Of a stretch of DNA of 64,000 nt, positions 1-64,000 are shown in pieces (the first letter of the stretch is position 1; each line of letters begins with the position of its first letter). Under the pieces are notes generated by a model. That model saw only the letters and a program-made list of their open reading frames with translations, ran no database searches and was not told the DNA's origin. The position numbers were made by a program, and so were the translations under genes. This DNA is from Halobacillus yeomjeoni (GTDB lineage: Bacteria; Bacillota; Bacilli; Bacillales; Halobacillaceae): the NCBI RefSeq assembly GCF_020171525.1, contig NZ_JAIVAI010000001.1:1178001-1242000 (forward strand). Direction: 5' to 3'.

Positions 1-1
1 C

Positions 2-856
2 CAGAAGCTGACCCGCTACCCTGGGGATTATGATGAATTCTTACGTGTTTATGATATGAAGAAAAAGCAGATGGAAGCAGCTTATAAAAAGCAGCAGAAA
101 GAAATTGCCAACCTCAAAGACTTCGTTGCCCGGAACAAAGCGAACGCGGCAACAAGTAAAATGGCGATGTCCCGTCAAAAAAAGCTCGATAAGATGGATG
201 TCATCGAATTGGATGCAGAAAAACCGAAACCTGAGTTTGACTTCCAGCAGGCACGTACTCCTGGGAAGTATCTATTTGAAACGAAGGACTTGGTGATCGG
301 TTATGATGAACCCCTCTCCCGCCCATTGGATTTATCAATGGAACGCGGTCAGAAAATCGCCCTATCCGGTGCTAACGGCATCGGAAAGACGACTTTACTG
401 AAAAGTATTCTTGGAGAAATCCAACCGGTATCCGGTTCTGTTGAATTAGGAGAGCACCTTCATATCGGATATTTCGAGCAGGAATTGAAAGAAGAAAGTT
501 CCAACACCTGCATTGATGAAATTTGGGAGGAATTCCGTCATTTCAGCCAGCGTGAAGTCCGCGCCTCACTAGCTAAGTGTGGATTGACGAAGAAACACAT
601 TGAAAGCAAAGTGCAGGTATTGAGCGGTGGAGAAAAAGCGAAGGTACGCTTATGTAAATTAATCAACAAAGAGACGAACCTTCTCGTTCTCGATGAGCCG
701 ACCAACCACCTGGACCGCGACGCTAAAGCGGAACTGAAGCGCGCATTGAATGAATATAAAGGAAGTGTCTTACTCATTTCACACGAACCAGACTTTTATA
801 AAGATATCGTCACCGACGTTTGGAATTGTGAAGATTGGACGACAAAAGTTTTTTAA
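2..856 (+). CDS. ABC-F family ATPase, C-terminal part (5' end outside window)
   Basis: The reading frame is open from the window edge, so only the last 284 residues are seen. A charged linker rich in K, Q and E comes first, followed by one complete ATPase domain: Walker A GANGIGKTT, signature LSGGEKAK and Walker B LLVLDEPTNHLD. Two nucleotide-binding domains joined by such a linker and no membrane segments define the ABC-F family, whose members act on ribosomes or regulate translation. The ending with a DVWN motif recalls B. subtilis YfmM, but that is from memory and no symbol is given. A terminator follows directly. Confidence 0.9.
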   Translation, partial: QKLTRYPGDYDEFLRVYDMKKKQMEAAYKKQQKEIANLKDFVARNKANAATSKMAMSRQKKLDKMDVIELDAEKPKPEFDFQQARTPGKYLFETKDLVIGYDEPLSRPLDLSMERGQKIALSGANGIGKTTLLKSILGEIQPVSGSVELGEHLHIGYFEQELKEESSNTCIDEIWEEFRHFSQREVRASLAKCGLTKKHIESKVQVLSGGEKAKVRLCKLINKETNLLVLDEPTNHLDRDAKAELKRALNEYKGSVLLISHEPDFYKDIVTDVWNCEDWTTKVF

Positions 857-863
857 CGATCAA

Positions 864-902
864 AGACTGCCTACTCTCTGAAGTAAGGCAGTCTTTTGTT
901 TA
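864..902 (+). terminator. Rho-independent terminator of the ABC-F gene
   Basis: A perfect AAGACTGCCT/AGGCAGTCTT stem is followed by a T-rich stretch just after the ABC-F stop codon. The SET-domain gene converges from the other side. Confidence 0.8.
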
Positions 903-908
903 TTATCA

Positions 909-1283
909 TTACTTAACATCAAACCAAACTGGTGTGGAATCACGCGGATCCCCATTATAATTGACAGTGATTTCTTCACCGGCCTGAATATCCTTATAGG
1001 CATAGAAATCCACCGTAGAAGCCCTCAAGTTGTTTTTAAAATAAGCATTAGGAGAGTAAGAATGATTGAATAACGAGCCGTACCCTAAGGCAACAGCCAC
1101 ATCATTGAAACTTCTACCCCAATTAAAAAAGTAATTGGAGAGAACCGTTTTAGTGATGAATCTTCTCTCCCGGGAAGGTACCACTATAACTGGAGACTGC
1201 TCAATCAAATCCCCTTTTTTTATTTTTCTGGTCGTGAATACGCCTCTTCCATATCGATTGGTTTCTTTGATGATCAGCCCCAC
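909..1283 (-). CDS. Small SET-domain protein
   Basis: The product is 124 residues and nearly all of it is a SET domain. The pieces are GRGVF near residue 12, the NHS motif at 73-75 followed by SPNA, and GEEITVNYN at 102-110, the usual S-adenosylmethionine and lysine-binding signatures. It lacks pre-SET and post-SET zinc modules, like other short bacterial SET proteins whose substrates are mostly unknown. The GTG start is chosen because a strong GAGGAGAGGGG ribosome site lies just upstream; a TTG eight codons earlier would sit upstream of that site. It stands alone between two convergent or divergent genes. Confidence 0.8.
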   Translation of the reverse strand: MGLIIKETNRYGRGVFTTRKIKKGDLIEQSPVIVVPSRERRFITKTVLSNYFFNWGRSFNDVAVALGYGSLFNHSYSPNAYFKNNLRASTVDFYAYKDIQAGEEITVNYNGDPRDSTPVWFDVK

Positions 1284-1561
1284 TCGTCTTCCCCTCTCCT
1301 CTAACAAGGTCCTTTTCCTTGTTTTACAATATTCATCAATGCTTCATTTGTGAGAAGATGATGATTACAGGAGATTTACTTTAGATATCCATCAGTCTGA
1401 GCCTCCATGCTCTTATATCCCCTATAAAACAGCGGAAATTAACAAAGGTGTAACCCACACGACAGATACCTTTCATTTGGATGACAATTCGATAACATTC
1501 CTTTCCTACCGTCTCGTCCTTGATAAAATGAAATCGGACTTAGGACGAGGGAGTGGTTGGA

Positions 1562-1939
1562 ATGATGAAATACGGCATATTTTTATCCATTACTATCTTA
1601 TTGGTCGTCGGTTGTTTACCTTCTGAAAAAAACATTGAAATTTTGAGCGCAAAAAAAGATTCCTATGAAGTTTATTTGTACACAAAGTCAGAACCATCCA
1701 AGAAAGCTCAGAATTATATATCCGCTTTATTAGATTGGAAAACAGCTACTAAAGACCAACTTCAAATGGACTTCCAGCAAACCAAAGTCAGTTTGGACAA
1801 CATACATTTGAAAGAAGAACAGCTTCCTGCTTTGATTATTAAAAAAGAAGGTAAAATGATATCGCAGATAACAGGAGAGCAACCGAGCCGTGATATCTTC
1901 TCAACGATTGACCGCTCCATCACAATGGCTTCCAAATAA
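1562..1939 (+). CDS. Small secreted lipoprotein, function unknown
   Basis: The product is about 125 residues. It begins with a lysine, a hydrophobic run and a lipobox-like LVVGC near residue 18, which predicts lipid anchoring on the outer face of the membrane. The mature part is polar and mixed charge; I recognise no catalytic motif. The ATG at this position, or the next codon, is chosen because GAGGGAG lies 9 bases upstream; a GTG three codons earlier overlaps that site. It is a single gene with its own terminator. Confidence 0.7.
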   Translation: MMKYGIFLSITILLVVGCLPSEKNIEILSAKKDSYEVYLYTKSEPSKKAQNYISALLDWKTATKDQLQMDFQQTKVSLDNIHLKEEQLPALIIKKEGKMISQITGEQPSRDIFSTIDRSITMASK

Positions 1940-1941
1940 AG

Positions 1942-1975
1942 AGACGAGCTTAGTCTGCTAAGCTCGTCTTCTGTG
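1942..1975 (+). terminator. Terminator of the small lipoprotein gene
   Basis: A perfect 12-bp stem (AGACGAGCTTAG/CTAAGCTCGTCT) with a TCTG loop precedes a moderately T-rich tail. Confidence 0.75.
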
Positions 1976-2034
1976 TTTCATCCTCTTTATTACCGACCTA
2001 CATAATTTCAACAACAGACTTTAATAGAGCCTAT

Positions 2035-2072
2035 AAAAAAAAGAGCAACAGGACAAACCTGTTGCTCTTACT
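2035..2072 (-). terminator. Terminator of the pdhABCD operon
   Basis: Read on the minus strand, an AAGAGCAACAGG/CCTGTTGCTCTT stem is followed by a run of eight T. It lies directly downstream of pdhD. Confidence 0.9.
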
Positions 2073-2079
2073 TTTATCA

Positions 2080-3486
2080 TTATTTAATGTGAATCGGCAT
2101 GCCTAGAGCTACTTCAGCAGCTTCCATCGTGATCTCACCTAGAGTCGGGTGAGCGTGGATCGTCAATGCCAAGTCTTCAGCTGTCATACCAGCTTCGATA
2201 GCCAAGCCAAGCTCAGCAATCATGTCACTAGCATTTGGTCCAGCGATTTGAGCACCGATCACTAATCCATCCTCTTTACGAGTGATAAGTTTCAAGAAAC
2301 CATCAGTATCGTTAAGAGATAGAGCACGTCCGTTTGCTCCGAATGGGAATTTAGATGCTTTCACATCGTATCCCGCTTCCTTCGCTTCATCTTCAGTGTA
2401 ACCGACAGAAGCTAGTTCTGGATCAGAGAATACTACCGCAGGAATTCCTAGATAGTCAATCTCAGATTTTTCACCAGCAATCGCTTCTGCTGCGATTTTA
2501 CCTTCATAAGAAGCTTTGTGAGCAAGTGGTGGTCCTTCGACGATATCACCGATTGCATAGATGTTACTAATGCTTGTACGGCACTGCTTGTCGATTTCAA
2601 TCAAACCTTTGTCAGTCATGTTCAGACCAAGGTCTTCAAGGCCGATTTCATCTGTGTTAGGGCGGCGGCCAACGGTTACAAGAACGTAGTCCGCTTCTAC
2701 AGATTTCTCTTCGCCTTTGACTTCGTATTTAACAGTAACGCCGTCTTCTGTTTCTTCAACGCCTTGAGCCATAGCGTTTGTAACGACATCCACGCCATTT
2801 TTCTTCAGACGCTTCTTGACGATAGAAGACATTTGCTTCTCGAAGCCACCAAGAATTTCTTTTGTACCTTCAAGAATCGTTACTTCCGTATCAAAGTTTG
2901 CATAAGCGCTACCAAGCTCAGTACCGATATAACCGCCGCCGATGACAACGAGTTTCTTCGGAACTTCTTCAAGAGCAAGCGCACCTGTAGAGTCGATGAC
3001 ACGCTTGGAGTATTTGAAGTTTGGAAGTTCAATCGGACGAGAACCTGTAGCAATGATGCAATCGTTGAACGTATATGTTTGAGAGTTTTTCTCATCCATG
3101 ATACGGACTGTGTTTTTGTCTACGAAATAAACTTCACCTTTAACGATGTCGACTTTGTTTCCTTTAAGAAGACCTTCTACACCGCCGGTAAGTTTATTGA
3201 CAACACCGCTCTTCCACTCTTGTACTTTGGAAAAGTCAACGGTCGTATTTTCAGACTTGATGCCCATGTCGTCTGCACCTTTAGCATGTTCATAGCGGTG
3301 ACCAGCTTGGATCAACGCTTTAGAAGGTACACATCCAACGTTCAAGCAGACTCCACCGAGGTTGCCTTTATCAACGATGGTTACCTTCTTGCCCATTTGG
3401 GCAGCACGGATGGCGGCAACATAACCGCCAGGACCCGCACCTACGACTAACGTATCAAGTTCAATTGGGAAATCTCCTACTACCAT
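2080..3486 (-). CDS. pdhD: Dihydrolipoyl dehydrogenase, E3 of pyruvate dehydrogenase
   Basis: The 468-residue flavoprotein reoxidises the dihydrolipoyl groups of E2 and passes electrons to NAD+. The N-terminal FAD motif is GAGPGGY at 16-22. The redox pair is C47 and C52 in [10 protein letters not shown] second nucleotide motif GGGYIGTE lies near residue 185, and the C-terminal dimer domain has HPTLGE with the catalytic His-Glu pair. It is the last gene of pdhABCD; the start follows the pdhC stop by 3 bases with GGAGG upstream. Length and context match Bacillus PdhD, so confusion with another E3 is unlikely. Confidence 0.97.
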
Positions 3487-3489
3487 ACT

Positions 3490-4785
3490 TTACGCCTCCA
3501 TCATAATTAGTTGTGGATCGTTCAGTAAACGCTTGATGTTATTCATTGCATGCTGAGCAGTTGCACCGTCGATGATACGGTGGTCGAAGCTCAAGGAAAT
3601 AGCAAGTACTGGAGCTACTACTACTTCGCCGTCACGTACGACAGGCTTCTCTGCGATACGGCCGATACCCAGGATCGCAACTTCCGGATGGTTGATTACC
3701 GGAGTGAACCACTGACCACCAGCAGAGCCGATGTTTGTAATTGTAGTAGAACCACCTTGCATTTCTTCTGTTGCAAGTTTACCGTCACGAGCTTTCACAG
3801 CTAGTTCATTGATTTCGCTTGAGATAGAGAATACGGACTTACGGTCAGCATCTTTAACGACTGGAACCAATAGACCTTTATCTGTATCTGCAGCGATACC
3901 AATATTATAGTAGTGTTTCTGAATAATTTCATCCGTATTGTCATCAACAGATGTATTCAATACCGGATATTTCTTCAGAGTAGAGACAAGAGCTTTTACA
4001 ACGTATGGAAGGTAAGTCAGCTTGATATCTTGTTCAGCAGCAACCGCTTTGAACTTCTTACGGTGTGCAACAAGTTCAGATACGTCAACTTCATCCATCA
4101 ATGTTACGTGAGGAGCCGTATGCTTGGAGTTAACCATAGCTTTAGAGATCGCTTTACGGATTCCGCTCATCTTCTCACGAGTTTCTGGATACGCTTCTCC
4201 AGCTGCTGGAGCTGCTTGCTGCTTCGTTTCAGTCGCTTCTTCTTTCGCTTCATCAACAGAAGAATCTGCAGCCGCTTCTGGTTGACCACCATTCATGAAG
4301 CTTTCAACGTCTTCTTTAAGAACACGGCCATTTTTACCTGAGCCTTGAACTTTACGGATGTCCACATCGTTATCACGAGCGAACTTACGTACAGAAGGCA
4401 TAGCGATAACGCGTGCATCTTCATCTACGTCACTGTCATCTGCTTTAGCAGCAGGCTGTTCAGACTTTTCTTCTTTTTTCTCTTCTTTAGGTTCTTCCTT
4501 AGGCTCTTCCTTCGCTTCTTCAGCTTCAGATCCGCCAGTGTCTTCAGAACCGTCATCAATCGTGATGATGACTGTACCTACAGTTGTAACTTCACCTTCG
4601 TCGACATGGATTTCTTGAACCGTTCCGTCTACTTGGGAAGGAATCTCTACAACAGCTTTGTCGTTTTGTACTTCACAAAGCACGTCATCTTCTTTTACTT
4701 CATCGCCTTTTTTGACGAACCATTTTGCGATTTCACCTTCGTGGATACCTTCACCGATATCAGGCAGTTTAAATTCAAACGCCAC
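3490..4785 (-). CDS. pdhC: Dihydrolipoamide acetyltransferase, E2 of pyruvate dehydrogenase
   Basis: The 431-residue protein forms the core of the complex and transfers acetyl groups to CoA. It has a single lipoyl domain at about 1-80 with the lipoyl lysine K43 in NDKAVV. A very acidic and lysine-rich linker follows at about 82-120, then a peripheral subunit-binding domain near 125-165 ([10 protein letters not shown]). The catalytic domain ends in SFDHRIIDG, which holds the active-site His and Asp. The start is GTG, set by AGGAGG 8 bases upstream. The long glutamate/lysine linker fits a salt-adapted host. Confidence 0.97.
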
Positions 4786-4813
4786 GGGTATAACCTCCTA
4801 TATTTAGAGATGA

Positions 4814-5791
4814 TTAAAAGTTCATTACTTCGTTAACTTTTTCAACGATCGTGTTATGGTTTGGCAGCCATACAGATTCAGCTTGAGTGAATGCGTATAC
4901 TGTGTCAGGAGCTGCTACGCGTAGTACTGGAGCTTCCAGGTGCAGGATAGCGCGCTCTTGAATTTCAGAAACAACGTTTGCAGCGATTCCAGCTTGCTTC
5001 TGAGCTTCCTGAATCATAACCGCACGATTTGTTTTCTTAACGGATTCAATGATTGTTTCGTAATCTACAGGGCTTACTGTACGAAGGTCGATAACCTCTG
5101 CACTTACACCATTTTCTTCAAGCTCTTCTGCAGCTTTCAATGCAGAGTGAACCATAGCACCGTAAGCGATCAACGTAACATCCGTACCTTCACGCTTAAC
5201 TGCTGCTTTATCTAGATCTACTGTATATTCTTCTTCCGGCACTTCTTCACGGAATGAACGGTAAAGTTTCATGTGCTCAAGGAAGATGACAGGATCGTTA
5301 TTACGGATGGAAGAGATCAAAAGACCTTTCGCATCGTAAGGGTTGGATGGAATAACTACGCGCAGACCAGGCTGTTGAGCCATTAGGCCTTCCAAGCTGT
5401 CCGCGTGAAGTTCAGGTGTATGCACCCCGCCGCCAAAAGGAGAACGAATAGTAATCGGCATTTGACGAGTGCCACCAGAACGGTAACGGTAACGAGCCAT
5501 TTGACCGCTGATTGCGTCCATAGTTTCGTAAACGAAACCGAAGAACTGGATCTCAGGTACAGGACGGAAGCCTGTTAGGGCAAGACCGATAGACATACCA
5601 CCGATTCCGGATTCAGCTAGTGGTGTATCGAAAACGCGATCTTCGCCGAATTCTTTTTGAAGACCTTCGGTAGCACGGAATACACCGCCGTTTTGACCAA
5701 CGTCTTCACCGAAAATCAGCACGTTTTCGTCATTTTTTAGTTCTGTGCGCATCGCGTCTGTGATGGCTTGAATCATTGTCATTTGTGCCAT
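4814..5791 (-). CDS. pdhB: Pyruvate dehydrogenase E1 component, beta subunit
   Basis: The 325-residue subunit pairs with PdhA to make the thiamine-diphosphate-dependent decarboxylase. Family blocks include GEDVG at 28-32, [10 protein letters not shown] near 56 and the C-terminal RVAAPDT, all typical of transketolase-like beta subunits. It begins three bases after the pdhA stop and is followed by pdhC, so the complex is encoded in assembly order. Confidence 0.97.
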
Positions 5792-5794
5792 GAT

Positions 5795-7250
<1,456 letters not shown>

Positions 7251-7278
7251 AAAAAAACCGCCACAGGGCGGTTTTTTA
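7251..7278 (-). terminator. Terminator of ykyA
   Basis: An ACCGCC/GGCGGT stem flanked by A and T runs lies just beyond the ykyA stop. It could work in both directions, but only the minus strand has a gene ending here. Confidence 0.85.
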
Positions 7279-7285
7279 AATTCTT

Positions 7286-8038
7286 TTATTCATTGGAATC
7301 AGAAGATTTTTCATCATCTTTATTTGATTGATCTTCTGACTTTTCATCTTTTGATTCTGTTTCCTGTTTTTCAGCTGGTTCCTCGTAGGTGACTTCAATA
7401 TCTAATGCCTGGTAGAATTCTTTTTTCAACTGATTATACTCTTCGGTATATTGGTTGAACTCTTCATTCGCTTCAAGCACCTGATTATAGCTTTCATTAA
7501 TTGCTTCGATTTGCTTCTGAAGTTCTTCTTCTGTCAGATCTTCTTTTTGAAGCATTTGATACAACTCAGAGTCAAGCTTTAACGCTTCTTCATAAGAAGC
7601 ATAAAGTTTTTGGTATGCATCGTACCTTTTCTGCATCGTTTCATATAATTGTTCCGCTTTTTCTTTCGCCTCTTGATTTTCTTCTTTTATGTCATCAATC
7701 AACGGCTTGATTTGATCGAATTCTTCTTTAGCTGATTCGATACTCTCTTTTTCAAGCTTCAGCTTTTCCTGCCTTTGCTCAACAATTCCAGCGGCTTCTT
7801 TAGAGAGTTCCTTGATTTTGTCGAATTCATTCATACTTAAGTCAATAATTTGGTTATAAAGTTCTTGTTCCTTATTTTCCAACTGTACTAAAGGCTTCTG
7901 TTGCTCACGAAAAGTCTCTTCCAGCGTAACAGCTTTCTCTAAATGGTCATAAATTTCTTCTTGAGCTGACGAGCCTGTACATGCAGTCAGAAAAAGGACT
8001 ACTGCAGTCAGCACACCCATAAGCATACGTTGATGCAC
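7286..8038 (-). CDS. ykyA: YkyA-family cell-wall lipoprotein
   Basis: The 250-residue protein starts with a lipoprotein signal ending in FLTAC (lipid cysteine near residue 20). The rest is almost entirely charged alpha helix rich in E, K and Q, with predicted coiled coil from about 45 to 215, and then a very acidic tail of E, K, D and S. This is the architecture of the YkyA putative cell-wall-binding family. It lies between def and pdhA exactly as in B. subtilis. The GTG start has AAGGGGG 8 bases upstream. Its molecular role is not known to me. Confidence 0.85.
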   Translation of the reverse strand: MHQRMLMGVLTAVVLFLTACTGSSAQEEIYDHLEKAVTLEETFREQQKPLVQLENKEQELYNQIIDLSMNEFDKIKELSKEAAGIVEQRQEKLKLEKESIESAKEEFDQIKPLIDDIKEENQEAKEKAEQLYETMQKRYDAYQKLYASYEEALKLDSELYQMLQKEDLTEEELQKQIEAINESYNQVLEANEEFNQYTEEYNQLKKEFYQALDIEVTYEEPAEKQETESKDEKSEDQSNKDDEKSSDSNE

Positions 8039-8237
8039 TAAGATTTCCCCCTTGTCGTTGCTACAAATCCATATTGTAATCTGGTCATATGTACAATAGT
8101 ATAATAAATGAAATTAAATTGGAAGTGGGGATTTCTCAAATGTTTCCAAGAGTTGAAATCCTTTGAAGCGAATGTATAAGCCCCTTTCCTCTAAATACAT
8201 GCTGTGATAATGTTCAACACAGAAAGGATGTTTTTCA

Positions 8238-8792
8238 ATGATTACAATGGATGATATCGTACGCGAAGGGCACCCCGCCTTAAGAAAAGAAACTGACGAA
8301 GTCGCTCTCCCTCCTTCTGAAGAAGATAAAAATACATTGGAGGAAATGCTTCAATATTTAAAAAACAGCCAGGATGAACAAATCGCAGAAAAGTATGGAT
8401 TGCGACCTGGTGTGGGTCTGGCCGCGCCCCAAATCAACGTGAATAAGAGAATGCTTGCTGTTCACTTCGTAGATATGAAGGATAAACTATACAGCTACGG
8501 CCTATTCAACCCGAGAATTGTCAGCCATTCTGTGGAGCGCACGTATCTATCCACCGGTGAAGGCTGTCTATCCGTGGATCGTGAAGTCCCAGGATATGTT
8601 CCGCGTTACCGTCGAATTACCGTAAAGGGAACGGACCTTGAAGGAAATGAGGTCAAGCTGCGTCTCCGCGATTTTGCTGCGATCGTATTCCAGCACGAAA
8701 TCGATCATTTACATGGTGTCATGTTCTACGACCATATCGATGAAGAAGAACCATTCAAAGAGCCGGAAAACGCAACACCGGCAGACCGATAA
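8238..8792 (+). CDS. def: Peptide deformylase
   Basis: The 184-residue metalloenzyme removes the formyl group from nascent proteins. All three family motifs are present: GVGLAAPQ near residue 59, EGCLS near 110 and HEIDH near 154, supplying the Cys and two His metal ligands and the catalytic Glu. The length and the extra segment after motif 1 fit the longer type 2 Bacillus enzyme (DefB/YkrB). It is divergent from ykyA and convergent with ykrA, the arrangement known from B. subtilis. Confidence 0.96.
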
Positions 8793-8829
8793 AAAAAGAA
8801 GCCGGCAGACCGCTGGCTTCTTTTTTTGG
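8793..8829. terminator. Bidirectional terminator between def and ykrA
   Basis: An AAAAAAGAAGCC/GGCTTCTTTTTT hairpin follows the def stop. It has T runs on both strands, so it can also serve ykrA, which converges from the right. Confidence 0.85.
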
Positions 8830-8871
8830 TCGATTTTCAAATCGCTAATAATACCCATTAAGCTTAAAAGT

Positions 8872-9651
8872 TCAGTTTTTTAACAGACCAACGTCATAGA
8901 TCGCCTTAACAAGACCATCCTGATTCACATCTTCTGTCACATGGTCACTCACATCTTTGGTTTGAGGAACCGCGTTCCCCATTGCGACACCAGTGCCCGC
9001 TTCTCTGATCATCTCGACATCATTCAATCCATCTCCAAAAGCGTAAGAATCATCAATATGAAGACCTGCTGCTTCAATCAGTTTTTTGATCCCTTCCGCT
9101 TTTGACCCGCCACGGGGAAGGACATCGCAGGAGTATTGATGCCAGCGAATATAGTCAAAGTCCGTGTGGCGATGTCTGTAATCATCAATTTCTCCACCTT
9201 CACAAAAGATCAGGGATTGATATATTTCTCTTTCTTTATAGAAAGACTCATCTACCGGAGGATGGTCTATATAAAGTGAACCTAAGCTATCCTTTATAAA
9301 CGGGTGGTCCGATTCAGAAGCCATCATCTTCTCGTGGTTCATGAATACCATCGGGTGGTTATTTTCCTTTGCATTTTTATGAAGCTCTTCAAGTTGCGGG
9401 GAAGATAAAGGGTTGGTATATATCTCCTCCCCTTCAAAAACGACATACTGGCCGTTGAAACTTACGAAGGAATCGATTCCAAGCTCTTCCCGGAGTTCTT
9501 TATACATGAACGGGGCTCTTCCTGTAGCAATGGCACAATAGACTCCGGCTTCTTTTAAATCCTGGATTGCCTGCTTCGTTTGTTCAGGCAGTTTCTTTTG
9601 GTGGTTTAACAACGTTCCATCTATATCAAAGAATGCGATTTTCTTAGTCAT
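8872..9651 (-). CDS. ykrA: HAD-superfamily (Cof-type) phosphatase
   Basis: The product is 259 residues. Motif I is DIDGTLL at about 8-14, motif II lies around the ATGR block near 43, and motif IV is FGDGLNDVEMI near 205-215. A large C2 cap sits between, as in Cof-like sugar-phosphate or flavin-phosphate phosphatases; the substrate cannot be told. The ATG is chosen because AGAGGAAAG lies just upstream; an earlier in-frame start lacks a ribosome site. It occupies the position of B. subtilis ykrA next to def. Confidence 0.9.
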   Translation of the reverse strand: MTKKIAFFDIDGTLLNHQKKLPEQTKQAIQDLKEAGVYCAIATGRAPFMYKELREELGIDSFVSFNGQYVVFEGEEIYTNPLSSPQLEELHKNAKENNHPMVFMNHEKMMASESDHPFIKDSLGSLYIDHPPVDESFYKEREIYQSLIFCEGGEIDDYRHRHTDFDYIRWHQYSCDVLPRGGSKAEGIKKLIEAAGLHIDDSYAFGDGLNDVEMIREAGTGVAMGNAVPQTKDVSDHVTEDVNQDGLVKAIYDVGLLKN

Positions 9652-9891
9652 CTTCTTTCCTCTCACTTTCTTTTTGGATTGATTCCAAAACAGAATCATA
9701 ATTTATAGCGGTATTTGGCTATACTGTAGCACGAGAGCATAGGTTTGAGAAGAAAAACACACGATAAATATAAATTCTGCGATGTAAAATGTTTCATTAT
9801 TAAAGAAACCGTATTATACTAGAGGTAACAGGGATTGGGCGGTTTAACGTTTTTGGCGCTTTTCTTCATCGATGAAAGGAGATGGGTCCAT

Positions 9892-9963
9892 ATGATGAAG
9901 CGTCTTCGAAGAAAGCTTAGAAAACGTTGGAAAAAATTTATGGAACGAAAGAAATACGCGTAG
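9892..9963 (+). CDS. Candidate 23-residue highly basic peptide
   Basis: The ORF encodes MMKRLRRKLRKRWKKFMERKKYA, with 13 Lys or Arg and a single Glu. AAAGGAG lies 10 bases before the ATG. It is upstream of rpoY-rnjA on the same strand, 118 bases before rpoY. Hydrophobic residues recur every three to four positions, so an amphipathic cationic helix is plausible. I know no family for it. It could be an RNA- or membrane-binding peptide, a leader peptide, or a chance ORF. Confidence 0.5.
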   Translation: MMKRLRRKLRKRWKKFMERKKYA

Positions 9964-10081
9964 ATCATGAATCTTTGACTTGTTCAACCACCATTATCAT
10001 TACCATAGCAGCAACAAACGTGCTATCATTAGTAACAGGACAAGAATGTGGAAATTATATCTAGTTAGGAGCGATAGAGTA

Positions 10082-10291
10082 ATGGTTTTTAAAGTTTTAT
10101 ATCAGGAACTAGCGAAAGAAGTTCCTGTCCGTGAACGTACCCAAGCCATGTACGTGGAAGCGGAAACAGAGAGAAAAGTACGTGAAAAATTGGCTAATAA
10201 AGGATTTAATATCGAATATATCCAGGTGCTTGATGAGGATCACTTGGCATATGAGCAGCAATCCGAAGATTTCAAAGTGGAGAATGTATAA
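10082..10291 (+). CDS. rpoY: RNA polymerase epsilon subunit
   Basis: The 69-residue product starts MVFKVLYQ and has the YVEAETERKVREKL and FNIEYIQ blocks of the small epsilon subunit (formerly YkzG) that binds RNA polymerase in Firmicutes. The ATG is chosen for the TTAGGAG site 9 bases upstream; the longer in-frame extension has no such site and is not conserved-looking. It is followed after 3 bases by rnjA, the standard pairing. Confidence 0.93.
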   Translation: MVFKVLYQELAKEVPVRERTQAMYVEAETERKVREKLANKGFNIEYIQVLDEDHLAYEQQSEDFKVENV

Positions 10292-10294
10292 CCG

Positions 10295-11962
10295 ATGAAA
10301 TTCGTTAAAAACGACCAAACAGCCGTTTTCGCCCTTGGCGGACTTGGCGAAATTGGAAAAAACACATACGGCGTGCAATTCCAGGACGAAATCATCCTCA
10401 TTGATGCGGGTATCAAGTTCCCAGAAGACGAGTTATTAGGAATTGACTACGTCATCCCGGACTATACCTACCTGGTTCAAAACCAAGATAAAATCAAAGG
10501 GTTGTTCATCACCCACGGTCACGAAGACCATATCGGTGGTATCCCTTACCTGTTACGTGAAATCAACATCCCGGTTTATGCCGGGAAGCTGGCTGCAGGC
10601 CTGCTCCGGAATAAACTGGACGAGCACGGTTTGTTACGGAATACGAAATTGCATACGATCCAAGAAGACGATGTAATCAAGTTCCGTAAAACGTCTGTCT
10701 CCTTCTTCAGAACGACTCACAGTATACCTGATTCCTTTGGTGTCGTTGTAAAGACACCACCAGGTAACATCGTTCATACCGGAGACTTCAAGTTTGATTT
10801 CACACCTGTTGGAGAACCCGCCGACCTTGCCAAAATGGCTGAGATCGGAAAAGAAGGTGTTCTCGCCCTGTTATCAGATAGTACAAACAGTGAAGTCCCT
10901 GGCTTTACCAAGTCAGAGCGCGTGGTTGGACAAAGCATTCATGACATTTTCTCGCGTGTCGATGGTCGATTGATCTTTGCGACATTTGCATCAAACATCC
11001 ACCGTTTACAACAAGTGGTGGAAGCAGCAGTGAAATACGGAAGAAAAGTCGCCGTCTTCGGCCGAAGCATGGAAGCTTCCATCAGTATCGGTCAAGAACT
11101 TGGCTATATCCGTGCACCGAAAGATACGTTTATCGATGCACAGCAGATCAACCGTCTTCCTGCGAATGAAGTCACGATTCTTTGTACAGGATCACAAGGT
11201 GAGCCAATGGCTGCTCTTTCCAGAATTGCTAACGGAACTCACCGTCAAATTCAAATCCAGCCCGGCGATACTGTCGTGTTCTCTTCTTCCCCAATCCCTG
11301 GAAACACGATCAGCGTCAGCCGTACCATCAATAAATTGTACCGTGCCGGAGCCGATGTCATTCACGGCCCATTGAACGATATCCATACTTCAGGTCACGG
11401 AAGTCAAGAAGAAATGAAACTGATGCTTCGCTTGATGCAGCCTAGATTCTTCATGCCGATTCACGGGGAATATCGTATGCTGAAAGAGCATGCCAACTTG
11501 AGTCACGATTGTGGCCTGGCCCCTGAGGATTGCTTCGTCATGGATAACGGAGATGTTCTTGCATTAGGTAAAGATGAAGCGATGGTGGCAGGGAAAATCC
11601 CTTCAGGATCTGTCTATGTAGATGGAAGCGGAATCGGTGATATCGGTAATATCGTATTGCGCGACCGCCGTATCCTGTCTGAAGAAGGGCTTGTCATTGT
11701 AGTAGTGAGCATCAACATGAAGGAATTCAAGATCGCTTCTGGTCCAGATATCATTTCCCGCGGATTCGTTTACATGAGAGAATCTGAAGACTTGATCAAA
11801 GAAGCACAAAAATTAGTCAGTTCCCACGTAGAAAAAGTGATGGAACGCCGAACGACTCAATGGTCAGAGATCAAGAACGAAATCACTGACACGATTGCTC
11901 CATTCTTATTCGAGAAGACGAAACGTCGTCCGATGATCCTGCCGATCATCATGGAGGTATAA
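10295..11962 (+). CDS. rnjA: Ribonuclease J1
   Basis: The 555-residue metallo-beta-lactamase fold nuclease has both 5'-3' exonuclease and endonuclease activity in mRNA decay and rRNA maturation. The zinc motif HGHEDHIGG lies near residue 74. A beta-CASP insert is followed by the HTSGHGS block near 365 and the C-terminal domain. Coupling to rpoY within a few bases and the presence of ktrC nearby match B. subtilis ykzG-ykqC-ykqB. A strong terminator follows. Confidence 0.97.
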
Positions 11963-11966
11963 TCAA

Positions 11967-12003
11967 ACCAAAAAACCCCGCTCCTCTGAGCGGGGTTTTT
12001 TTA
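11967..12003. terminator. Bidirectional terminator of rnjA and the pyruvate oxidase gene
   Basis: The stem AAAACCCCGCTC/GAGCGGGGTTTT has a 4-base loop and T runs on both strands, and lies between two converging genes. Confidence 0.9.
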
Positions 12004-12008
12004 TGGCT

Positions 12009-13730
12009 TCATGTCAATCGTTTCAATGCTTTTTTCATATCCGGCAAGTCCAGACCACCGGTTTCAAAGAAGTTCTTAACGATATACTTCGAATAATTGA
12101 CGGCAGATTGATAGTCGATATGACCCGGCAATGGTGCCTGGTCTTCAATCACTACGTCGATCAGTACCGGTTTATTGGATACGAAAGCCTGCTCCATCTT
12201 CGGCCCTAATTCTTCGAAACTTTCAATGCGATAACCTTCTCCTCCACATGCCTCTGCGAATTTAGCGAAATCGACCTCTCCCAAATCCGTTGCATAATTG
12301 AGATGTCCCATTTGTTCTTGTTCATATTTGATCATACCGATTTTACTGTTGTTCAACACGACCATTTTTATCGGAAGATCATATTTGACGGCTGTGACGA
12401 AATCATGCATGACCATGGAAAATCCCCCGTCACCTGCAACACCGATCACTTGTTTATCCGGATATGCTTTCTGCGCAGCCAAGGCGCCTGGAAGTCCACT
12501 CCCCATCGTTGCGAGCCAGCCGGAAATCAAATAGGATTGATCCACTAAAGATAGGAACCGGGATGTCCATACCGTAACGTTTCCTACATCAGCTGACACG
12601 ACTGCCCCAGGTTTCATATGCTTTTCCAATGCGTACATCACTTGAGGAGCATGAAGAGGATTACTTTCCAGGCGTTTTTCTTCCTGAATAGCGATATGCC
12701 AGTCCTTCATTTTTTCCTGATAATTTGTCAAATAAGACCTTGAATCAACGGGAATCACTGCTTCATTAAGTAATTCCAGCGTTTCTTTTGCATCTCCCGC
12801 AAGACCTGTGGTAATCGGATAATGTTTCCCTAAGTTTTCCGGTTTATTATCAATTTGAATGGCATTAACTTCGTCTGGTAAAAAATCACGGTAAGGGAAC
12901 TGAGTTCCGACCATGATGAGCAGGTCTGTTTCTTTCATGGCATGATAAGCGGGTTTGGTTCCGATCTGGCCATGCTGACCTAAACAGTAAGGATGATGAT
13001 CAGGAATGATTCCTTTAGCCAGCAGGCTGAGTATAATCGGTGCCTTGATCGTTTCAGCGAATTGCAGCAGTTCTTCCTTGGCGTGCTTTGCACCTTTCCC
13101 GGCAAGGATCAACGGTTTCTCCGCCTGTTCGATCAACTGTCTTGCTTCTTTGAGTCGATCACCTTTCGGGGTCATCTCTGGTACATAATAACCGCTGCTT
13201 GTCCGCCTTACATCTCCTTTTTGTTTTTCAGCAAAAAGGTCGTCAGGTACGATCAACACTGAAACCCCACGATGAGTATATGCCTCGCGAATGGCCTGGT
13301 CCATCAAATCAGGGAGCTGAGCTTCTGTCTCAGCACGCTGGTTGAAGACCGCTACATCATCAAACATCCGCTCCAAATTAATTTCCTGAAAAGCTCCTGT
13401 GCCGACTTCTTCACTATGCACTTGACCTACAAGGGCAAGTACCGGAGCCTTATCTGCTTTCGCGTCATACAGACCGTTCATCAAATGAATCGCTCCCGGA
13501 CCTGCGATGGACAAGCAGACTCCGATCTGCCCCGTCAATTTGGCGTGAGCCGCTGCCGCAAGTGCTCCGGTTTCTTCGTGGCGCACTTGGATGAATTCCA
13601 ACTCATCTTTCCTTTTTCTTATATCATCAATGAACTCATTGATTGAATCCCCGGGCATGCCGTAAATTTGACCTACCCCCTGATCAATCAATTGCTGAGC
13701 CAATACTTCTCCTGTTCGTTTGTTAAACAT
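12009..13730 (-). CDS. Pyruvate oxidase-type ThDP enzyme
   Basis: The 573-residue product belongs to the thiamine-diphosphate family that includes pyruvate oxidase (PoxB, CidC, YdaP) and acetolactate synthase. The catalytic Glu sits in RHEETGALAAAAHAK near residue 52. The cofactor motif is GDGGFSM with NN about 25 residues later, near 430-460. The length and the order of the domains fit the FAD-containing pyruvate oxidases that turn pyruvate into acetate and CO2. The internal ATG is used because GGGTGAG lies upstream; the earlier ATG has no site. YdaP is the likely Bacillus relative. Confidence 0.88.
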   Translation of the reverse strand: MFNKRTGEVLAQQLIDQGVGQIYGMPGDSINEFIDDIRKRKDELEFIQVRHEETGALAAAAHAKLTGQIGVCLSIAGPGAIHLMNGLYDAKADKAPVLALVGQVHSEEVGTGAFQEINLERMFDDVAVFNQRAETEAQLPDLMDQAIREAYTHRGVSVLIVPDDLFAEKQKGDVRRTSSGYYVPEMTPKGDRLKEARQLIEQAEKPLILAGKGAKHAKEELLQFAETIKAPIILSLLAKGIIPDHHPYCLGQHGQIGTKPAYHAMKETDLLIMVGTQFPYRDFLPDEVNAIQIDNKPENLGKHYPITTGLAGDAKETLELLNEAVIPVDSRSYLTNYQEKMKDWHIAIQEEKRLESNPLHAPQVMYALEKHMKPGAVVSADVGNVTVWTSRFLSLVDQSYLISGWLATMGSGLPGALAAQKAYPDKQVIGVAGDGGFSMVMHDFVTAVKYDLPIKMVVLNNSKIGMIKYEQEQMGHLNYATDLGEVDFAKFAEACGGEGYRIESFEELGPKMEQAFVSNKPVLIDVVIEDQAPLPGHIDYQSAVNYSKYIVKNFFETGGLDLPDMKKALKRLT

Positions 13731-13857
13731 ACTCTCACCCTTTCCAAAAACCATAAGTAAAATCGTCTATAACTTTCTTTATATCCGATGTGCATGTAAA
13801 ATAAACCCTGCAATGGAACGACGCAGGATTCAAGGATCAAGAAAGCAGGTGTTATGG

Positions 13858-14748
13858 ATGCATTTGAATAAAAAAGGAGAATGGATGGAGTTGACGGTCC
13901 CCTCCAATTGGGCCGGACAAACGATCGAACATACATTAAAAACAGATTTGCTTATTCCGAAAAAATTACTTCATCACCTACGAATGAATAAAGGAGTCAA
14001 AATCAATAATGAGGAGTCCTCCTGGTCTTATGAACTGAGAAAAGCAGATGTTCTTCAGATTCAACTTTTCATTCCTGAAGAGCTGGGGACTCCGCCGTCC
14101 TTTATGGACTTGAACGTGTTATTCGAAGACGATCACGTGCTGGTCGTGGACAAACCGACGGGTATGAACGTCCACCCCAACGACCCTGGTCAAAAGGATA
14201 CACTTGCTAACGGCGTAGCTTTCCATTTTCAAAGCCAGGGACTGGAAGCGAAGGTCCGTCACATCCACCGATTGGATAAAGACACTACAGGCGCTGTCAT
14301 CTTTGCAAAGAATCCTCTTGCTGTCGCAACTTTGGACCGTCTGTTGGAACAGCGGCGGATCAAGAGAACCTACACCGCACTCGTTCATGGAAAAATGAAA
14401 AAGAAAAAAGGGAAAATTGATGAGCCGATCGGGAAAGACAGGCACCATGGAACACGGCGCAGAGTCTCTCCACGCGGACAAAAAGCTGTCACGAACTACG
14501 AAGTGATTCATTATGACCCGGCAAGAGATTTAACCATGGTGGAGCTTCAACTCGAGACAGGCCGGACACACCAAATCCGCGTCCATATGAGTCACATCGG
14601 ACATCCCTTATATGGTGATGTTTTATATGGGGGAAGTAAGAAAGGAAATCGCGTGGCTCTGCACGCATTCAAAGTAGAATTCCCCCACCCCATTACGGGC
14701 GAACGAATCAAATGCGAAGCTCCACTGCCTGAGGGGTTTGGTCTGTAA
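13858..14748 (+). CDS. RluA-family pseudouridine synthase
   Basis: The 296-residue product has the catalytic block HRLDKDTTG near residue 140, with the essential Asp, and the later ETGRTHQIRVHM and HPLYGD blocks of the RluA/RluD family. A weak S4-like N-terminal segment precedes the catalytic domain. It modifies uridines in rRNA or tRNA; the exact site cannot be read from sequence. It resembles B. subtilis YhcT or YjbO. The start is chosen for AGGTG 6 bases upstream; a much longer in-frame extension overlaps the divergent gene and lacks a site. Confidence 0.9.
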   Translation: MHLNKKGEWMELTVPSNWAGQTIEHTLKTDLLIPKKLLHHLRMNKGVKINNEESSWSYELRKADVLQIQLFIPEELGTPPSFMDLNVLFEDDHVLVVDKPTGMNVHPNDPGQKDTLANGVAFHFQSQGLEAKVRHIHRLDKDTTGAVIFAKNPLAVATLDRLLEQRRIKRTYTALVHGKMKKKKGKIDEPIGKDRHHGTRRRVSPRGQKAVTNYEVIHYDPARDLTMVELQLETGRTHQIRVHMSHIGHPLYGDVLYGGSKKGNRVALHAFKVEFPHPITGERIKCEAPLPEGFGL

Positions 14749-14767
14749 AAGCTTTTTCGCTGATATC

Positions 14768-14800
14768 CAAAAAAAAGAGTGGGCGGACGCCCACTCTTTA
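14768..14800 (-). terminator. Terminator of ktrC
   Basis: The stem AAAGAGTGGGC/GCCCACTCTTT overlaps the ktrC stop and continues on the minus strand into eight T. Confidence 0.85.
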
Positions 14801-15463
14801 ATCTTCCACTACTAAATTTTTCTCAAAACGACTAATATCATTATCAGCACCAATTACAATCAGAATGTCGCTCTCGCGAATCTCTTCTGTCGCCATCGGT
14901 GAAACGATGACTTCTTTTCCTCGCTTGATGGCTACGACATTACACCCATACTCTGCACGTATGTCGAGGTCGACCAGCGTACGGCCGCTCATCTTGCTTC
15001 CGGCTTTCACCTCTACAACACTATGGTCATCAGATAGCTCAATGTAATCGAGAATGTTGTTCGATATGATATTGTGAGCGATTCGTTTCCCCATATCTCG
15101 TTCAGGGTGTACGACGTGATCCGCTCCGATCTTATTCAATATCTTCTCATGGTAGTCATTTTGGGCTTTGACCGTAATGGTTTTGATGCCCATTTCTTTT
15201 AACATCAAAGTAGTCAGCATGCTCGCCTGAATGTTATCACCGATTGCAACGATAACGTGGTCAATGTTTGTAAAGCCTAACTCTTTCAAAACATTTTCAT
15301 CTGTCGAGTCGGCAATGACGGCATGTCCAGCGATATCCCGATATTCATTCACTTTATCTTCATCAAGGTCAAGAGCCAGGACTTCCATGCCTTCACGGCT
15401 CAATTCACGGCAGATACTGCCGCCGAAGCGCCCAAGGCCTATGACTGCGAATTCTTTTTTCAT
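14798..15463 (-). CDS. ktrC: Ktr potassium uptake regulatory subunit (RCK)
   Basis: The 221-residue cytosolic subunit gates the membrane channel of Ktr. An N-terminal RCK Rossmann domain carries GLGRFGG near residue 9 and an acidic residue at the end of the second strand. The C-terminal RCK_C domain, about 135-221, is the place where c-di-AMP binds in this family. It lies near rnjA as in B. subtilis (ykqB). The partner membrane subunit KtrD is encoded about 38 kb away in this window. Confidence 0.93.
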   Translation of the reverse strand: MKKEFAVIGLGRFGGSICRELSREGMEVLALDLDEDKVNEYRDIAGHAVIADSTDENVLKELGFTNIDHVIVAIGDNIQASMLTTLMLKEMGIKTITVKAQNDYHEKILNKIGADHVVHPERDMGKRIAHNIISNNILDYIELSDDHSVVEVKAGSKMSGRTLVDLDIRAEYGCNVVAIKRGKEVIVSPMATEEIRESDILIVIGADNDISRFEKNLVVED

Positions 15464-15615
15464 GACATGTCCCCCATCTTCTCTAACAAAATCTACCGTT
15501 ATTCTACCATAGAATGGCTTTTAAAGCATAAACGAAAATGCATCGTGGATTAATTCCTAACCAACCTTTTTTCATGGAGTAGAATAGACCACCTCATCTT
15601 CTCTATATACAACTA

Positions 15616-15660
15616 AACACCCCGGAAGTTATATTTTGACTCTAACATCCGGGGTGCACT
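15616..15660 (-). terminator. Probable terminator of cydAB
   Basis: The CACCCCGGA/TCCGGGGTG stem has an inner GTTA/TAAC pairing and a weak T-rich tail (TTTAGTTGT) on the minus strand. Confidence 0.65.
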
Positions 15661-15672
15661 GCCTAGCCTGCT

Positions 15673-16686
15673 CTACTTTTTACCTTTTACATAATCGGCG
15701 TCGAATAAGAACATTCTCATTAAAAGAATGAGAGACGGAATAAGCAGGAACAGTCCTGCGATAAATGCGATGATCAACGAGATCGCCATGGTTTCGTTTG
15801 TCACTCCACTGCTCAACGTCACAAATGGACGAAGCAGATACGGCAGGTGTGAAGCCCCATAACCGAAGAAAGCGAACAAGAATTGGAACATGACTGCGAT
15901 AAAAGCCCAGCCATAATATTTTCCGATATAGATCAAGAATACGGCAATGAGGAAAAAGCCGACGGATATTCCGAATACCCACCAAAGTTCGATCGCACGC
16001 TGATAGTGTTCAAGATTCTGCTGACTCAACGCGATGAATGTCGTCAAGCTGGCGATGATCGTCGGTGAACTCCAGAACAGCGCATATTTTCTCACAAGCT
16101 CGAGGGCAGGTTTGTCCCCTGCACGGTTCGCATAGTAAGTTAAAAACATGGAACTGATATATAATACAGATACGACGGCTAGAAAGACCACACTCCATGA
16201 ATACGGACTCGTTAATAGTTTTCCGTATAAAAGCTGGACGCCGTTGGCGGTCTCTTCAATGAACCCACCTTCAGAAATGGTCAACGCGGTTGAAAGGGAC
16301 GCTGGGATAAGGAGTCCGGTCGCCCCGTATAAGAACATATACAAATGATTGTCTTTAGATCCGTAGTTTTCAAAAGCATAAAACGATCCCCGAATCGCTA
16401 ACAGTACGATGGCGATACTTCCAGGCACAAGCAAGGACTGTCCAAAGTAATAAGCCATGTCCGGAAAGAATCCGACGAGTCCTACGAAGAAGAAGACGAA
16501 AAAGACGTTCGTCACTTCCCACACAGGTGATAGATACCTTGAAATCAACTGGTTGATGATATGATCTTTTTTGGTCAGTTTCGCATAATAGGCGAAAAAG
16601 CCTGCCCCGAAGTCAATCGAGGCAACAATCAAGTATCCATATAGGAAAATCCATAAAACTGTAATTCCAATTAACTCATAATTCAT
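15673..16686 (-). CDS. cydB: Cytochrome bd oxidase subunit II
   Basis: The 337-residue membrane protein has about eight or nine hydrophobic segments and an early GAGFFAYY block typical of the CydB family. With CydA it forms a high-affinity quinol oxidase in the plasma membrane. It starts two bases after the cydA stop with GGAGGAT upstream. B. subtilis has two such pairs (CydAB and YthAB); sequence alone does not let me choose. Confidence 0.93.
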   Translation of the reverse strand: MNYELIGITVLWIFLYGYLIVASIDFGAGFFAYYAKLTKKDHIINQLISRYLSPVWEVTNVFFVFFFVGLVGFFPDMAYYFGQSLLVPGSIAIVLLAIRGSFYAFENYGSKDNHLYMFLYGATGLLIPASLSTALTISEGGFIEETANGVQLLYGKLLTSPYSWSVVFLAVVSVLYISSMFLTYYANRAGDKPALELVRKYALFWSSPTIIASLTTFIALSQQNLEHYQRAIELWWVFGISVGFFLIAVFLIYIGKYYGWAFIAVMFQFLFAFFGYGASHLPYLLRPFVTLSSGVTNETMAISLIIAFIAGLFLLIPSLILLMRMFLFDADYVKGKK

Positions 16687-16688
16687 GA

Positions 16689-18044
16689 TCAGTCATCCTC
16701 CTTCGTCGCTGCTACTTGAGGATAACGGCTTTCGAGCTCAAGCTCTGCCGGGTTGTTTTTGAACATTTTTCTCAAGACCGTTATACAACCGATGGCAAGG
16801 ACCGTGTACAGAGCGATGAACAGGACGAACATCCAGTCCACGTGCGGTGACGTGGTGGCACCCTCAGAGACTTTCATGTAGCCTCTCAAGATCCACGGCT
16901 GACGTCCAACCTCAGCAAAGATCCAGCCGAATTCGATGGCTAACATGGAAAGCGGTCCGATCGATGCAATCCCCCATAACAACAGAGGGTTGTATTCGTT
17001 CCACTTTTTTACTTTCCAGAAAACTAAATAAAGGAATGTGATTCCCAATGTGAAGAATCCGATCCCGACCATCAAGTCGAACATGTAGTGAATCCATAAT
17101 GGCGGACGTTCCTCTTCAGGAGTCTCTTCAAGACCAGTCACTTCAGCATTGAAGTCTCCATGAGCCAGGAAGCTCAATGCCTTCGGTATCCTGATGGCAT
17201 TCTGAACTTCATTGTTTTCGTTGATGGTGCCGAACAGAATCAAATCGGCACCTTCTTCTGTTTCAAAGTGCCACTCCCCTGCTGCCAGTTTTTCCGGCTG
17301 ATGTTCAGCAAGGAATTTCGCTGACAGGTCACCAGCAAGAGCAGTCATGATGGAAAATATGAACGTGGCGACGACCGTCAATTTAAGGGCTTTTTTATGA
17401 TACTTCGAACCTTTTTTCATCAGTATGATAAACGCTGTGATCGTTGCCAGAATAGCCGCTGATGTCATATAAGATGATGAAATGACGTGGAACACTTTTG
17501 TTGGTGTCGCCGGGTTGAACATCGCTGCCAAAGGCTCGATGGATGTTATGACACGACCTTCCAAGTCAAACCCTTGCGGCGTATTCATGAATGCGTTGAC
17601 GGTTGTGATGAAAAAAGCTGACATCGTCGATCCAATGATGACCGGCAGGGATAGCAGCCAGTGGAAAATCGGATTTTTAAACCGATCCCACGTGTATAAA
17701 TAAACGCCAAGGAAAATCGCTTCAAAGAAAAATGCGAATGTCTCCAGGAATAACGGAAGACTGATCACATTTCCTGCGATTTGCATGAAGCTCGGCCACA
17801 ACAATGAAAGCTGCAGACCGATGGCCGTACCTGTTACGACCCCTACGGCTACCGTGATTGTGAAACCACGGGTCCAACGGCGTGCTAATAACGTATAGTG
17901 AGGATCTTTCTTCTTGATCCCGATAAACTCCGCAATGGAGATCATGACAGGGACACCGACCCCTATCGTGGCAAAAATGATATGAAACGCCAATGTCAAT
18001 GAAGTGAGCATTCGACTCATTACGACGCTATCATATTCGAACAT
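16689..18044 (-). CDS. cydA: Cytochrome bd oxidase subunit I
   Basis: The 451-residue haem-binding subunit shows the usual ligands: His near residue 21 (LAFHIIFA), and Met and His in the central helices. The quinol-binding Q-loop is of the short type and contains the GRQPW block near 385. Upstream lie a Rex-like operator and a cre-like site, which is how B. subtilis cydABCD is controlled. The cydCD assembly genes are not next to it; the following ABC pair looks like YfiBC instead. Confidence 0.95.
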   Translation of the reverse strand: MFEYDSVVMSRMLTSLTLAFHIIFATIGVGVPVMISIAEFIGIKKKDPHYTLLARRWTRGFTITVAVGVVTGTAIGLQLSLLWPSFMQIAGNVISLPLFLETFAFFFEAIFLGVYLYTWDRFKNPIFHWLLSLPVIIGSTMSAFFITTVNAFMNTPQGFDLEGRVITSIEPLAAMFNPATPTKVFHVISSSYMTSAAILATITAFIILMKKGSKYHKKALKLTVVATFIFSIMTALAGDLSAKFLAEHQPEKLAAGEWHFETEEGADLILFGTINENNEVQNAIRIPKALSFLAHGDFNAEVTGLEETPEEERPPLWIHYMFDLMVGIGFFTLGITFLYLVFWKVKKWNEYNPLLLWGIASIGPLSMLAIEFGWIFAEVGRQPWILRGYMKVSEGATTSPHVDWMFVLFIALYTVLAIGCITVLRKMFKNNPAELELESRYPQVAATKEDD

Positions 18045-18107
18045 AGTATATCCCCCTCAAAACTTTCAATCTTGTCAATAAAAACTATCTACATTCAGTA
18101 TAAACGT

Positions 18108-18121
18108 TGAAAACGTTTCAC
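18108..18121 (-). promoter_or_regulatory. cre-like CcpA site upstream of cydA
   Basis: TGAAAACGTTTCAC matches the catabolite-responsive element consensus TGWAARCGYTWNCW with one mismatch. It lies about 65 bases before the cydA start. Confidence 0.5.
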
Positions 18122-18122
18122 G

Positions 18123-18143
18123 AATCGTCGGTTGTTGACGATT
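18123..18143. repeat. 7-bp inverted repeat in the cydA upstream region
   Basis: AATCGTC and GACGATT face each other across 7 bases, between the cre-like and Rex-like sites. It could be an operator half or a short RNA stem; no known binding protein is assigned. Confidence 0.4.
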
Positions 18144-18161
18144 TTGTGACAAACTTCACAA
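18144..18161 (-). promoter_or_regulatory. Rex-like operator upstream of cydA
   Basis: TTGTGACAAACTTCACAA is a near-palindrome matching the Rex consensus TTGTGAAN4TTCACAA in both half-sites with one change. Rex is a NADH/NAD+ sensor that represses cyd genes in Bacillus and relatives. The site lies 100 bases before the cydA start. Confidence 0.72.
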
Positions 18162-18275
18162 ACTATCAAATTTAAACTTATAGTAACCCAAACCTCTGAT
18201 GATGTCTACGATTCTGCCTGTCTCACTACAAGCCCATTCCCTTTTATGACACTCTTTTAACACGGAAAATGCAAC

Positions 18276-18312
18276 AAAAAAGTGACACCTGCATCCAGGT
18301 GTCACTTTTTGT
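18276..18312 (-). terminator. Terminator of the yfiB-yfiC operon
   Basis: A perfect AAAAAGTGACACCTG/CAGGTGTCACTTTTT stem with a 4-base loop lies just past the yfiC stop. Confidence 0.9.
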
Positions 18313-18316
18313 ACAT

Positions 18317-20149
18317 TTACATCGCATCCAGCATTTGAAATTGTGCTTTCACTAATTCAAAATACTCGCCTTTTTGGTCCATCAATTCTTCATGAGAACC
18401 ATTTTCGAGGATACGCCCATTTTCTAAAACAAATATATTGTCTGCTTCTCGAATCGTAGAAAGGCGGTGAGCGATGATAATCGCTGTCCGGCCTTTCAAC
18501 AATTTTCGCAGCGCCGTTTGGATCTTCACTTCTGTTTCCGTATCGATACTTGCTGTCGCTTCATCAAGTATGAGAATACGAGGGTCTGCAAGAAGGGCCC
18601 TGGCGAACGAAAGCAGCTGTCTCTCACCAGCAGATAGAATATTTCCTCTTTCTTCTACCTCCGTTTCATACCCGTTCTTCAACCGCTGAATGAAGTCATC
18701 GGCACCTACCACTTTAGCCGCTTCAATCACTTCTTCATCACTCGCTCCTGGACGCCCGAAGCGGATGTTTTCTAAGATCGTTCCGGAAAAAATGAACGTA
18801 TCTTGGAGAACGACACTGATCTGCTGCCTAACGCTGTCAATAGTGGCGTCTCGCAAATCGACTCCATCAATTTTGACAGCTCCTTTGGTAGGGTCATAGA
18901 ATCGGCTGATCAAGTTGGCAATGGTAGACTTACCTGAACCGGTGTGACCGACTAAAGCTACAGTCTGACCTTGTTTCATTTCCAAGTTGATATCATGCAG
19001 GGCGATCCGTTTTTCATCGTAAGCAAATTGAACGTGATCGAATTCGATATGACCTTTCATATCCTTGAAATTCTTCGCGTCTTCTTTTTCTTCGACATTC
19101 GGTTTCTCATCGAGGAATTCAAAAATACGTTCAGAAGCCGCCATAGCCATCAACAACTGATTATACATCATCCCAAGCCTTGAAATCGGCTCCCAGAACA
19201 TTCCAAGGAAGAAAGCGAAAGAAACGAACGTACCGATTTGGATCTCTCCCTGCAAAATAAGGAAAGCACCGTAAGATATTAAAATGACGGTTCCGACCGC
19301 ATTGCTCATTTCTACGAATGGACGGAACATCGCACTTTTTCTTGTTGCTGTTTTCCAGGATTCGAAGTTATCGGTATTCACACCATCGAAGTATTCGGTA
19401 TTTTCTTTTTCCTGTGAAAACGACTGGGTGATGCGTACACCTTGAATACTCTCATTCAAGTGAGAATTCAAGCGGGACTGCTGAATCCTTACATCCTGCC
19501 AGGAACGTCTTATATTCTTTCTTAATTTTGTAGAAATATAGAACATGATCGGCATGATGACCAGAATTGCAAGAGCAAGTTTCGGACTAAGGACGAAAAG
19601 AATTGCAATGATCCCTGTCAGCATGACGATATCCATCAATAGATTGATGATTCCGTTTGTAAAGAGTTCCTGTAACGAATTGATGTCATTCATGATCCGA
19701 ACTAAGATGGAACCCGCAGATCTTGAGTCGAAAAACCTGTGAGACAAACGCTGTACATGTGAAAATAAGTGCTGACGCAGATCGTAAATGACATTCTGCC
19801 CTAAAGTGTTGACATATTTGATACGCAGCGAATTACCGATATAGCTGATCAAATATAAAACACCGATCACTACGACGAGCTTCACAAGCATTGGCGTATC
19901 TTTATTGGCAATCGCTGAATCAATCGCCACTTTACCAATCAGGACAGGAACTACCAGCCGGATGATCGTCGAAACCAGCATGGCGATAATTGAAATGGGC
20001 AGAAGTGACTTGGTGTAAGGCTTGATGTAGGTCAACAACCGCCACATCTGGGACCAGTTAAACGATTTTTCTACTGCTTGATCCTGTGAATATTTGAATC
20101 GATTCAAGTGTTTGTTCGTAGACGGTTCGTGTTTCGGTTTACGAGCCAA
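18317..20149 (-). CDS. yfiC: ABC exporter half-transporter, YfiC type
   Basis: The 610-residue protein has a six-helix type IV exporter membrane domain (about 40-340) followed by an ATPase domain with Walker A GHTGSGKST. Walker B has the normal catalytic Glu (ILDEATASID), but the signature is LSAGE rather than LSGGQ. In the partner YfiB the pattern is reversed, so the two should form a heterodimer with one competent and one degenerate ATP site. The TTG start follows GGGGGGAG. Such pairs export drugs or lipophilic compounds; the substrate is unknown. Confidence 0.88.
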   Translation of the reverse strand: MARKPKHEPSTNKHLNRFKYSQDQAVEKSFNWSQMWRLLTYIKPYTKSLLPISIIAMLVSTIIRLVVPVLIGKVAIDSAIANKDTPMLVKLVVVIGVLYLISYIGNSLRIKYVNTLGQNVIYDLRQHLFSHVQRLSHRFFDSRSAGSILVRIMNDINSLQELFTNGIINLLMDIVMLTGIIAILFVLSPKLALAILVIMPIMFYISTKLRKNIRRSWQDVRIQQSRLNSHLNESIQGVRITQSFSQEKENTEYFDGVNTDNFESWKTATRKSAMFRPFVEMSNAVGTVILISYGAFLILQGEIQIGTFVSFAFFLGMFWEPISRLGMMYNQLLMAMAASERIFEFLDEKPNVEEKEDAKNFKDMKGHIEFDHVQFAYDEKRIALHDINLEMKQGQTVALVGHTGSGKSTIANLISRFYDPTKGAVKIDGVDLRDATIDSVRQQISVVLQDTFIFSGTILENIRFGRPGASDEEVIEAAKVVGADDFIQRLKNGYETEVEERGNILSAGERQLLSFARALLADPRILILDEATASIDTETEVKIQTALRKLLKGRTAIIIAHRLSTIREADNIFVLENGRILENGSHEELMDQKGEYFELVKAQFQMLDAM

Positions 20150-20165
20150 TGATCTCCCCCCTTTA

Positions 20166-21920
20166 TTAGCTGTGTGTGGCTTTCAAAATTTTTTCTTTAT
20201 CCTGGTACTGGATGTCATAGATCCGTTGATACGGTCCTCCATTGGTAAGGAGATGCTCGTGGTTTCCTCGTTCTTTAACGACGCCATCTTCAAGCACTAA
20301 AATTTCATCCGCATGCTTCAGCGAAGAAATCCTATGGGCAATGATGAACGTAGTGCGCCCTCTCATCACTTCCTGCAATGCTTTTTGAATTTGGAATTCC
20401 GTTTCCATGTCTACGGCTGAAGTCGCATCATCCAACACGAGAATCGCCGGGTCGATCAAAATGGCACGAGCAATGGCGATCCGCTGCTTCTGCCCACCGG
20501 ACAGCCCCATTCCTCTCTCACCTAGTAACGTGTCATAGCCATCTTCTAAGTCCATGATGAAGTCATGCGCCTGTGCCCGTTTGGCAGCGTCAATCACATC
20601 TTCAAGATCCGCATCTGGATTTCCGTAAGCGATGTTTTCTCTGATAGATGTTGAAAATAAAAAGGATTCTTGTAATACAAATCCGATATTTTTGCGGAGT
20701 GTTTTCAATTGATACTTATCGACAGGTTTGCCATCAACGAGCACTTCACCTTCTTCCGGTTCATAAAATCTCGTAATCAATTGAGTAATGCTTGTTTTTC
20801 CCGATCCTGTTGCACCGATCAACCCGATTGTTTTTCCAGGGGGTGCATCAAAAGAAATATGTTTTAAAGCTGAATCGTCATCTTCTGTGTAAGTTAACGT
20901 AACATCATTAAAGGTAACATGACCCTTTAAGCGGTCCTGAACAATGGCGCCTTCTGTTTCTTGAATGTCCTCATGGGCTTCTAAAATCTCAAGCAATCGT
21001 TCGCCTGAAGCTTTTGCCTGACTGAACAGGTTGATGACGAAACCGATATTCATCAAAGGTCCGACAATGTACCAGACCAGACTGAAGAAAGCGACTAGTT
21101 CTCCTAATTGCATCGTTCCATTAATCACTAATGATCCGCCATAAGCCAGCAAAGCCACTACACTGACATTGCCTATGAACTCCATCAACGGGAAATATTT
21201 CGCCCATATATTTGCAGTATTGATAAAGTTGGTACGATAATCATTGCTTCTATTGGAGAAGCGTCCGATTTCAAAATCTTCCCTGGACAGTGATTTGACT
21301 GTATTCATACCGCTGATATTTTCCTGCACACGTGTATTCAATTTTCCGAATGACTTACGGATTCTTCGGAAAGCCGGGTGCACACGACGGTCGAATTGGT
21401 AGACGACCAGCGCGAGGAATGGCATGGCTGCCATAGTCACCAGTGCCAATGAGATGGAATAATAGAACATGACACTTAAACTGATGAAGATCAACAGAGT
21501 GATCCGAATCAATTCTGAGAAACCGAAGGAGAGGAAAAAGCGGAATCCCTCGACATCAGCTGTCAGACGTGACATTAAATCGCCGGTTTTCGCATTATCA
21601 TAATACTTGAACGATAAACGCTGCAGCTTCTTATATAGTTCATCCCGCATGTTGTACACCGATCGAATGCCGAAGTAGTCACCTAAGTACTGTTGGAAAT
21701 ATGTAGCGATCCCTTTGATGATCATGAGAATAATGAATGCAGCCCCGATATAGGGAATGAGATTATATCGTTCTTTCCTGACGACTTCATCGATCGTCAC
21801 CTGTAATACAATTGGATAGACCACTGTAATGGCGGTTACAAAAAGAAGCGAAAACAGCGACCATATAAAAAATTTCTTATAAGGCCAGTAAAATTGCTTC
21901 AACTTTTTAAACGTATCCAA
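20166..21920 (-). CDS. yfiB: ABC exporter half-transporter, YfiB type
   Basis: The 584-residue protein has six membrane helices in about residues 15-305 and an ATPase domain with Walker A GATGSGKTS. The signature is a canonical LSGGQKQR, but the Walker B catalytic position is Asp (LVLDDATSAVD). This complements the altered signature of YfiC 16 bases downstream. It follows the cytochrome bd genes, where CydD/CydC would be a tempting name, but sequence style and lengths fit YfiBC better. The TTG start has GGAGGG 6 bases upstream. Confidence 0.86.
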   Translation of the reverse strand: MDTFKKLKQFYWPYKKFFIWSLFSLLFVTAITVVYPIVLQVTIDEVVRKERYNLIPYIGAAFIILMIIKGIATYFQQYLGDYFGIRSVYNMRDELYKKLQRLSFKYYDNAKTGDLMSRLTADVEGFRFFLSFGFSELIRITLLIFISLSVMFYYSISLALVTMAAMPFLALVVYQFDRRVHPAFRRIRKSFGKLNTRVQENISGMNTVKSLSREDFEIGRFSNRSNDYRTNFINTANIWAKYFPLMEFIGNVSVVALLAYGGSLVINGTMQLGELVAFFSLVWYIVGPLMNIGFVINLFSQAKASGERLLEILEAHEDIQETEGAIVQDRLKGHVTFNDVTLTYTEDDDSALKHISFDAPPGKTIGLIGATGSGKTSITQLITRFYEPEEGEVLVDGKPVDKYQLKTLRKNIGFVLQESFLFSTSIRENIAYGNPDADLEDVIDAAKRAQAHDFIMDLEDGYDTLLGERGMGLSGGQKQRIAIARAILIDPAILVLDDATSAVDMETEFQIQKALQEVMRGRTTFIIAHRISSLKHADEILVLEDGVVKERGNHEHLLTNGGPYQRIYDIQYQDKEKILKATHS

Positions 21921-22205
21921 GAGCTTCCCTCCTTTTTAATCTTTTTGCCGTATTTACTAATATATCGGGTTACGAAATAAAATTCCACCTATTCGACTTA
22001 ATTTTTCCAAAATTTATAGTAATTGAAATTTTAATGATTTCTTGTTTTTTTGGGTCTTTTGAAATGTAGTGTTGATTCATTCATTTCATGACTACTTGTA
22101 AAAAAAGAATCGCTTTCCGGGAGCAAGTGGATTATAAATACACCTCCATCTGGACATTTTGTATAATAAAAAATTCAACACCGAACTCCATAGACATCCC
22201 TAAAA
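21921..22205. other. Intergenic region upstream of yfiB
   Basis: This AT-rich stretch separates yfiB from the end of ykuV, both on the minus strand, so it should hold the yfiB promoter. I see no gene, clear operator or structured RNA in it. Confidence 0.5.
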
Positions 22206-22207
22206 CA

Positions 22208-22244
22208 AAAAAAACAATTCCTTCTAAAAGGAATTGTTTTTTCA
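22208..22244 (-). terminator. Terminator of ykuU-ykuV
   Basis: The stem AAAACAATTCCTT/AAGGAATTGTTTT has a 4-base loop and A and T runs on either side, next to the ykuV stop. Confidence 0.88.
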
Positions 22245-22250
22245 GACCTA

Positions 22251-22700
22251 CTATTGATTGACGCCAAGCACACGATTTACTCGTTTACGAAGCATCTTCA
22301 TTCCGCCACCGCCTGCCTGGAAGTGACGCAGACTGCCTTCTTCATCAAACACATAGTAGGCGGGGACATATTGATTTTCAAACGCATCGGTCAGCGCATG
22401 CTGGTTATCTACATAAATCGGTTGAGTGATCTCGTGCTCTTCTGCCACTTCCTTGATTTTTTGTAAATCCAGGTCTTTCTCTGAACGTGGCATATGAACA
22501 GCAATCACATTCAAGTCATCTTTGTACTCATCACGGAATTCATTGACGTTAGGCATGGCCTCTTTACAAAGTCCACAGCTTACAGACCAAAAATGAATCA
22601 ACGTAGGTTTCCCACCGATCAAATCTTCTCTTGTAATCGGGCCGGTGTTCATCCACTCCGTCGGTTCTGGAATTTCCGGCATCGGTTCTCTTAGACGCAT
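22251..22700 (-). CDS. ykuV: Thioredoxin-like thiol-disulfide oxidoreductase
   Basis: The 149-residue cytosolic protein has a redoxin fold with the active CxxC in VSCGLCKEAMP near residue 42 and a cis-proline block YVPAYYVFD near 111. The C-terminal GGGMKMLRKRVNRVL is typical of Bacillus YkuV, a thioredoxin-like reductase. It lies behind the peroxiredoxin ykuU and may supply it with electrons. The start has AGAAGGAGG upstream. The middle CxxC residues (Gly-Leu) differ from what I recall of the B. subtilis protein. Confidence 0.9.
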   Translation of the reverse strand: MRLREPMPEIPEPTEWMNTGPITREDLIGGKPTLIHFWSVSCGLCKEAMPNVNEFRDEYKDDLNVIAVHMPRSEKDLDLQKIKEVAEEHEITQPIYVDNQHALTDAFENQYVPAYYVFDEEGSLRHFQAGGGGMKMLRKRVNRVLGVNQ

Positions 22701-22794
22701 GTGTGCAGCCTCCTTCTATTTAGTTAGATATACCGTACAGTCTAACCATTCATGTCAGCCTCTGAACAATCATGGTTTTTGTTCAAATGGAAGC

Positions 22795-23337
22795 TTACAG
22801 CGTCTCCTGACCAGGTTTCCAGTTGGCCGGGCAAAGTCCGCCCGTTTGAAGAGCCTGCAGTACTCGCAATGTCTCATCTACATCACGACCGATGTCGTTA
22901 TGGTTCACAACTTGGTAGCGGAGCTCCCCTTCTGGACTGATGATGAATAGGCCACGCAGGGCAACCCCTTCATCTTCAATCAGTACACCATAGTCTTTGG
23001 AAACTCGGTGGTTCGTATCTGCAGCCAGTGAATAATGCAAGTCACCGAGACCGTTATCTTCACGGGAAGTATTGATCCAAGCTAAATGAGTATGAATCGT
23101 GTCTGTAGACACGCCGATAATTTCTGCATCAAGATCTTCAAATTCATCGTAACGATCGGATAAAGAAGTGATTTCAGTCGGGCAAACAAATGTGAAGTCC
23201 ATTGGATAGAAGAAAAGGACTGTCCACTTATCATTTTTCATGTTCTCTTCTAAAGAAACTTTTCCGAATTCTTTGTTTGACAGCACAGCATCCATTTCAA
23301 AGCGTGGTGCCTGCTTACCTACCATACGTTCTGCCAT
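22795..23337 (-). CDS. ykuU: 2-Cys peroxiredoxin
   Basis: The 180-residue AhpC/TSA-family enzyme reduces peroxides. The peroxidatic Cys is in DFTFVCPTE near residue 51 and the resolving Cys in GGLCPANW near the C-terminus. A GGAGGG site 6 bases before this ATG decides the start; a longer in-frame version lacks one. It precedes ykuV, and ykuT is divergent, as in B. subtilis. Confidence 0.94.
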   Translation of the reverse strand: MAERMVGKQAPRFEMDAVLSNKEFGKVSLEENMKNDKWTVLFFYPMDFTFVCPTEITSLSDRYDEFEDLDAEIIGVSTDTIHTHLAWINTSREDNGLGDLHYSLAADTNHRVSKDYGVLIEDEGVALRGLFIISPEGELRYQVVNHNDIGRDVDETLRVLQALQTGGLCPANWKPGQETL

Positions 23338-23621
23338 TTGTATCCCTCCAGTAGTTAAATCTGACAAGTTTTTCTCACAATTATCAGTATAACCAACTTT
23401 CTTTTTTTCAGTCCGATTCAACGGGTGTAATAGCAGTTTTTTTGGCATAGGTGGACATATATAGACTCATACTAAACGATGAGTAAAAAAACGGAACCTC
23501 TATTTATTTCGACATTTTCCTACTTTTCCTACCTTATAATTTGAAAACGGATGTCGGTTTCCGATATCCTTAGTGAGGGACATAAACTACAGGCAACGTA
23601 ATATTGAAAGGAGCACTAACC

Positions 23622-24473
23622 ATGAACTTATTCGAAGAGGGTTTTGAATTCAACCCGTCAGTCCTTGTTGAGTGGCTGATTACAGGTGGAGTTAAAATCC
23701 TAATTCTCTTAATCGCGTTTGCAATCATTAAACCGATTGGGCGTAAAGCGATTGAAGCTGCCATCCACAGACTGAGCAAACAAAGAAATTTATCTGAAAG
23801 TCGTTCGTTGACTCTACAAAAGCTCAGCGTAAACATTTTCTCATATGTTGTATTTTTCATCCTTGTTATTATGCTTCTAAGCACGATCGGAATTAACATC
23901 GGTCCATTGCTTGCCGGAGCAGGAATCGTAGGTTTGGCAATCGGTTTCGGAGCTCAAGGTCTTGTCTCCGACATCGTTACAGGGTTCTTCATTCTGTTGG
24001 AACGCCAAGTTGAAGTCGATGATTACGTAACAGCTGCCGGTTACGATGGAATCGTTGAAGAAGTAGGAATCCGCACAACAAAAATTCGCAGCTTTGATGG
24101 TACTTTGAACTTCGTACCAAACCGTAACATCTCAGGAGTTGCCAACCACTCCCGTGGGAATATGCGTGCACTTGTTGATATCGGAATCGGTTATGATGAG
24201 AATATCGACAAGGCAATGGAAGTCCTTCAAAAAGTTGCAGAGCGTTTTGAACAAGACGAGCGCTTTAAAGAAGGCCCAAGTGTGTTAGGCGTCCAAAGCC
24301 TTGGCTCATCTGATGTAGTCATCCGTGTTCTAGGAAAAACGGAAAACATGCAGCAGTGGGCTGTCGAGCGTGATATGCGTAAAGCTATGAAAGAAGCGCT
24401 TGATGAAGCTGGTATCGAAATTCCATTCCCACACCAGGTCAATATTTACAAAAACGAAGGCGACAATGAGTAA
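23622..24473 (+). CDS. ykuT: Small-conductance mechanosensitive channel (MscS family)
   Basis: The 283-residue membrane protein has three hydrophobic segments in the first 120 residues. The third is the glycine- and alanine-rich pore helix (GIVGLAIGFGAQGLVSD), followed by the MscS beta domain with the VGIRTTKIRS block near 150. It releases solutes when turgor rises, useful for a cell that moves between salinities. AAAGGAG 8 bases before the ATG sets the start. A terminator follows. Confidence 0.94.
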   Translation: MNLFEEGFEFNPSVLVEWLITGGVKILILLIAFAIIKPIGRKAIEAAIHRLSKQRNLSESRSLTLQKLSVNIFSYVVFFILVIMLLSTIGINIGPLLAGAGIVGLAIGFGAQGLVSDIVTGFFILLERQVEVDDYVTAAGYDGIVEEVGIRTTKIRSFDGTLNFVPNRNISGVANHSRGNMRALVDIGIGYDENIDKAMEVLQKVAERFEQDERFKEGPSVLGVQSLGSSDVVIRVLGKTENMQQWAVERDMRKAMKEALDEAGIEIPFPHQVNIYKNEGDNE

Positions 24474-24485
24474 TTCCACTAAAGC

Positions 24486-24517
24486 AAAAAGCCCGGCATA
24501 GCGCCGGGCTTTTTTTA
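24486..24517 (+). terminator. Terminator of ykuT
   Basis: AAAAGCCCGGC and GCCGGGCTTTT pair around a short loop and run into seven T. A copy of the hairpin repeat begins directly after it. Confidence 0.9.
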
Positions 24518-24519
24518 TG

Positions 24520-24644
24520 GGAGGCTCACGGTACCCCACGGAAAGGGAGTCATTCTAAAAGGCCGCCTCAAACAAATTCCAGGACAGAAAGAGCTGATAT
24601 GAGCTCACTTGTGAAATAACAACACTAAACAATAACAGAGCCTA
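24520..24644. repeat. Hairpin repeat family, truncated copy A
   Basis: This 125-base stretch matches the right part of the full element at 38547-39014. It begins at GGAGGCTCACGGTACC and ends in ATAACAGAGCCTA, with only scattered differences. It sits between the 3' ends of two converging genes. Confidence 0.85.
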
Positions 24645-24691
24645 TGGGAAAGAAAGTGTTACTCCACCAATCACCTATATAAAAGTGCTGC

Positions 24692-25978
24692 TTATGTCGC
24701 TTCCCACACTTCGACTTTTTTGATTTGTCCATCTTCCATATCGACAACTTTAAATTGAAGTTGATCAGATGTAATTACGGTTCCTTCTCTCGCATCGTAA
24801 TCTCTCGTATAAATCCATCCTGATATCGTATCAATGTCATTATGGTCCAGATTCACATCAAAAAATTCATTGATGTCTTGAATCGAGGTTTTTCCTTCTA
24901 ATAAGAAGTGACCGTTTTTCAAGCGCTTGATTTCTCTCTCTTCTTCATGATCGAACTCATCACGGATTTCTCCCACTATTTCCTCAAGAATATCTTCAAC
25001 AGTTACGATTCCAGCCGTCCCTCCATACTCATCCATAAGAACGGCCATGTGAGTACGGGCTTTTTTCATTTTCACTAATAGGTCGTGGATCGGTACATTC
25101 TCAAATACTTTCAGTGCAGGACGGATGAAGGGCTCAAGACTTCCCTGTTTTTCAACATCTTCATAAAAGAACTCCTTCATATGGATGATTCCAAGCACAT
25201 GATCCTTATCATCATCAACTACGGGATACCTCGTATAACGGTTCGTGCGCATTTCACGGATGATCGTCTTGATTGAATCATTGATATCAAGCACTTCCAT
25301 CTCAGTCCTTGGAATCATGATTTCTTTAGCGGTTCGATTATCGAATTCGAATATACGATCGACATACGTATACTCGGAACGATTGATTTCCCCTTTTTGG
25401 TAGCTTTGCGTAAGGATATGACGCAGCTCATCTTCGGAGTGGACTTCATCAGACTCTTTAGCTGTCTGTAAGCCGAACAAGCGGACCAGGACGTTGGCCG
25501 ATCCATTCAGTAAAAAGATGAGAGGATACATCATTTTGCTGTACCAAATCAAGGGCCGTGCCAACAGTAAAGTAATGACTTCTGACTTTTGGATAGCGAG
25601 TGTCTTTGGAGCCAGTTCCCCTAAGACGACATGTAGAAATGTGATAATGAAAAATGCAATCGCGAAAGATATGGTATGTGTCAGTCCACTAGGTAAATTA
25701 AACTGATCAATCAAAGGATGCAGAAGCACATCCAATGTCGGCTCTCCCAGCCAACCGAGCCCTAACGCAGTAATGGTAATACCAAGCTGACAAGCAGAAA
25801 GGTAATAGTCAAGATTATTAATCAGTTTCAATGCCTTCTTCGCTTTTTTGTCACCTTCAGCCGCCCGCGCTTCCATCCTCGTCTTACGGACTTTTACAAT
25901 AGCGAATTCACTAGCGACAAAGAACGCAGTCAAAACGATCAGAATGGCTACAGCCAAAAGCTTAATGGTAATCTCCAT
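24692..25978 (-). CDS. CorC/HlyC-type membrane protein with CBS pair
   Basis: The 428-residue protein starts with a DUF21 (CNNM-like) membrane domain of about four segments (1-200, with LGELAPKTLA). Two CBS domains follow near 215-335 (MIPRTEMEVLD and DEYGGTAGIVTVEDILEEIVGEI), then a C-terminal CorC_HlyC domain. Relatives include B. subtilis YhdP, YqhB and MpfA, which influence Mg2+ export. The ATG two codons inside the longest frame is used because GAGAGG lies 7 bases upstream. The exact orthologue is left open. Confidence 0.9.
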   Translation of the reverse strand: MEITIKLLAVAILIVLTAFFVASEFAIVKVRKTRMEARAAEGDKKAKKALKLINNLDYYLSACQLGITITALGLGWLGEPTLDVLLHPLIDQFNLPSGLTHTISFAIAFFIITFLHVVLGELAPKTLAIQKSEVITLLLARPLIWYSKMMYPLIFLLNGSANVLVRLFGLQTAKESDEVHSEDELRHILTQSYQKGEINRSEYTYVDRIFEFDNRTAKEIMIPRTEMEVLDINDSIKTIIREMRTNRYTRYPVVDDDKDHVLGIIHMKEFFYEDVEKQGSLEPFIRPALKVFENVPIHDLLVKMKKARTHMAVLMDEYGGTAGIVTVEDILEEIVGEIRDEFDHEEEREIKRLKNGHFLLEGKTSIQDINEFFDVNLDHNDIDTISGWIYTRDYDAREGTVITSDQLQFKVVDMEDGQIKKVEVWEAT

Positions 25979-26031
25979 AATCAAACCTCTCCCCCTACTC
26001 TATGTATCGGAGGCCTGGGCCTCCACTTCAA

Positions 26032-26277
26032 TTAACAGGAGAAGCGTGCATCAATTTCCTGGCATACTTCCTCTGCCGTCCGACCATGGGCATTGATGAC
26101 GGATCCTTCTGTGGCAGTATCCATCATACCCATTACATTTTGATCCTGGCCGGAGATGACACAACAATCACACCCTGCCGCGTCCTCCTGTTTTTGCATC
26201 TCTACTAGTTCATACCCTTTTTCTTGAAGAGCGGAACGTATATCGCTCAAGTTCTGTTCAATCGCTATTCTCTTCAT
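26032..26277 (-). CDS. ykuS: YkuS/UPF0180 family protein
   Basis: The 81-residue product has the family core SDIRSALQEKGYE, a GCDCCVISG cysteine cluster near 36 and HGRTAEEVCQEID near the end. The function is unknown; the paired cysteines hint at metal or redox chemistry but that is speculative. It lies between dapL and ykuT as in B. subtilis. The ATG with AGGAGG 8 bases upstream is preferred to a GTG three codons earlier. Confidence 0.87.
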   Translation of the reverse strand: MKRIAIEQNLSDIRSALQEKGYELVEMQKQEDAAGCDCCVISGQDQNVMGMMDTATEGSVINAHGRTAEEVCQEIDARFSC

Positions 26278-26347
26278 CCCATCCACCTCCTACTTGGAGA
26301 AAAGTACATCATTATTGTGTACTTTTGTCTTAGAGGTATGCATGGGA

Positions 26348-27463
26348 TTACAAGTGCCGGAGTGTCTTCTCAACAATGGAAATGCCTTTTTCTATCGCTC
26401 TTTCGTCTGGTTTTAAGGTGGATTGATGAAGACCGGCTTCCGAATCGACTCCAAGCCAGAACATGAACCCTGGTATGTCTTTCAGCATATAACCAAAGTC
26501 TTCTCCTGTCATTGCCATGGAAGCCTCCTGGAATTGGAGGTCGGTTTCGGAAACGAGTTTTCTAAAGTTCTGCACAAGTTCAGCATGATTATATACTTGA
26601 TAATAATTCGAACCATAATCGATCTTCACTTCACACTCCTGAGAAATCTCCGTTCCTTTTGCGATTTTTTCAATTTCCGACTTTACACGCTGCATGGATT
26701 CCGGAGATAGAGTTCGTATGGTTCCCTCCGCTCTTGCGTCCTGAGCAATGATGTTTTGTACCGTTCCACCTGTGATTTTTCCTATAGAGATCACTGCGCT
26801 GTCTAATGGGTCGACGCGGCGCGAAACGATTTGTTGGATTTGAGTTATGAAATAACTGGCTGCTACCACCATATCGTGAGTCTGATGAGGGAAAGCGGCA
26901 TGGCCGCCCTTGCCGGTAAAATCTATGAATAGTTCACTCGTGTTGGCAAACAAAAGCCCTGGTTTCGTTGCTACCGTTCCCACCGGCAGCTCTGGGGCTA
27001 TGTGTAAAGCAAAGATTTTGTCCGGCCGGAACCGTTCCATCACTTTTGATTGTAACATCGGTTCCGCTCCGCCCGGTCCTTCTTCAGCGGGTTGAAATAG
27101 AAATACAACATCATTTTCAGCCGGAGACACAGATAGCTTAGAAAGAGCTCCTAAAGCGATGGTCATATGAAAATCGTGACCACATGCGTGCATGTGACCG
27201 TGATGCTTGGATGCGAAGGAGTACCCGGTTTCTTCCGTCAGCGGCAGACCATCGATGTCCGCCCGATACCCGATGGTTTCCTTCCCACCTTTTCCTCTGA
27301 CACGTACGAAAATTCCCGTCTTCCATGTTTCTACTGTCAAATTTTCCTGCGGCAAATTACTGATATATTCAAGTAAGTATTTTTGTGTTTTCACTTCTTT
27401 GAATCCTAGTTCAGGAATCTGGTGGAGATCCCTGCGTATGTTTATCCATTTTTCTCCGCTCAT
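26348..27463 (-). CDS. dapL: N-acetyldiaminopimelate deacetylase
   Basis: The 371-residue M20-family amidohydrolase removes the acetyl group from N-acetyl-LL-diaminopimelate. The metal-binding signature HACGHDFHM lies near residue 92, the catalytic Glu in [12 protein letters not shown] near 127, and a later His in [14 protein letters not shown] dimerisation insert lies in the middle. It follows dapH as in the B. subtilis ykuQR pair, although a hairpin separates them here. PatA, the enzyme between DapH and DapL in the pathway, is encoded 9 kb away. Confidence 0.93.
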
Positions 27464-27477
27464 TCTTTTCCTCCTTA

Positions 27478-27512
27478 GAAGAAAAGCCTTGCTGATCCAG
27501 CAAGGCTTTCAT
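27478..27512 (-). terminator. Hairpin between dapH and dapL
   Basis: AAGCCTTGCTG pairs with CAGCAAGGCTT; on the minus strand a broken T run (TTTTCTTCT) follows. It may end or only reduce transcription from dapH into dapL. Confidence 0.6.
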
Positions 27513-27515
27513 CGA

Positions 27516-28235
27516 TCAATTATCCAATTTCCGTAATTCCTGCATGATTTCTGTTTTTGATTTGGTCTGATCATCGATATGTTTAATGACTTTTGCAGGA
27601 GTGCCTGCCACCAATGTATTCGGTGGAACGTCTTCTGTAACAATTGCACCTGCTGCAACGACGGCTCCCTCGCCTACAGTTACACCTTCCAGCACAACGG
27701 CATTCGCCCCGATGACGACACCATCCTCAACCACTACCGGCTTAGCAGATGGAGGCTCGATGACACCGGCAAGTACTGCCCCTGCCCCGATGTGGCAGTT
27801 TTTACCTACTGTAGCACGGCCACCGAGTACGACGTTCATATCAATCATCGTTCCTTCGCCGACGACGGATCCGATATTGATCATCGCACCAAGCATGATG
27901 ACAGCTCCATCTCCGATTTCAACCTGATCTCGGATGACCGCACCCGGCTCGATACGAGCGTTGACTTTTTTCAAATCGAGAAGTGGAATAGCAGAATTCC
28001 TGCGATCATTTTCTACTACATAATCTTCGATCAGATCTTGATGCTGCTCAAGCAGCGGTTGAACTGCTTTCCATTCTCCGAACAATACACCGGCATTTCC
28101 ACTGATGAAATCCTGTACTTCTTCACCAAAATCAATATCAGAAAGGTTCGTACCCTTTACGTGAACTTTTACAGGTGTAGACTTTTTACTATTCGAAATG
28201 AACGAAATGATTTCATGTGCATTCATTTGTTTCAT
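27516..28235 (-). CDS. dapH: Tetrahydrodipicolinate N-acetyltransferase
   Basis: The 239-residue enzyme opens the acetylated branch of diaminopimelate synthesis. An N-terminal alpha domain of about 85 residues ([10 protein letters not shown], with a DFGEEVQDF block) is followed by a left-handed beta helix of hexapeptide repeats with many [IV]G..A units at about 95-205. These are the two parts expected of DapH (YkuQ). It lies directly upstream of dapL. Confidence 0.94.
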
Positions 28236-28300
28236 GTTCTATTCCTCCTTCTATGTATCAATCTTTCATCCTTTACTTTATCAAAGCAACCAGAACAGAA

Positions 28301-29731
28301 TCAATCCTCTTTTTTGGGAATTCTTAAAATTAAGAAAAAACTTACGACAGCCAGGCAGAGCAAGCCGATATAAACTCGATGCAAACCTGCACTTAAAGCC
28401 TCCTGCAAAACGACTAACGCCTCTCCCCCCAATTGCTTCCTTCCCTCTTCTGTCAGAAGTCTATTGGTCGAATCGACGTTGAACATATCATCCATCCCTG
28501 ATTTTTCGAGAGCGGATTGTATCCGACTGTTCAATACCCCGCCAAGAAGCGCTGCACCAATCGCACTCCCTATCGTGCGCATGAACATATTGGATGCGGT
28601 AGCGATTCCTCTCGTTTCCCAACTGACACTGTTCTGAATGGAAACGATGAATGAAGTCGTCGATAATCCCATGCCAACCCCTATGAATAAGGAGCCCATG
28701 GCTGCGAATAAAGGACCTTTCTCCGGACTCAATAACGAAAAGATGGTACCTCCTACGATCAATGACACCCCTCCGAGAATGGAAGTTGTGCGGAAGCCTA
28801 TTTTCAATACCAATCTACCGGCAACAGTAGATGCGATCGGCCAGCCGATGGACATCGTCGTCAACGTAAAGCCGGCGACCGTCGCTGACCTTTCCATCAC
28901 CCCTTGAACAAAAGCGGGTAAATAGCTTGAAACCCCGATTAAAATCATCCCTGCGACCAAGGAAGTAAGGTTGGCATATAAAATCGAGCGGATCGACCAT
29001 ATATGAAAAGGAATCATCGGCTCCCGGGATTTTTTTTCATGATAAAGGAAAAACAAAAATCCACTGACAGACATGAGTATCAGTCCGAGCATCGGCCAGG
29101 AGATCCAGTCGATTCTCACACCACCTTCGACCAGAATGATCATCAACGAGCTGATCGTAAAGACGACCCAGAACGGGCCTGAAATATCGATGACCCGTTC
29201 TTTTTTGGTTACTTGTTCCTTGAAGAATATTAAAATCCCTGTCATAGCTAAAAGTCCAAGCGGAATGTTCATCCAAAATACATAAGGCCAGCTCAAAACA
29301 TCAACGAAAAAACCCCCGAGCAATGGCCCTGTAACTGCTGAAATGCCCCAGACACTTGCTAAGTATCCTTGTATCTTCGCTCGTTCTTCCTTCGTATACA
29401 TATCCCCGACGATCGTTGTCGCAATCGGCATCAAAGCTCCGGCGCCAAGCCCTTGGATTAACCTCGCAAATACCAAAAACTCCATCGATTCAGCTAAAGC
29501 GGATAGCGTAGCTCCCATTAAAAACAAGCTGATGCCGAGCAGAAAAATCGGCTTGCGGCCAAACATGTCGGAGAGCCGGCCGAATAGAAGTACAGTCGCT
29601 GCATTCGTCAGCAAGTAAGCCGAAAACACCCAGCTATATAAACGGAATCCACCTAAATCAGCGACGATGCTTGGCATAGCTGTCGAAACGATCGTCGCTT
29701 CAATAGCTGATAGAAACATGGCCAGCATCAT
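28301..29731 (-). CDS. MFS drug efflux pump, 14-helix type; 5' end possibly frameshifted
   Basis: The 476-residue product is an EmrB/QacA-type major facilitator. It has about 13-14 hydrophobic segments, motif D1 near the start (AMFLSAIEATIVSTAMPSI), motif A GRLSDMFGRKP, and motif C-like GISAVTGPLLGG. The ATG here has AAAGAGG only two bases upstream. A better signal, AAAGGTGG plus ATG at 29762, opens a frame with a normal MFS N-terminus (MEHSRRYK) but runs one base out of frame at an A4 tract. A deletion, sequencing slip or short isoform are all possible. Confidence 0.8.
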   Translation of the reverse strand: MMLAMFLSAIEATIVSTAMPSIVADLGGFRLYSWVFSAYLLTNAATVLLFGRLSDMFGRKPIFLLGISLFLMGATLSALAESMEFLVFARLIQGLGAGALMPIATTIVGDMYTKEERAKIQGYLASVWGISAVTGPLLGGFFVDVLSWPYVFWMNIPLGLLAMTGILIFFKEQVTKKERVIDISGPFWVVFTISSLMIILVEGGVRIDWISWPMLGLILMSVSGFLFFLYHEKKSREPMIPFHIWSIRSILYANLTSLVAGMILIGVSSYLPAFVQGVMERSATVAGFTLTTMSIGWPIASTVAGRLVLKIGFRTTSILGGVSLIVGGTIFSLLSPEKGPLFAAMGSLFIGVGMGLSTTSFIVSIQNSVSWETRGIATASNMFMRTIGSAIGAALLGGVLNSRIQSALEKSGMDDMFNVDSTNRLLTEEGRKQLGGEALVVLQEALSAGLHRVYIGLLCLAVVSFFLILRIPKKED

Positions 29732-29781
29732 AGCCTCTTTTATATCTACGTGAGTGTTCCATAAGATCCACCTTTGAAAAT

Positions 29782-29824
29782 AAAAAAATAGACGACATCA
29801 GGTCGATGTCATCTATTTTATCAT
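29782..29824 (-). terminator. Terminator of darB
   Basis: The stem TAGATGACATC/GATGTCGTCTA has a short loop and is followed on the minus strand by TTTTTTTATTTT. Confidence 0.8.
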
Positions 29825-29846
29825 AGCTTGAATCTGTCGGTCTTTT

Positions 29847-30299
29847 TTATTCTAAATGTTTAAAAATTTCATGATAATGTTTGCTGAACTGCTTCAATAT
29901 CGTACGACGTGTAACGATCCCGTCAAATTCACCTTCATCGTTCGTAACGCATACAAATGGATAATCGATCAGTTTATACAACGCATCCATCATGTTGTCC
30001 TGCAGATGTACACATGGCACATCAGTATCCATTATTTCACTGACAGTAATATCCGATAGACGGTTCAATTCAAAGTCTTCTAAACCTAACGTTTCCTCTA
30101 AAATGCTGTGCTTACTGATTACACCTTGAAATTTATACGTGGGATCCAGCACCGGTACGGCCGAATACCCTGACCGCACTAATACGAGCAGTGCATGTTC
30201 TAAAGGATTCCCGATTTGTACGTGAGCCACTTTTTCTGATTCAATCATCAATTCAGATACTTTGGGAATTTCCAGCTTTTCTTTTTCCAAACTTACCAT
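29847..30299 (-). CDS. darB: CBS-domain c-di-AMP receptor family protein
   Basis: The 150-residue protein consists of two CBS domains (about 12-70 and 80-145). The conserved blocks KVAHVQIGNPLEHALLVL and SAVPVLDP are those of B. subtilis YkuL (CbpB, now DarB). In that species DarB binds c-di-AMP and, when free, activates the (p)ppGpp synthetase and pyruvate carboxylase. Its place upstream of the MFS-dapH-dapL group fits the B. subtilis order. The function here is transferred from the family. Confidence 0.88.
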   Translation of the reverse strand: MVSLEKEKLEIPKVSELMIESEKVAHVQIGNPLEHALLVLVRSGYSAVPVLDPTYKFQGVISKHSILEETLGLEDFELNRLSDITVSEIMDTDVPCVHLQDNMMDALYKLIDYPFVCVTNDEGEFDGIVTRRTILKQFSKHYHEIFKHLE

Positions 30300-30490
30300 T
30301 AATCGTATTCACTCCTTTATATCTTACATGTGAAGGAGCAGTTAGTTTCGCTCTGTGAACCATAGATAGTTTAACATACATCGCATATAATCTCGAACTT
30401 CAAATTCCGACAATTCTTTCAAATCAAGCTTCTCAAGCCTTATTCTTTACCCAGATCGAACATATGGATAAACCTGTAAATCGGTTCTGC

Positions 30491-30519
30491 TTTATAAAAA
30501 ATTCTATAGAGAGTATAAT
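30491..30519 (+). promoter_or_regulatory. Probable SigA promoter of the hemolysin III gene
   Basis: TTTATA and a perfect TATAAT are separated by 17 bases, 24 bases before the start codon of the next gene. Confidence 0.55.
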
Positions 30520-30543
30520 GAAGAATATTCCAAAGGTTTGGAG

Positions 30544-31188
30544 ATGAAAAATTTGACCACACATACTTTCTCAAAACGGGAAGAAATTGCGAATGCCATC
30601 ACTCATGGCATCGGGGCGATTTTAAGCATAGCGATGCTCGTACTGCTGATCGTGTTCGCCAGTCTTGAAGGAAATGCCTGGCATGTCGTATCTGTAACGA
30701 TTTATGGTGCGACGATGTTTTTGTTGTATGTATCTTCGACTCTCGTTCACAGCTTTCCACCTGGTAAAGCGAAAGATCTGTTTGAGATTTTCGACCATTC
30801 GGCCATTTATTTGTTCATCGCGGGAACGTATACCCCTATATTGCTTGTCCCATTGAGAGGTACATTAGGATGGACTTTGTTCGGAATCGTATGGGGTATG
30901 GCGGTATTAGGAATTCTTTTCAAAGTCTTTTTCGTGAAAAGGTTCGTCATCTTATCGACTCTATTCTATATTCTGATGGGATGGCTCATGATTCTTGCAT
31001 GGGGACCTTTGACGGCCCAAGTCCCTGCAGGAGGCATCACCTATCTCGTCGTTGGAGGGGTCATGTATTCAATCGGGTCGATCTTTTATGTTTGGAGAAG
31101 TTTCACCTATCACCACATGGTCTGGCATTTGTTCGTATTAGGCGGGTCAATTCTACACTTCTTTATGATCTTCTTCTATGTTCTATAA
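30544..31188 (+). CDS. Hemolysin III / PAQR-family membrane protein
   Basis: The 214-residue protein has seven hydrophobic segments. Conserved polar residues of the family are seen: an early EEIANAITHGIGA, SSTLVHSF, FDHSAIYLFIAGTYTP and the C-terminal HHMVWHLFVLGGSILHF with its His cluster, likely a metal site. B. subtilis YplQ is a relative. The name hemolysin is historical; the cellular role is unclear. The ATG follows AAAGG at 7 bases; a TTG two codons earlier is less likely. Confidence 0.88.
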   Translation: MKNLTTHTFSKREEIANAITHGIGAILSIAMLVLLIVFASLEGNAWHVVSVTIYGATMFLLYVSSTLVHSFPPGKAKDLFEIFDHSAIYLFIAGTYTPILLVPLRGTLGWTLFGIVWGMAVLGILFKVFFVKRFVILSTLFYILMGWLMILAWGPLTAQVPAGGITYLVVGGVMYSIGSIFYVWRSFTYHHMVWHLFVLGGSILHFFMIFFYVL

Positions 31189-31233
31189 GGAGAAGATTTC
31201 CCTGGTCCTATACCAAGGTTCAAAGACATAATA

Positions 31234-31270
31234 CAAAACCGCTCAGCAGTTAAGCTGAGCGGTTTTTTTG
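31234..31270 (+). terminator. Terminator of the hemolysin III gene
   Basis: AAAACCGCTCAG/CTGAGCGGTTTT with a 7-base loop and a T run; the converging lipoprotein gene may share it. Confidence 0.88.
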
Positions 31271-31276
31271 GTTCAT

Positions 31277-31828
31277 TCATCCATTTTGACTTTTCACTTC
31301 TACAACAATCTTTTCATAGATTTCTCCATCTATATACACAATGACTCTCCATGTCCCTGAAGATGGGAATCTTAAATTCGATGGCATATTTACCTCTAGA
31401 GGGGCTACTTCGGCTTCTCTATAAAATTTTCCAGAAGTAATCTGGATCGTTTCTTCAGAACCTTTCTTTTCAGCCTTGATTTCGACGGGTTTATCGTAAA
31501 TATTTTCACTTCCAAAATAAAACCACATATACTTATCGCTATCTGCAGCGATAATCGGAAAAGGACCCGTAAAGCCGAGGGTGTGTTTGTTGCCGATTAT
31601 AGTGTACGATACTTCCTCTCCATTTTCATATACGACCTTATGTTGAAAAAATCGAGATAAATCCCATCCATCCTGATCTTGATCAAGGATTTTGCCATCA
31701 TTTTCGTTACTTGTTTGTTCAATACCTGCTTCACTTTCCTCACACGAAACCAATACTGATGTTGTGAGAATCAAGGTTAGAGTTAAAACGAACATATTCA
31801 GAGGCATAAAGCGAAACCAACGATCCAT
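31277..31828 (-). CDS. Predicted lipoprotein, DUF4871-like
   Basis: The 183-residue product begins with an arginine-containing hydrophobic signal and a lipobox-like LVSC near residue 28, so it should be anchored outside the membrane. The mature part contains the block LGFTGPFPIIAADSDKYMWFYFG and a C-terminal beta-rich segment ending GTWRVIVYIDGEIY. This resembles DUF4871 proteins of Bacillaceae as I remember them; the family assignment is tentative and no function is known. The ATG is selected by AGGAGGGAG upstream. Confidence 0.72.
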   Translation of the reverse strand: MDRWFRFMPLNMFVLTLTLILTTSVLVSCEESEAGIEQTSNENDGKILDQDQDGWDLSRFFQHKVVYENGEEVSYTIIGNKHTLGFTGPFPIIAADSDKYMWFYFGSENIYDKPVEIKAEKKGSEETIQITSGKFYREAEVAPLEVNMPSNLRFPSSGTWRVIVYIDGEIYEKIVVEVKSQNG

Positions 31829-31865
31829 ATCCGTCTCCCTCCTCAACCTTTCATGAAATTTGATT

Positions 31866-32633
31866 TTAGAATGGGAACTGATTCAACCACTGACCTCCAT
31901 CAAGAGTGACCACTTCCCCGTTCATATAGGAAGCCTCTTCAGATAGAATGAAATTAGCCAAACCTGCGATTTCCTCTGGTGTTCCCAATCTGCCTAATGG
32001 TACAGAATTCAACGTACGCTGGGCAGCTGCTTCTGACTCAAAGAGCTTTTCCGCTCCGCCCGTCCGTTCAATTGGTCCCGGGGCGATCGCATTGGCTCTG
32101 ATTCCGTATTTTTTGCCCCATTCCACAGCTAAGGTCCTGGTCATTGCAAGGACTCCCGCTTTAGCCGAAGCGGAATGGATGACTCCTGCTCCTGCATTCC
32201 ATGCGTATGTAGCCACCATGTTCAAAATAGACCCTTGGATTTTATTCTCGATCCAATATTTCCCGACTTCCTGACTACAGTAAAAAGTGCCGTTCAAGAC
32301 GATATTGATTACGGAATTCCATCCATTAGGTGAAAGTTTTTCTGCTGGTGCGATGAAATTTCCTGCGGCATTATTTACGAGATGATCGATCCTTCCGAAA
32401 GCTGAGACGGTTTCATCCACCATTCGTTTTGCATCCTCCACCTCACGCACATCCATTTCTATCGTGAGCAGGCGGCTCTCTGCTCCATCAGCAATTTGCT
32501 CTGCTGCAGCATCCAGACGTTCTTTACTACGCCCGGTAATCGCCACATTAGCTCCTTCTGCTAAAAAGCGCTTCGCCATATAAAGGCCCATCCCACTTGA
32601 TCCACCAGTAACAATCACAACTTTGTTTTTCAT
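31866..32633 (-). CDS. fadH: 2,4-dienoyl-CoA reductase-like SDR
   Basis: The 255-residue short-chain dehydrogenase has TGGSSGMG near residue 10 and NNAAGNF near 88. In place of the usual YxxxK it shows HSASAKAG, keeping only the Lys, which is typical of the dienoyl-CoA reductase subgroup used in breakdown of unsaturated fatty acids. The GPIERTGG block after the catalytic region also fits. It lies divergent from ykuE as in the B. subtilis ykuE/ykuF pair. AGGAGG 9 bases before the ATG sets the start. Confidence 0.87.
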   Translation of the reverse strand: MKNKVVIVTGGSSGMGLYMAKRFLAEGANVAITGRSKERLDAAAEQIADGAESRLLTIEMDVREVEDAKRMVDETVSAFGRIDHLVNNAAGNFIAPAEKLSPNGWNSVINIVLNGTFYCSQEVGKYWIENKIQGSILNMVATYAWNAGAGVIHSASAKAGVLAMTRTLAVEWGKKYGIRANAIAPGPIERTGGAEKLFESEAAAQRTLNSVPLGRLGTPEEIAGLANFILSEEASYMNGEVVTLDGGQWLNQFPF

Positions 32634-32870
32634 TATATACATCCTCCTCATCTACTTGTTTACATTCCACACAAAAAAATGAATTCCTGTTCATTTTTTA
32701 AAAATTATAAAATATTTGGCGATTTGAGGGAAATTTTCAATTTAATTGCTGTTAGAAATTAGAGGTGGAAAAACACTGGTTTTAAAAAAATGAAATAGTG
32801 GAATAACGGAGAAAGAATTTCATAGAATGCGTGTTAGATTAACCTAATGAAATTCAGAAAGGGCGAATCT

Positions 32871-33749
32871 ATGAAAATCAGCCGCCGCACCTTCATCAAA
32901 AGAACCTTAAAAAGCATCGTCGGAATCCTTGGCCTGACTGGAGCCGGTTATTATTATGCGAGATTCATAGAACCTGACCTGCTTACCGTCCAACGGTACA
33001 AGCTTGAAAGTGAGCGTATCCCCTTATCTTTCGACCAATTTAAAATCATACAATTCTCAGATACACATATAGGATTCCATTATGACCTTAAACAATTGAA
33101 TAAATTAATAAATACGATCAACAATGAATCGCCTGACCTTATTTTGTTTACCGGAGATCTTGTCGATGCTCCTCACCAATACACTTTTACAAATGAGCTT
33201 CCCTTTTTACTCAGCCAACTGAAAGCTCCTTCAGGAAAGTTTTGGATATATGGGAACCATGATCATGGGGGTTACGGTACGGAGAAGATTCAATCTGTCA
33301 TGGAAGACGGCGGGTTCCAGCTTTTAAAAAACCAACATACCTCTATTAATAATAAAAACGATTCTTTCATTCTCGCTGGTCTGGACGACATCATGCTTGG
33401 AAAACCAGATTTATCAAAAACCCTGGAAGGAGTAGATGACCAAGCCTATACAATGCTCTTAGTCCATGAACCAGATGTGGCTGACCAAGTCCGAAATACT
33501 TCTGTAGACGTACAGTTATCCGGCCACAGTCATGGTGGGCAGATACAGCTTCCATTCCATGGACCAGTTGTCACTCCTCCCTATGCACAAAAATACATTG
33601 AGGGCCACCATAGTGTGAGGCCTGGGCTGGATTTGTACATCAGCAGGGGGATTGGCATGACCAGAATGCCCTACCGTTTTTTATGTCTGCCTGAAATATC
33701 GGTTTTTCAATTACAAGCCATTCCCAAAAGTTCCAGTATACAAGAGTAA
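32871..33749 (+). CDS. ykuE: Tat-exported metallophosphoesterase
   Basis: The 292-residue protein starts with a twin-arginine signal (SRRTFIK followed by a hydrophobic segment to about residue 32). The metal motifs are SDTHIG near 62, GDLVD near 92, GNHDHGG near 126 and SGHSHGGQ near 216, all as expected for calcineurin-like phosphoesterases. B. subtilis YkuE is a known Tat substrate retained in the cell wall. GAAAGGG upstream supports this ATG rather than one eight codons earlier. Confidence 0.9.
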   Translation: MKISRRTFIKRTLKSIVGILGLTGAGYYYARFIEPDLLTVQRYKLESERIPLSFDQFKIIQFSDTHIGFHYDLKQLNKLINTINNESPDLILFTGDLVDAPHQYTFTNELPFLLSQLKAPSGKFWIYGNHDHGGYGTEKIQSVMEDGGFQLLKNQHTSINNKNDSFILAGLDDIMLGKPDLSKTLEGVDDQAYTMLLVHEPDVADQVRNTSVDVQLSGHSHGGQIQLPFHGPVVTPPYAQKYIEGHHSVRPGLDLYISRGIGMTRMPYRFLCLPEISVFQLQAIPKSSSIQE

Positions 33750-33876
33750 ATGAGAGGAAACCGGGCGAATAAAGTGCTACAATGGAACTAAGAATAGACC
33801 TATGTTTTTACGAATTAGGGAAAACACATTTCGAGTACCATGAAAAATGTGGCACTTCGACCTATATGGAATTTTC

Positions 33877-33905
33877 TTGAAATATGTATACAATAGACGT
33901 ACAAT
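33877..33905 (+). promoter_or_regulatory. Probable SigA promoter of kre
   Basis: TTGAAA and TACAAT are separated by exactly 17 bases and lie 27 bases before the kre start codon. Confidence 0.65.
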
Positions 33906-33932
33906 AAAAAATTTGAAGGAAAGGAGATTTAA

Positions 33933-34400
33933 ATGAACGACCCGAAACTATCCAGCAGAGAATTAGCAGAGTCTTTGTTCATTGTGAATCGTCATGCAAA
34001 AACTGCACCTGAGCCAAAACACTTATATGACATTAAGAAACACACCATTGAGAAACTGATCAAAGAAAAAAGAGCCAAAAAGATTGGTCTACACTTCTCT
34101 GACCACCCGAAACTCAGTCAGCAGCACTCTACTCTGCTTATTGAAGTTGGCGGATACTACTTCCATATCCCTGCAAATAAACAAGACTTCGATCAACTTA
34201 ATCATCTAGGCAAGGTGGATCACTCCTACAGGAACCCAAAACCGAAGTTGTCTTTATCTAAAGCAAAACGGAACTTGTATAATTACTTGAATTGGGAACA
34301 GCCGAAAGCAAAGAACTCCCGCTCCTTCCAACCTACTCTTCAACCATCGTTTCTTGGAGAAAGAAGCGTATCTCCCTGGAACCAAAGAAGAAGAAAATAA
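33933..34400 (+). CDS. kre: YkyB-family protein (Kre, comK repressor family)
   Basis: The 155-residue soluble protein shows the family blocks NRHAKTAPEPKHLY near 18, AKKIGLHFSDHPKLSQQ near 49, YYFHIP near 76 and SYRNPKPKLSLSKAKR near 97. B. subtilis YkyB, called Kre, lowers comK mRNA. The end is basic and rich in Ser and Pro. AAGGAAAGGAGA lies upstream, and a good SigA promoter precedes it. The competence role is transferred from B. subtilis. Confidence 0.85.
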   Translation: MNDPKLSSRELAESLFIVNRHAKTAPEPKHLYDIKKHTIEKLIKEKRAKKIGLHFSDHPKLSQQHSTLLIEVGGYYFHIPANKQDFDQLNHLGKVDHSYRNPKPKLSLSKAKRNLYNYLNWEQPKAKNSRSFQPTLQPSFLGERSVSPWNQRRRK

Positions 34401-34474
34401 ATTCGACCAATACTCCTTTAGATGTTTCAATTCTTACCAAATCAGGAAATGTACATCTAGAGGAGGATGATAAA

Positions 34475-34690
34475 ATGGCGCCGAGTCCAATGGAAGATTT
34501 TTTATACCACTTAAAAAAATACATGGAGTACACAACAGAAATGCGCGCCTCTTATGAGCATCTATCTGAACATGAAAAGAAAGTGATTTTGGAATCAGCT
34601 CCACACATGAACGGTCCAGAAGAACTTTCAAAAAATGCTTATGCTTGGCACGATGAACTATTCGAACGTTTGAATATCAGTAAACGATGA
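34475..34690 (+). CDS. Hypothetical 71-residue protein
   Basis: The ATG follows AGAGGAGG at 8 bases, a near-ideal ribosome site. The product is acidic, helical and soluble, with no Cys and an HMNGPEELSKNAYAWHDELFERL block. I recognise no family. It follows kre by 74 bases on the same strand without a clear promoter or terminator in between, so co-transcription is likely. A terminator follows. Confidence 0.75.
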   Translation: MAPSPMEDFLYHLKKYMEYTTEMRASYEHLSEHEKKVILESAPHMNGPEELSKNAYAWHDELFERLNISKR

Positions 34691-34699
34691 CCCCGGACA

Positions 34700-34736
34700 T
34701 ACAAAACCACCCTCCTTGTAGAGGGTGGTTTTTACG
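34700..34736. terminator. Terminator between converging genes
   Basis: AAAACCACCCTC/GAGGGTGGTTTT stem with a 6-base loop. It serves the 71-residue protein gene and overlaps the end of the next gene from the other strand. Confidence 0.88.
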
Positions 34737-35133
34737 CTGCCTTTTTTTTCGACCTCTTTGAAATCTGAACCCATAAATGCTTGAGCCCCTTCAAACTTAC
34801 GTACAAGACTCCGTAACTGCTGATTGCGAGCAGACATACCGGCCAATAGTAATCCGGCAGCAGCGATTGACTCTGAACCATCGCATAGCGATCGACCGCT
34901 TGTAAAAAGGCGAGAGCAACTAAAGCTGTCATTATATAACTGAACAATCTAGACCAATTTTGGATCATCGCCCATTCTACAAGTGGAAGCATCACCCACA
35001 TCAACGCTGTAACTAAAAGGAAAACGAGTGAGAATTGCACATGGTTCGGATGAAGGTTGAACACATCAAGCAGATCTCCATTCATCAAGTGGAGAGTCTG
35101 ATCTAAAATTGTAAAGTCGAACCAATCAGACAT
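34732..35133 (-). CDS. Hypothetical membrane protein
   Basis: The 133-residue product has three clear hydrophobic segments (about 34-55, 64-84 and 95-113) and a strongly basic C-terminal tail (KRSKKK), so the tail probably faces the cytoplasm. I recognise no family. GAGGG precedes the ATG. It lies between convergent kre-side genes and the AlkD-like gene. Confidence 0.65.
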   Translation of the reverse strand: MSDWFDFTILDQTLHLMNGDLLDVFNLHPNHVQFSLVFLLVTALMWVMLPLVEWAMIQNWSRLFSYIMTALVALAFLQAVDRYAMVQSQSLLPDYYWPVCLLAISSYGVLYVSLKGLKHLWVQISKRSKKKAA

Positions 35134-35198
35134 ACCTTACCCTCTCCTTCTGTTATTTTACAACCATTATGAACAGAAAGAGAATTTGATAAACCTGA

Positions 35199-35864
35199 TC
35201 AAGTGGTGATTTTGGCCTGGTTTTTCAACCATTTCAATCCTTCCCTCTGACTCAAAGGACGGAGTCCTGTCTTTTCGATGTAGTTCAATACAGCTTCAGG
35301 GTTCGTTTTGCTGTATTCTCTCAACGCCCATCCGATCGCTTTCTCAATGAAAAATTCACGCTCATGTTTTAAAACATCAATCGTATCGAATAAAAGCTCT
35401 TCATTTGTGTCTTTTTTATATTTCAATTGAATCAGCAAGCTGGTCCTTCGCACCCACAAATGACTGGAAACCCTCCATTTTTCAGTGATCGGAGCTAAGT
35501 ATTGCGGATATTTTTTGAAATAGTCGCCACATAAATTGGAAGCGATCATATCGACAGAATCCCACCACGATGCAGTCATCACTAGTTCTTTATAAAAACC
35601 TATACTCGAAACAGAGGCTTTCTTCGTACCCTTTTCCAATAATGCCAAAGCAGCGTAATGATACTCCCGTTCATGGCGGTCATAAAGAGAAGAAGCGATT
35701 TCCAAGCGTTCAACTTCAGATATTTGACGGCATTCCTTCAAAATCGGACTAAGTATTTTTTTTCGTTCTGGTGATTTGATGCCCAGAAATGAAAAATGAT
35801 TCTTCATATAAGCTTCCATAGGTTCCCGGTTGATTTCATTCCTGTTCGAGTGAAGGGCTTCCAC
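35199..35864 (-). CDS. AlkD-like DNA alkylation repair protein
   Basis: The 221-residue product is an all-helical HEAT-like protein. The blocks NHFSFLGIKSPERKKI near 22, SWWDSVDMIA near 99 and EKAIGWALREYSKTNP near 174 are those of the AlkD family of DNA glycosylases, which excise alkylated bases. The Trp and Asp in the second block are known base-recognition and catalytic residues. The GTG start has only a weak ribosome site. The frame stays open about 12 codons upstream (to a GGGGG-preceded ATA), so the N-terminus is uncertain. Confidence 0.85.
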   Translation of the reverse strand: MEALHSNRNEINREPMEAYMKNHFSFLGIKSPERKKILSPILKECRQISEVERLEIASSLYDRHEREYHYAALALLEKGTKKASVSSIGFYKELVMTASWWDSVDMIASNLCGDYFKKYPQYLAPITEKWRVSSHLWVRRTSLLIQLKYKKDTNEELLFDTIDVLKHEREFFIEKAIGWALREYSKTNPEAVLNYIEKTGLRPLSQREGLKWLKNQAKITT

Positions 35865-35912
35865 GATTTTCTCTGTAATTTCCCTCGATTTTTCTATGAT
35901 AAATTCCCCCTG

Positions 35913-36770
35913 TCAGGATTGTAAAAAACGATCCAGATCTTCTATAAGCAGCTTGGACTCATCATATCCCTGCATATAAAGCTGATGCAGCCGGTCGCGA
36001 TTACGTTCAACCCTACCGACTTGAAGAGGAGTCTTGGGTCTGATGATGAATGCCTCTCCACGCTCCTCCATTTCTTTTATTTTTTTCAACTGAAGGTTAT
36101 AACGAAGGTGCCGATTCAGCAAAGCTTTTACAAAATGAGGATACTTTCGATATTTGCGGGCGAAATACCACCCAAGCTTCATCTTCCTTTTCATGTAGCC
36201 TTCCGTTTGTGTCAAAATGACAATGTGCTTACGATTTCCATCAGCAATCGAAGCTTGGAAAGGAATGGGGTCTGCGATTCCTCCATCCATCAACTGTCTG
36301 CCTTCATAATGGATACTCGGAGCGATCAGAGGTAATGAGCTCGAAGCTCTTACTACTTTCAGCAAGCTTTGTTTATCGGGAAATCGATCATAGCATACAG
36401 GCAGACCGGTCATCATATCTGTTGTACACACGACAAATTTGGTCTTTTCTTCACTGAACGTCTCATAATCAAAGGGGACGAGACGGTTGGGCAAGGTATC
36501 GAAAATAAAATCCATGCCGAATAACTGACCATTTTTGAACATACGTTTATACGATATGTATTCTGGATGATCGCCATATTCGATCAAGACTTCATAATTC
36601 CTTTTCTTCTGCTTGGCCACATAAGAGCTCCCATTACAAGCTCCAGCTGATGAGCCGACAACATAGGGGATTTCCAACCCTTCATCCATGAACAATTCCA
36701 GCACACCTGCTGTATATGTCCCCCGCATTCCACCGCCTTCAAGCACCAGACCGACATCCTGCACCATCAT
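35913..36770 (-). CDS. Patatin-like phospholipase
   Basis: The 285-residue product shows the oxyanion motif GGGMRG at about 12-17, the nucleophile elbow GSSAG near 39 and the DGG motif (Asp of the catalytic dyad) near 162. This is the standard patatin-type acyl hydrolase pattern. The last 100 residues are basic. Relatives in Bacillus include YqhO. No signal peptide is seen, so the enzyme should be cytosolic or membrane-associated. Confidence 0.9.
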   Translation of the reverse strand: MMVQDVGLVLEGGGMRGTYTAGVLELFMDEGLEIPYVVGSSAGACNGSSYVAKQKKRNYEVLIEYGDHPEYISYKRMFKNGQLFGMDFIFDTLPNRLVPFDYETFSEEKTKFVVCTTDMMTGLPVCYDRFPDKQSLLKVVRASSSLPLIAPSIHYEGRQLMDGGIADPIPFQASIADGNRKHIVILTQTEGYMKRKMKLGWYFARKYRKYPHFVKALLNRHLRYNLQLKKIKEMEERGEAFIIRPKTPLQVGRVERNRDRLHQLYMQGYDESKLLIEDLDRFLQS

Positions 36771-36930
36771 CCCACCTTTCTAAAACATGTAAGGTTAGTA
36801 TAACAAATCAAATAGGAAAAAATTGAAAGTAATGTTTGGACTATACGAATCTTTTCCCCCTATGCTATCATCAAATGAAGTAAAATTCCGAATTTTTGTT
36901 GAAAGTCAATAGTCAAAGGAGCTTCACTTT

Positions 36931-38097
36931 ATGAAACATTTGATCAACTCTCAAGTCACACAGCTTCAAATTTCAGGCATACGGCAATTTTTCAATATGG
37001 TCAGTAATTACAAAGACGTCGTGTCTTTGACCATCGGCCAGCCGGATTTCCATACGCCTGAACATATCAAACAAGCAGCAATACAAGCCATTCATTACAA
37101 CTATACGAGTTACACCCCTAACGCTGGCATCCTTGATTTACGCGAAGCAATTGAGGACCACGTCAGAACAAACTATCATCTTACTTATGATAAAAAGAAT
37201 GAAATTATCGTCACCGTAGGGGCATCCCAAGCCATTGACGTTACATTACGAACAATCTTAAGCCCGGGTGATGAAGTCGTTCTTCCAGGTCCTGTATATC
37301 CAGGGTACGAACCATTGATCAAGCTTGCAGGTGGGACACCCGTCCACGTCGATACCCGTGCAGATCAATTCAAACTGACAGGTGCTAAGCTTGAGAAGGC
37401 GATTACTCCGAAGACCAAAGCGGTCATTCTCCCTTACCCATCTAATCCTACCGGTGTTTCACTCAATGAAGCAGAGCTTAAAGAAATTGCAGACGTGTTG
37501 AAGAAACATGACGTGTTTTTGATCGCCGATGAAATCTACAGTGAATTGGTATATGATCAGCCACACACTTCCATCGCTCAATTCAAGGAACTGCGTGATC
37601 AAGTGATCGTCATCAACGGTGTTTCCAAGTCCCATTCAATGACAGGCTGGCGAATCGGATATTTATTAGCACCTGAATGGTTGGCCAAAGAGATCTTGAA
37701 AGTTCATCAGTATAACGTCTCCTGCCCAAGCTCCATCAGTCAATATGCTGCATTGGAAGCATTGAAAAACGGTGCAGCAGACCCGCAACATATGAAATTA
37801 TCTTACCTTTCACGACGAGACTATGTCTTCCAAAGACTAAAAAATATGGGACTGGACCCTGTTCTTCCAGAAGGAGCCTTTTACATCTTCCTCAAATTCC
37901 CTCTCGCCGGAAAATCGACGTTCGATCGGGCGGTCCAACTCGTAGAAAAAGCTGGAGTCGCCCTAGTTCCTGGAGATGCCTTTTCTCAATTCGGAAAAGG
38001 ACATATGCGTCTCTCTTACGCTTATAGTGAGGAAACTCTTAAGATAGGTTTGGACCGCTTGGAAGAATTCTTAACCAAAGAGGGTATAAACAAGTAA
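36931..38097 (+). CDS. patA: N-acetyl-LL-diaminopimelate aminotransferase
   Basis: The 388-residue PLP enzyme is a class I aminotransferase. The blocks IGQPDFHTP near 31, YPSNPTG near 168 and the PLP lysine in SKSHSMTGWRIGY near 232 are clear. Sequence style and nearness to kre fit B. subtilis PatA, the aminotransferase of the acetylated DAP branch, which would sit between DapH and DapL here. Substrate choice among class I aminotransferases cannot be proved by motif. AAAGGAG precedes the ATG. Confidence 0.88.
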   Translation: MKHLINSQVTQLQISGIRQFFNMVSNYKDVVSLTIGQPDFHTPEHIKQAAIQAIHYNYTSYTPNAGILDLREAIEDHVRTNYHLTYDKKNEIIVTVGASQAIDVTLRTILSPGDEVVLPGPVYPGYEPLIKLAGGTPVHVDTRADQFKLTGAKLEKAITPKTKAVILPYPSNPTGVSLNEAELKEIADVLKKHDVFLIADEIYSELVYDQPHTSIAQFKELRDQVIVINGVSKSHSMTGWRIGYLLAPEWLAKEILKVHQYNVSCPSSISQYAALEALKNGAADPQHMKLSYLSRRDYVFQRLKNMGLDPVLPEGAFYIFLKFPLAGKSTFDRAVQLVEKAGVALVPGDAFSQFGKGHMRLSYAYSEETLKIGLDRLEEFLTKEGINK

Positions 38098-38127
38098 GGA
38101 AACTTTGATCCTTTAGGAGGCAGACAG

Positions 38128-38331
38128 ATGAAAAAACTGACAAAGTCGTCCACAGATAAAAAGTGGGATGGTGTTTTAGGAGGGTTATCGGAATATTTAA
38201 ATGTCGACCCGACACTGATCCGACTTATTTTCGTCATATTGACGATTGTTTCTTTCGGGTTGGGCGGAGTGATTGCGTACGTGATCGCCATGTTCATCAT
38301 GCCCGAGGATCAAGGTGAGAGTTCGAATTGA
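38128..38331 (+). CDS. PspC-domain membrane protein
   Basis: The 67-residue protein is a bare PspC domain: GVLGGLSEYLNVDPTLIRLIF followed by one long hydrophobic segment at about 33-57 ending in MPED. PspC proteins take part in envelope-stress sensing. TTAGGAGG precedes the ATG, and it lies 30 bases after patA on the same strand. Confidence 0.88.
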   Translation: MKKLTKSSTDKKWDGVLGGLSEYLNVDPTLIRLIFVILTIVSFGLGGVIAYVIAMFIMPEDQGESSN

Positions 38332-38442
38332 CCTCATTTAGATCACGCCCCGAAATAATGATGAATTTGTAATTTCAATTCGAAGTATGTATATCATGGA
38401 TAAATCTTAAATTATTCGTCCGAATAACATTCGGTTCCACAG

Positions 38443-38492
38443 AAAAAAGCTCTCATAAACAAACGCTGTGTTTGTTTATGAGAGCTTTTTTA
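38443..38492 (+). terminator. Strong terminator after the PspC gene
   Basis: A perfect 22-bp stem (AAAAAAGCTCTCATAAACAAAC and its complement) with a 5-base loop ends in T run. It is unusually long for a terminator. Confidence 0.88.
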
Positions 38493-38546
38493 ATTGAAGT
38501 GCAAGACAGTAATGAACTGTTAAAAGTCCAAATAATCCTTAAAACA

Positions 38547-39014
38547 AGGCTCTGTTAAAGTCCGTTGTTGATATTTTAAACGATGACTAAATAGTCCTCG
38601 TCTGGAATTAGGGGGCCGGTCTGTTATTTACTGAGAGCATGGGATGGCAGGGAAAACAGTCCGCTTTCCCCGGGGAACGCTGAGCCTCCTCGAACTTCGT
38701 TCTCCGGGTCTCACCTTGTTCCTTATTCCCGCAGGAGTCTACCTGTTTTCCCTGCCATCCCGTTCGTAGTTGGAGTACTGGACTTCGGTAATGGCCTTTC
38801 CGCTCCTTCTACTTTGAAGAGGCGGCCTTTTAGAATGGCGAGACTCCTGTGGGTTAAAGGTACATCGTGAGACCCCGGAAGGCGAAGCCTGAGGAGGCTC
38901 ACGGTACCCCACGGAAAGGGAGTCATTCTAAAAGGCCGCCTCATACAAATTCCAGGACAGAAAGAGCGGATACAAACTCCCCGAAATAACAACACCAAGC
39001 AATAACAGAGCCTA
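38547..39014. repeat. Hairpin repeat family, full-length copy B (MITE-like)
   Basis: The element of about 468 bases has similar inverted ends: AGGCTCTGTTA..GTTGTTGATATTT on the left and, reversed, TAGGCTCTGTTATT..GTTGTTATTT on the right. Inside are two long hairpins. One has perfect 19-bp arms at 38641-38659 and 38743-38761; the other has perfect 19-bp arms at 38819-38837 and 38924-38942 with further inner pairing. No transposase is present. It looks like a non-autonomous mobile element or structured repeat. Shorter relatives occur at 24520, 39582, 41577 and 46206. Confidence 0.85.
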
Positions 39015-39506
39015 AAACAAAGGATAAGCTACCAGGCTTACGAGAACCGAAGCAATAATCACGCCCGCACTAATCGATAAAAAGGCCAATTTAAAAGGGA
39101 TGAAAAACAAAACCGCTGCTAAACATGCAGAATAAGCACCAGTAGTCGGCAGAGGCAGCGCTGTGAATAAAATGAGACCCACAGCCCCATATTTTTCAAC
39201 CTGATTGCTTTTATTGATGGTGCGATTATACAACCATTGATAAAAACTGTCGTATACCTTGAACCTCAGCAACCAGGAACTGACGGGCCTGAATAACAAT
39301 AAAATCGGAGCAATCGGTAGTAAATTACCAATCAAACTGAATATGTATGAAGAAAGGAAGGGTATCCCTAAAATCGCTCCCGAGGGCAATCCCAGTCTCA
39401 ATTCAAGAATAGGCAGTGCAGAAATCAAAACGACTACCGCTTCCGGTGCCAAAAAGCTCAGATTCTCAATCATAAATGTTTGAATTGATTCTTTTATGTG
39501 ATGCAT
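39012..39506 (-). CDS. Small multidrug export family protein
   Basis: The 164-residue protein has four or five hydrophobic segments and the blocks LELRLGLPSGAILG and NLLPIAPILLLF near 31-70, then FTALPLPTTGAYSACLAA, which fit the Sm_multidrug_ex (PF06695) family as I remember it. Transport function is presumed from the family name only. Its TAG stop lies inside the end of the full-length repeat element (TAGGCTCTGTT), so the C-terminus may have been redefined by insertion. Confidence 0.8.
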   Translation of the reverse strand: MHHIKESIQTFMIENLSFLAPEAVVVLISALPILELRLGLPSGAILGIPFLSSYIFSLIGNLLPIAPILLLFRPVSSWLLRFKVYDSFYQWLYNRTINKSNQVEKYGAVGLILFTALPLPTTGAYSACLAAVLFFIPFKLAFLSISAGVIIASVLVSLVAYPLF

Positions 39507-39581
39507 TCATTCTCCTCCATTGACGCAGTTCTATCTTTCAATCGTATGACTGCATTTGTAAATTATACCATGGTTTCTTAG

Positions 39582-39711
39582 TTAAAAGTCTTTTGTTGAT
39601 ATACAACGATTGCTTACATCTCCAACCGTTTGTCATTGCTTTTTTCGGTCCGTATTTTATTAAGTGTGTTGGTGGGAAGGGAAAATAGTCGCTAGCCGCA
39701 GGGAACGCCCC
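39582..39711. repeat. Degraded left half of the hairpin repeat (copy E)
   Basis: GTTAAAAGTCTTTTGTTGATAT and, further on, GGAAGGGAAAATAGTCGCT with CAGGGAACGCC resemble the left end and first hairpin arm of the full element but with many changes. It is a decayed remnant. Confidence 0.5.
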
Positions 39712-39745
39712 CTCTCCATGATGACTACGATCGAAATCGATTCCA

Positions 39746-39777
39746 AAAAAATAACTCATGGAATTATCCATGAGCAA
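39746..39777 (-). terminator. Terminator of the Spo0E-like gene
   Basis: CTCATGG/CCATGAG stem followed on the minus strand by TTATTTTTTT, next to the stop codon. Confidence 0.7.
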
Positions 39778-39939
39778 TTAACGATAATCTCTCTGTATTT
39801 GATTTAATAATTGATCTAAACGTTGACTGATCCTGACCGACTCTTCACTGGAAAAACCTTTTTCAACTGCAATTTCTGACATCCGCTTTCGAAGTCGTTC
39901 CACCTCAATCATAAGAGGATCTATTTTGGTCATTTGCAA
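39778..39939 (-). CDS. Spo0E-like aspartyl-phosphate phosphatase
   Basis: The 53-residue product (MQMTKIDPLMIEVERLRKRM, then a second helix) has the diagnostic SxxLD signature as SQRLDQLL near residue 38. Two helices form the Spo0E fold, which dephosphorylates Spo0A~P and delays sporulation. The TTG start is preferred because GGAGGG lies 8 bases upstream; an ATG two codons later would have a 14-base gap. It stands alone between a repeat remnant and the signal peptidase. Confidence 0.82.
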   Translation of the reverse strand: MQMTKIDPLMIEVERLRKRMSEIAVEKGFSSEESVRISQRLDQLLNQIQRDYR

Positions 39940-40216
39940 TGTTGTGTCCCTCCTTGACCTCTTCCTCTTGTTAAGCCGTCTCTCATTTTCAGAATGTTTG
40001 TTCGCCTATGTACCTGGCACGAAAAGAATTATCTCAATTTTCCATCTAATTGTAAATAAGATAGATAAAAGTTCTAATGATTCGACAACAGTTTGCAAAT
40101 GTTAAAGATTGATTACATTTCCCGTTTTGTCTCTTCTCAACACGATCCTATGTGGTAAAATGAATACGATATGGACATGAATTTGAGATATGTCCATAAA
40201 GAAAGGAAGATCCAAA
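39940..40216. other. Intergenic region before the signal peptidase gene
   Basis: This AT-rich region separates divergent genes. A TAAAAT -10-like hexamer lies at 40156-40161 without a clear -35. No gene or structured RNA is seen. Confidence 0.4.
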
Positions 40217-40738
40217 GTGTCTGAACAAGCTAAAAATGAATGGCTCGAGTGGATCAAAGCAATCGTCGTAGCCATAGCCTTAGCATTTATTCTACGTACC
40301 TTTTTCTTTGCGACGTCCATCGTCGAAGGTGCAAGTATGGACCCGACACTTGAAAACGGTGAACGAGTCATGTTCAATAAAATCATTTATTATATAGATG
40401 AACCGGAACGTGGGGATATCGTCATTATTGAACGACCTGTCAAAAGTTATGTTAAACGTATCATCGGCCAGCCTGGCGATAAAATTGAAATCCGAAATCA
40501 CGCTTTGTATATTAATGGGAATAAGCAGACACAAAATTATTTGAATCAAGCTGCCATTGAAGCGACCCGCGATTTCGGTCCGGTGGAGGTTCCAGAGAAT
40601 AAATACTTCGTGATGGGCGACAACCGCTCGATCAGTAAAGACAGCCGGAACGGTCTCGGCTTTGTAGAAGAAAAGGAAATCATCGGCCGCACAGAGCTGA
40701 TTATCTATCCACTGAATGAATTAGGTCTGACTAAATGA
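40217..40738 (+). CDS. Type I signal peptidase
   Basis: The 173-residue membrane-anchored protease removes Sec signal peptides. One N-terminal membrane segment at about 13-33 is followed by the catalytic Ser40 in GASMDPT, the catalytic Lys80 in YVKRIIG, and the GDNRSISKDSR box near 140. This is a Gram-positive SipS/T-type enzyme with serine-lysine dyad. A GTG start is chosen as AAAGGAAG lies 7 bases upstream; an ATG nine codons earlier has no such site. Confidence 0.93.
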   Translation: MSEQAKNEWLEWIKAIVVAIALAFILRTFFFATSIVEGASMDPTLENGERVMFNKIIYYIDEPERGDIVIIERPVKSYVKRIIGQPGDKIEIRNHALYINGNKQTQNYLNQAAIEATRDFGPVEVPENKYFVMGDNRSISKDSRNGLGFVEEKEIIGRTELIIYPLNELGLTK

Positions 40739-40742
40739 ATGA

Positions 40743-40781
40743 TTAAAGCCGCTTCCTCTCTCGGGGAAGCGGCTTTTTATA
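40743..40781 (+). terminator. Terminator of the signal peptidase gene
   Basis: AAAGCCGCTTCC pairs with GGAAGCGGCTTT across a short loop, followed by T residues. Confidence 0.88.
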
Positions 40782-40852
40782 TGATAGGGACCTTCCCAGC
40801 TGCAATAGGTTCTGCACCAAGTCCGATTTCAACGAATCCCCTTCATAGAAAC

Positions 40853-40996
40853 TCATTTTAATATCGTCAATTTATCTGGAAGTTGATGCAGCGTTTCGAT
40901 CAACAGATTCAGCTTCGTCTCAATGCGGTGAAGCAAGTAGAAAGTCACCGCAATTGGAAAACCGACCTCTGTCAAAACCGGCACCCAGTGCTCCAT
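40853..40996 (-). CDS. yvrJ: YvrJ-family small membrane protein
   Basis: The 47-residue product (MEHWVPVLTEVGFPIAVTFY onward) has one hydrophobic segment followed by LLHRIETKLN and HQLPDKL, the pattern of YvrJ proteins as I remember it. It is too short for usual ORF cut-offs. GTGAGGTG lies before the ATG. It comes after the DUF1659 and DUF2922 genes, a common trio in Bacillales; function is unknown. Confidence 0.82.
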   Translation of the reverse strand: MEHWVPVLTEVGFPIAVTFYLLHRIETKLNLLIETLHQLPDKLTILK

Positions 40997-41018
40997 CGTA
41001 TTCACCTCACTTCAAAGT

Positions 41019-41053
41019 AGAAAAAGCCGCCATCCATCGGACAGCGGCTCATT
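41019..41053 (-). terminator. Hairpin between the DUF2922 and yvrJ genes
   Basis: AGCCGC/GCGGCT with a 13-base loop and TTTTTC on the minus strand. It may be a partial terminator inside the trio. Confidence 0.55.
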
Positions 41054-41060
41054 TCACTCA

Positions 41061-41273
41061 TTAAATAGTGATATCATAAACGTTGCGTTCAACGATCCGC
41101 GCTTCTTTTTTAGCCACTAAATCTCCACCACTGGATGAAAAACAGTTGGCTGCTAAAACCGTATCCATAGCTGCGCTTATCTTGGCTGCATCGGCAGGTT
41201 CAACCGGTTCATCCAAGGCAAGAGTCACGACGCGCCCTTCTTGATTGAGGAATTTAAGTTCCAGTTTTTTCAT
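41061..41273 (-). CDS. DUF2922 family protein
   Basis: The 70-residue product has the DUF2922 pattern: KKLELKFLNQEGR, then DEPVEPADAAKISAAMDTVL, ending in a short strand. The partner DUF1659 gene lies 21 bases upstream in the same direction. Function unknown. Confidence 0.82.
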   Translation of the reverse strand: MKKLELKFLNQEGRVVTLALDEPVEPADAAKISAAMDTVLAANCFSSSGGDLVAKKEARIVERNVYDITI

Positions 41274-41294
41274 AAAAGTACCTTCCCTTCTTCA

Positions 41295-41519
41295 TTAGAT
41301 ATTGGTAATTTCAAAGCTGTCATTTCGTTCCACTTTCTGCATGATTCGCTGCTGCAAGCCTTCAAGCGCAACTGCTACATTGTGCAGCTGATCGTCCGTT
41401 GCAGTCGTTTTCACATTGTTGAAAGATTTGGTACGAAAAAGCGGATTGCCTTGTTCGTCCACACCATCGTCTAAAATCATCTGCAGTTGAGAGTTCACTT
41501 TTTCAGATTGAGTCGCCAT
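41295..41519 (-). CDS. DUF1659 family protein
   Basis: The 74-residue product has QLQMILDDGVDEQGNPLFRT and KTFNN-like SFNNVKTTATDDQLHNVA blocks of DUF1659. AAAGGAGGTG lies 6 bases before the ATG. It heads the DUF1659-DUF2922-YvrJ group. A copy of the hairpin repeat ends just upstream, next to a possible TTGACC -35. Confidence 0.84.
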   Translation of the reverse strand: MATQSEKVNSQLQMILDDGVDEQGNPLFRTKSFNNVKTTATDDQLHNVAVALEGLQQRIMQKVERNDSFEITNI

Positions 41520-41576
41520 GTTTCTCACCTCCTTTCACCTCTATAATCGAGATACAAATGAAGAAAGGGTCAAAAA

Positions 41577-41662
41577 AAAGGCCGCCTCACACAAATCCCA
41601 GGACAGAAAGAGCTGATATGAGCTCACATGTGAAAAAACAACACCAAACAATAACAGAGCCA
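41577..41662. repeat. Hairpin repeat family, truncated copy C
   Basis: Only the last 86 bases of the element are present, from AAAGGCCGCCTCA to ATAACAGAGCCA. It lies directly upstream of the DUF1659 promoter region and directly abuts a terminator on the other side. Confidence 0.82.
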
Positions 41663-41717
41663 AAAAAAGAAGGCTCGAGGAAAATGCTTTGATCCAGCAT
41701 TCTTCTCGAACCTTCTC
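41662..41717 (-). terminator. Long terminator after the 26-residue peptide gene
   Basis: An imperfect stem of about 24 bp (AGAAGG..TCGAG..AATGCT with its complement) is followed on the minus strand by seven T that merge with the repeat copy C end. Confidence 0.75.
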
Positions 41718-41761
41718 TATTATGAATCGATAATGATTGATGATTTCATAGTAAGTATTGT

Positions 41762-41842
41762 TTACCCGTGATCGAAGATACACAACCCGATCAAACCAAG
41801 CATGACAATCAAGCTGACTACAAACATGACGATTTCAGCCAT
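41762..41842 (-). CDS. 26-residue membrane peptide
   Basis: The ORF encodes MAEIVMFVVSLIVMLGLIGL plus CIFDHG, one hydrophobic helix with a short acidic and His tail. GAGGGGGTG lies 5 bases before the ATG, and a long terminator follows, so it looks like a real single gene. I recognise no family. Short membrane peptides of this type include regulators of larger membrane proteins and type I toxins. Confidence 0.65.
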   Translation of the reverse strand: MAEIVMFVVSLIVMLGLIGLCIFDHG

Positions 41843-41987
41843 ACTTTCACCCCCTCAACACTTATATTTTAGCAAAAAATTCATGGTTATGCGGCAAATA
41901 TTTTAAATAAGCGTATACTCAATGTGCATTTTACTACATTTCCCCTTCATCCGCTACACCAAAACCATTCATACCCCTTTTGAACTG

Positions 41988-42013
41988 GTTTAAAGAGCTC
42001 CATCTTGAGGTAT
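41988..42013 (+). promoter_or_regulatory. SigB-like promoter of the carotenoid operon
   Basis: GTTTAA and AGGTAT are separated by 14 bases. This matches the SigB consensus (GTTTAA, 12-15 bases, GGGWAW) with one mismatch, and lies 72 bases before the first gene. In Staphylococcus aureus the related crt operon is SigB-dependent. Confidence 0.6.
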
Positions 42014-42085
42014 CATGTAGGAAAAAGCATTCTATCTCTACATTGCTTTCAACTTCCGCTACAATGGTCATAAGGGGGAATTCCC

Positions 42086-42853
42086 ATGACTACAATTATC
42101 TATCGTTTTTTTATTTTTTGGTACATATGCGGTGTTATCCTGCTATCATTTGATCTGCTTCCGCCATGGCTGGAATGGGCGAACAGTGTATTTCTTATTA
42201 CAGCTGGACTGATAGCCGCCATTTACTTTTATCAGATTTACGGACTCAAATTCGGTCTGGGATACAGCCTGCTTATCATGGTAGTCAGCATATATGTCGA
42301 ACATCTCGGGGTGGCCTATGACTTTTTATTCGGCTCTTACGACTACAATGAAAACTTCGGCTTGAAAATCTTTGATACGCCGATCACCATAGGATTCGCC
42401 TGGCTGTTGATCATCGGGTGCTCTCATGAAATTGCACGAGGCATCACACAAGGAATGAAAAAATATCGCGCTTTCACTTTTACTTTCTCAGGCTCACTTT
42501 TAGCAGTGACTATGGATTTGATTCTGGACCCCGTCTCATATAAAGTGAAAGCTTATTGGATATGGCAGGACACAGGGGTTTATTACGGTATCCCCTTTTC
42601 CAATTTCGTAGGATGGTTCGTTCTCGCTGCCCTTTTTCATTTATTATTCATCCTATGGTCCCCGAAGAAATCGGAACGGACCCAAATTTGGATGAACCGC
42701 ATGGCCCTCGTATTCGGATTGATCATCATCATGTTCTCTATTCTGGCATTGTCCGGAGGACTGATCGGAGCTGTCATCCTTGTTTTATTCTTGACTACAA
42801 TCTGGTATACCCTTTATTTCTGGAGGAAAAAACACTATGCAGAAAGCCGATAA
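42086..42853 (+). CDS. Carotenoid biosynthesis protein, CruF/DUF422 family
   Basis: The 255-residue membrane protein has about seven or eight hydrophobic segments. The blocks YVEHLGVAYDFLFGSYDYNE near 72 and the TMDLILDPVS motif near 147 fit the CruF/DUF422 family, whose known members hydrate the psi end of carotenoids. It is first in a four-gene operon with an acyltransferase, a glycosyltransferase and a CrtN-like enzyme. Its reaction on a C30 carotenoid here is not established. Confidence 0.82.
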   Translation: MTTIIYRFFIFWYICGVILLSFDLLPPWLEWANSVFLITAGLIAAIYFYQIYGLKFGLGYSLLIMVVSIYVEHLGVAYDFLFGSYDYNENFGLKIFDTPITIGFAWLLIIGCSHEIARGITQGMKKYRAFTFTFSGSLLAVTMDLILDPVSYKVKAYWIWQDTGVYYGIPFSNFVGWFVLAALFHLLFILWSPKKSERTQIWMNRMALVFGLIIIMFSILALSGGLIGAVILVLFLTTIWYTLYFWRKKHYAESR

Positions 42854-43499
42854 GAGTCCATTCATTCAATGGGGGTTTACGAGGTTCAACCGCTGGTTGA
42901 TCCACAGGAACTTTGAGAATATCCGTCTCTTACCTCCAAATTCAAACCCCGTCCCGGAGAAAACTTTATATATCATCAACCACTCCACTTGGTGGGACCC
43001 GTTGATGATTTTCTATTTGAATGATACTTATATTCAATCAGATGGATATGGCATGATGCATGAAGATGGCGTGAACCGATACCCGTTTTTCAAAAAAATC
43101 GGTGCCTACTCTATAAATACCGATCACCGAAAACATTTGATGGAATCCTTGCATTACAGCATCACTCTTCTTAAAGAAAACAAATCTGTATGGGTATTTC
43201 CACAAGGGAAAGAGACGCCCCTTGAGAAGCGTCCGCTTCAATTTTTCTCAGGAGTCTCTTATATCATCCAGAATTGTCCTGATACCAAAGTCGTTCCCAT
43301 AAGCTTGTATTATTCGTTTGAGCATACAAAAAAGCCGAATGTATATATGCAGGTGGGGGACCCCCTTAAGAAGGATGAATATATCGATAAAAACCGCAAA
43401 GAGATGACCCGTTATATCGAAGAAAAAGCAACCCTTCAACTGGATCGACTGAAAGAATTAATAATTCAAGAAAACCATGCTCATTTCAAAGACATTTGA
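42837..43499 (+). CDS. PlsC-type acyltransferase of the carotenoid operon
   Basis: The 220-residue product has the acyltransferase motif NHSTWWD (NHx4D) near residue 49 and a WVFPQGKETP block near 119 that corresponds to the second conserved motif. It overlaps the previous gene by 17 bases. In staphyloxanthin synthesis an acyltransferase (CrtO) adds a fatty acid to the glucosyl carotenoid; a similar last step is likely here. Another acceptor cannot be excluded. Confidence 0.82.
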   Translation: MQKADKSPFIQWGFTRFNRWLIHRNFENIRLLPPNSNPVPEKTLYIINHSTWWDPLMIFYLNDTYIQSDGYGMMHEDGVNRYPFFKKIGAYSINTDHRKHLMESLHYSITLLKENKSVWVFPQGKETPLEKRPLQFFSGVSYIIQNCPDTKVVPISLYYSFEHTKKPNVYMQVGDPLKKDEYIDKNRKEMTRYIEEKATLQLDRLKELIIQENHAHFKDI

Positions 43500-43620
43500 C
43501 GTAGAGAATCCCTGGTGGAGGCTTTTAACCTTAAAGAAGGGCTCTTTTATTCGGAGAGCCCACCGCCCCCTCCTCCTTTACATAATCTCTCAACAGATCA
43601 AGCAAGAAAGGGTGGCACTT

Positions 43621-44730
43621 ATGACGATTTTCTACTTTGCACTCATAATCACATTGGTTCTCAACCTCTGGACGATCATAAATAGTATTTTCCTGATTCC
43701 TTTACAACCATCTAAAAAGTGGAAAGGTAATCATAAAGTCTCCCTCCTTGTTCCGCTGCGCAATGAGGAATCCCAAGTGGAGGGGTTGATTGCTTCTTTA
43801 AAAAAAATCACCTATCCGAACTTGGAAATTCTTCTACTCGATGATCATTCAGAAGATGATACATATTCTATGCTTCTTGATCGGATTCAAGGGGATGAAA
43901 GGTTTTCGGTGTATAAGGGAAAGGACCTTCCTGAAGGTTGGAACGGAAAGGTCCATGCCTGTCATCAACTCTCCAAGCTTGCAGAGGGAGACTTTTATTT
44001 ATTTTTAGATGCGGATGCCCGTGTCGCCCCGAGTGTCATTGAAAGGTCTTTAGCGACGATGGTACAGCACGATGCAGCCATGCTCAGTGGATTTCCCCAT
44101 TATCCGAACAACCATTTCCTCAGCCATATGCTGGTGCCCTTGCAGCACATGGTCGTCCAGCTCCACCTGCCTTTGATGGTGGCTAATTTCACGAAAAAGC
44201 CTATGTTTACAGCCGCTTGTGGAATTTTCATCATAGTGGAGAAGAACGCTTATGAAGACATCGGAGGACACGAGTCTGTTAAAAACTCCCTTGTCGAAGA
44301 CGTCCATTTAGCGAGGTTATTCAAAGAGAACGGCTATAAAATGATACTGGTTAACATCACTTCCTCTGTTCTCTCTTACATGTATGACCGTCCTGAAGAG
44401 ACCTGGGAGGGGTTTAAAAAGAATACCTACACAGGGCTTGGCCGTTCGATGGTATTAGTCATCTTTCTATCCATCTTTTATGCAGTGGTCTTCCTGCTCC
44501 CAGTCGGTTTATTAGTAGCTGGATTGATTGAAGCAAATTGGCTTTTAGTACTTCCCTATTTATTGACTGTCACCTTCAAGATGTGGGTGGATGCAAGAAC
44601 AGGACATCCATTGTGGCTCTCACTCATGATTCCGGTGTCTGTCTTACTATTAATCATGATGATGATATCCTCGATGTCCGTACATATCAAAGGTGAGCGG
44701 TATCAGTGGAAAGGAAGGTCTTACGAATGA
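43621..44730 (+). CDS. Family 2 glycosyltransferase of the carotenoid operon (CrtQ-like)
   Basis: The 369-residue product has a membrane segment at the N-terminus, then a GT2 catalytic domain with VSLLVPLRNEES near 40, LDDHSEDDT, the DXD-like DADAR near 130 and an ED(V)HLARL motif near 228. Three C-terminal hydrophobic segments follow. CrtQ of S. aureus, which glucosylates the carotenoid acid, has this design. The ATG is chosen by AAAGGGTGG just upstream; a longer open frame overlaps the acyltransferase gene. Its end overlaps the next gene by 4 bases. Confidence 0.8.
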   Translation: MTIFYFALIITLVLNLWTIINSIFLIPLQPSKKWKGNHKVSLLVPLRNEESQVEGLIASLKKITYPNLEILLLDDHSEDDTYSMLLDRIQGDERFSVYKGKDLPEGWNGKVHACHQLSKLAEGDFYLFLDADARVAPSVIERSLATMVQHDAAMLSGFPHYPNNHFLSHMLVPLQHMVVQLHLPLMVANFTKKPMFTAACGIFIIVEKNAYEDIGGHESVKNSLVEDVHLARLFKENGYKMILVNITSSVLSYMYDRPEETWEGFKKNTYTGLGRSMVLVIFLSIFYAVVFLLPVGLLVAGLIEANWLLVLPYLLTVTFKMWVDARTGHPLWLSLMIPVSVLLLIMMMISSMSVHIKGERYQWKGRSYE

Positions 44731-46199
44731 AGATTGTGATTGTAGGCGGAGGTTTGGGAGGTTTATCAGCCGCTGTATCTTTAGCGAAACATGGTGCAGA
44801 AGTGAAAGTATTCGAAAAAAATGAGCACTTTGGCGGTAAAATGATGGCTGTGGACGAAAAAGGCTATCATTTCGATTTTGGTCCCAATACGATTACGATG
44901 CCCGAAGTGTTTTATGACGTCCTCAGTCAAAGTGGAATGAACCCACACAAATCACTGCCTATGGTAAAGCTCACCCATCATACAAGAAACCAATTCTCGG
45001 ATGGGACATATTTTGATTTTTCAACAGATGCCGCGTATATGAAAGAACAGCTGAAAGCAGTCGATCCAAAAGGATTTGAAAATTACAATCGGTTCCTTGA
45101 AGAAATCCGGCGTCTTTATCAGCTCTCAAGAAAACATTTTTTACATCGGACCTTCTCTGGATGGAAAGATTACTTCTCACTTTCCCTTGCTTCAAGCATG
45201 TCTAAAGTTAGACCTCTTGAATCGATGGATCATTTTTTCAGAAAGTATTTTGATCACCCTGGAGTCATCCAGGCGTTAAACCGTTACTCTACCTATGTAG
45301 GGTCCAGTCCTTATTGCACACCTGCGACATTTGCGATGATCGCTCACCTGGAGCTTGGTGAAGGAGTGTACTACGTCCAAGGGGGAAATACGAAAATTGC
45401 TGAACGTTTTGTGGAAGCAGCAGAAACATCAGGTGCCGAACTCTATAATAATCAACGAGTTGTAAAAATCTTGACAGAGGGACAGCGGGCAAAAGGTGTG
45501 TTATTAGAGAGCGGTGAAGTAGAGGAAGCCGACTATGTGATCGTCAATGGAGACTTGCTTCAAGCCGTACCTGACCTGATCGAAAACGATAGAAGGAAAA
45601 AGTTATCCGACAAAAAAATAAATTCTTTTGACCCGTCCATTTCTGCTTTTGTAATTATGGCAGGGTTGGACACACGATTGGACCAGCTCAAGCATCACCA
45701 TGTTCTTTTTTCACGAAATTACGAGAGAGAATTTGAACAATTAAAAAGAGGCGAATATGCGGACGATCCAACCATTTACATTTGTACTTCGTCCAAGACC
45801 GACCCTTCTGTTTCTCCTTATGGTGACAACTGCTTCCTTTTAATCAATGCACCTGCTGGTGGAATTTCCAACAAAAAAGATCTTGAAGCATACAAACAGC
45901 ACATCTACAAACGTCTTAATGAAGCCGGCCTTCCAATCCAGAATCATATCAAAGTTGAACGAGTGGTCAGCCCGGAAGATATCGAAACTAAATTTGGAGC
46001 TTATCGTGGGTCGCTTTATGGTCCTTCCTCAAATCGTAGACATCAGGCGTTTATGCGTCCTTTCAACAAGTCACAGGATATCGAGAACTTATACTTTTGT
46101 GGAGGAAGCACTCATCCTGGAGGCGGCTCGCCAATGGTCGTGCTCAGCGGCCAAAATGTAGCGAACCAAATCCTTGGAAAACTGGTCCATATTGAATAA
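44727..46199 (+). CDS. CrtN-like carotenoid desaturase/oxidase
   Basis: The 490-residue flavoprotein starts with the dinucleotide motif IVGGGLGGLSAA and ends with the carotenoid-oxidoreductase signature FCGGSTHPGGGSPMVVLSGQ. It is one of three paralogues in this locus; the others are on the opposite strand. In related C30 clusters the paralogues act as diapophytoene desaturase and as oxidases making the terminal aldehyde or acid. Which step this one takes cannot be read by eye; being grouped with GT and acyltransferase suggests an oxidase. The start overlaps the GT stop (ATGA). Confidence 0.85.
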   Translation: MKIVIVGGGLGGLSAAVSLAKHGAEVKVFEKNEHFGGKMMAVDEKGYHFDFGPNTITMPEVFYDVLSQSGMNPHKSLPMVKLTHHTRNQFSDGTYFDFSTDAAYMKEQLKAVDPKGFENYNRFLEEIRRLYQLSRKHFLHRTFSGWKDYFSLSLASSMSKVRPLESMDHFFRKYFDHPGVIQALNRYSTYVGSSPYCTPATFAMIAHLELGEGVYYVQGGNTKIAERFVEAAETSGAELYNNQRVVKILTEGQRAKGVLLESGEVEEADYVIVNGDLLQAVPDLIENDRRKKLSDKKINSFDPSISAFVIMAGLDTRLDQLKHHHVLFSRNYEREFEQLKRGEYADDPTIYICTSSKTDPSVSPYGDNCFLLINAPAGGISNKKDLEAYKQHIYKRLNEAGLPIQNHIKVERVVSPEDIETKFGAYRGSLYGPSSNRRHQAFMRPFNKSQDIENLYFCGGSTHPGGGSPMVVLSGQNVANQILGKLVHIE

Positions 46200-46205
46200 G
46201 GTGGG

Positions 46206-46322
46206 TGAGGAGGCTCACGGAAAGCGAGTCATTCTAAAAGGCCGCCTCAAACAAATTCCAGGACGGAAAGAGCTGAGACGAGCTCAATTGTGAAATAACA
46301 GCACCAAGCAATAACAGAGCTA
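46206..46322. repeat. Hairpin repeat family, truncated copy D
   Basis: The stretch from GAGGAGGCTCACGG to ATAACAGAGCT matches the right part of the full element, with a deletion between two CACGG direct repeats. It lies between the 3' ends of the two convergent carotenoid operons. Confidence 0.82.
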
Positions 46323-46325
46323 AAA

Positions 46326-46377
46326 TAAAAAGAAGCAGAATTTATTGCATCTCAGCAATAATCTGCTTCTTTTTTTG
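46326..46377 (-). terminator. Terminator overlapping the 3' end of crtM
   Basis: The minus-strand hairpin AAAGAAGCAGA..ATTGC / GCAAT..TCTGCTTCTTT uses the last codons of crtM as its 5' arm and is followed by TTTTTATTTT. Confidence 0.75.
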
Positions 46378-47181
46378 ATCAGTTACAAAATTACGTCTTC
46401 CAAAAACTTGATAGCGATTATCTCTCACAGAATGTATGATTGCACGGTACATTTTAGCCGCTCCACCGACAGGAGCTCTTGAATAGACCGGATATTCAGG
46501 AATCGTTTCGAGCGCATTGGAATAGTACGCTTCAGCATCTCCCGCCAAATCTTCCCACAAATCTCTGAAAGCATGATTGACGCGGCTCTTGTTTAAATCA
46601 TCTTCCGTATAACCATACTGTTCCATCAGTTCAGAAGGTAAGTATACTCGCCCACGTTCCATATCCTCGCCGATATCCCGCAATATATTGGTGATCTGCA
46701 TAGCGTATCCAAGTTCAATCGCTCCATTCCTAAGCTTCTTTTCTTTTCCAGGAGCAATGACTGGAAGCAGCATCAAACCGACTGTGCTCGCCACATGATA
46801 ACAATAGAGCAACAAGTCATCCTTCGTAACGATCGGCTTTGGGTACAGATCCATTCGCTGACCTGCAATCATATCGTAAAAAGGAGCCGGGTCCATCGGA
46901 AAGTTTTTGAAAACATCTTCAAGAGCGACCCAGGAAGGATGGTCACTTTCCAATTTCCCCTCCATAAAGAGATCGAACTCTTTTGCAAAGGCTTCTAATT
47001 CCTTTTTCGGGTCTTCTCCTTCATCCACAATATCATCCGCTCTTCGGCAAAATGCATAAATCGCCCAAACTGCTTTCTTCTGCTGAGTGGGCAGCATCGC
47101 AAACGCTTTCGAAAACGTCTTCGAGTGCTTTTCAATGATTTTGCGGCATTGTTTATACGCTTGGTTCAAGTCCGTCATCAT
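46342..47181 (-). CDS. crtM: Dehydrosqualene (diapophytoene) synthase
   Basis: The 279-residue enzyme joins two prenyl diphosphates head to head. Both Asp-rich motifs are present: DDIVDE near 49 and NILRDIGED near 167, with YCYHVAST and RVYLP blocks. In this setting, with CrtN-like partners, C30 dehydrosqualene from two farnesyl diphosphates is the expected product rather than C40 phytoene; that is inference from context. It overlaps the crtN stop and is last in its operon. Confidence 0.9.
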
Positions 47182-48662
47182 TAAACACCTCGCTTGTAAT
47201 TATGCCTTTCCGTTGAGCGGTATTGCAAGTGATTCGCCAATATTTTTGCCCCCTGCATAACAATCGGCACGCCACCACCCGGGTGAACAGATGCCCCTAC
47301 CGCATATAAGTCATCAATCGAATAGGGCTGCATTTGAGGTCGGAACACACCGGATTGAAAGAGAGTCGGAGCTATTCCAAAGCTCCCACCTGCATATAAT
47401 CCTTCTTTTTGAGCCTGTTCTGGTGTCCTTATTGTCATCCAGTTGATATTTTTCCTTAAATGAGGAAAACCGCGTTCTTCCATCTGATCGATGACATAAT
47501 CAATCAGATGCTGCTTCTGACTCCAATCTACATCCTCCCCCGCCGGAACGGGAATCAACGTATAAAGGACGCCCTTTCCTTTTGGAGCTAGAGAATCATC
47601 GATTAATGAGGGATGGAAGGTATAGAAGGATGGGTCATCCGGTAATTGTTTATCATCGAACACCTGCTTCATATGCTTATCAAAATTCTCTGACATGAAA
47701 AACTGGTGCATGGACCTGTTCGGATAATTTTTTTCCAACCCCATGTACAGGAGCAAACAACCTGATGAAGGAGTGTACGCCCGTCTCAATCTTTTTTCTT
47801 TTGGTAAAAGATCGTCCATGATTGGAAAATCCCCATTCAAAATGAGTTCATCAACTTTTTGATACTTTTGGTTCACTCGAATGGCATCCACTCTATTGGA
47901 GTGCAGTGATATATGATCGACCTCTGCATTTGTATGGAGGGATACGCCCCTTCTCTCCAAAGTCTGCAAGATGATCTCCACCAAATGAGCATACCCGCCT
48001 TTCAAATACCATATTCCATGCTCATGCTCACTGTAGGATACCAACGAATACATTGCAGGAGATTGCTGAGGGTGGCCCCCGATATAAAGGGTCTGCAGTG
48101 TATAAGCTTCAATGAGTTGAGGATCGTTGAAATAATTGCTCATCATCTTCTTCACGTTTTGATAGGCTTTCAACTTCATTAATGTGTGAAGGTTTTTACC
48201 CGAAAAAAATGTTCGCTTATTTACAAAGGATTTCTCAAGGAACTGTGCCTTTCCTTGTAAAAACCGTATTCTCATATCAGAAATAAAACGGTGGTACCCT
48301 CGTTCATTCCCTGGGAATACAGCATTTAATTCCTCGATTTGGCGGTCTGTGTCCGTATATTTCGTAAATGTTTTTCCATTTTTAAAGTGAACATCGTAAA
48401 GGGGATCACATTTAACCAGTGGAATACTTTCACGGCTTATCCCTCCCTCTTCAAGGATGCTTAGAAGCATTTCAGGGAGAAGCACGATCGTCGGGCCTTG
48501 ATCCACTTTATAATCCCCATGCCGTTCATAGGTCAGCCGTCCTCCAAACTGATCATTCTTTTCGTAAATCGAGATATGCCGTTCTTTTTCCTTTGATAGG
48601 AGTAAGGCGGTCACTAACCCGCCAATCCCTCCGCCTACGATGGCCGTTTCTTTTTTTATCAT
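47181..48662 (-). CDS. crtN: CrtN-type diapophytoene desaturase
   Basis: The 493-residue flavoprotein has the FAD motif VGGGIGGL near residue 8 and the C-terminal signature [19 protein letters not shown]. Central blocks such as [32 protein letters not shown] fit CrtN of S. aureus. Its place directly before crtM matches the crtMN pair, so it is the best candidate for the desaturase that makes diaponeurosporene or diapolycopene. The gene overlaps both neighbours by a few bases. Confidence 0.82.
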
Positions 48663-50143
48663 GAGGGCTGCGCCTCCTTCTCCTTGATCCAGCCGGTGGT
48701 GATCCTGGCAGATTCCAAAATCGTTGGAAGTCCGCTTCCTGGGTGGGTGCCTCCACCGACCAGCCAGCAGTGCTCCAGTTCCTGAAAGCGATTATGGGGT
48801 CTGAAATACATCATCTGCGACAGTTGGTGACCTAAACTGAATGTCGCCCCTTTATGGACAAAATGCTCCGTCTGCCATTGCAATGGAGTTAATATTTTCT
48901 CCGTCACAATGTGATTACGGATTTCTTCAAAGCCGGTTTTCTTTTCAAGTTCGTCATATATCAACTGTTTGAAGGTTTCCTGCTTATCATCCCAGTCAAT
49001 TTCTGAGTAGTTGTTCGGGACAGGAGCGAGAATGTAAACCGCTGAATGTCCCTCAGGAGCAAGAGTCGGATCCGTCACACTGGCATTATGAATATAAATC
49101 GATGGCTCATCAGATAACACCAAGTCCTTCGTCATTTCGTTGACATTCTTTTGATAATCCTCAGCAAAAAGGATGGTATGGTGCGGCATATCATACAGCT
49201 TATCCAGTCCTACGTATATCATGAATGTTGAGCAGGAATATTTCTTCTTATCCAACTTCGGCTTGGAGTACTTCTTCAACACGCCATCATCCAGCATATG
49301 ACTCATTGCCTGAGCAAAATCAGCATTGATGATCACTTCATCTGCATGGAATTCTTCGCCTGAATCCAGAACAAGACCGGTCATCTTCTTTCCATCCAGT
49401 TTAAATTTGCTGACTCCATTGCCTAGATGAATTTTCCCTCCAAACTCTTCTGTCACCGCAGCCATCGACTTAGAGAGCTGATTGACTCCTCCAATTGGAT
49501 GAAAGACGCCGTACTCATGTTCCATGTATGAAAGAATGGAAAAGGCACCTGGACATTCCCACGGCGACATTCCTAAATATTTCGCCTGGAAAGTGAACGC
49601 TATTTTCAGGCGCTCATCTGTGAAATAGTCGGATAAAACATCATAGACAGATTTACCGAGCGATAATTGTGGAAGTGCCTTCAAGGCTCTAAGGCTCACA
49701 TAATCCTTCAAGCGATGGTGCCGGGTTTGAAGCAATGGAAGCAGTGCGTTCATTTTCTTTCTGGTATCGCTCATGAACCTGTCATACCCTTTTTCGTTGC
49801 CGGGAAAATGCTCTTCAATCACTTGAAGCATTTTTTCACGATTGTGGTACATCGGAACCCTCTTGCCATCGAATTGCAATTCATACATCGGTGATAATTC
49901 GACAAGATCCATATAGTCATGGACATCCCGACCTGCCATTTGAAATATTTCTTCAACGATATGAGGCATACTTAAAAATGTCGGTCCGATATCAAACGTG
50001 TATTCCCCTAGTGAAAAGTGACCATTACGGCCCCCTACATAACTCTGTTTTTCAAACACGTGTACATCATATCCTGCCGAAGCAAGAATCATTGCAGAAG
50101 CCAGTCCCCCTGGACCTGCTCCAACGACAGCAATCTTTCTCAA
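48659..50143 (-). CDS. Second CrtN-like carotenoid oxidase/desaturase
   Basis: The 494-residue flavoprotein has [12 protein letters not shown] at the start and VGGGTHPGSGLPTILESARI at the end, a variant of the carotenoid-oxidoreductase signature that differs from the other two paralogues. By analogy with CrtNb/CrtP it may oxidise the terminal methyl group. The TTG start is preferred because GGGGAAGGTG precedes it; an ATG nine codons earlier overlaps this site. It is first in the minus-strand operon. Confidence 0.82.
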   Translation of the reverse strand: MRKIAVVGAGPGGLASAMILASAGYDVHVFEKQSYVGGRNGHFSLGEYTFDIGPTFLSMPHIVEEIFQMAGRDVHDYMDLVELSPMYELQFDGKRVPMYHNREKMLQVIEEHFPGNEKGYDRFMSDTRKKMNALLPLLQTRHHRLKDYVSLRALKALPQLSLGKSVYDVLSDYFTDERLKIAFTFQAKYLGMSPWECPGAFSILSYMEHEYGVFHPIGGVNQLSKSMAAVTEEFGGKIHLGNGVSKFKLDGKKMTGLVLDSGEEFHADEVIINADFAQAMSHMLDDGVLKKYSKPKLDKKKYSCSTFMIYVGLDKLYDMPHHTILFAEDYQKNVNEMTKDLVLSDEPSIYIHNASVTDPTLAPEGHSAVYILAPVPNNYSEIDWDDKQETFKQLIYDELEKKTGFEEIRNHIVTEKILTPLQWQTEHFVHKGATFSLGHQLSQMMYFRPHNRFQELEHCWLVGGGTHPGSGLPTILESARITTGWIKEKEAQPS

Positions 50144-50274
50144 CTCATTCACCTTCCCCCATGTATCCATTCATTGTACAAATATTATACATAAATGGTA
50201 TGTAAAAAACGAGTAGTAATACTCTTTGTATATGTTCTTTACAATTTTTTCAATAAAATCATTGTTCTCATCCT

Positions 50275-50299
50275 TTACCCTTTTTTATCTTTTTATAAC
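50275..50299 (-). promoter_or_regulatory. Possible SigB-like promoter of the minus-strand carotenoid operon
   Basis: GTTATA and GGGTAA are 13 bases apart. The -10 matches GGGWAW exactly; the -35 matches GTTTAA at four of six. It lies about 130 bases before the first gene. Confidence 0.4.
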
Positions 50300-50378
50300 C
50301 AGGTGGGTGTACAGCTTGTTCAACTCACCCTCATAAAAAATGATGAATCGTCCAAACTATACACAAGGAGGTCTGATC

Positions 50379-50585
50379 ATGTATTCCAATCAAAGAATCT
50401 CAGGACCTTTCTTCCCTTCTCATTCGGCTTCATCTCCTGACAATGCACAGCTGATCAACGAACAGCTCAATCATTGGTGTGAAGAAATCGACCGATGTGA
50501 ACATCAACATAATGAGAAAGAAAAGAATGGGTTCAACCAGAAAAGTAAAATCATCAAGTTAGCCCCGACAACTTTCATGGATTGA
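50379..50585 (+). CDS. Hypothetical 68-residue protein
   Basis: AAGGAGG lies 6 bases before the ATG. The product (MYSNQRISGPFFPSHSASS onward) is polar with a Trp-Cys pair and a CEHQHNEKEK cluster of Cys and His, then a basic end. I know no family. It lies between the carotenoid genes and the YjcZ-like gene. Confidence 0.65.
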   Translation: MYSNQRISGPFFPSHSASSPDNAQLINEQLNHWCEEIDRCEHQHNEKEKNGFNQKSKIIKLAPTTFMD

Positions 50586-50588
50586 TTC

Positions 50589-50608
50589 GTATAGGTGTTC
50601 ACCTATAC
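50589..50608. repeat. Perfect 9-bp inverted repeat after the 68-residue protein gene
   Basis: GTATAGGTG and CACCTATAC are separated by two bases. It has no T run, so it is more like an operator or a short RNA stem than a terminator. Confidence 0.45.
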
Positions 50609-50661
50609 TCCACCCTCACCTCCTGCATACGTTGTAGATGTACTGATCAGGAGGTGAGCTT

Positions 50662-50787
50662 ATGCACAACTACCCTTATTACGGCGGAAGATGCTGCAAA
50701 GGATATGGGGGTTATCCGAACACTTTTGCTTTGATAGTCGTTTTGTTCATTTTATTGATTATCGTAGGTGCAGCTTTCTACTGTTAA
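50662..50787 (+). CDS. YjcZ/SscA-family small sporulation-type protein
   Basis: The 41-residue product starts [19 protein letters not shown] and ends in a 20-residue hydrophobic stretch, [15 protein letters not shown]. This Gly/Tyr head plus tiny membrane tail is the mark of the YjcZ-like tiny_TM family common in spore formers; SscA of B. subtilis is a spore-assembly member. TCAGGAGGTG precedes the ATG. Confidence 0.88.
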
Positions 50788-50885
50788 ATGGCTTGGGTAA
50801 GAATGACAGAGTGCATCTTTCTCAGTATTGTAATCGCACGTTTGACAACGCTTTCAATTATTGTTTTTTTCAAAAATATATATTT

Positions 50886-50922
50886 TAAAAAAGGAACTTC
50901 CCATAAGAGAAGTTCCTTTTTA
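50886..50922 (-). terminator. Terminator of the GGDEF/EAL gene
   Basis: A perfect AAAAAGGAACTTC/GAAGTTCCTTTTT stem with a 7-base loop overlaps the stop codon. Confidence 0.88.
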
Positions 50923-52887
50923 GTGATATGTGTTTTGTTGAAATATTTCTTCCAGTTCCACAGGTGGTAAAGGTTTGCTGTATAGGAAACCTTGAATTTC
51001 ATCGCACCTTTCTTGACGTAGAAAGTCAAGCTGTTCGTTGGTTTCCACACCTTCAGCAATGACTCTCATATCAAGGGAGTGCGACATGTGGATGATCGAT
51101 TTTACTATGGCTTTATTCTGCTTTCGGTTTTCGTCGATGAAAATCCGATCGATTTTCAACTTACTGACCGGGAACCGACTTAAATATTTTAAGGATGAGT
51201 AGCCTGTACCAAAATCATCAATCGATACTAACACTCCCTCCTCACGAAGCTCCTTCAACGTTCGAATAATGTATTCCTCATTCGAGACTGCCATACTCTC
51301 TGTAATTTCGAGCTCTAAATACTTAGGCTCTAATCCCGATTCATCCAAAATCTTTTTCACCTTTGAAACTAAATCCTTTTGGTGAAATTGTGTCGCAGAT
51401 AAGTTTACTCCGACTACCACAGGTTTAAAGCCGAGTTCCTGCCACTTTTTATTCTGCATGCAGGCTTCCCTCATCACCCACTCACCGATTTCACAAATCA
51501 ATCCAGTTTTTTCAGCTACAGGGATAAATAAACCGGGTGAAATCATCCCTTGTTCTGGATGGTTCCACCTGACCAGCGCCTCGAGCCCGACCACTTCTTC
51601 ACTGACAATACATTTTTGTGGCTGATAATGAATTTCCAGCTGTTTCTCCTTCACGGCTTTCCTAAGAGCCGTTTCCACGGATAACTGCGTCTCGAGCCGC
51701 TTGGATATGGAAGGCTCATAGCACTTGTAATGATCGCGATTATTTCCTTTCACATGATACATCGCACTATCCGCTTGCTTGATCAATTCCTCTGCTGTTT
51801 TTCCATTCTGTGGATACATGCTTATACCAATACTGATTGAAGTATAAATTTCATGTTCTTCTATCGTTATAGGAACACGGAAAGCTTCGACTAGAGATGC
51901 AGCCATCTCTTCAGCCTCTTTTTTTGAGGAAACGCCTCTTTGAAGAATCAAGAATTCATCTCCACCCATATGTGCGATGAAAACATTCGTATCCAGCAGC
52001 TTTTTCAACCGCTCTGCACAGGATTGGAGCAAACGATCTCCGAATTGATACCCCAGCGTATCATTGACTTGTTTAAAGTAGTCCAAATTGATGAAGTGAA
52101 CAGCTAAATTTTGCTCTTGTTCAAGTGTATGACTTAAGATCGACTTGAAATAGTGATGATTCGGCAGGTTCGTCAACTCATCATAATAGGCCATAAACTC
52201 CATTTTTTGTTCAGTCTCAATTCGCTGGGTGACGTCACGGATGATTGCAATCCTAAGCACCTCATCCCCATGGACAAATGGATGAGCCAGTACTTCAATA
52301 TAAAATCGCGTGCTATCTTTTTTAACCGCTTTCAATAGAAAGGGCCTGTCAGGTAAGGAATTCAACATTTCCTCTAAGTCTGCCTGGCTAGCTTCATCAA
52401 TAAAAGAAGAAATCTCCATGGCGTGTAATTCCTCTTTTGAGTATCCGAACATTCGTTCAAACGTTAAATCACAGTCCACAAACTCTCCCTGCTTGTGAAG
52501 AATCATCCCTTCCGACCTTTCATGTGTGAGCTGGTTCATTTGGTCTTTCAACTCTTGAACTTGATCCGTGAGGGAAACCAGCCTTAAAAAGACGGCGTAA
52601 TACTTTTGATCTCCGTCAATTTTCATTTTTTTACTTCTGACATGAAAAAGACGGTCCGATCCGTCCTTGATTCGCAGCAATACACTGGCTTCCTCTTGTT
52701 CTTTGAAGCGATTGAAATCAAACCAAGTATGAATCGGACCTTTTTGGATATTTTTTATGAATTGTAGAACACCTTGATTATGGCGGACTACATTTCCATA
52801 AGCATCCACGAATAAGAGTGGATCTTCGATATTTTCAAAAAGCCACTCATTCATGGGGATAGCCAGGTCTCTCTCTTTGTATGGCAT
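50920..52887 (-). CDS. PAS-PAS-GGDEF-EAL cyclic-di-GMP enzyme
   Basis: The 655-residue cytosolic protein has two PAS-like domains (about 10-100 and 115-220), then a GGDEF domain with an intact GGDEF at 308-312 and an EAL domain with EALVRW at 436-441. Further EAL residues are present (ELEITES, IDDFGTGYSSL, KIDRIFI). Both domains look catalytically complete, so the protein could make and degrade c-di-GMP, with the PAS domains choosing. No membrane segment is seen. GAGGGGG upstream sets the start. Confidence 0.93.
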   Translation of the reverse strand: MPYKERDLAIPMNEWLFENIEDPLLFVDAYGNVVRHNQGVLQFIKNIQKGPIHTWFDFNRFKEQEEASVLLRIKDGSDRLFHVRSKKMKIDGDQKYYAVFLRLVSLTDQVQELKDQMNQLTHERSEGMILHKQGEFVDCDLTFERMFGYSKEELHAMEISSFIDEASQADLEEMLNSLPDRPFLLKAVKKDSTRFYIEVLAHPFVHGDEVLRIAIIRDVTQRIETEQKMEFMAYYDELTNLPNHHYFKSILSHTLEQEQNLAVHFINLDYFKQVNDTLGYQFGDRLLQSCAERLKKLLDTNVFIAHMGGDEFLILQRGVSSKKEAEEMAASLVEAFRVPITIEEHEIYTSISIGISMYPQNGKTAEELIKQADSAMYHVKGNNRDHYKCYEPSISKRLETQLSVETALRKAVKEKQLEIHYQPQKCIVSEEVVGLEALVRWNHPEQGMISPGLFIPVAEKTGLICEIGEWVMREACMQNKKWQELGFKPVVVGVNLSATQFHQKDLVSKVKKILDESGLEPKYLELEITESMAVSNEEYIIRTLKELREEGVLVSIDDFGTGYSSLKYLSRFPVSKLKIDRIFIDENRKQNKAIVKSIIHMSHSLDMRVIAEGVETNEQLDFLRQERCDEIQGFLYSKPLPPVELEEIFQQNTYH

Positions 52888-52914
52888 TGTAATGCCCCCT
52901 CTACACCAGTCACT

Positions 52915-54273
52915 CTAACCGATGATGATTCTCTCTTTTGGATAGTGATACTTTCCTTTTGGCTTCTGTTTATGGAAAGAGAACAAGAATGTCAGAATTC
53001 CTATTCTTCCGAGGAACATCAACAGCATCAACAAAACCTTTCCGAATGAAGTAAGGCCAGGTGTGATGCCTAAAGATAAACCTACTGTTCCGAAAGCAGA
53101 AGTCACTTCAAAAATGATTTCATTCATTGAGTAAGGCTCAGTAATCGACAGCAGCATAACAGAAACAAAGCATAAGAAGAGTGCCATCAAAGTTACAACA
53201 ACAGCTTTGTTCAAATCTTCGTTATGAACTTCTCTACGGAAAATACGGATATGGTTCCCTCCGCGTGCGAAGGTGAGGACGAAAATAAGTACCAAAGCGA
53301 ATGTCGTTGTCCGGATTCCTCCCCCTACACTACTCGGAGATGCACCGATGAACATCAATGAAGACATGAACAATTGGGTTTGTTCGGTGAATTGGTTGAT
53401 ATCCATCGTGGATAACCCGCCGCTTCTCGTAGTTACGGATTGAAACAAGGCATAAAAAAAGATTTCATGCCACGCTTTATTCGCAAAGAAATGGTTGAAT
53501 TCCAGTAAAACGATGACCACCATGCCGTACACAACTAATACGAAGAAAGTAATGGTTGTCAGCTTTGCAAATAAAGAAAATTGAATGGTCTTCAATCGAT
53601 TGTTATGGAACAAGTATTCCTTAAGCTCAATAAGTACTGGAAACCCGATTGCTCCTGATATGATCAATATGATATTGATAAATTGCACGAAATAATCATC
53701 TTTGAAAGGAACCAGGGATTGCCCGGTAATATCAAAACCACCATTCGTCATTGCACTAATTGCGCCAAAAAAGCCTTGTAAATATGCTTCGCCCGGCTCA
53801 AAATATTGAAGGTAATACGTACCCAGTGTCAAAAATCCGATCATTTCAATCAACAAGACGACAAGTACAATTTCCTTGACCATCCGTACCATACCTTGGA
53901 AAGAGGTTTGGTTCTGATCGGTCATGATTAACCTTCGTTCTTTCATTCCGATCTTTTTACCAAGTACAAGCCAAACCATTGTCCCCAACGTCATAACCCC
54001 GATTCCCCCGAACTGGAGAACCATCGCTAAAATAAAGACGCCTGTTGTACTGAATGTTTCAGCTGTAGGTACAGTCGTAAGCCCTGTAACGCTGACAGCA
54101 CTGACCGCCGTGAACAAGACATCAATGAAATCCAGCTCAACGCCGGGTTGATGTGCCACCGGAAGTCCAATCAATATGGAGGAAATGGTTACTGCTAAAA
54201 GGTAATAGACCGCTATCAATTGAAATGGCGATAATTGATTGAGCCAACGCAGGCTTTTTCTTCTCACCCACAT
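52915..54273 (-). CDS. ktrD: Ktr potassium transporter membrane subunit
   Basis: The 452-residue protein shows the four M1-P-M2 repeats of Trk/Ktr channels, each with its filter loop: SVTGLTT, MTNGGFD, TTRSGGLST and SAFGTVGLS. The central glycines that line the K+ path are intact. Length and sequence style fit KtrD, which pairs with KtrC; KtrB is the alternative, but no ktrA is seen. The cognate ktrC lies 38 kb away, as these two are also unlinked in B. subtilis. Confidence 0.88.
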   Translation of the reverse strand: MWVRRKSLRWLNQLSPFQLIAVYYLLAVTISSILIGLPVAHQPGVELDFIDVLFTAVSAVSVTGLTTVPTAETFSTTGVFILAMVLQFGGIGVMTLGTMVWLVLGKKIGMKERRLIMTDQNQTSFQGMVRMVKEIVLVVLLIEMIGFLTLGTYYLQYFEPGEAYLQGFFGAISAMTNGGFDITGQSLVPFKDDYFVQFINIILIISGAIGFPVLIELKEYLFHNNRLKTIQFSLFAKLTTITFFVLVVYGMVVIVLLEFNHFFANKAWHEIFFYALFQSVTTRSGGLSTMDINQFTEQTQLFMSSLMFIGASPSSVGGGIRTTTFALVLIFVLTFARGGNHIRIFRREVHNEDLNKAVVVTLMALFLCFVSVMLLSITEPYSMNEIIFEVTSAFGTVGLSLGITPGLTSFGKVLLMLLMFLGRIGILTFLFSFHKQKPKGKYHYPKERIIIG

Positions 54274-54404
54274 AGTAAATCTCCTTTGATGTCGCTAAAT
54301 ATTTCTTGGATGAAGATGACAATTACTGCGTATATTACTATCATCGTCATTTTCCTTCCAAAGTTTAACTCATATATCCTGAAGTTGGAAGTGTGATTCG
54401 TTTA

Positions 54405-54833
54405 TTAATTAGAAGAACTCTCTTCTCCCAGACGCTTGAATTCTTCTAAGAGCTCATCCCCTTGATACCCTTTATCTAAAAGTTGCTTTAAGGTTTTCTC
54501 AATATATTCTCTTTGACGGTCAATGATCGTCCCAATGAAAATGATATTGATATGATTGCCGATTTTGTTCGTTTCCACAGGTTTGACGAGGAATGTCGCA
54601 GGGGTATTGGACGGTTTCGTAATCTTGACCTGCACCATGATTTCTTCGTTATTCCGGCACATAACCTCAAAAAATTCCTCATAACTCTCATCGACGTAGG
54701 CTTCGATCACCCACCGGCCTCGATCATCTTCACGATTGATGATCAGACCATCTTGTAATTTTATACGTCTCTGTGTGATATCATCATTTTTCTCTTCTAC
54801 AATGTCTAAAGATATAAGTTTAAAAGTTTTCAT
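54405..54833 (-). CDS. ywpF: YwpF-like family protein
   Basis: The 142-residue product starts MKTFKLISLDIVEE and has the blocks DGLIINREDDRGRWVIEAY and VQVKITKPSNTPATF, which agree with B. subtilis YwpF as I remember it. It has no signal peptide or membrane segment and an acidic C-terminal helix. Function is unknown. GGAGGTGATG precedes the ATG. Confidence 0.78.
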   Translation of the reverse strand: MKTFKLISLDIVEEKNDDITQRRIKLQDGLIINREDDRGRWVIEAYVDESYEEFFEVMCRNNEEIMVQVKITKPSNTPATFLVKPVETNKIGNHINIIFIGTIIDRQREYIEKTLKQLLDKGYQGDELLEEFKRLGEESSSN

Positions 54834-54954
54834 ACAAACATCACCTCCACGAACTATATAGGATCATTATTATTATAGATGACGTAACACGATTGAGCAA
54901 AGAGACTTCCGAAAGGGTTCTCCTGGGGATTTGAACTTGATGGATCCCCCCCGG

Positions 54955-55968
54955 CTAGCCTCCAATGTAAGACATTTCTATTTTATCCCCACGCTTCTTG
55001 TTATACTTAGCTCGATCAACAGAATATTGGTCTTTGCGTCCTGTCCAAATTTCATATAAGTATGCGGTTATATCCTGATCTGATTGATTTTCGCTTAACA
55101 TTTCTTTGAGATCGTACCCATGGGTTGCAAACAGGCAGGTAAAAAGCTTCCCATCCGCGGATAAGCGAACCCTGGTACAGCTGCTGCAGAAGGCTTCCGT
55201 TACAGAGGAGATGACCCCTATTTCAGCGTTAGAATCCTTATAACGGAATCGATCAGCCACTTCTCCGAAGTAATTAGGCGCAAGCGGCACCAAAGACATC
55301 TCCGCGTCAATGAGTTCTATGATTTCTTTTTTTGATACCACCTCATCCATGTTCCATCCATTATGATTACCGACATCCATGAATTCGATGAACCGAAGGG
55401 TATCCCCTGTTTCTTTGAAATAACGAGCCATAGGAACGATTTGACTTTCATTCATGCCTCTCTTCACGACCATATTCACTTTGATTTCCAAGCCTGCATC
55501 GCGGGCGGCTTCAATGCCTTTCAATACCGGCTTCGTTTTAATTCCACGACCATTGGTTTGTTGAAAAACCTCATCCTCAATCGCATCCAGGCTGATGTTG
55601 ACACGATCCAGGCCCGCAGCTTTAAGGTTTGCAGCCTGCCTCACTAAAAACACCGCATTCGTGGTTAGAGCAATATCCGTTATCCCATCCACCTCTTTAA
55701 TACGTGCGATCAAATCATGCAGGTTCTTTCTCATTAATGGTTCTCCACCGGTCAATCGTATTTTTTCCACTCCGAAACGAGCGAAGATCTCAACAAGTCT
55801 TACAATTTCATCAAAACTCAACAATTGGTCTTCCGGCATGAATGCATAGTCGTCTCCGAACACTTCTGCCGGCATGCAATACGAACATCGGAAGTTGCAC
55901 CGATCGATGACAGATATTCTCAAGTCCCTCATCGGGCGATCCTTTTGGTCTAATATGTATGTGGTCAT
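54955..55968 (-). CDS. moaA: GTP 3',8-cyclase of molybdenum cofactor synthesis
   Basis: The 337-residue radical-SAM enzyme carries out the first step of molybdopterin synthesis. The SAM cluster motif is CNFRCSYC near residue 24; the second cluster is made by C-terminal cysteines in CSSCTRVR and FTCLF. The protein ends in the family's Gly-Gly tail (SYIGG), which enters the active site. It follows moeA by 23 bases. MoaBCDE and MoeB are not in the window. Confidence 0.95.
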
Positions 55969-55991
55969 TGCCTCTGCTCCTTCCAGATCGT

Positions 55992-57254
55992 TTAAAGTTT
56001 TTGTCTGCCTTTGAGATCTTCAAGTAAAACAGCCTCAACCCTGTCCCCCTGTTTGAATCCTCTTGTACCGCCCGGGAGCATGATCAGAGCATCTGTATAA
56101 GCCAGGGAACTGACGACAGCCGATTTATCCAACCCAGCGGGATATACCACTACTTTCCCTTCTTCATACTCGATGAACCCTCTTACAAAGCGAGTGAATG
56201 GGTTCGCCTTCTTAAAATCCCTACCAAGCGTCGCTTGTACGGTCCGATGGTACGGGTGAGTTCTTCCCAAATAACGCTGAAGAATGGGAAATGTGAAAAG
56301 TTCAAACCCTACGTAGCAGGCAGAAGGATTTCCGGATAAACCGAACAACAATTTCCCCTGAACAGAAGCTGCTGTCGTCACACTTCCGGGCCGCATAGCA
56401 ACCTTATTGAATAAGACCTCCGCCCCTAACTTCTCATAAATTTCCGGCATCAGGTCGAAATCACCTACCGAAACCCCGCCAGTCGTAATCAAGAAGTCTA
56501 CGTCTTGAATCGCGGCAGCGACCGCTTGAAAACATGTAGGTAAATCATCCACCAACTTACCTAAGTACCGCGCCTCCGCTCCAGCTCGCTCAATTTGCGA
56601 AACGATCATATACGCATTTGAGTTACGTATCTTTCCTGGAATCAACTCATCTTCCACTTCAAGCAGTTCAGTCCCTGTAGCAAAAACACCGACAACCGGT
56701 TTCTTATATACTTTGACTTTTGCATAACCAAAGGTTGCAAGCAGTGCTTTCACGCCTGGATTTACCCTTGAACCCTTTGAAACTAATTTTTCATTAATGG
56801 TTGTTTCTGATCCTTGTAAAATTATATTTTGATTTGGATCCATTGGACGTTTCAATGTCATCCAGGATTGATCCCCTTTTTCTTCTGTTTGACAAATCTC
56901 AAACATAGCCACGCAATCTGCACCAGGTGGAATTTCAGCTCCCGTCATGATCCGGACCGTTTCTCCTTCTTTCATAAACCGACTTGCTCTTGAACCAGCT
57001 CCAACTGTCTCCGTAACCACAAACCGGCCGGGATTGTCTTTTGATAAATGGGTAGTATCTTTCGATCGTAAAGCAAATCCGTCGTAAGGGGATTTATGAA
57101 AAGGGGGTATTGGATGGGTAGCCACTAAATCTTCAGCAATCACCCTTCCATCAGCTTCATTTATACCGATGTTTTCTGTTTCTCCAGTACGCGAATGTTC
57201 CATGATTTTTTCTACAGCTTCATTTACCGGGATAGGTGTTCGATGTAAGTTCAT
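55992..57254 (-). CDS. moeA: Molybdopterin molybdenumtransferase
   Basis: The 420-residue enzyme inserts molybdate into adenylated molybdopterin. The MoCF-binding motif [11 protein letters not shown] lies near 265, the PYDGFALR block near 65 and [17 protein letters not shown] near 310. The domain order is that of MoeA. The ATG with AAAGG upstream is preferred to a TTG three codons earlier. It heads a two-gene operon with moaA. Confidence 0.95.
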
Positions 57255-57439
57255 ATACTTCAAAGCCTTTCTGAATTTTTTGACCTTTTCTTGACATTAC
57301 CGAATTCAACAGGATATTTCAAAGGTTTTCACAAAATACTTCCCACGACCTTTAAATGACAGGAAGCTTTTAGTATGTGCCTCCCTTAATTCAAAGGCTC
57401 TGTTAACAACAATAGGCCTTGACAAAGCCATTAAAAAAA

Positions 57440-57470
57440 CAAAACCCCCGCCAAAAGGCGGGGATTTATT
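57440..57470 (-). terminator. Terminator of the YrzI operon
   Basis: CCCCGCC/GGCGGGG stem followed on the minus strand by TTTTGTTTTTTT, directly after the last small ORF. Confidence 0.85.
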
Positions 57471-57605
57471 TTAGCAATCTATAAATTTTGATTTATTATG
57501 ATTGATTTTTTCACGGATGATACGTGAACGATTCACTGAATCATCATGCTCGTGACTATTTCTTACTCGTATGGAAACGACAAAAATTAAAAAATTAATC
57601 GTCAT
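57471..57605 (-). CDS. yrzI: YrzI-family small protein, second paralogue
   Basis: The 44-residue product (MTINFLIFVVSIRVRNSHEH onward) has the family's hydrophobic strand-like start with a charged tail. GGAGG lies 8 bases before the ATG. It is the last gene of a tiny-ORF operon. The start MT[IL]NFLIF is shared with the paralogue at 57711. YrzI proteins are annotated as sporulation-associated small proteins, but the role is unclear. Confidence 0.85.
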   Translation of the reverse strand: MTINFLIFVVSIRVRNSHEHDDSVNRSRIIREKINHNKSKFIDC

Positions 57606-57631
57606 AAGATTTACCTCCGTTCGTTCATTCG

Positions 57632-57694
57632 CTAATCGGTATCCTTCTCGACATTCAACCAATCCATAAATACTACTCTTCTTTTTCCAGTCAT
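57632..57694 (-). CDS. 20-residue ORF between YrzI paralogues (S1025-like candidate)
   Basis: The ORF encodes MTGKRRVVFMDWLNVEKDTD, with AAAGGAG 8 bases before the ATG, 16 bases after one YrzI gene and 26 before the next. In B. subtilis the yrzI mRNA carries a comparably short ORF, S1025, inside which the ribosome-dependent nuclease Rae1 cuts between a Glu and a Lys codon (from memory). The VEKD stretch, GAG-AAG, could be the equivalent site. Confidence 0.65.
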   Translation of the reverse strand: MTGKRRVVFMDWLNVEKDTD

Positions 57695-57710
57695 TGCTGC
57701 CACTCCTTTC

Positions 57711-57848
57711 TTACATGAAATGAATAGATTTCGTCTTGCGGTCCAGGTGCTTCTCTTTTACGGAAGGATGATAACCGATTTCTGTCGCGTGTTTTGGACG
57801 TCTGTGTTTCTTCACTCGTACTGTGAAAATCAAAAAGTTCAGGGTCAT
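57711..57848 (-). CDS. yrzI: YrzI-family small protein, first paralogue
   Basis: The 45-residue product (MTLNFLIFTVRVKKHRRPKH onward) has the classic YrzI start and a basic tail. AGGTGGTGAGG precedes the ATG. It comes after an attenuator-like hairpin in the operon leader. A longer in-frame start at 57974, with its own AGGTGGTG, would give an 87-residue version reading through the hairpin; the short start is more likely. Confidence 0.85.
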   Translation of the reverse strand: MTLNFLIFTVRVKKHRRPKHATEIGYHPSVKEKHLDRKTKSIHFM

Positions 57849-57910
57849 TTCCTCACCACCTTTAAAGTGTTTTTTTATATTAAAAGAGTAAAAATACCCT
57901 TCAATATCAT

Positions 57911-57967
57911 AATAAAAAGCCACAGGGGCCTCCTGTGGCTTCGCTGAACCATAAAAAAAGCCACAGG
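57911..57967 (-). promoter_or_regulatory. Attenuator-like hairpins in the YrzI leader
   Basis: Reading along the transcript there are three segments: CCTGTGGC, then GCCACAGG, then CCTGTGGC. The second can pair with the first or with the third; the second-third hairpin is followed by TTTTTATT and looks like a terminator, the first-second pairing would prevent it. The first segment is also followed by seven T. Confidence 0.55.
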
Positions 57968-58020
57968 AATACATTATGCACCACCTGCAGCTTATATGCT
58001 CATGATTGTAAAATTAAATG

Positions 58021-58086
58021 TCATCGCTTCAGCGCAGGCCGATTCTTGTCATTTGATTGTTGGATCCAATATGTTTTGTTCATCAT
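58021..58086 (-). CDS. 21-residue ORF at the head of the YrzI transcript
   Basis: The ORF encodes MMNKTYWIQQSNDKNRPALK plus Arg, with GAGGT 10 bases upstream of the ATG (a second ATG lies two codons earlier). It is the first ORF behind a strong promoter and lies before the attenuator-like hairpins, so it may be a leader peptide. No family is known to me. Confidence 0.5.
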   Translation of the reverse strand: MMNKTYWIQQSNDKNRPALKR

Positions 58087-58129
58087 TTTCATCGACCTCG
58101 CTTTCTTCAAAATTTTTCTTATAGTGGAA

Positions 58130-58158
58130 ATTATATAGAAGCATATATGTAAAGTAAA
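58130..58158 (-). promoter_or_regulatory. Probable SigA promoter of the YrzI operon
   Basis: TTTACT and a perfect TATAAT are separated by 17 bases on the minus strand, 44 bases before the first small ORF. Confidence 0.75.
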
Positions 58159-58539
58159 GGTGTTTTTTGAAAAAAGGTAATATTCTTAATTAACTCATAT
58201 GTAACTTTCCCCTTCCCCTATGCCGTCTTTTGAAATTTTAATCAGATCCTTTGCCGCAATCCTCGCACTGAATCACGACATTTAAACCTTAAAATTCCTC
58301 CCAATAGAAATGCTTGGATTAAGTACATATACCAATTTGGTAAACAAAAATCTACATTAAGTAGATTATTTGTTGAGCCCTGAATTTTGAGGTGTTTGCA
58401 GGTACTGAAGGCTGAAAGAAGGGGGACTGTTTAAAACTCTTATACCAGGTTTCATTTAGAGTCTAGTAATTGAGAGGTTGTTTAGGAATTCTATTTGTTC
58501 CTAGCTTACTAATCAATTTCCGGCGAGGAAGGTTCATCC
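58159..58539. other. Gene-free AT-rich stretch
   Basis: The region lies between the YrzI promoter and a decayed gene on the other strand. I see no coding frame with a ribosome site, no hairpin of note and no repeat from the families found elsewhere in the window. Confidence 0.45.
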
Positions 58540-59188
58540 ATTAAAGTACTTCGTCTGCCTTACTCTACTACCCAGATGCCAATCATGTGCGAAGGTTTGA
58601 GAAAATTCGGGACTGATGCAACTTCCTGCAGTCTTCTTTCCTATAAATTCGGATTTAGAGCAGATATCAATATGCACTGGGATGATCTGACAAAAGAAGA
58701 ATCATCAAAGAAAAGAGATGATTCTTACAATCATTTTATTCAACCTTATGACATTTTTCATTTTCATTTTTCAAGGATTGATATCATGCCTTCAAAAGCA
58801 GTTAGAGTGATGAAAAAGAAAGGAAAAAAGATCGTTATTCAACATCGACGCTCAGAAGTTCGCAAACTGTCTGTTGCAAGGAAAATGAACAACCCATACG
58901 TTCAAGTAAAAAAATATTAGAGAAATGAAATCGACTATAAACGCGATTTTAAATAGATTTTCCAGTGTGATGGATTATGCCATCGCAGCTGACCGTGAAC
59001 TCTACCGTTATGTTTACGATCATTACAAGGTCGTGCACATCGTGCCTCATTTTATAAACGTAGAGAATTACGATCCTTCTTATCCAAAGAAAGTTAATAA
59101 AGTTTCTCTAATTGTACATCCACCGTCTAATCGAAATATTAAAGGTACTCATTATTTACTAGAAGCTGTACAAAAGCTCAATTGGTGA
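58540..59188 (+). pseudogene. Decayed family 4-type glycosyltransferase
   Basis: Two adjoining frames read as parts of one glycosyltransferase. The first holds KVLRLPYSTTQMPIMCEGL, YDIFHFHFS and KIVIQHRRSEVRKLS, and ends in a stop at 58918. The second, from 58925, holds VMDYAIAADRELYRYV, HIVPHFINVENYDPSYP and LIVHPPSNRNIKGTHYLLEA, and ends at 59188. The start codon position holds ATT, 7 bases after GAGGAAGG, where homologues would have ATG. The C-terminal half is missing. Start loss, frameshift and truncation show it is dead. Confidence 0.82.
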
Positions 59189-59274
59189 AAGTATACAAAA
59201 AGTTGTGAAGATAAATACATTGATCTTTGTCACCGTTCTCTCTGATTTTAATAAGGCAGCCGAATACCGGTCTA

Positions 59275-59799
59275 TCAAACCTGATCATCCAGAATCACTT
59301 CCACTTTCTGATCCAACTCATTCAATAATTGAATCGCAACGCTTTTATCCATTTTTTTATAATGGTGCATCCCTAAAGGCTGTTCATCAATTTCATCCGC
59401 CTTCCTGACCACCTCTTGCAGCTTTGTTCTCTTCCCTTCTAACTCAAAAGGAAGATAACTATCTGTATGGAGTAGAACAGCCAGGGAAACCTCTTTCGCA
59501 ACCAAGCGATCCTCGCCAAGCCGGATCAGCAGCTTATGTGCTCTTTCCGCTCCTTTAATCGCATGAATATCATGTTTACGGTATTCTTCATAATCCCACT
59601 TTCCATCCCGGTACCACTCGTAATGACCCATATCATGCAATAGTGCAGCTTTTGTGGCCAGGTCAGGGTCCACTTCTGCTTTTAGAGCCAAATCAAAAGC
59701 ATGCCCTGCTACGGTGACCGCGTGATGAATACCCGAGCGTTGCAAGTATTTTTGTGTAATCCGATGCTTGAATACGTCTACTAGTGTGACTCTCTGCAT
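59275..59799 (-). CDS. HD-domain phosphohydrolase
   Basis: The 174-residue product has the metal pattern of HD hydrolases: H in HAVTVAGHAFDLA near 26, the HD pair in ALLHDMGHYEWY near 54, and a downstream Asp in VRKADEID near 130. These bind one or two metal ions to cleave phosphate esters, often of nucleotides. The substrate is unknown. The gene ends beside the decayed glycosyltransferase. Confidence 0.87.
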   Translation of the reverse strand: MQRVTLVDVFKHRITQKYLQRSGIHHAVTVAGHAFDLALKAEVDPDLATKAALLHDMGHYEWYRDGKWDYEEYRKHDIHAIKGAERAHKLLIRLGEDRLVAKEVSLAVLLHTDSYLPFELEGKRTKLQEVVRKADEIDEQPLGMHHYKKMDKSVAIQLLNELDQKVEVILDDQV

Positions 59800-59883
59800 A
59801 CGATCACCTCCGAATTAGTTTAGAAGATAGTATCATGTTCTGTAAGGCTTCACAAGGCTCTTCAAACAAATAGTGCCGTGTAG

Positions 59884-59909
59884 GTTTACCCTGTTAAACT
59901 ATAAGGTAA
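59884..59909 (+). promoter_or_regulatory. Possible SigB-like promoter of the SDR gene
   Basis: GTTTAC and AGGTAA are 14 bases apart, each with one mismatch to the SigB consensus, 22 bases before the start codon. Confidence 0.35.
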
Positions 59910-59931
59910 CAATAGTTTAGGAGGGACTGCA

Positions 59932-60681
59932 ATGAATACAAATGAAGATATCGTATTAATTACTGGAGCAAGTCACGGAATCGGGCGTGGACTGGCGATG
60001 GCTTACGCTAAACAAGGTGCGAAAGTCGTCACTTGTGACAAAGATGAGGAATACGGTCGGCAGTTGATTGGCCAGATTAGAGAAAGTGGAGGCAGGGGCT
60101 ACTTCTTCTCATGCGACGTAAGTCGTCCTGAAGAAGTGGAAAACTTATTCATTCAAATCCAGGACAAAGTGGGAGATATTACTGTTTTAATTAATAACGC
60201 AGGAATCAGTGAGTTCAAATCGATGTTTGAAATGGAAATTGAAGACTGGGATGAAATCATCAATACCAATTTAAGGTCGGTATTCCTTTTCTCTAAACAT
60301 GCTGCAGCCCGGTGGAAAGAAGCTGGAATCGCAGGAAGGATCGTTAATATTGCTTCAACCAGAGCATTTATGTCAGAACAAGACTCCGAGGGGTATGCAG
60401 CAAGTAAAGGGGGCATCATTTCATTGACCCACGCTATGGCTTCCTCCCTTTCAGACTATAAGATCAAAGTCAACTCGATAAGTCCGGGATGGATTCAAAC
60501 CAAGAATTACGAGAGTCTCAGAGACATCGATCACAACCAGCACTTCTCTAACAGAGTGGGAAAAGTCGAGGACGTTGTAAAGGCTTGTTTTTATTTAACT
60601 GACAAAGAAAACGACTTCGTAAACGGTGAAAATATCACGGTGGACGGCGGGATGACGAGAAAGATGATTTACGAACATTGA
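59932..60681 (+). CDS. Short-chain dehydrogenase/reductase
   Basis: The 249-residue enzyme has the cofactor motif TGASHGIG at 12-19, NNAG near 88, catalytic Ser in NIASTRAF near 139 and YAASKGG near 155, and the closing DGGMTRKM. This is a classical SDR with intact triad and is NAD(P)-dependent. The substrate cannot be told. GGAGGG lies 7-8 bases before the ATG. Confidence 0.9.
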   Translation: MNTNEDIVLITGASHGIGRGLAMAYAKQGAKVVTCDKDEEYGRQLIGQIRESGGRGYFFSCDVSRPEEVENLFIQIQDKVGDITVLINNAGISEFKSMFEMEIEDWDEIINTNLRSVFLFSKHAAARWKEAGIAGRIVNIASTRAFMSEQDSEGYAASKGGIISLTHAMASSLSDYKIKVNSISPGWIQTKNYESLRDIDHNQHFSNRVGKVEDVVKACFYLTDKENDFVNGENITVDGGMTRKMIYEH

Positions 60682-60700
60682 ATCCGTAATTTGCCAATTG

Positions 60701-60726
60701 GTTTAGTCACCTCACCACCCGGGTAA
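60701..60726 (+). promoter_or_regulatory. SigB-type promoter of the HPr-like gene
   Basis: GTTTAG and GGGTAA are separated by 14 bases. The -10 matches GGGWAW exactly and the -35 has one change. It lies 32 bases before the start codon. Confidence 0.65.
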
Positions 60727-60758
60727 TGTTATTCTAAGAAAACACATCGGAGGTGATG

Positions 60759-61094
60759 ATGGTGACAGAGTTGAATTCATATGAAATCCATTTGCATCAG
60801 CCTTTAAAGACTAACCAAATCATGAAAATGTACAAAATGATGGCTCAAAACAATTGTGATGTTTACCTCTATCAGAACTCCTTGATCGCTGACGGAGGAC
60901 ATCTCACAAAGCTCTTATCTTTCTTTCTTTTTGTTGATTTAGATGAGCCCATTTTAATGATTATTGATGGTGAGAATGTAGATTGTACTTATAATGATGT
61001 CCAAAAATTATGTAAAGATAATATTCATACCATTACATGCAGGAGAAAATATGACGAATCCATGATTCAAGAAAGCTCCTCGATCATCGTTTGA
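60759..61094 (+). CDS. HPr-like protein without the phosphorylated His
   Basis: The 111-residue product begins with a segment that can be laid over HPr: strand YEIHLHQPL, helix NQIMKMYKMMAQNN, strand CDVYLYQ, turn DGG and LTKLLSFFLF at the place of the second helix. The position of the active His (HxRP in HPr) is occupied by LKTNQ, so it cannot be phosphorylated in the usual way. A cysteine-containing tail follows. CGGAGG precedes the ATG; a neighbouring GTG is possible. The HPr assignment is an inference from pattern. Confidence 0.6.
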   Translation: MVTELNSYEIHLHQPLKTNQIMKMYKMMAQNNCDVYLYQNSLIADGGHLTKLLSFFLFVDLDEPILMIIDGENVDCTYNDVQKLCKDNIHTITCRRKYDESMIQESSSIIV

Positions 61095-61115
61095 CCTGCT
61101 GAACTTTTAATGAAT

Positions 61116-61160
61116 ACAAAAGCCTCCCGTTCTCACTAAAGAATGGGAGCTTTTTGTTTC
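61116..61160 (+). terminator. Terminator of the HPr-like gene
   Basis: An imperfect AAAGCCTCCCGTTC/GAATGGGAGCTTT stem leads into TTTTTGTTT. Confidence 0.7.
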
Positions 61161-61227
61161 TTCCCTGAATTTAAAAATTCCGATATAATAATTGTTAGAA
61201 TATTCAATTAAAAGGAGTGGGTATGAA

Positions 61228-61788
61228 ATGTATGAAGTAGCCATCATAGGATCCGGGCCGGCAGGTGCCAGTGCAGCTTTATTCACCGCCAAAGCTGGAA
61301 AGAAGACACTTATGTTCGATAGTGGAAAAAGCATTACCGCAAAAGCCTGGGTAGAAAACCATTATGGCGTAGACGCCATTGAAGGACCCGAACTCTTAAG
61401 AAAAGGCCAGGAGCAAGCGAAAAAGTTCGGTACTGACCTTGTCCAGGATGAAGTCATTGAAATTGAAGAAAACGGCGCAATGTATAGAATAAAAACAAAT
61501 ACTGACAGCTATGAGGCTGAGCACATCATCTTTGCCACAGGGATGTCAGTGAAACTTGCTGAAAACTTCGGACTGGAAGTCACAGAAGGAATCGAGCCTC
61601 GAGTCGCAAAAATCATTAAAGTCAATGAGCACGGACATACAAAGCTTCCGAAAGTGTGGGCTGCAGGAACTGCTGCTGGTGTCAGTGTCCATACCATCAT
61701 AACCGCCGGAGATGGTGCAAAAGTCGCCGTGAATGTCGTCAGTGAGCTTAACGGTTCAAGATACGTAGACCATGATATTATGAAATAA
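61228..61788 (+). CDS. Short thioredoxin-reductase-like flavoprotein
   Basis: The 186-residue product has an N-terminal FAD motif GSGPAGASAA near residue 8 and a C-terminal block KVWAAGTAAGVSVHTIITAG, both as in thioredoxin reductases. The NADPH domain with its CxxC that normally lies between them is missing; the two FAD halves are directly joined, with ATG at about 107. It is therefore a single-domain flavoprotein that needs another reductant. AAAGGAG lies 10 bases before the ATG. Confidence 0.8.
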   Translation: MYEVAIIGSGPAGASAALFTAKAGKKTLMFDSGKSITAKAWVENHYGVDAIEGPELLRKGQEQAKKFGTDLVQDEVIEIEENGAMYRIKTNTDSYEAEHIIFATGMSVKLAENFGLEVTEGIEPRVAKIIKVNEHGHTKLPKVWAAGTAAGVSVHTIITAGDGAKVAVNVVSELNGSRYVDHDIMK

Positions 61789-61789
61789 C

Positions 61790-61830
61790 AAAGAAGTGAC
61801 CCTGTGTTGTGCAGGGTCACTTCTTTGTTA
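61790..61830 (+). terminator. Terminator of the flavoprotein gene
   Basis: The stem AAAGAAGTGACCCTG/CAGGGTCACTTCTTT with a 7-base loop overlaps the stop region. Confidence 0.88.
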
Positions 61831-61977
61831 TTTCGGCCGCCTTATTTCCACCTCTATAGAGACCTCAAACTCGTTCCACATGTGCCGATGCCTCTCTTTC
61901 GAAGTTGATACTCTATCCTATACAATCACGGCTGTTATCATTCTCAGATTGCAAATAGTCTGCCCAAAAGAATAAGA

Positions 61978-62011
61978 AAGAGGATAAAACCATAAAGGCT
62001 TTATCCCCCAG
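61978..62011 (-). terminator. Possible terminator of corA
   Basis: GGATAAA/TTTATCC stem with TCTTTCTTATTCTTTT on the minus strand, about 40 bases past the corA stop. Confidence 0.5.
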
Positions 62012-62048
62012 TGGAAACAAAAAGACGAACCAAAAAATTCCCCTTTCA

Positions 62049-62999
62049 TCATTCGAACCATCCTTTATTTTTGAACCATCTGTACATGGCATAAGCAATG
62101 GCGATCATCACAATCCAAACCACAAAGTAGCCGTACCTGTATTGTAGTTCAGGAATGTATTGGAAATTCATCCCATAAATTCCTACAATGAAAGTCAAAG
62201 GCATGAAAATAACGGATATGACAGTCAAAATCTGCATCGTACGGTTCGTTTGATGGGAGTTCAAGGATAAGTAACTATCCCGGATATCCTGTGTCATCTC
62301 GCGGTTTGATGCAATCATATCTGCCACTTTGATCAAGTGATCGTGGATATCAGCAAAATACTCTTTACGTTCTCTTACCCCGTCCAGATGATGCGTGTTC
62401 ATCACCCGATATAGAAGATCCCTCATCGGATGAACGGTTTGGCGCAGAGTAAGCAGTTCACCTCTCCGATCAAACAATTCTTCCAATAACTTTTCCATAG
62501 ACAGATCCTTCGTGTTGTCTTCGATTTCATTGATATGGTCTTCTATTCTATATACAATCGGGAAATAGTTGTCGACGATATTGTCCAACACCTGATAAAA
62601 AATGAAGAACTCATCGACTGCGCTCATGTCTTTCGTTTTTTTCAATGTACTTTTCGCCGCCTCCAACGCAGGAGCCGGTTTTTTATGAAAGGTCACAATC
62701 GCACATTCACTAACGAAAAGGTCGATTTCTTCCCTTTTCAAGGTTTTCGGGTTGATTGCATGTGTTACAAAAAATGTATGATCATCATAATAGTCGACTT
62801 TCGGTCTCTGTAACTCATGCAGACAATCCTCTACAGCCAGAGGGTGAAAATGAAAATGTGTTTCCAGCAGCTTCACTTCTTCTTCCGTTGGAGATTCAAA
62901 ATCCACCCAATACCAGTCGTAACTTCCTTTTGACAATTGCTCTAAATCAAGCTTTTCTTCTAAGCCTTGATCTTCAGAGTACGCTGTCACATGCAGCAT
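62049..62999 (-). CDS. corA: CorA-family magnesium transporter
   Basis: The 316-residue protein has a large cytosolic N-terminal domain with a long helix and two membrane segments at the C-terminus. The universal GMN motif stands between them (IYGMNFQYIPEL near 277). It forms pentameric Mg2+ or Co2+ channels; B. subtilis YfjQ is a likely relative. The ATG has AAGGGTGG 4-5 bases upstream and is preferred to earlier in-frame starts. Confidence 0.92.
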   Translation of the reverse strand: MLHVTAYSEDQGLEEKLDLEQLSKGSYDWYWVDFESPTEEEVKLLETHFHFHPLAVEDCLHELQRPKVDYYDDHTFFVTHAINPKTLKREEIDLFVSECAIVTFHKKPAPALEAAKSTLKKTKDMSAVDEFFIFYQVLDNIVDNYFPIVYRIEDHINEIEDNTKDLSMEKLLEELFDRRGELLTLRQTVHPMRDLLYRVMNTHHLDGVRERKEYFADIHDHLIKVADMIASNREMTQDIRDSYLSLNSHQTNRTMQILTVISVIFMPLTFIVGIYGMNFQYIPELQYRYGYFVVWIVMIAIAYAMYRWFKNKGWFE

Positions 63000-63123
63000 G
63001 AAACCACCCTTCATCTTCCAGACATCTTTTATCGTTATACCCAATAACACTCAGAAAGAAACTCTCAATCTGACACCTCGGTATGATAACATAAAACCAA
63101 CAGCGTGATGAAGGAGAATAATC

Positions 63124-63729
63124 ATGGCGAGAACAGAAAACTCCACCCTTATAAAAGGAGAAAACCTGACGCTTCGTTCTATTGAAGAGAAAGATATCAA
63201 GCCTTTATGGAGGTTGATCTATGGAGAGAAAGAAGGACCACCGGAGTGGAAAAAATGGGATGCTCCTTACTACCCTTTGGAGCCGCATACCGTTGAAAGT
63301 TACCGCAGTCACGAAAATGCCAGGAAAGAACGATTAAAGGAAGGTGAACCAGATTCACGGCTGCTCCTTGAAGTAGAAGGTGAAATCATCGGAACGATCA
63401 CATACTACTGGGAGCATAAACCTTCGTTATGGCTTGAAGTCGGTATTGGTATATATAATCCAGCTTATTGGAATGGCGGGTATGGAACGGAGGCATTGAC
63501 TTTATGGATTGACCATCTTTTCAACTCCCTCCCTATTGCACGAGTCGGACTGACGACCTGGTCAAAGAATGAACGTATGATGAAAGTCGGAGAAAAGCTT
63601 GGAATGAAATTAGAGGGCCGGATGAGAAAGTGCCGGATTTATGAAGGTGAGTATTATGATTCCATCCGCCTCGGCATCTTGAGAGAAGAGTGGAATCAGC
63701 GCAAACAAAAAGCGATCTCCTCAAAATAG
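63124..63729 (+). CDS. GNAT acetyltransferase, RimJ/RimL-like
   Basis: The 201-residue product has the GNAT fold: LTLRSIEEKDIKPLW at the start, EVEGEIIGTITYYW near 81, the acetyl-CoA loop PAYWNGGYGTEAL near 112 and TTWSKNERMMKVGEKLGMK near 143, the end typical of RimJ/RimL-like N-acetyltransferases. The substrate could be a protein N-terminus, an antibiotic or a small metabolite. GAAGGAGA precedes the ATG. Confidence 0.9.
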   Translation: MARTENSTLIKGENLTLRSIEEKDIKPLWRLIYGEKEGPPEWKKWDAPYYPLEPHTVESYRSHENARKERLKEGEPDSRLLLEVEGEIIGTITYYWEHKPSLWLEVGIGIYNPAYWNGGYGTEALTLWIDHLFNSLPIARVGLTTWSKNERMMKVGEKLGMKLEGRMRKCRIYEGEYYDSIRLGILREEWNQRKQKAISSK

Positions 63730-63748
63730 GAGATCGCTTTTATTTTTA
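63707..63748. terminator. Bidirectional terminator between the GNAT gene and ppaC
   Basis: AAAAGCGATCTCCT/AGGAGATCGCTTTT stem with a 6-base loop overlaps the GNAT stop and lies beside the ppaC stop. Confidence 0.88.
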
Positions 63749-63751
63749 TAT

Positions 63752-64000
63752 TTAAGCAAAATGTTGATTCAACGGAGGGACAATTTGTTTCTTACGTGAA
63801 ACTACGCCCTCAAGAACAGCTTGGTTACCATCCATATCTACGTCAAAAGCGTGAGAAACTGCTTCTGCCTGCTCCCCTACTGCTACAACCGTTGAGTTGT
63901 TCGTCAGGATGTCTGTGACTACAAGCAGGAATAGATCCAGGCCTTTTTCAGACACGGTGTGATCCATCGCTTTCTCCAACTCTGATTTACGTGATAGGAC
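63752..64000 (-). CDS. ppaC: Manganese-dependent inorganic pyrophosphatase, C-terminal part
   Basis: Only about the last 82 residues lie in the window; the frame runs on past the edge. The sequence LDLFLLVVTDILTNNSTVV, FDVDMDGNQAVLEGVVSRKK and QIVPPL fits the DHHA2 domain of family II pyrophosphatases (PpaC/YybQ), where SRKKQ binds the substrate. These enzymes hydrolyse pyrophosphate in the cytosol. The N-terminal DHH metal centre is not visible. Confidence 0.9.
   Translation of the reverse strand, partial: VLSRKSELEKAMDHTVSEKGLDLFLLVVTDILTNNSTVVAVGEQAEAVSHAFDVDMDGNQAVLEGVVSRKKQIVPPLNQHFA

Follow-up and report, generated by a model that had tools for sequence, protein, structure and literature searches.

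A cluster of very small genes in Halobacillus yeomjeoni raises the question whether a 20-codon ORF lodged between two yrzI-like genes corresponds to S1025, a micro-ORF of the B. subtilis yrzI operon, and how the message that carries it is controlled. The cluster lies in the window, the whole stretch of 64,000 nucleotides of DNA that was analysed. Rae1 of B. subtilis reportedly cuts S1025 between a Glu and a Lys codon, and we know of only two Rae1 substrates. S1025 is the first Rae1 substrate to have been characterised (PMC11780869). Seven candidates for direct Rae1 decay have been described, including yrzI, S1024, S1025, S1026, bmrC and bmrD, and both yrzI and bmrC/bmrD are raised in a rae1 mutant. 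The yrzI and bmrCD messages of B. subtilis rise together upon tRNA-maturase depletion (PMC10100781), and those of yrzI and bmrBCD are raised in a whiA mutant.

The operon is read from the minus strand, and extends from a promoter-like site to an end terminator, with ORF1, two terminators, YrzI1, the 20-codon ORF and YrzI2 arranged in this order:

58130..58158, minus strand: sigma-A-type promoter-like site TTTACT-17-TATAAT, 10/12 matches; both boxes also precede the leader in related loci
58092..58101, minus strand: A, GCGAGGUCGA, the ribosome site of ORF1, pairs with B
58021..58086, minus strand: ORF1, leader ORF, MMNKTYWIQQSNDKNRPALKR, 21 codons, of a type open through B in 114/114 loci
58032..58042, minus strand: B, UCGGCCUGCGC, complement of A, within ORF1
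57953..57991, minus strand: terminator 1, with 5' arm C (57991-57984), 3' arm D (57967-57960) and a U-run
57916..57942, minus strand: terminator 2
57711..57848, minus strand: YrzI1, 45 codons
57632..57694, minus strand: S1025-like micro-ORF, 20 codons, MTGKRRVVFMDWLNVEKDTD, UAG stop, tail VEKDTD
57644..57649, minus strand: GAG-AAG, with a predicted Rae1 cut between both codons (57647/57646), on codon conservation and analogy
57471..57605, minus strand: YrzI2, 44 codons, kept in related loci
57442..57467, minus strand: end terminator

The four small ORFs of the preliminary description (21, 45, 20 and 44 codons) were all recovered on the minus strand, with the sizes and the order claimed, as were its promoter and the GAG-AAG-GAT (VEKD) of the 20-codon ORF, at 57649-57641. 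The one terminator that it reported is found at the end of the operon, but two more are located between ORF1 and YrzI1, and the leader formed by these and the A:B stem had been missed. Shuffles of the region give 5.8 promoter-like and 1.6 terminator-like sites, versus 7 and 4 found. No Rfam family reached its gathering score in window positions 57300-58400. In the loci of ten relatives the sole match above gathering was a Bacillaceae-1 RNA (L047, positions 1794-1860; 54.8 bits, cut-off 35), located downstream of the operon, just 3' of it, in one genome of family f36. A conserved palindrome of the AAAGAGTA...TACTCTTT type was noticed in the interval that separates terminator 2 from the YrzI1 ribosome site (window about 57895-57862), and is present at the same place in related loci.

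The genes flanking the 20-codon ORF are classed as YrzI-like by position and relatives only. The earlier claim of two YrzI paralogues stands to this extent, since position and relatives fit it, but YrzI1 stays under both curated cut-offs (14.1 bits with Pfam PF09501, cut-off 23; 13.6 bits with NCBIfam TIGR02413, cut-off 47.05), and YrzI2 has no YrzI match in Pfam or NCBIfam. YrzI1 was matched in 21/21 genomes of the same genus, in 20 at E < 0.001 and in one at 0.011. PF09501 matches 203 of the 397 genomes of the order (E <= 0.01).

The micro-ORF was traced within the family of the window, in 29 relatives plus the window itself, all 30 loci being oriented to the operon strand and then read. A 20-codon ORF resides at the same place in 29/30 loci, beyond what chance would give, and in the 29 micro-ORFs GAG is found in 29/29, AAG in 28, GAT in 27 and the UAG stop in 29. 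L010 features a diverged micro-ORF ending in IERDTG, in which GAG and UAG are retained. As in an S1025-type Rae1 target, the window ORF is a short ORF directly 3' of yrzI in the yrzI operon, an in-frame GAG-AAG (Glu-Lys) is found near its end, and Rae1 is encoded in the same genome. Co-occurrence with Rae1 was dropped as support: 396/397 genomes of the order have Rae1, and co-occurrence is therefore without power as a test.

Beyond the family, 90 yrzI neighbourhoods were read in the order (30 of those matched by PF09501 and 60 chosen by genus and family), with a further 80 named neighbourhoods, which are the best 80 of 182 relatives and lean to Bacillus. Micro-ORFs adjoining yrzI end in tails such as ...WLLVEKDST, ...WVEKDTT, ...HLNVEKDTA and ...HYTMEKDQV. 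The Bacillus spizizenii micro-ORF, MLRMELLMHYTMEKDQV, is made up by 17 codons, ends with UAG and occupies the same place; its length fits that of S1025, which we take to be 17 residues. Counts refer to 166 loci, taken from 230 that match a YrzI start pattern so that each has a different first YrzI protein, and are not counts of independent events, because close relatives are included. EKD is found within 12 codons of a stop in 104/166 loci, with exactly two codons between in 101 of the 104. An EKD-x-x-stop ORF is hence present beside yrzI in at least 101/166 distinct yrzI loci, a lower bound, because the start pattern misses real cases and L031, L049 and L050 were scored as misses though holding the micro-ORF. 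On the opposite strand, 469,710 codons contain not a single EKD-x-x-stop. When Asp at -3 is required, a micro-ORF is found in 150/166 loci, and a like rule gives 1/166 on the opposite strand. EKD is present in 100 of the 150, and the 50 others carry at the same place tails such as WGMKDTT, TGDST and VEEDST; the EKD site is thus not universal. A 20-position micro-ORF profile matches 197/397 genomes at E <= 1, and its matches were used only with yrzI context, because weak ones are mostly chance.

Further variation was observed in single groups. Loci of family f20 (L314, L315, L331, L332) have extra small ORFs, and the tail is VEKGLT (GAG AAA GGC), not VEKD[S/T]. In seven Neobacillus-like loci (L217, L225, L229, L233, L234, L244 and L247) the micro-ORF has the tail KDTT or KDST, which lacks Glu, and the place held by YrzI2 in the window is taken by a short hydrophobic ORF with MPLH as its first residues.

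GAG-AAR-GAY, the frame and the stop distance are shared by loci ranging from the family of the window to the B. subtilis group. As in the B. subtilis yrzI (spyTA) operon with S1025, the window micro-ORF lies just 3' of a yrzI gene, and its GAG-AAG-GAY is separated from a UAG stop by two codons. Position and core codons identify the 20-codon ORF with S1025, in line with the preliminary description, which had made this proposal depend on the frame and the VEKD codons being conserved next to yrzI in relatives; both are kept, in the numbers of order and family loci given above (at least 101/166 and 29/30). The window differs from the B. subtilis operon because a second YrzI-like gene follows the micro-ORF, which in turn differs from S1025 in the N-terminal part and in length (20 vs. 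17 codons).

Codon choice in the EKD-x-x-stop ORFs was compared with that in the yrzI genes. Glu is encoded by GAG in 101/101 ORFs, versus 205/1024 Glu codons in yrzI genes. Lys is encoded by AAG in 66/101 versus 265/958, and the stop is UAG in 65/101 versus 14/232. The base preceding GAG is G in 82/100. By hand count, loci that obey the GAG rule carry 17 different family labels (f1, f4, f13, f17, f19, f21, f22, f25, f27, f29, f30, f36, f38, f41, f43, f44 and f47). Ser or Thr is retained at -2 from the stop by codons of different families (TCN, AGY, ACN), and the N-terminal part of the micro-ORF varies. The constraint on GAG and on the base preceding it looks like one acting at the RNA level, that on Ser/Thr at -2 like one acting on the peptide. 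The latter would suit an ORF conserved for a functional peptide, e.g. an antitoxin against YrzI, cutting by Rae1 being a side effect, and a paper from 2025 names the operon spyTA in its title. Such a peptide seems unlikely to be the main reason for conservation, as it would need neither the invariant GAG at -5 nor the preceding G, and would hardly vary in the N-terminal part; moreover, a similar tail is found 5' of bmrC, where 2 of the loci read had a yrzI neighbour.

The distance to the stop may be read in another way. EKD exactly two codons before the stop in 101/104 loci, and the over-use of UAG, would be expected also for a ribosome arrest or slow-termination peptide, in which the fixed distance to UAG matters and cutting follows the stall. 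Yet the cut reportedly falls four codons ahead of the stop rather than at the stop itself, and 36/101 ORFs end with UAA or UGA, which makes an arrest peptide rather improbable. The purine-rich GGAGAAGGA might alternatively be an internal Shine-Dalgarno-like sequence, serving pausing or re-initiation and not Rae1. This is very unlikely, as the YrzI2 start is about 40 nt downstream in the window, and several tails do not have the motif (e.g. ACG GGG GAT, TAT ACA GAT). Cleavage of the window micro-ORF by Rae1, at the position predicted above, is likely, judging from codon conservation and from what is reported of B. subtilis.

Control of the message points to the leader. In the window's family the ORF1 ribosome site GCGAGGUCGA (A) is complementary to UCGACCUGCGC (B), found near the ORF1 end. 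Across 29 family leaders each A:B pair is broken in at most 3, and the eight core pairs of terminator 1 are intact throughout. In its centroid fold the window leader is composed of the A:B stem plus both terminators (z -2.96). In the B. spizizenii leader A:B is part of the minimum-energy structure, the stability of which is not exceptional (z -1.65, 10/200 shuffles as good). A covariance model of the family leaders, R1, finds matches in 134/397 genomes at E <= 0.1, and one such leader in the window genome. Among 16 out-of-family R1 loci returned, 14 show YrzI by pattern; to these add L181, adjoining a PF09501 match and an EKD ORF, and L175, a bmrC locus.

Pairing of A with B was found in 118/166 loci, compared with an average of 9.65 after shuffling and with 9 for the opposite strand, and seven-base A:B stems in 56/166, versus 0.9 and 3, respectively; the shuffles, here as at bmrC, keep base composition only. 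Five covarying types make up 111 of the 118 pairs: GGUCGA/UCGACC (89), GGCUGA/UCAGCC (12), GGUUGA/UCAACC (8), GGUCAA/UUGACC (1) and GGCCGA/UCGGCC (1). The remaining 7 are probably chance, given the background in shuffles and on the opposite strand. The GGCUGA/UCAGCC type is that of the B. subtilis and B. pumilus groups; B. subtilis group yrzI hence resembles the window in having a leader with a covarying A:B stem and terminators, and the letters differ, being GGUCGA/UCGGCC in the window and GGCUGA/UCAGCC at B. subtilis yrzI. ORF1 is open through B in 114/114 loci, compared with 8 and 33 for the two remaining frames, and B falls in frames 0, 1 and 2 of ORF1 in 63, 30 and 21 loci; B is therefore an RNA element inside a translatable leader. 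A terminator is located 3' of B in 113/118 loci. The leader has two of the parts of a ribosome-mediated attenuator, a translatable ORF with a ribosome site and an intrinsic terminator between this ORF and the first gene. In the window's family and in Bacillus sensu stricto, B can also pair with the 5' arm of terminator 1 (e.g. AACCUGUGGG with CCCGCAGGUU, L198). The pairing is not possible in most of the remaining families, and a B:terminator 1 antiterminator was rejected as an order-wide rule (113 leaders, mean shuffle p 0.485, p <= 0.05 in 19).

In B. subtilis a 234-nt Hfq-associated RNA has been described that maps between yrhG and yrzI (PMC3574147), and the leader could accordingly be a small RNA in its own right, its end set by terminators 1 and 2, with yrzI outside its control. 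We regard this as quite unlikely. The conservation of an ORF open through B argues against it, a terminated leader would itself resemble a small RNA, and read-through occurs, because B. licheniformis yrzI is reported to have a 301-nt 5' UTR (PMC3871023). Under attenuation, the 234-nt RNA and the 301-nt 5' UTR would be the expected forms of the terminated leader and of read-through.

The reading preferred for the window yrzI operon, to which we assign a probability of about 0.7, is that of a ribosome-controlled attenuation leader followed by Rae1 decay via the micro-ORF, with attenuation, antiterminator, cleavage and cut position as its inferred parts. ORF1 would conceal its own ribosome site, as A pairs with B, and, as two terminators precede YrzI1, many transcripts should end early. 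With A:B closed, termination would take place at terminators 1 and 2. If a ribosome opened the stem but was then delayed in ORF1, B would remain free; in the window's family it may engage the 5' arm of terminator 1, and transcription would continue. Induction by slowed translation is hinted at only indirectly, by the rise of the B. subtilis yrzI message upon tRNA-maturase depletion. Translation of the 20-codon ORF would bring GAG-AAG into the ribosome, Rae1 would cut the mRNA, and decay would start. On this reading the micro-ORF signature would provide a genome-readable definition of a Rae1-type site, predicting targets in many families and separating fixed traits (GAG, stop distance, UAG preference) from drifting ones, and the covarying leader would turn yrzI, an operon without known control, into a testable attenuator. 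S1025 as a Rae1 substrate and bmrCD attenuation are already known; the window element goes beyond the known S1025 because of the leader and of the link to bmr. Neither an order-wide micro-ORF signature, nor a covarying yrzI leader, nor a shared cassette was found in the literature at our disposal, and the core Rae1 papers may contain part of them.

To our knowledge, yrzI and bmrCD are the only Rae1-target operons, the second known Rae1 site reportedly being bmrX, a cryptic ORF in bmrBCD. A link between the two operons, which like the leader had been overlooked in the preliminary description, emerged from R1 matches. R1 matches directly upstream of a bmrC-like drug-pump gene in two genomes (G354, L175, E 5.2e-6; G392, L324, E 2.8e-4), and weak matches have the same location in three others (G145, G127 and G074; E 0.05-0.1). 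The bmrC-like protein is closest to YheI (BmrC); no other molecule name occurs among the solved chains that it matches at E <= 1e-60. Matches to it occur in 107/150 genomes, and 51 bmrC loci were analysed (the best 30, 20 chosen and L175). A micro-ORF ending shortly 5' of bmrC was found in 44/51 loci with a loose tail pattern, which prefers pattern matches, and in 27/51 with the strict tail [D/E]-x-[D/E]-[S/G/T]-G; at three control placements both patterns gave 0/51. Of the 44 micro-ORFs, 41 end with UAG; Glu at -5 is always encoded by GAG (17/17), and Glu at -3 mostly by GAA (26/32). Three bmrC loci of the genus Bacillus (L296-L298) are without GAG at -5, which speaks against a universal rule. 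In two genomes of family f12 (L294, L295) yrzI, micro-ORF and bmrC are found in one row. The yrzI gene 5' of bmrC in L294 (G054:C152) is interrupted by a stop codon.

The leaders of the two operons match in part. In PMC4191407 bmrCD is described as being under ribosome-mediated attenuation, translation of bmrB controlling a terminator and ribosome-slowing antibiotics inducing bmrCD. The window operon and bmrB-bmrCD thus share a translated leader ORF and a terminator before the main gene, besides the micro-ORF tail. In contrast, the bmrB terminator is placed inside the coding region, and the yrzI leader has two terminators after a short ORF1. Exact A:B stems, frequent at yrzI, are few at bmrC, and weak evidence there (7/51 vs. 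a shuffle mean of 2.06, maximum 5). The window genome's own bmrC region (L293) has neither a tail-pattern micro-ORF nor an exact A:B stem, which argues against a universal bmr cassette. By description, the yrzI leader may also be likened to ribosome-mediated attenuators such as vmlR (named in the same article), where progress of the leader-ORF ribosome would decide between terminator and read-through; unlike resistance genes of the vmlR type, yrzI encodes tiny proteins of unsettled function.

Both Rae1-target operons that we know of carry versions of an attenuator plus micro-ORF cassette. Rae1 targets could be defined by a portable cassette, made up by a self-hiding-ORF attenuator and a micro-ORF of the type GAG-x-[D/E]-[S/T/G]-x-UAG, with Rae1 acting as second gate order-wide; we hold this wider proposal tentatively, at slightly less than even odds. 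If it were true, Rae1 would be a dedicated second gate, removing messages that escape stall-controlled attenuators. A common scheme is suggested for the two operons: slow ribosomes would be sensed, the message made, and then destroyed from within.

R1 was finally monitored away from the loci already read. Of 20 such matches, 12 precede yrzI-like genes, and one each a bmrC gene (L324), another ABC transporter gene (L313), an MFS gene (L328) and an APH-type gene (L318). Four (L320-L323) look like chance matches and were set aside. L328 (G024:C1:2587373-2587460) corresponds to the terminator part of R1, hairpin only, just 5' of an MFS transporter gene (92.2 bits). In L318 (G052:C5:99989-100184) a possible leader, GAGUGAG / CUCACUC, with a leader match at E only 0.07, precedes a gene assigned to the APH phosphotransferase family at 55.3 bits (cut-off 23.2). 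L313 (G070:C27:11388-11531) has a leader of the same design, with CUGAACGA in front, UCGUUCAG in the ORF and a terminator; the gene 3' of it encodes an ABC transporter ATP-binding protein (ABC_tran, 98 bits), the best NCBIfam match of which is drrA-like, below cut-off.
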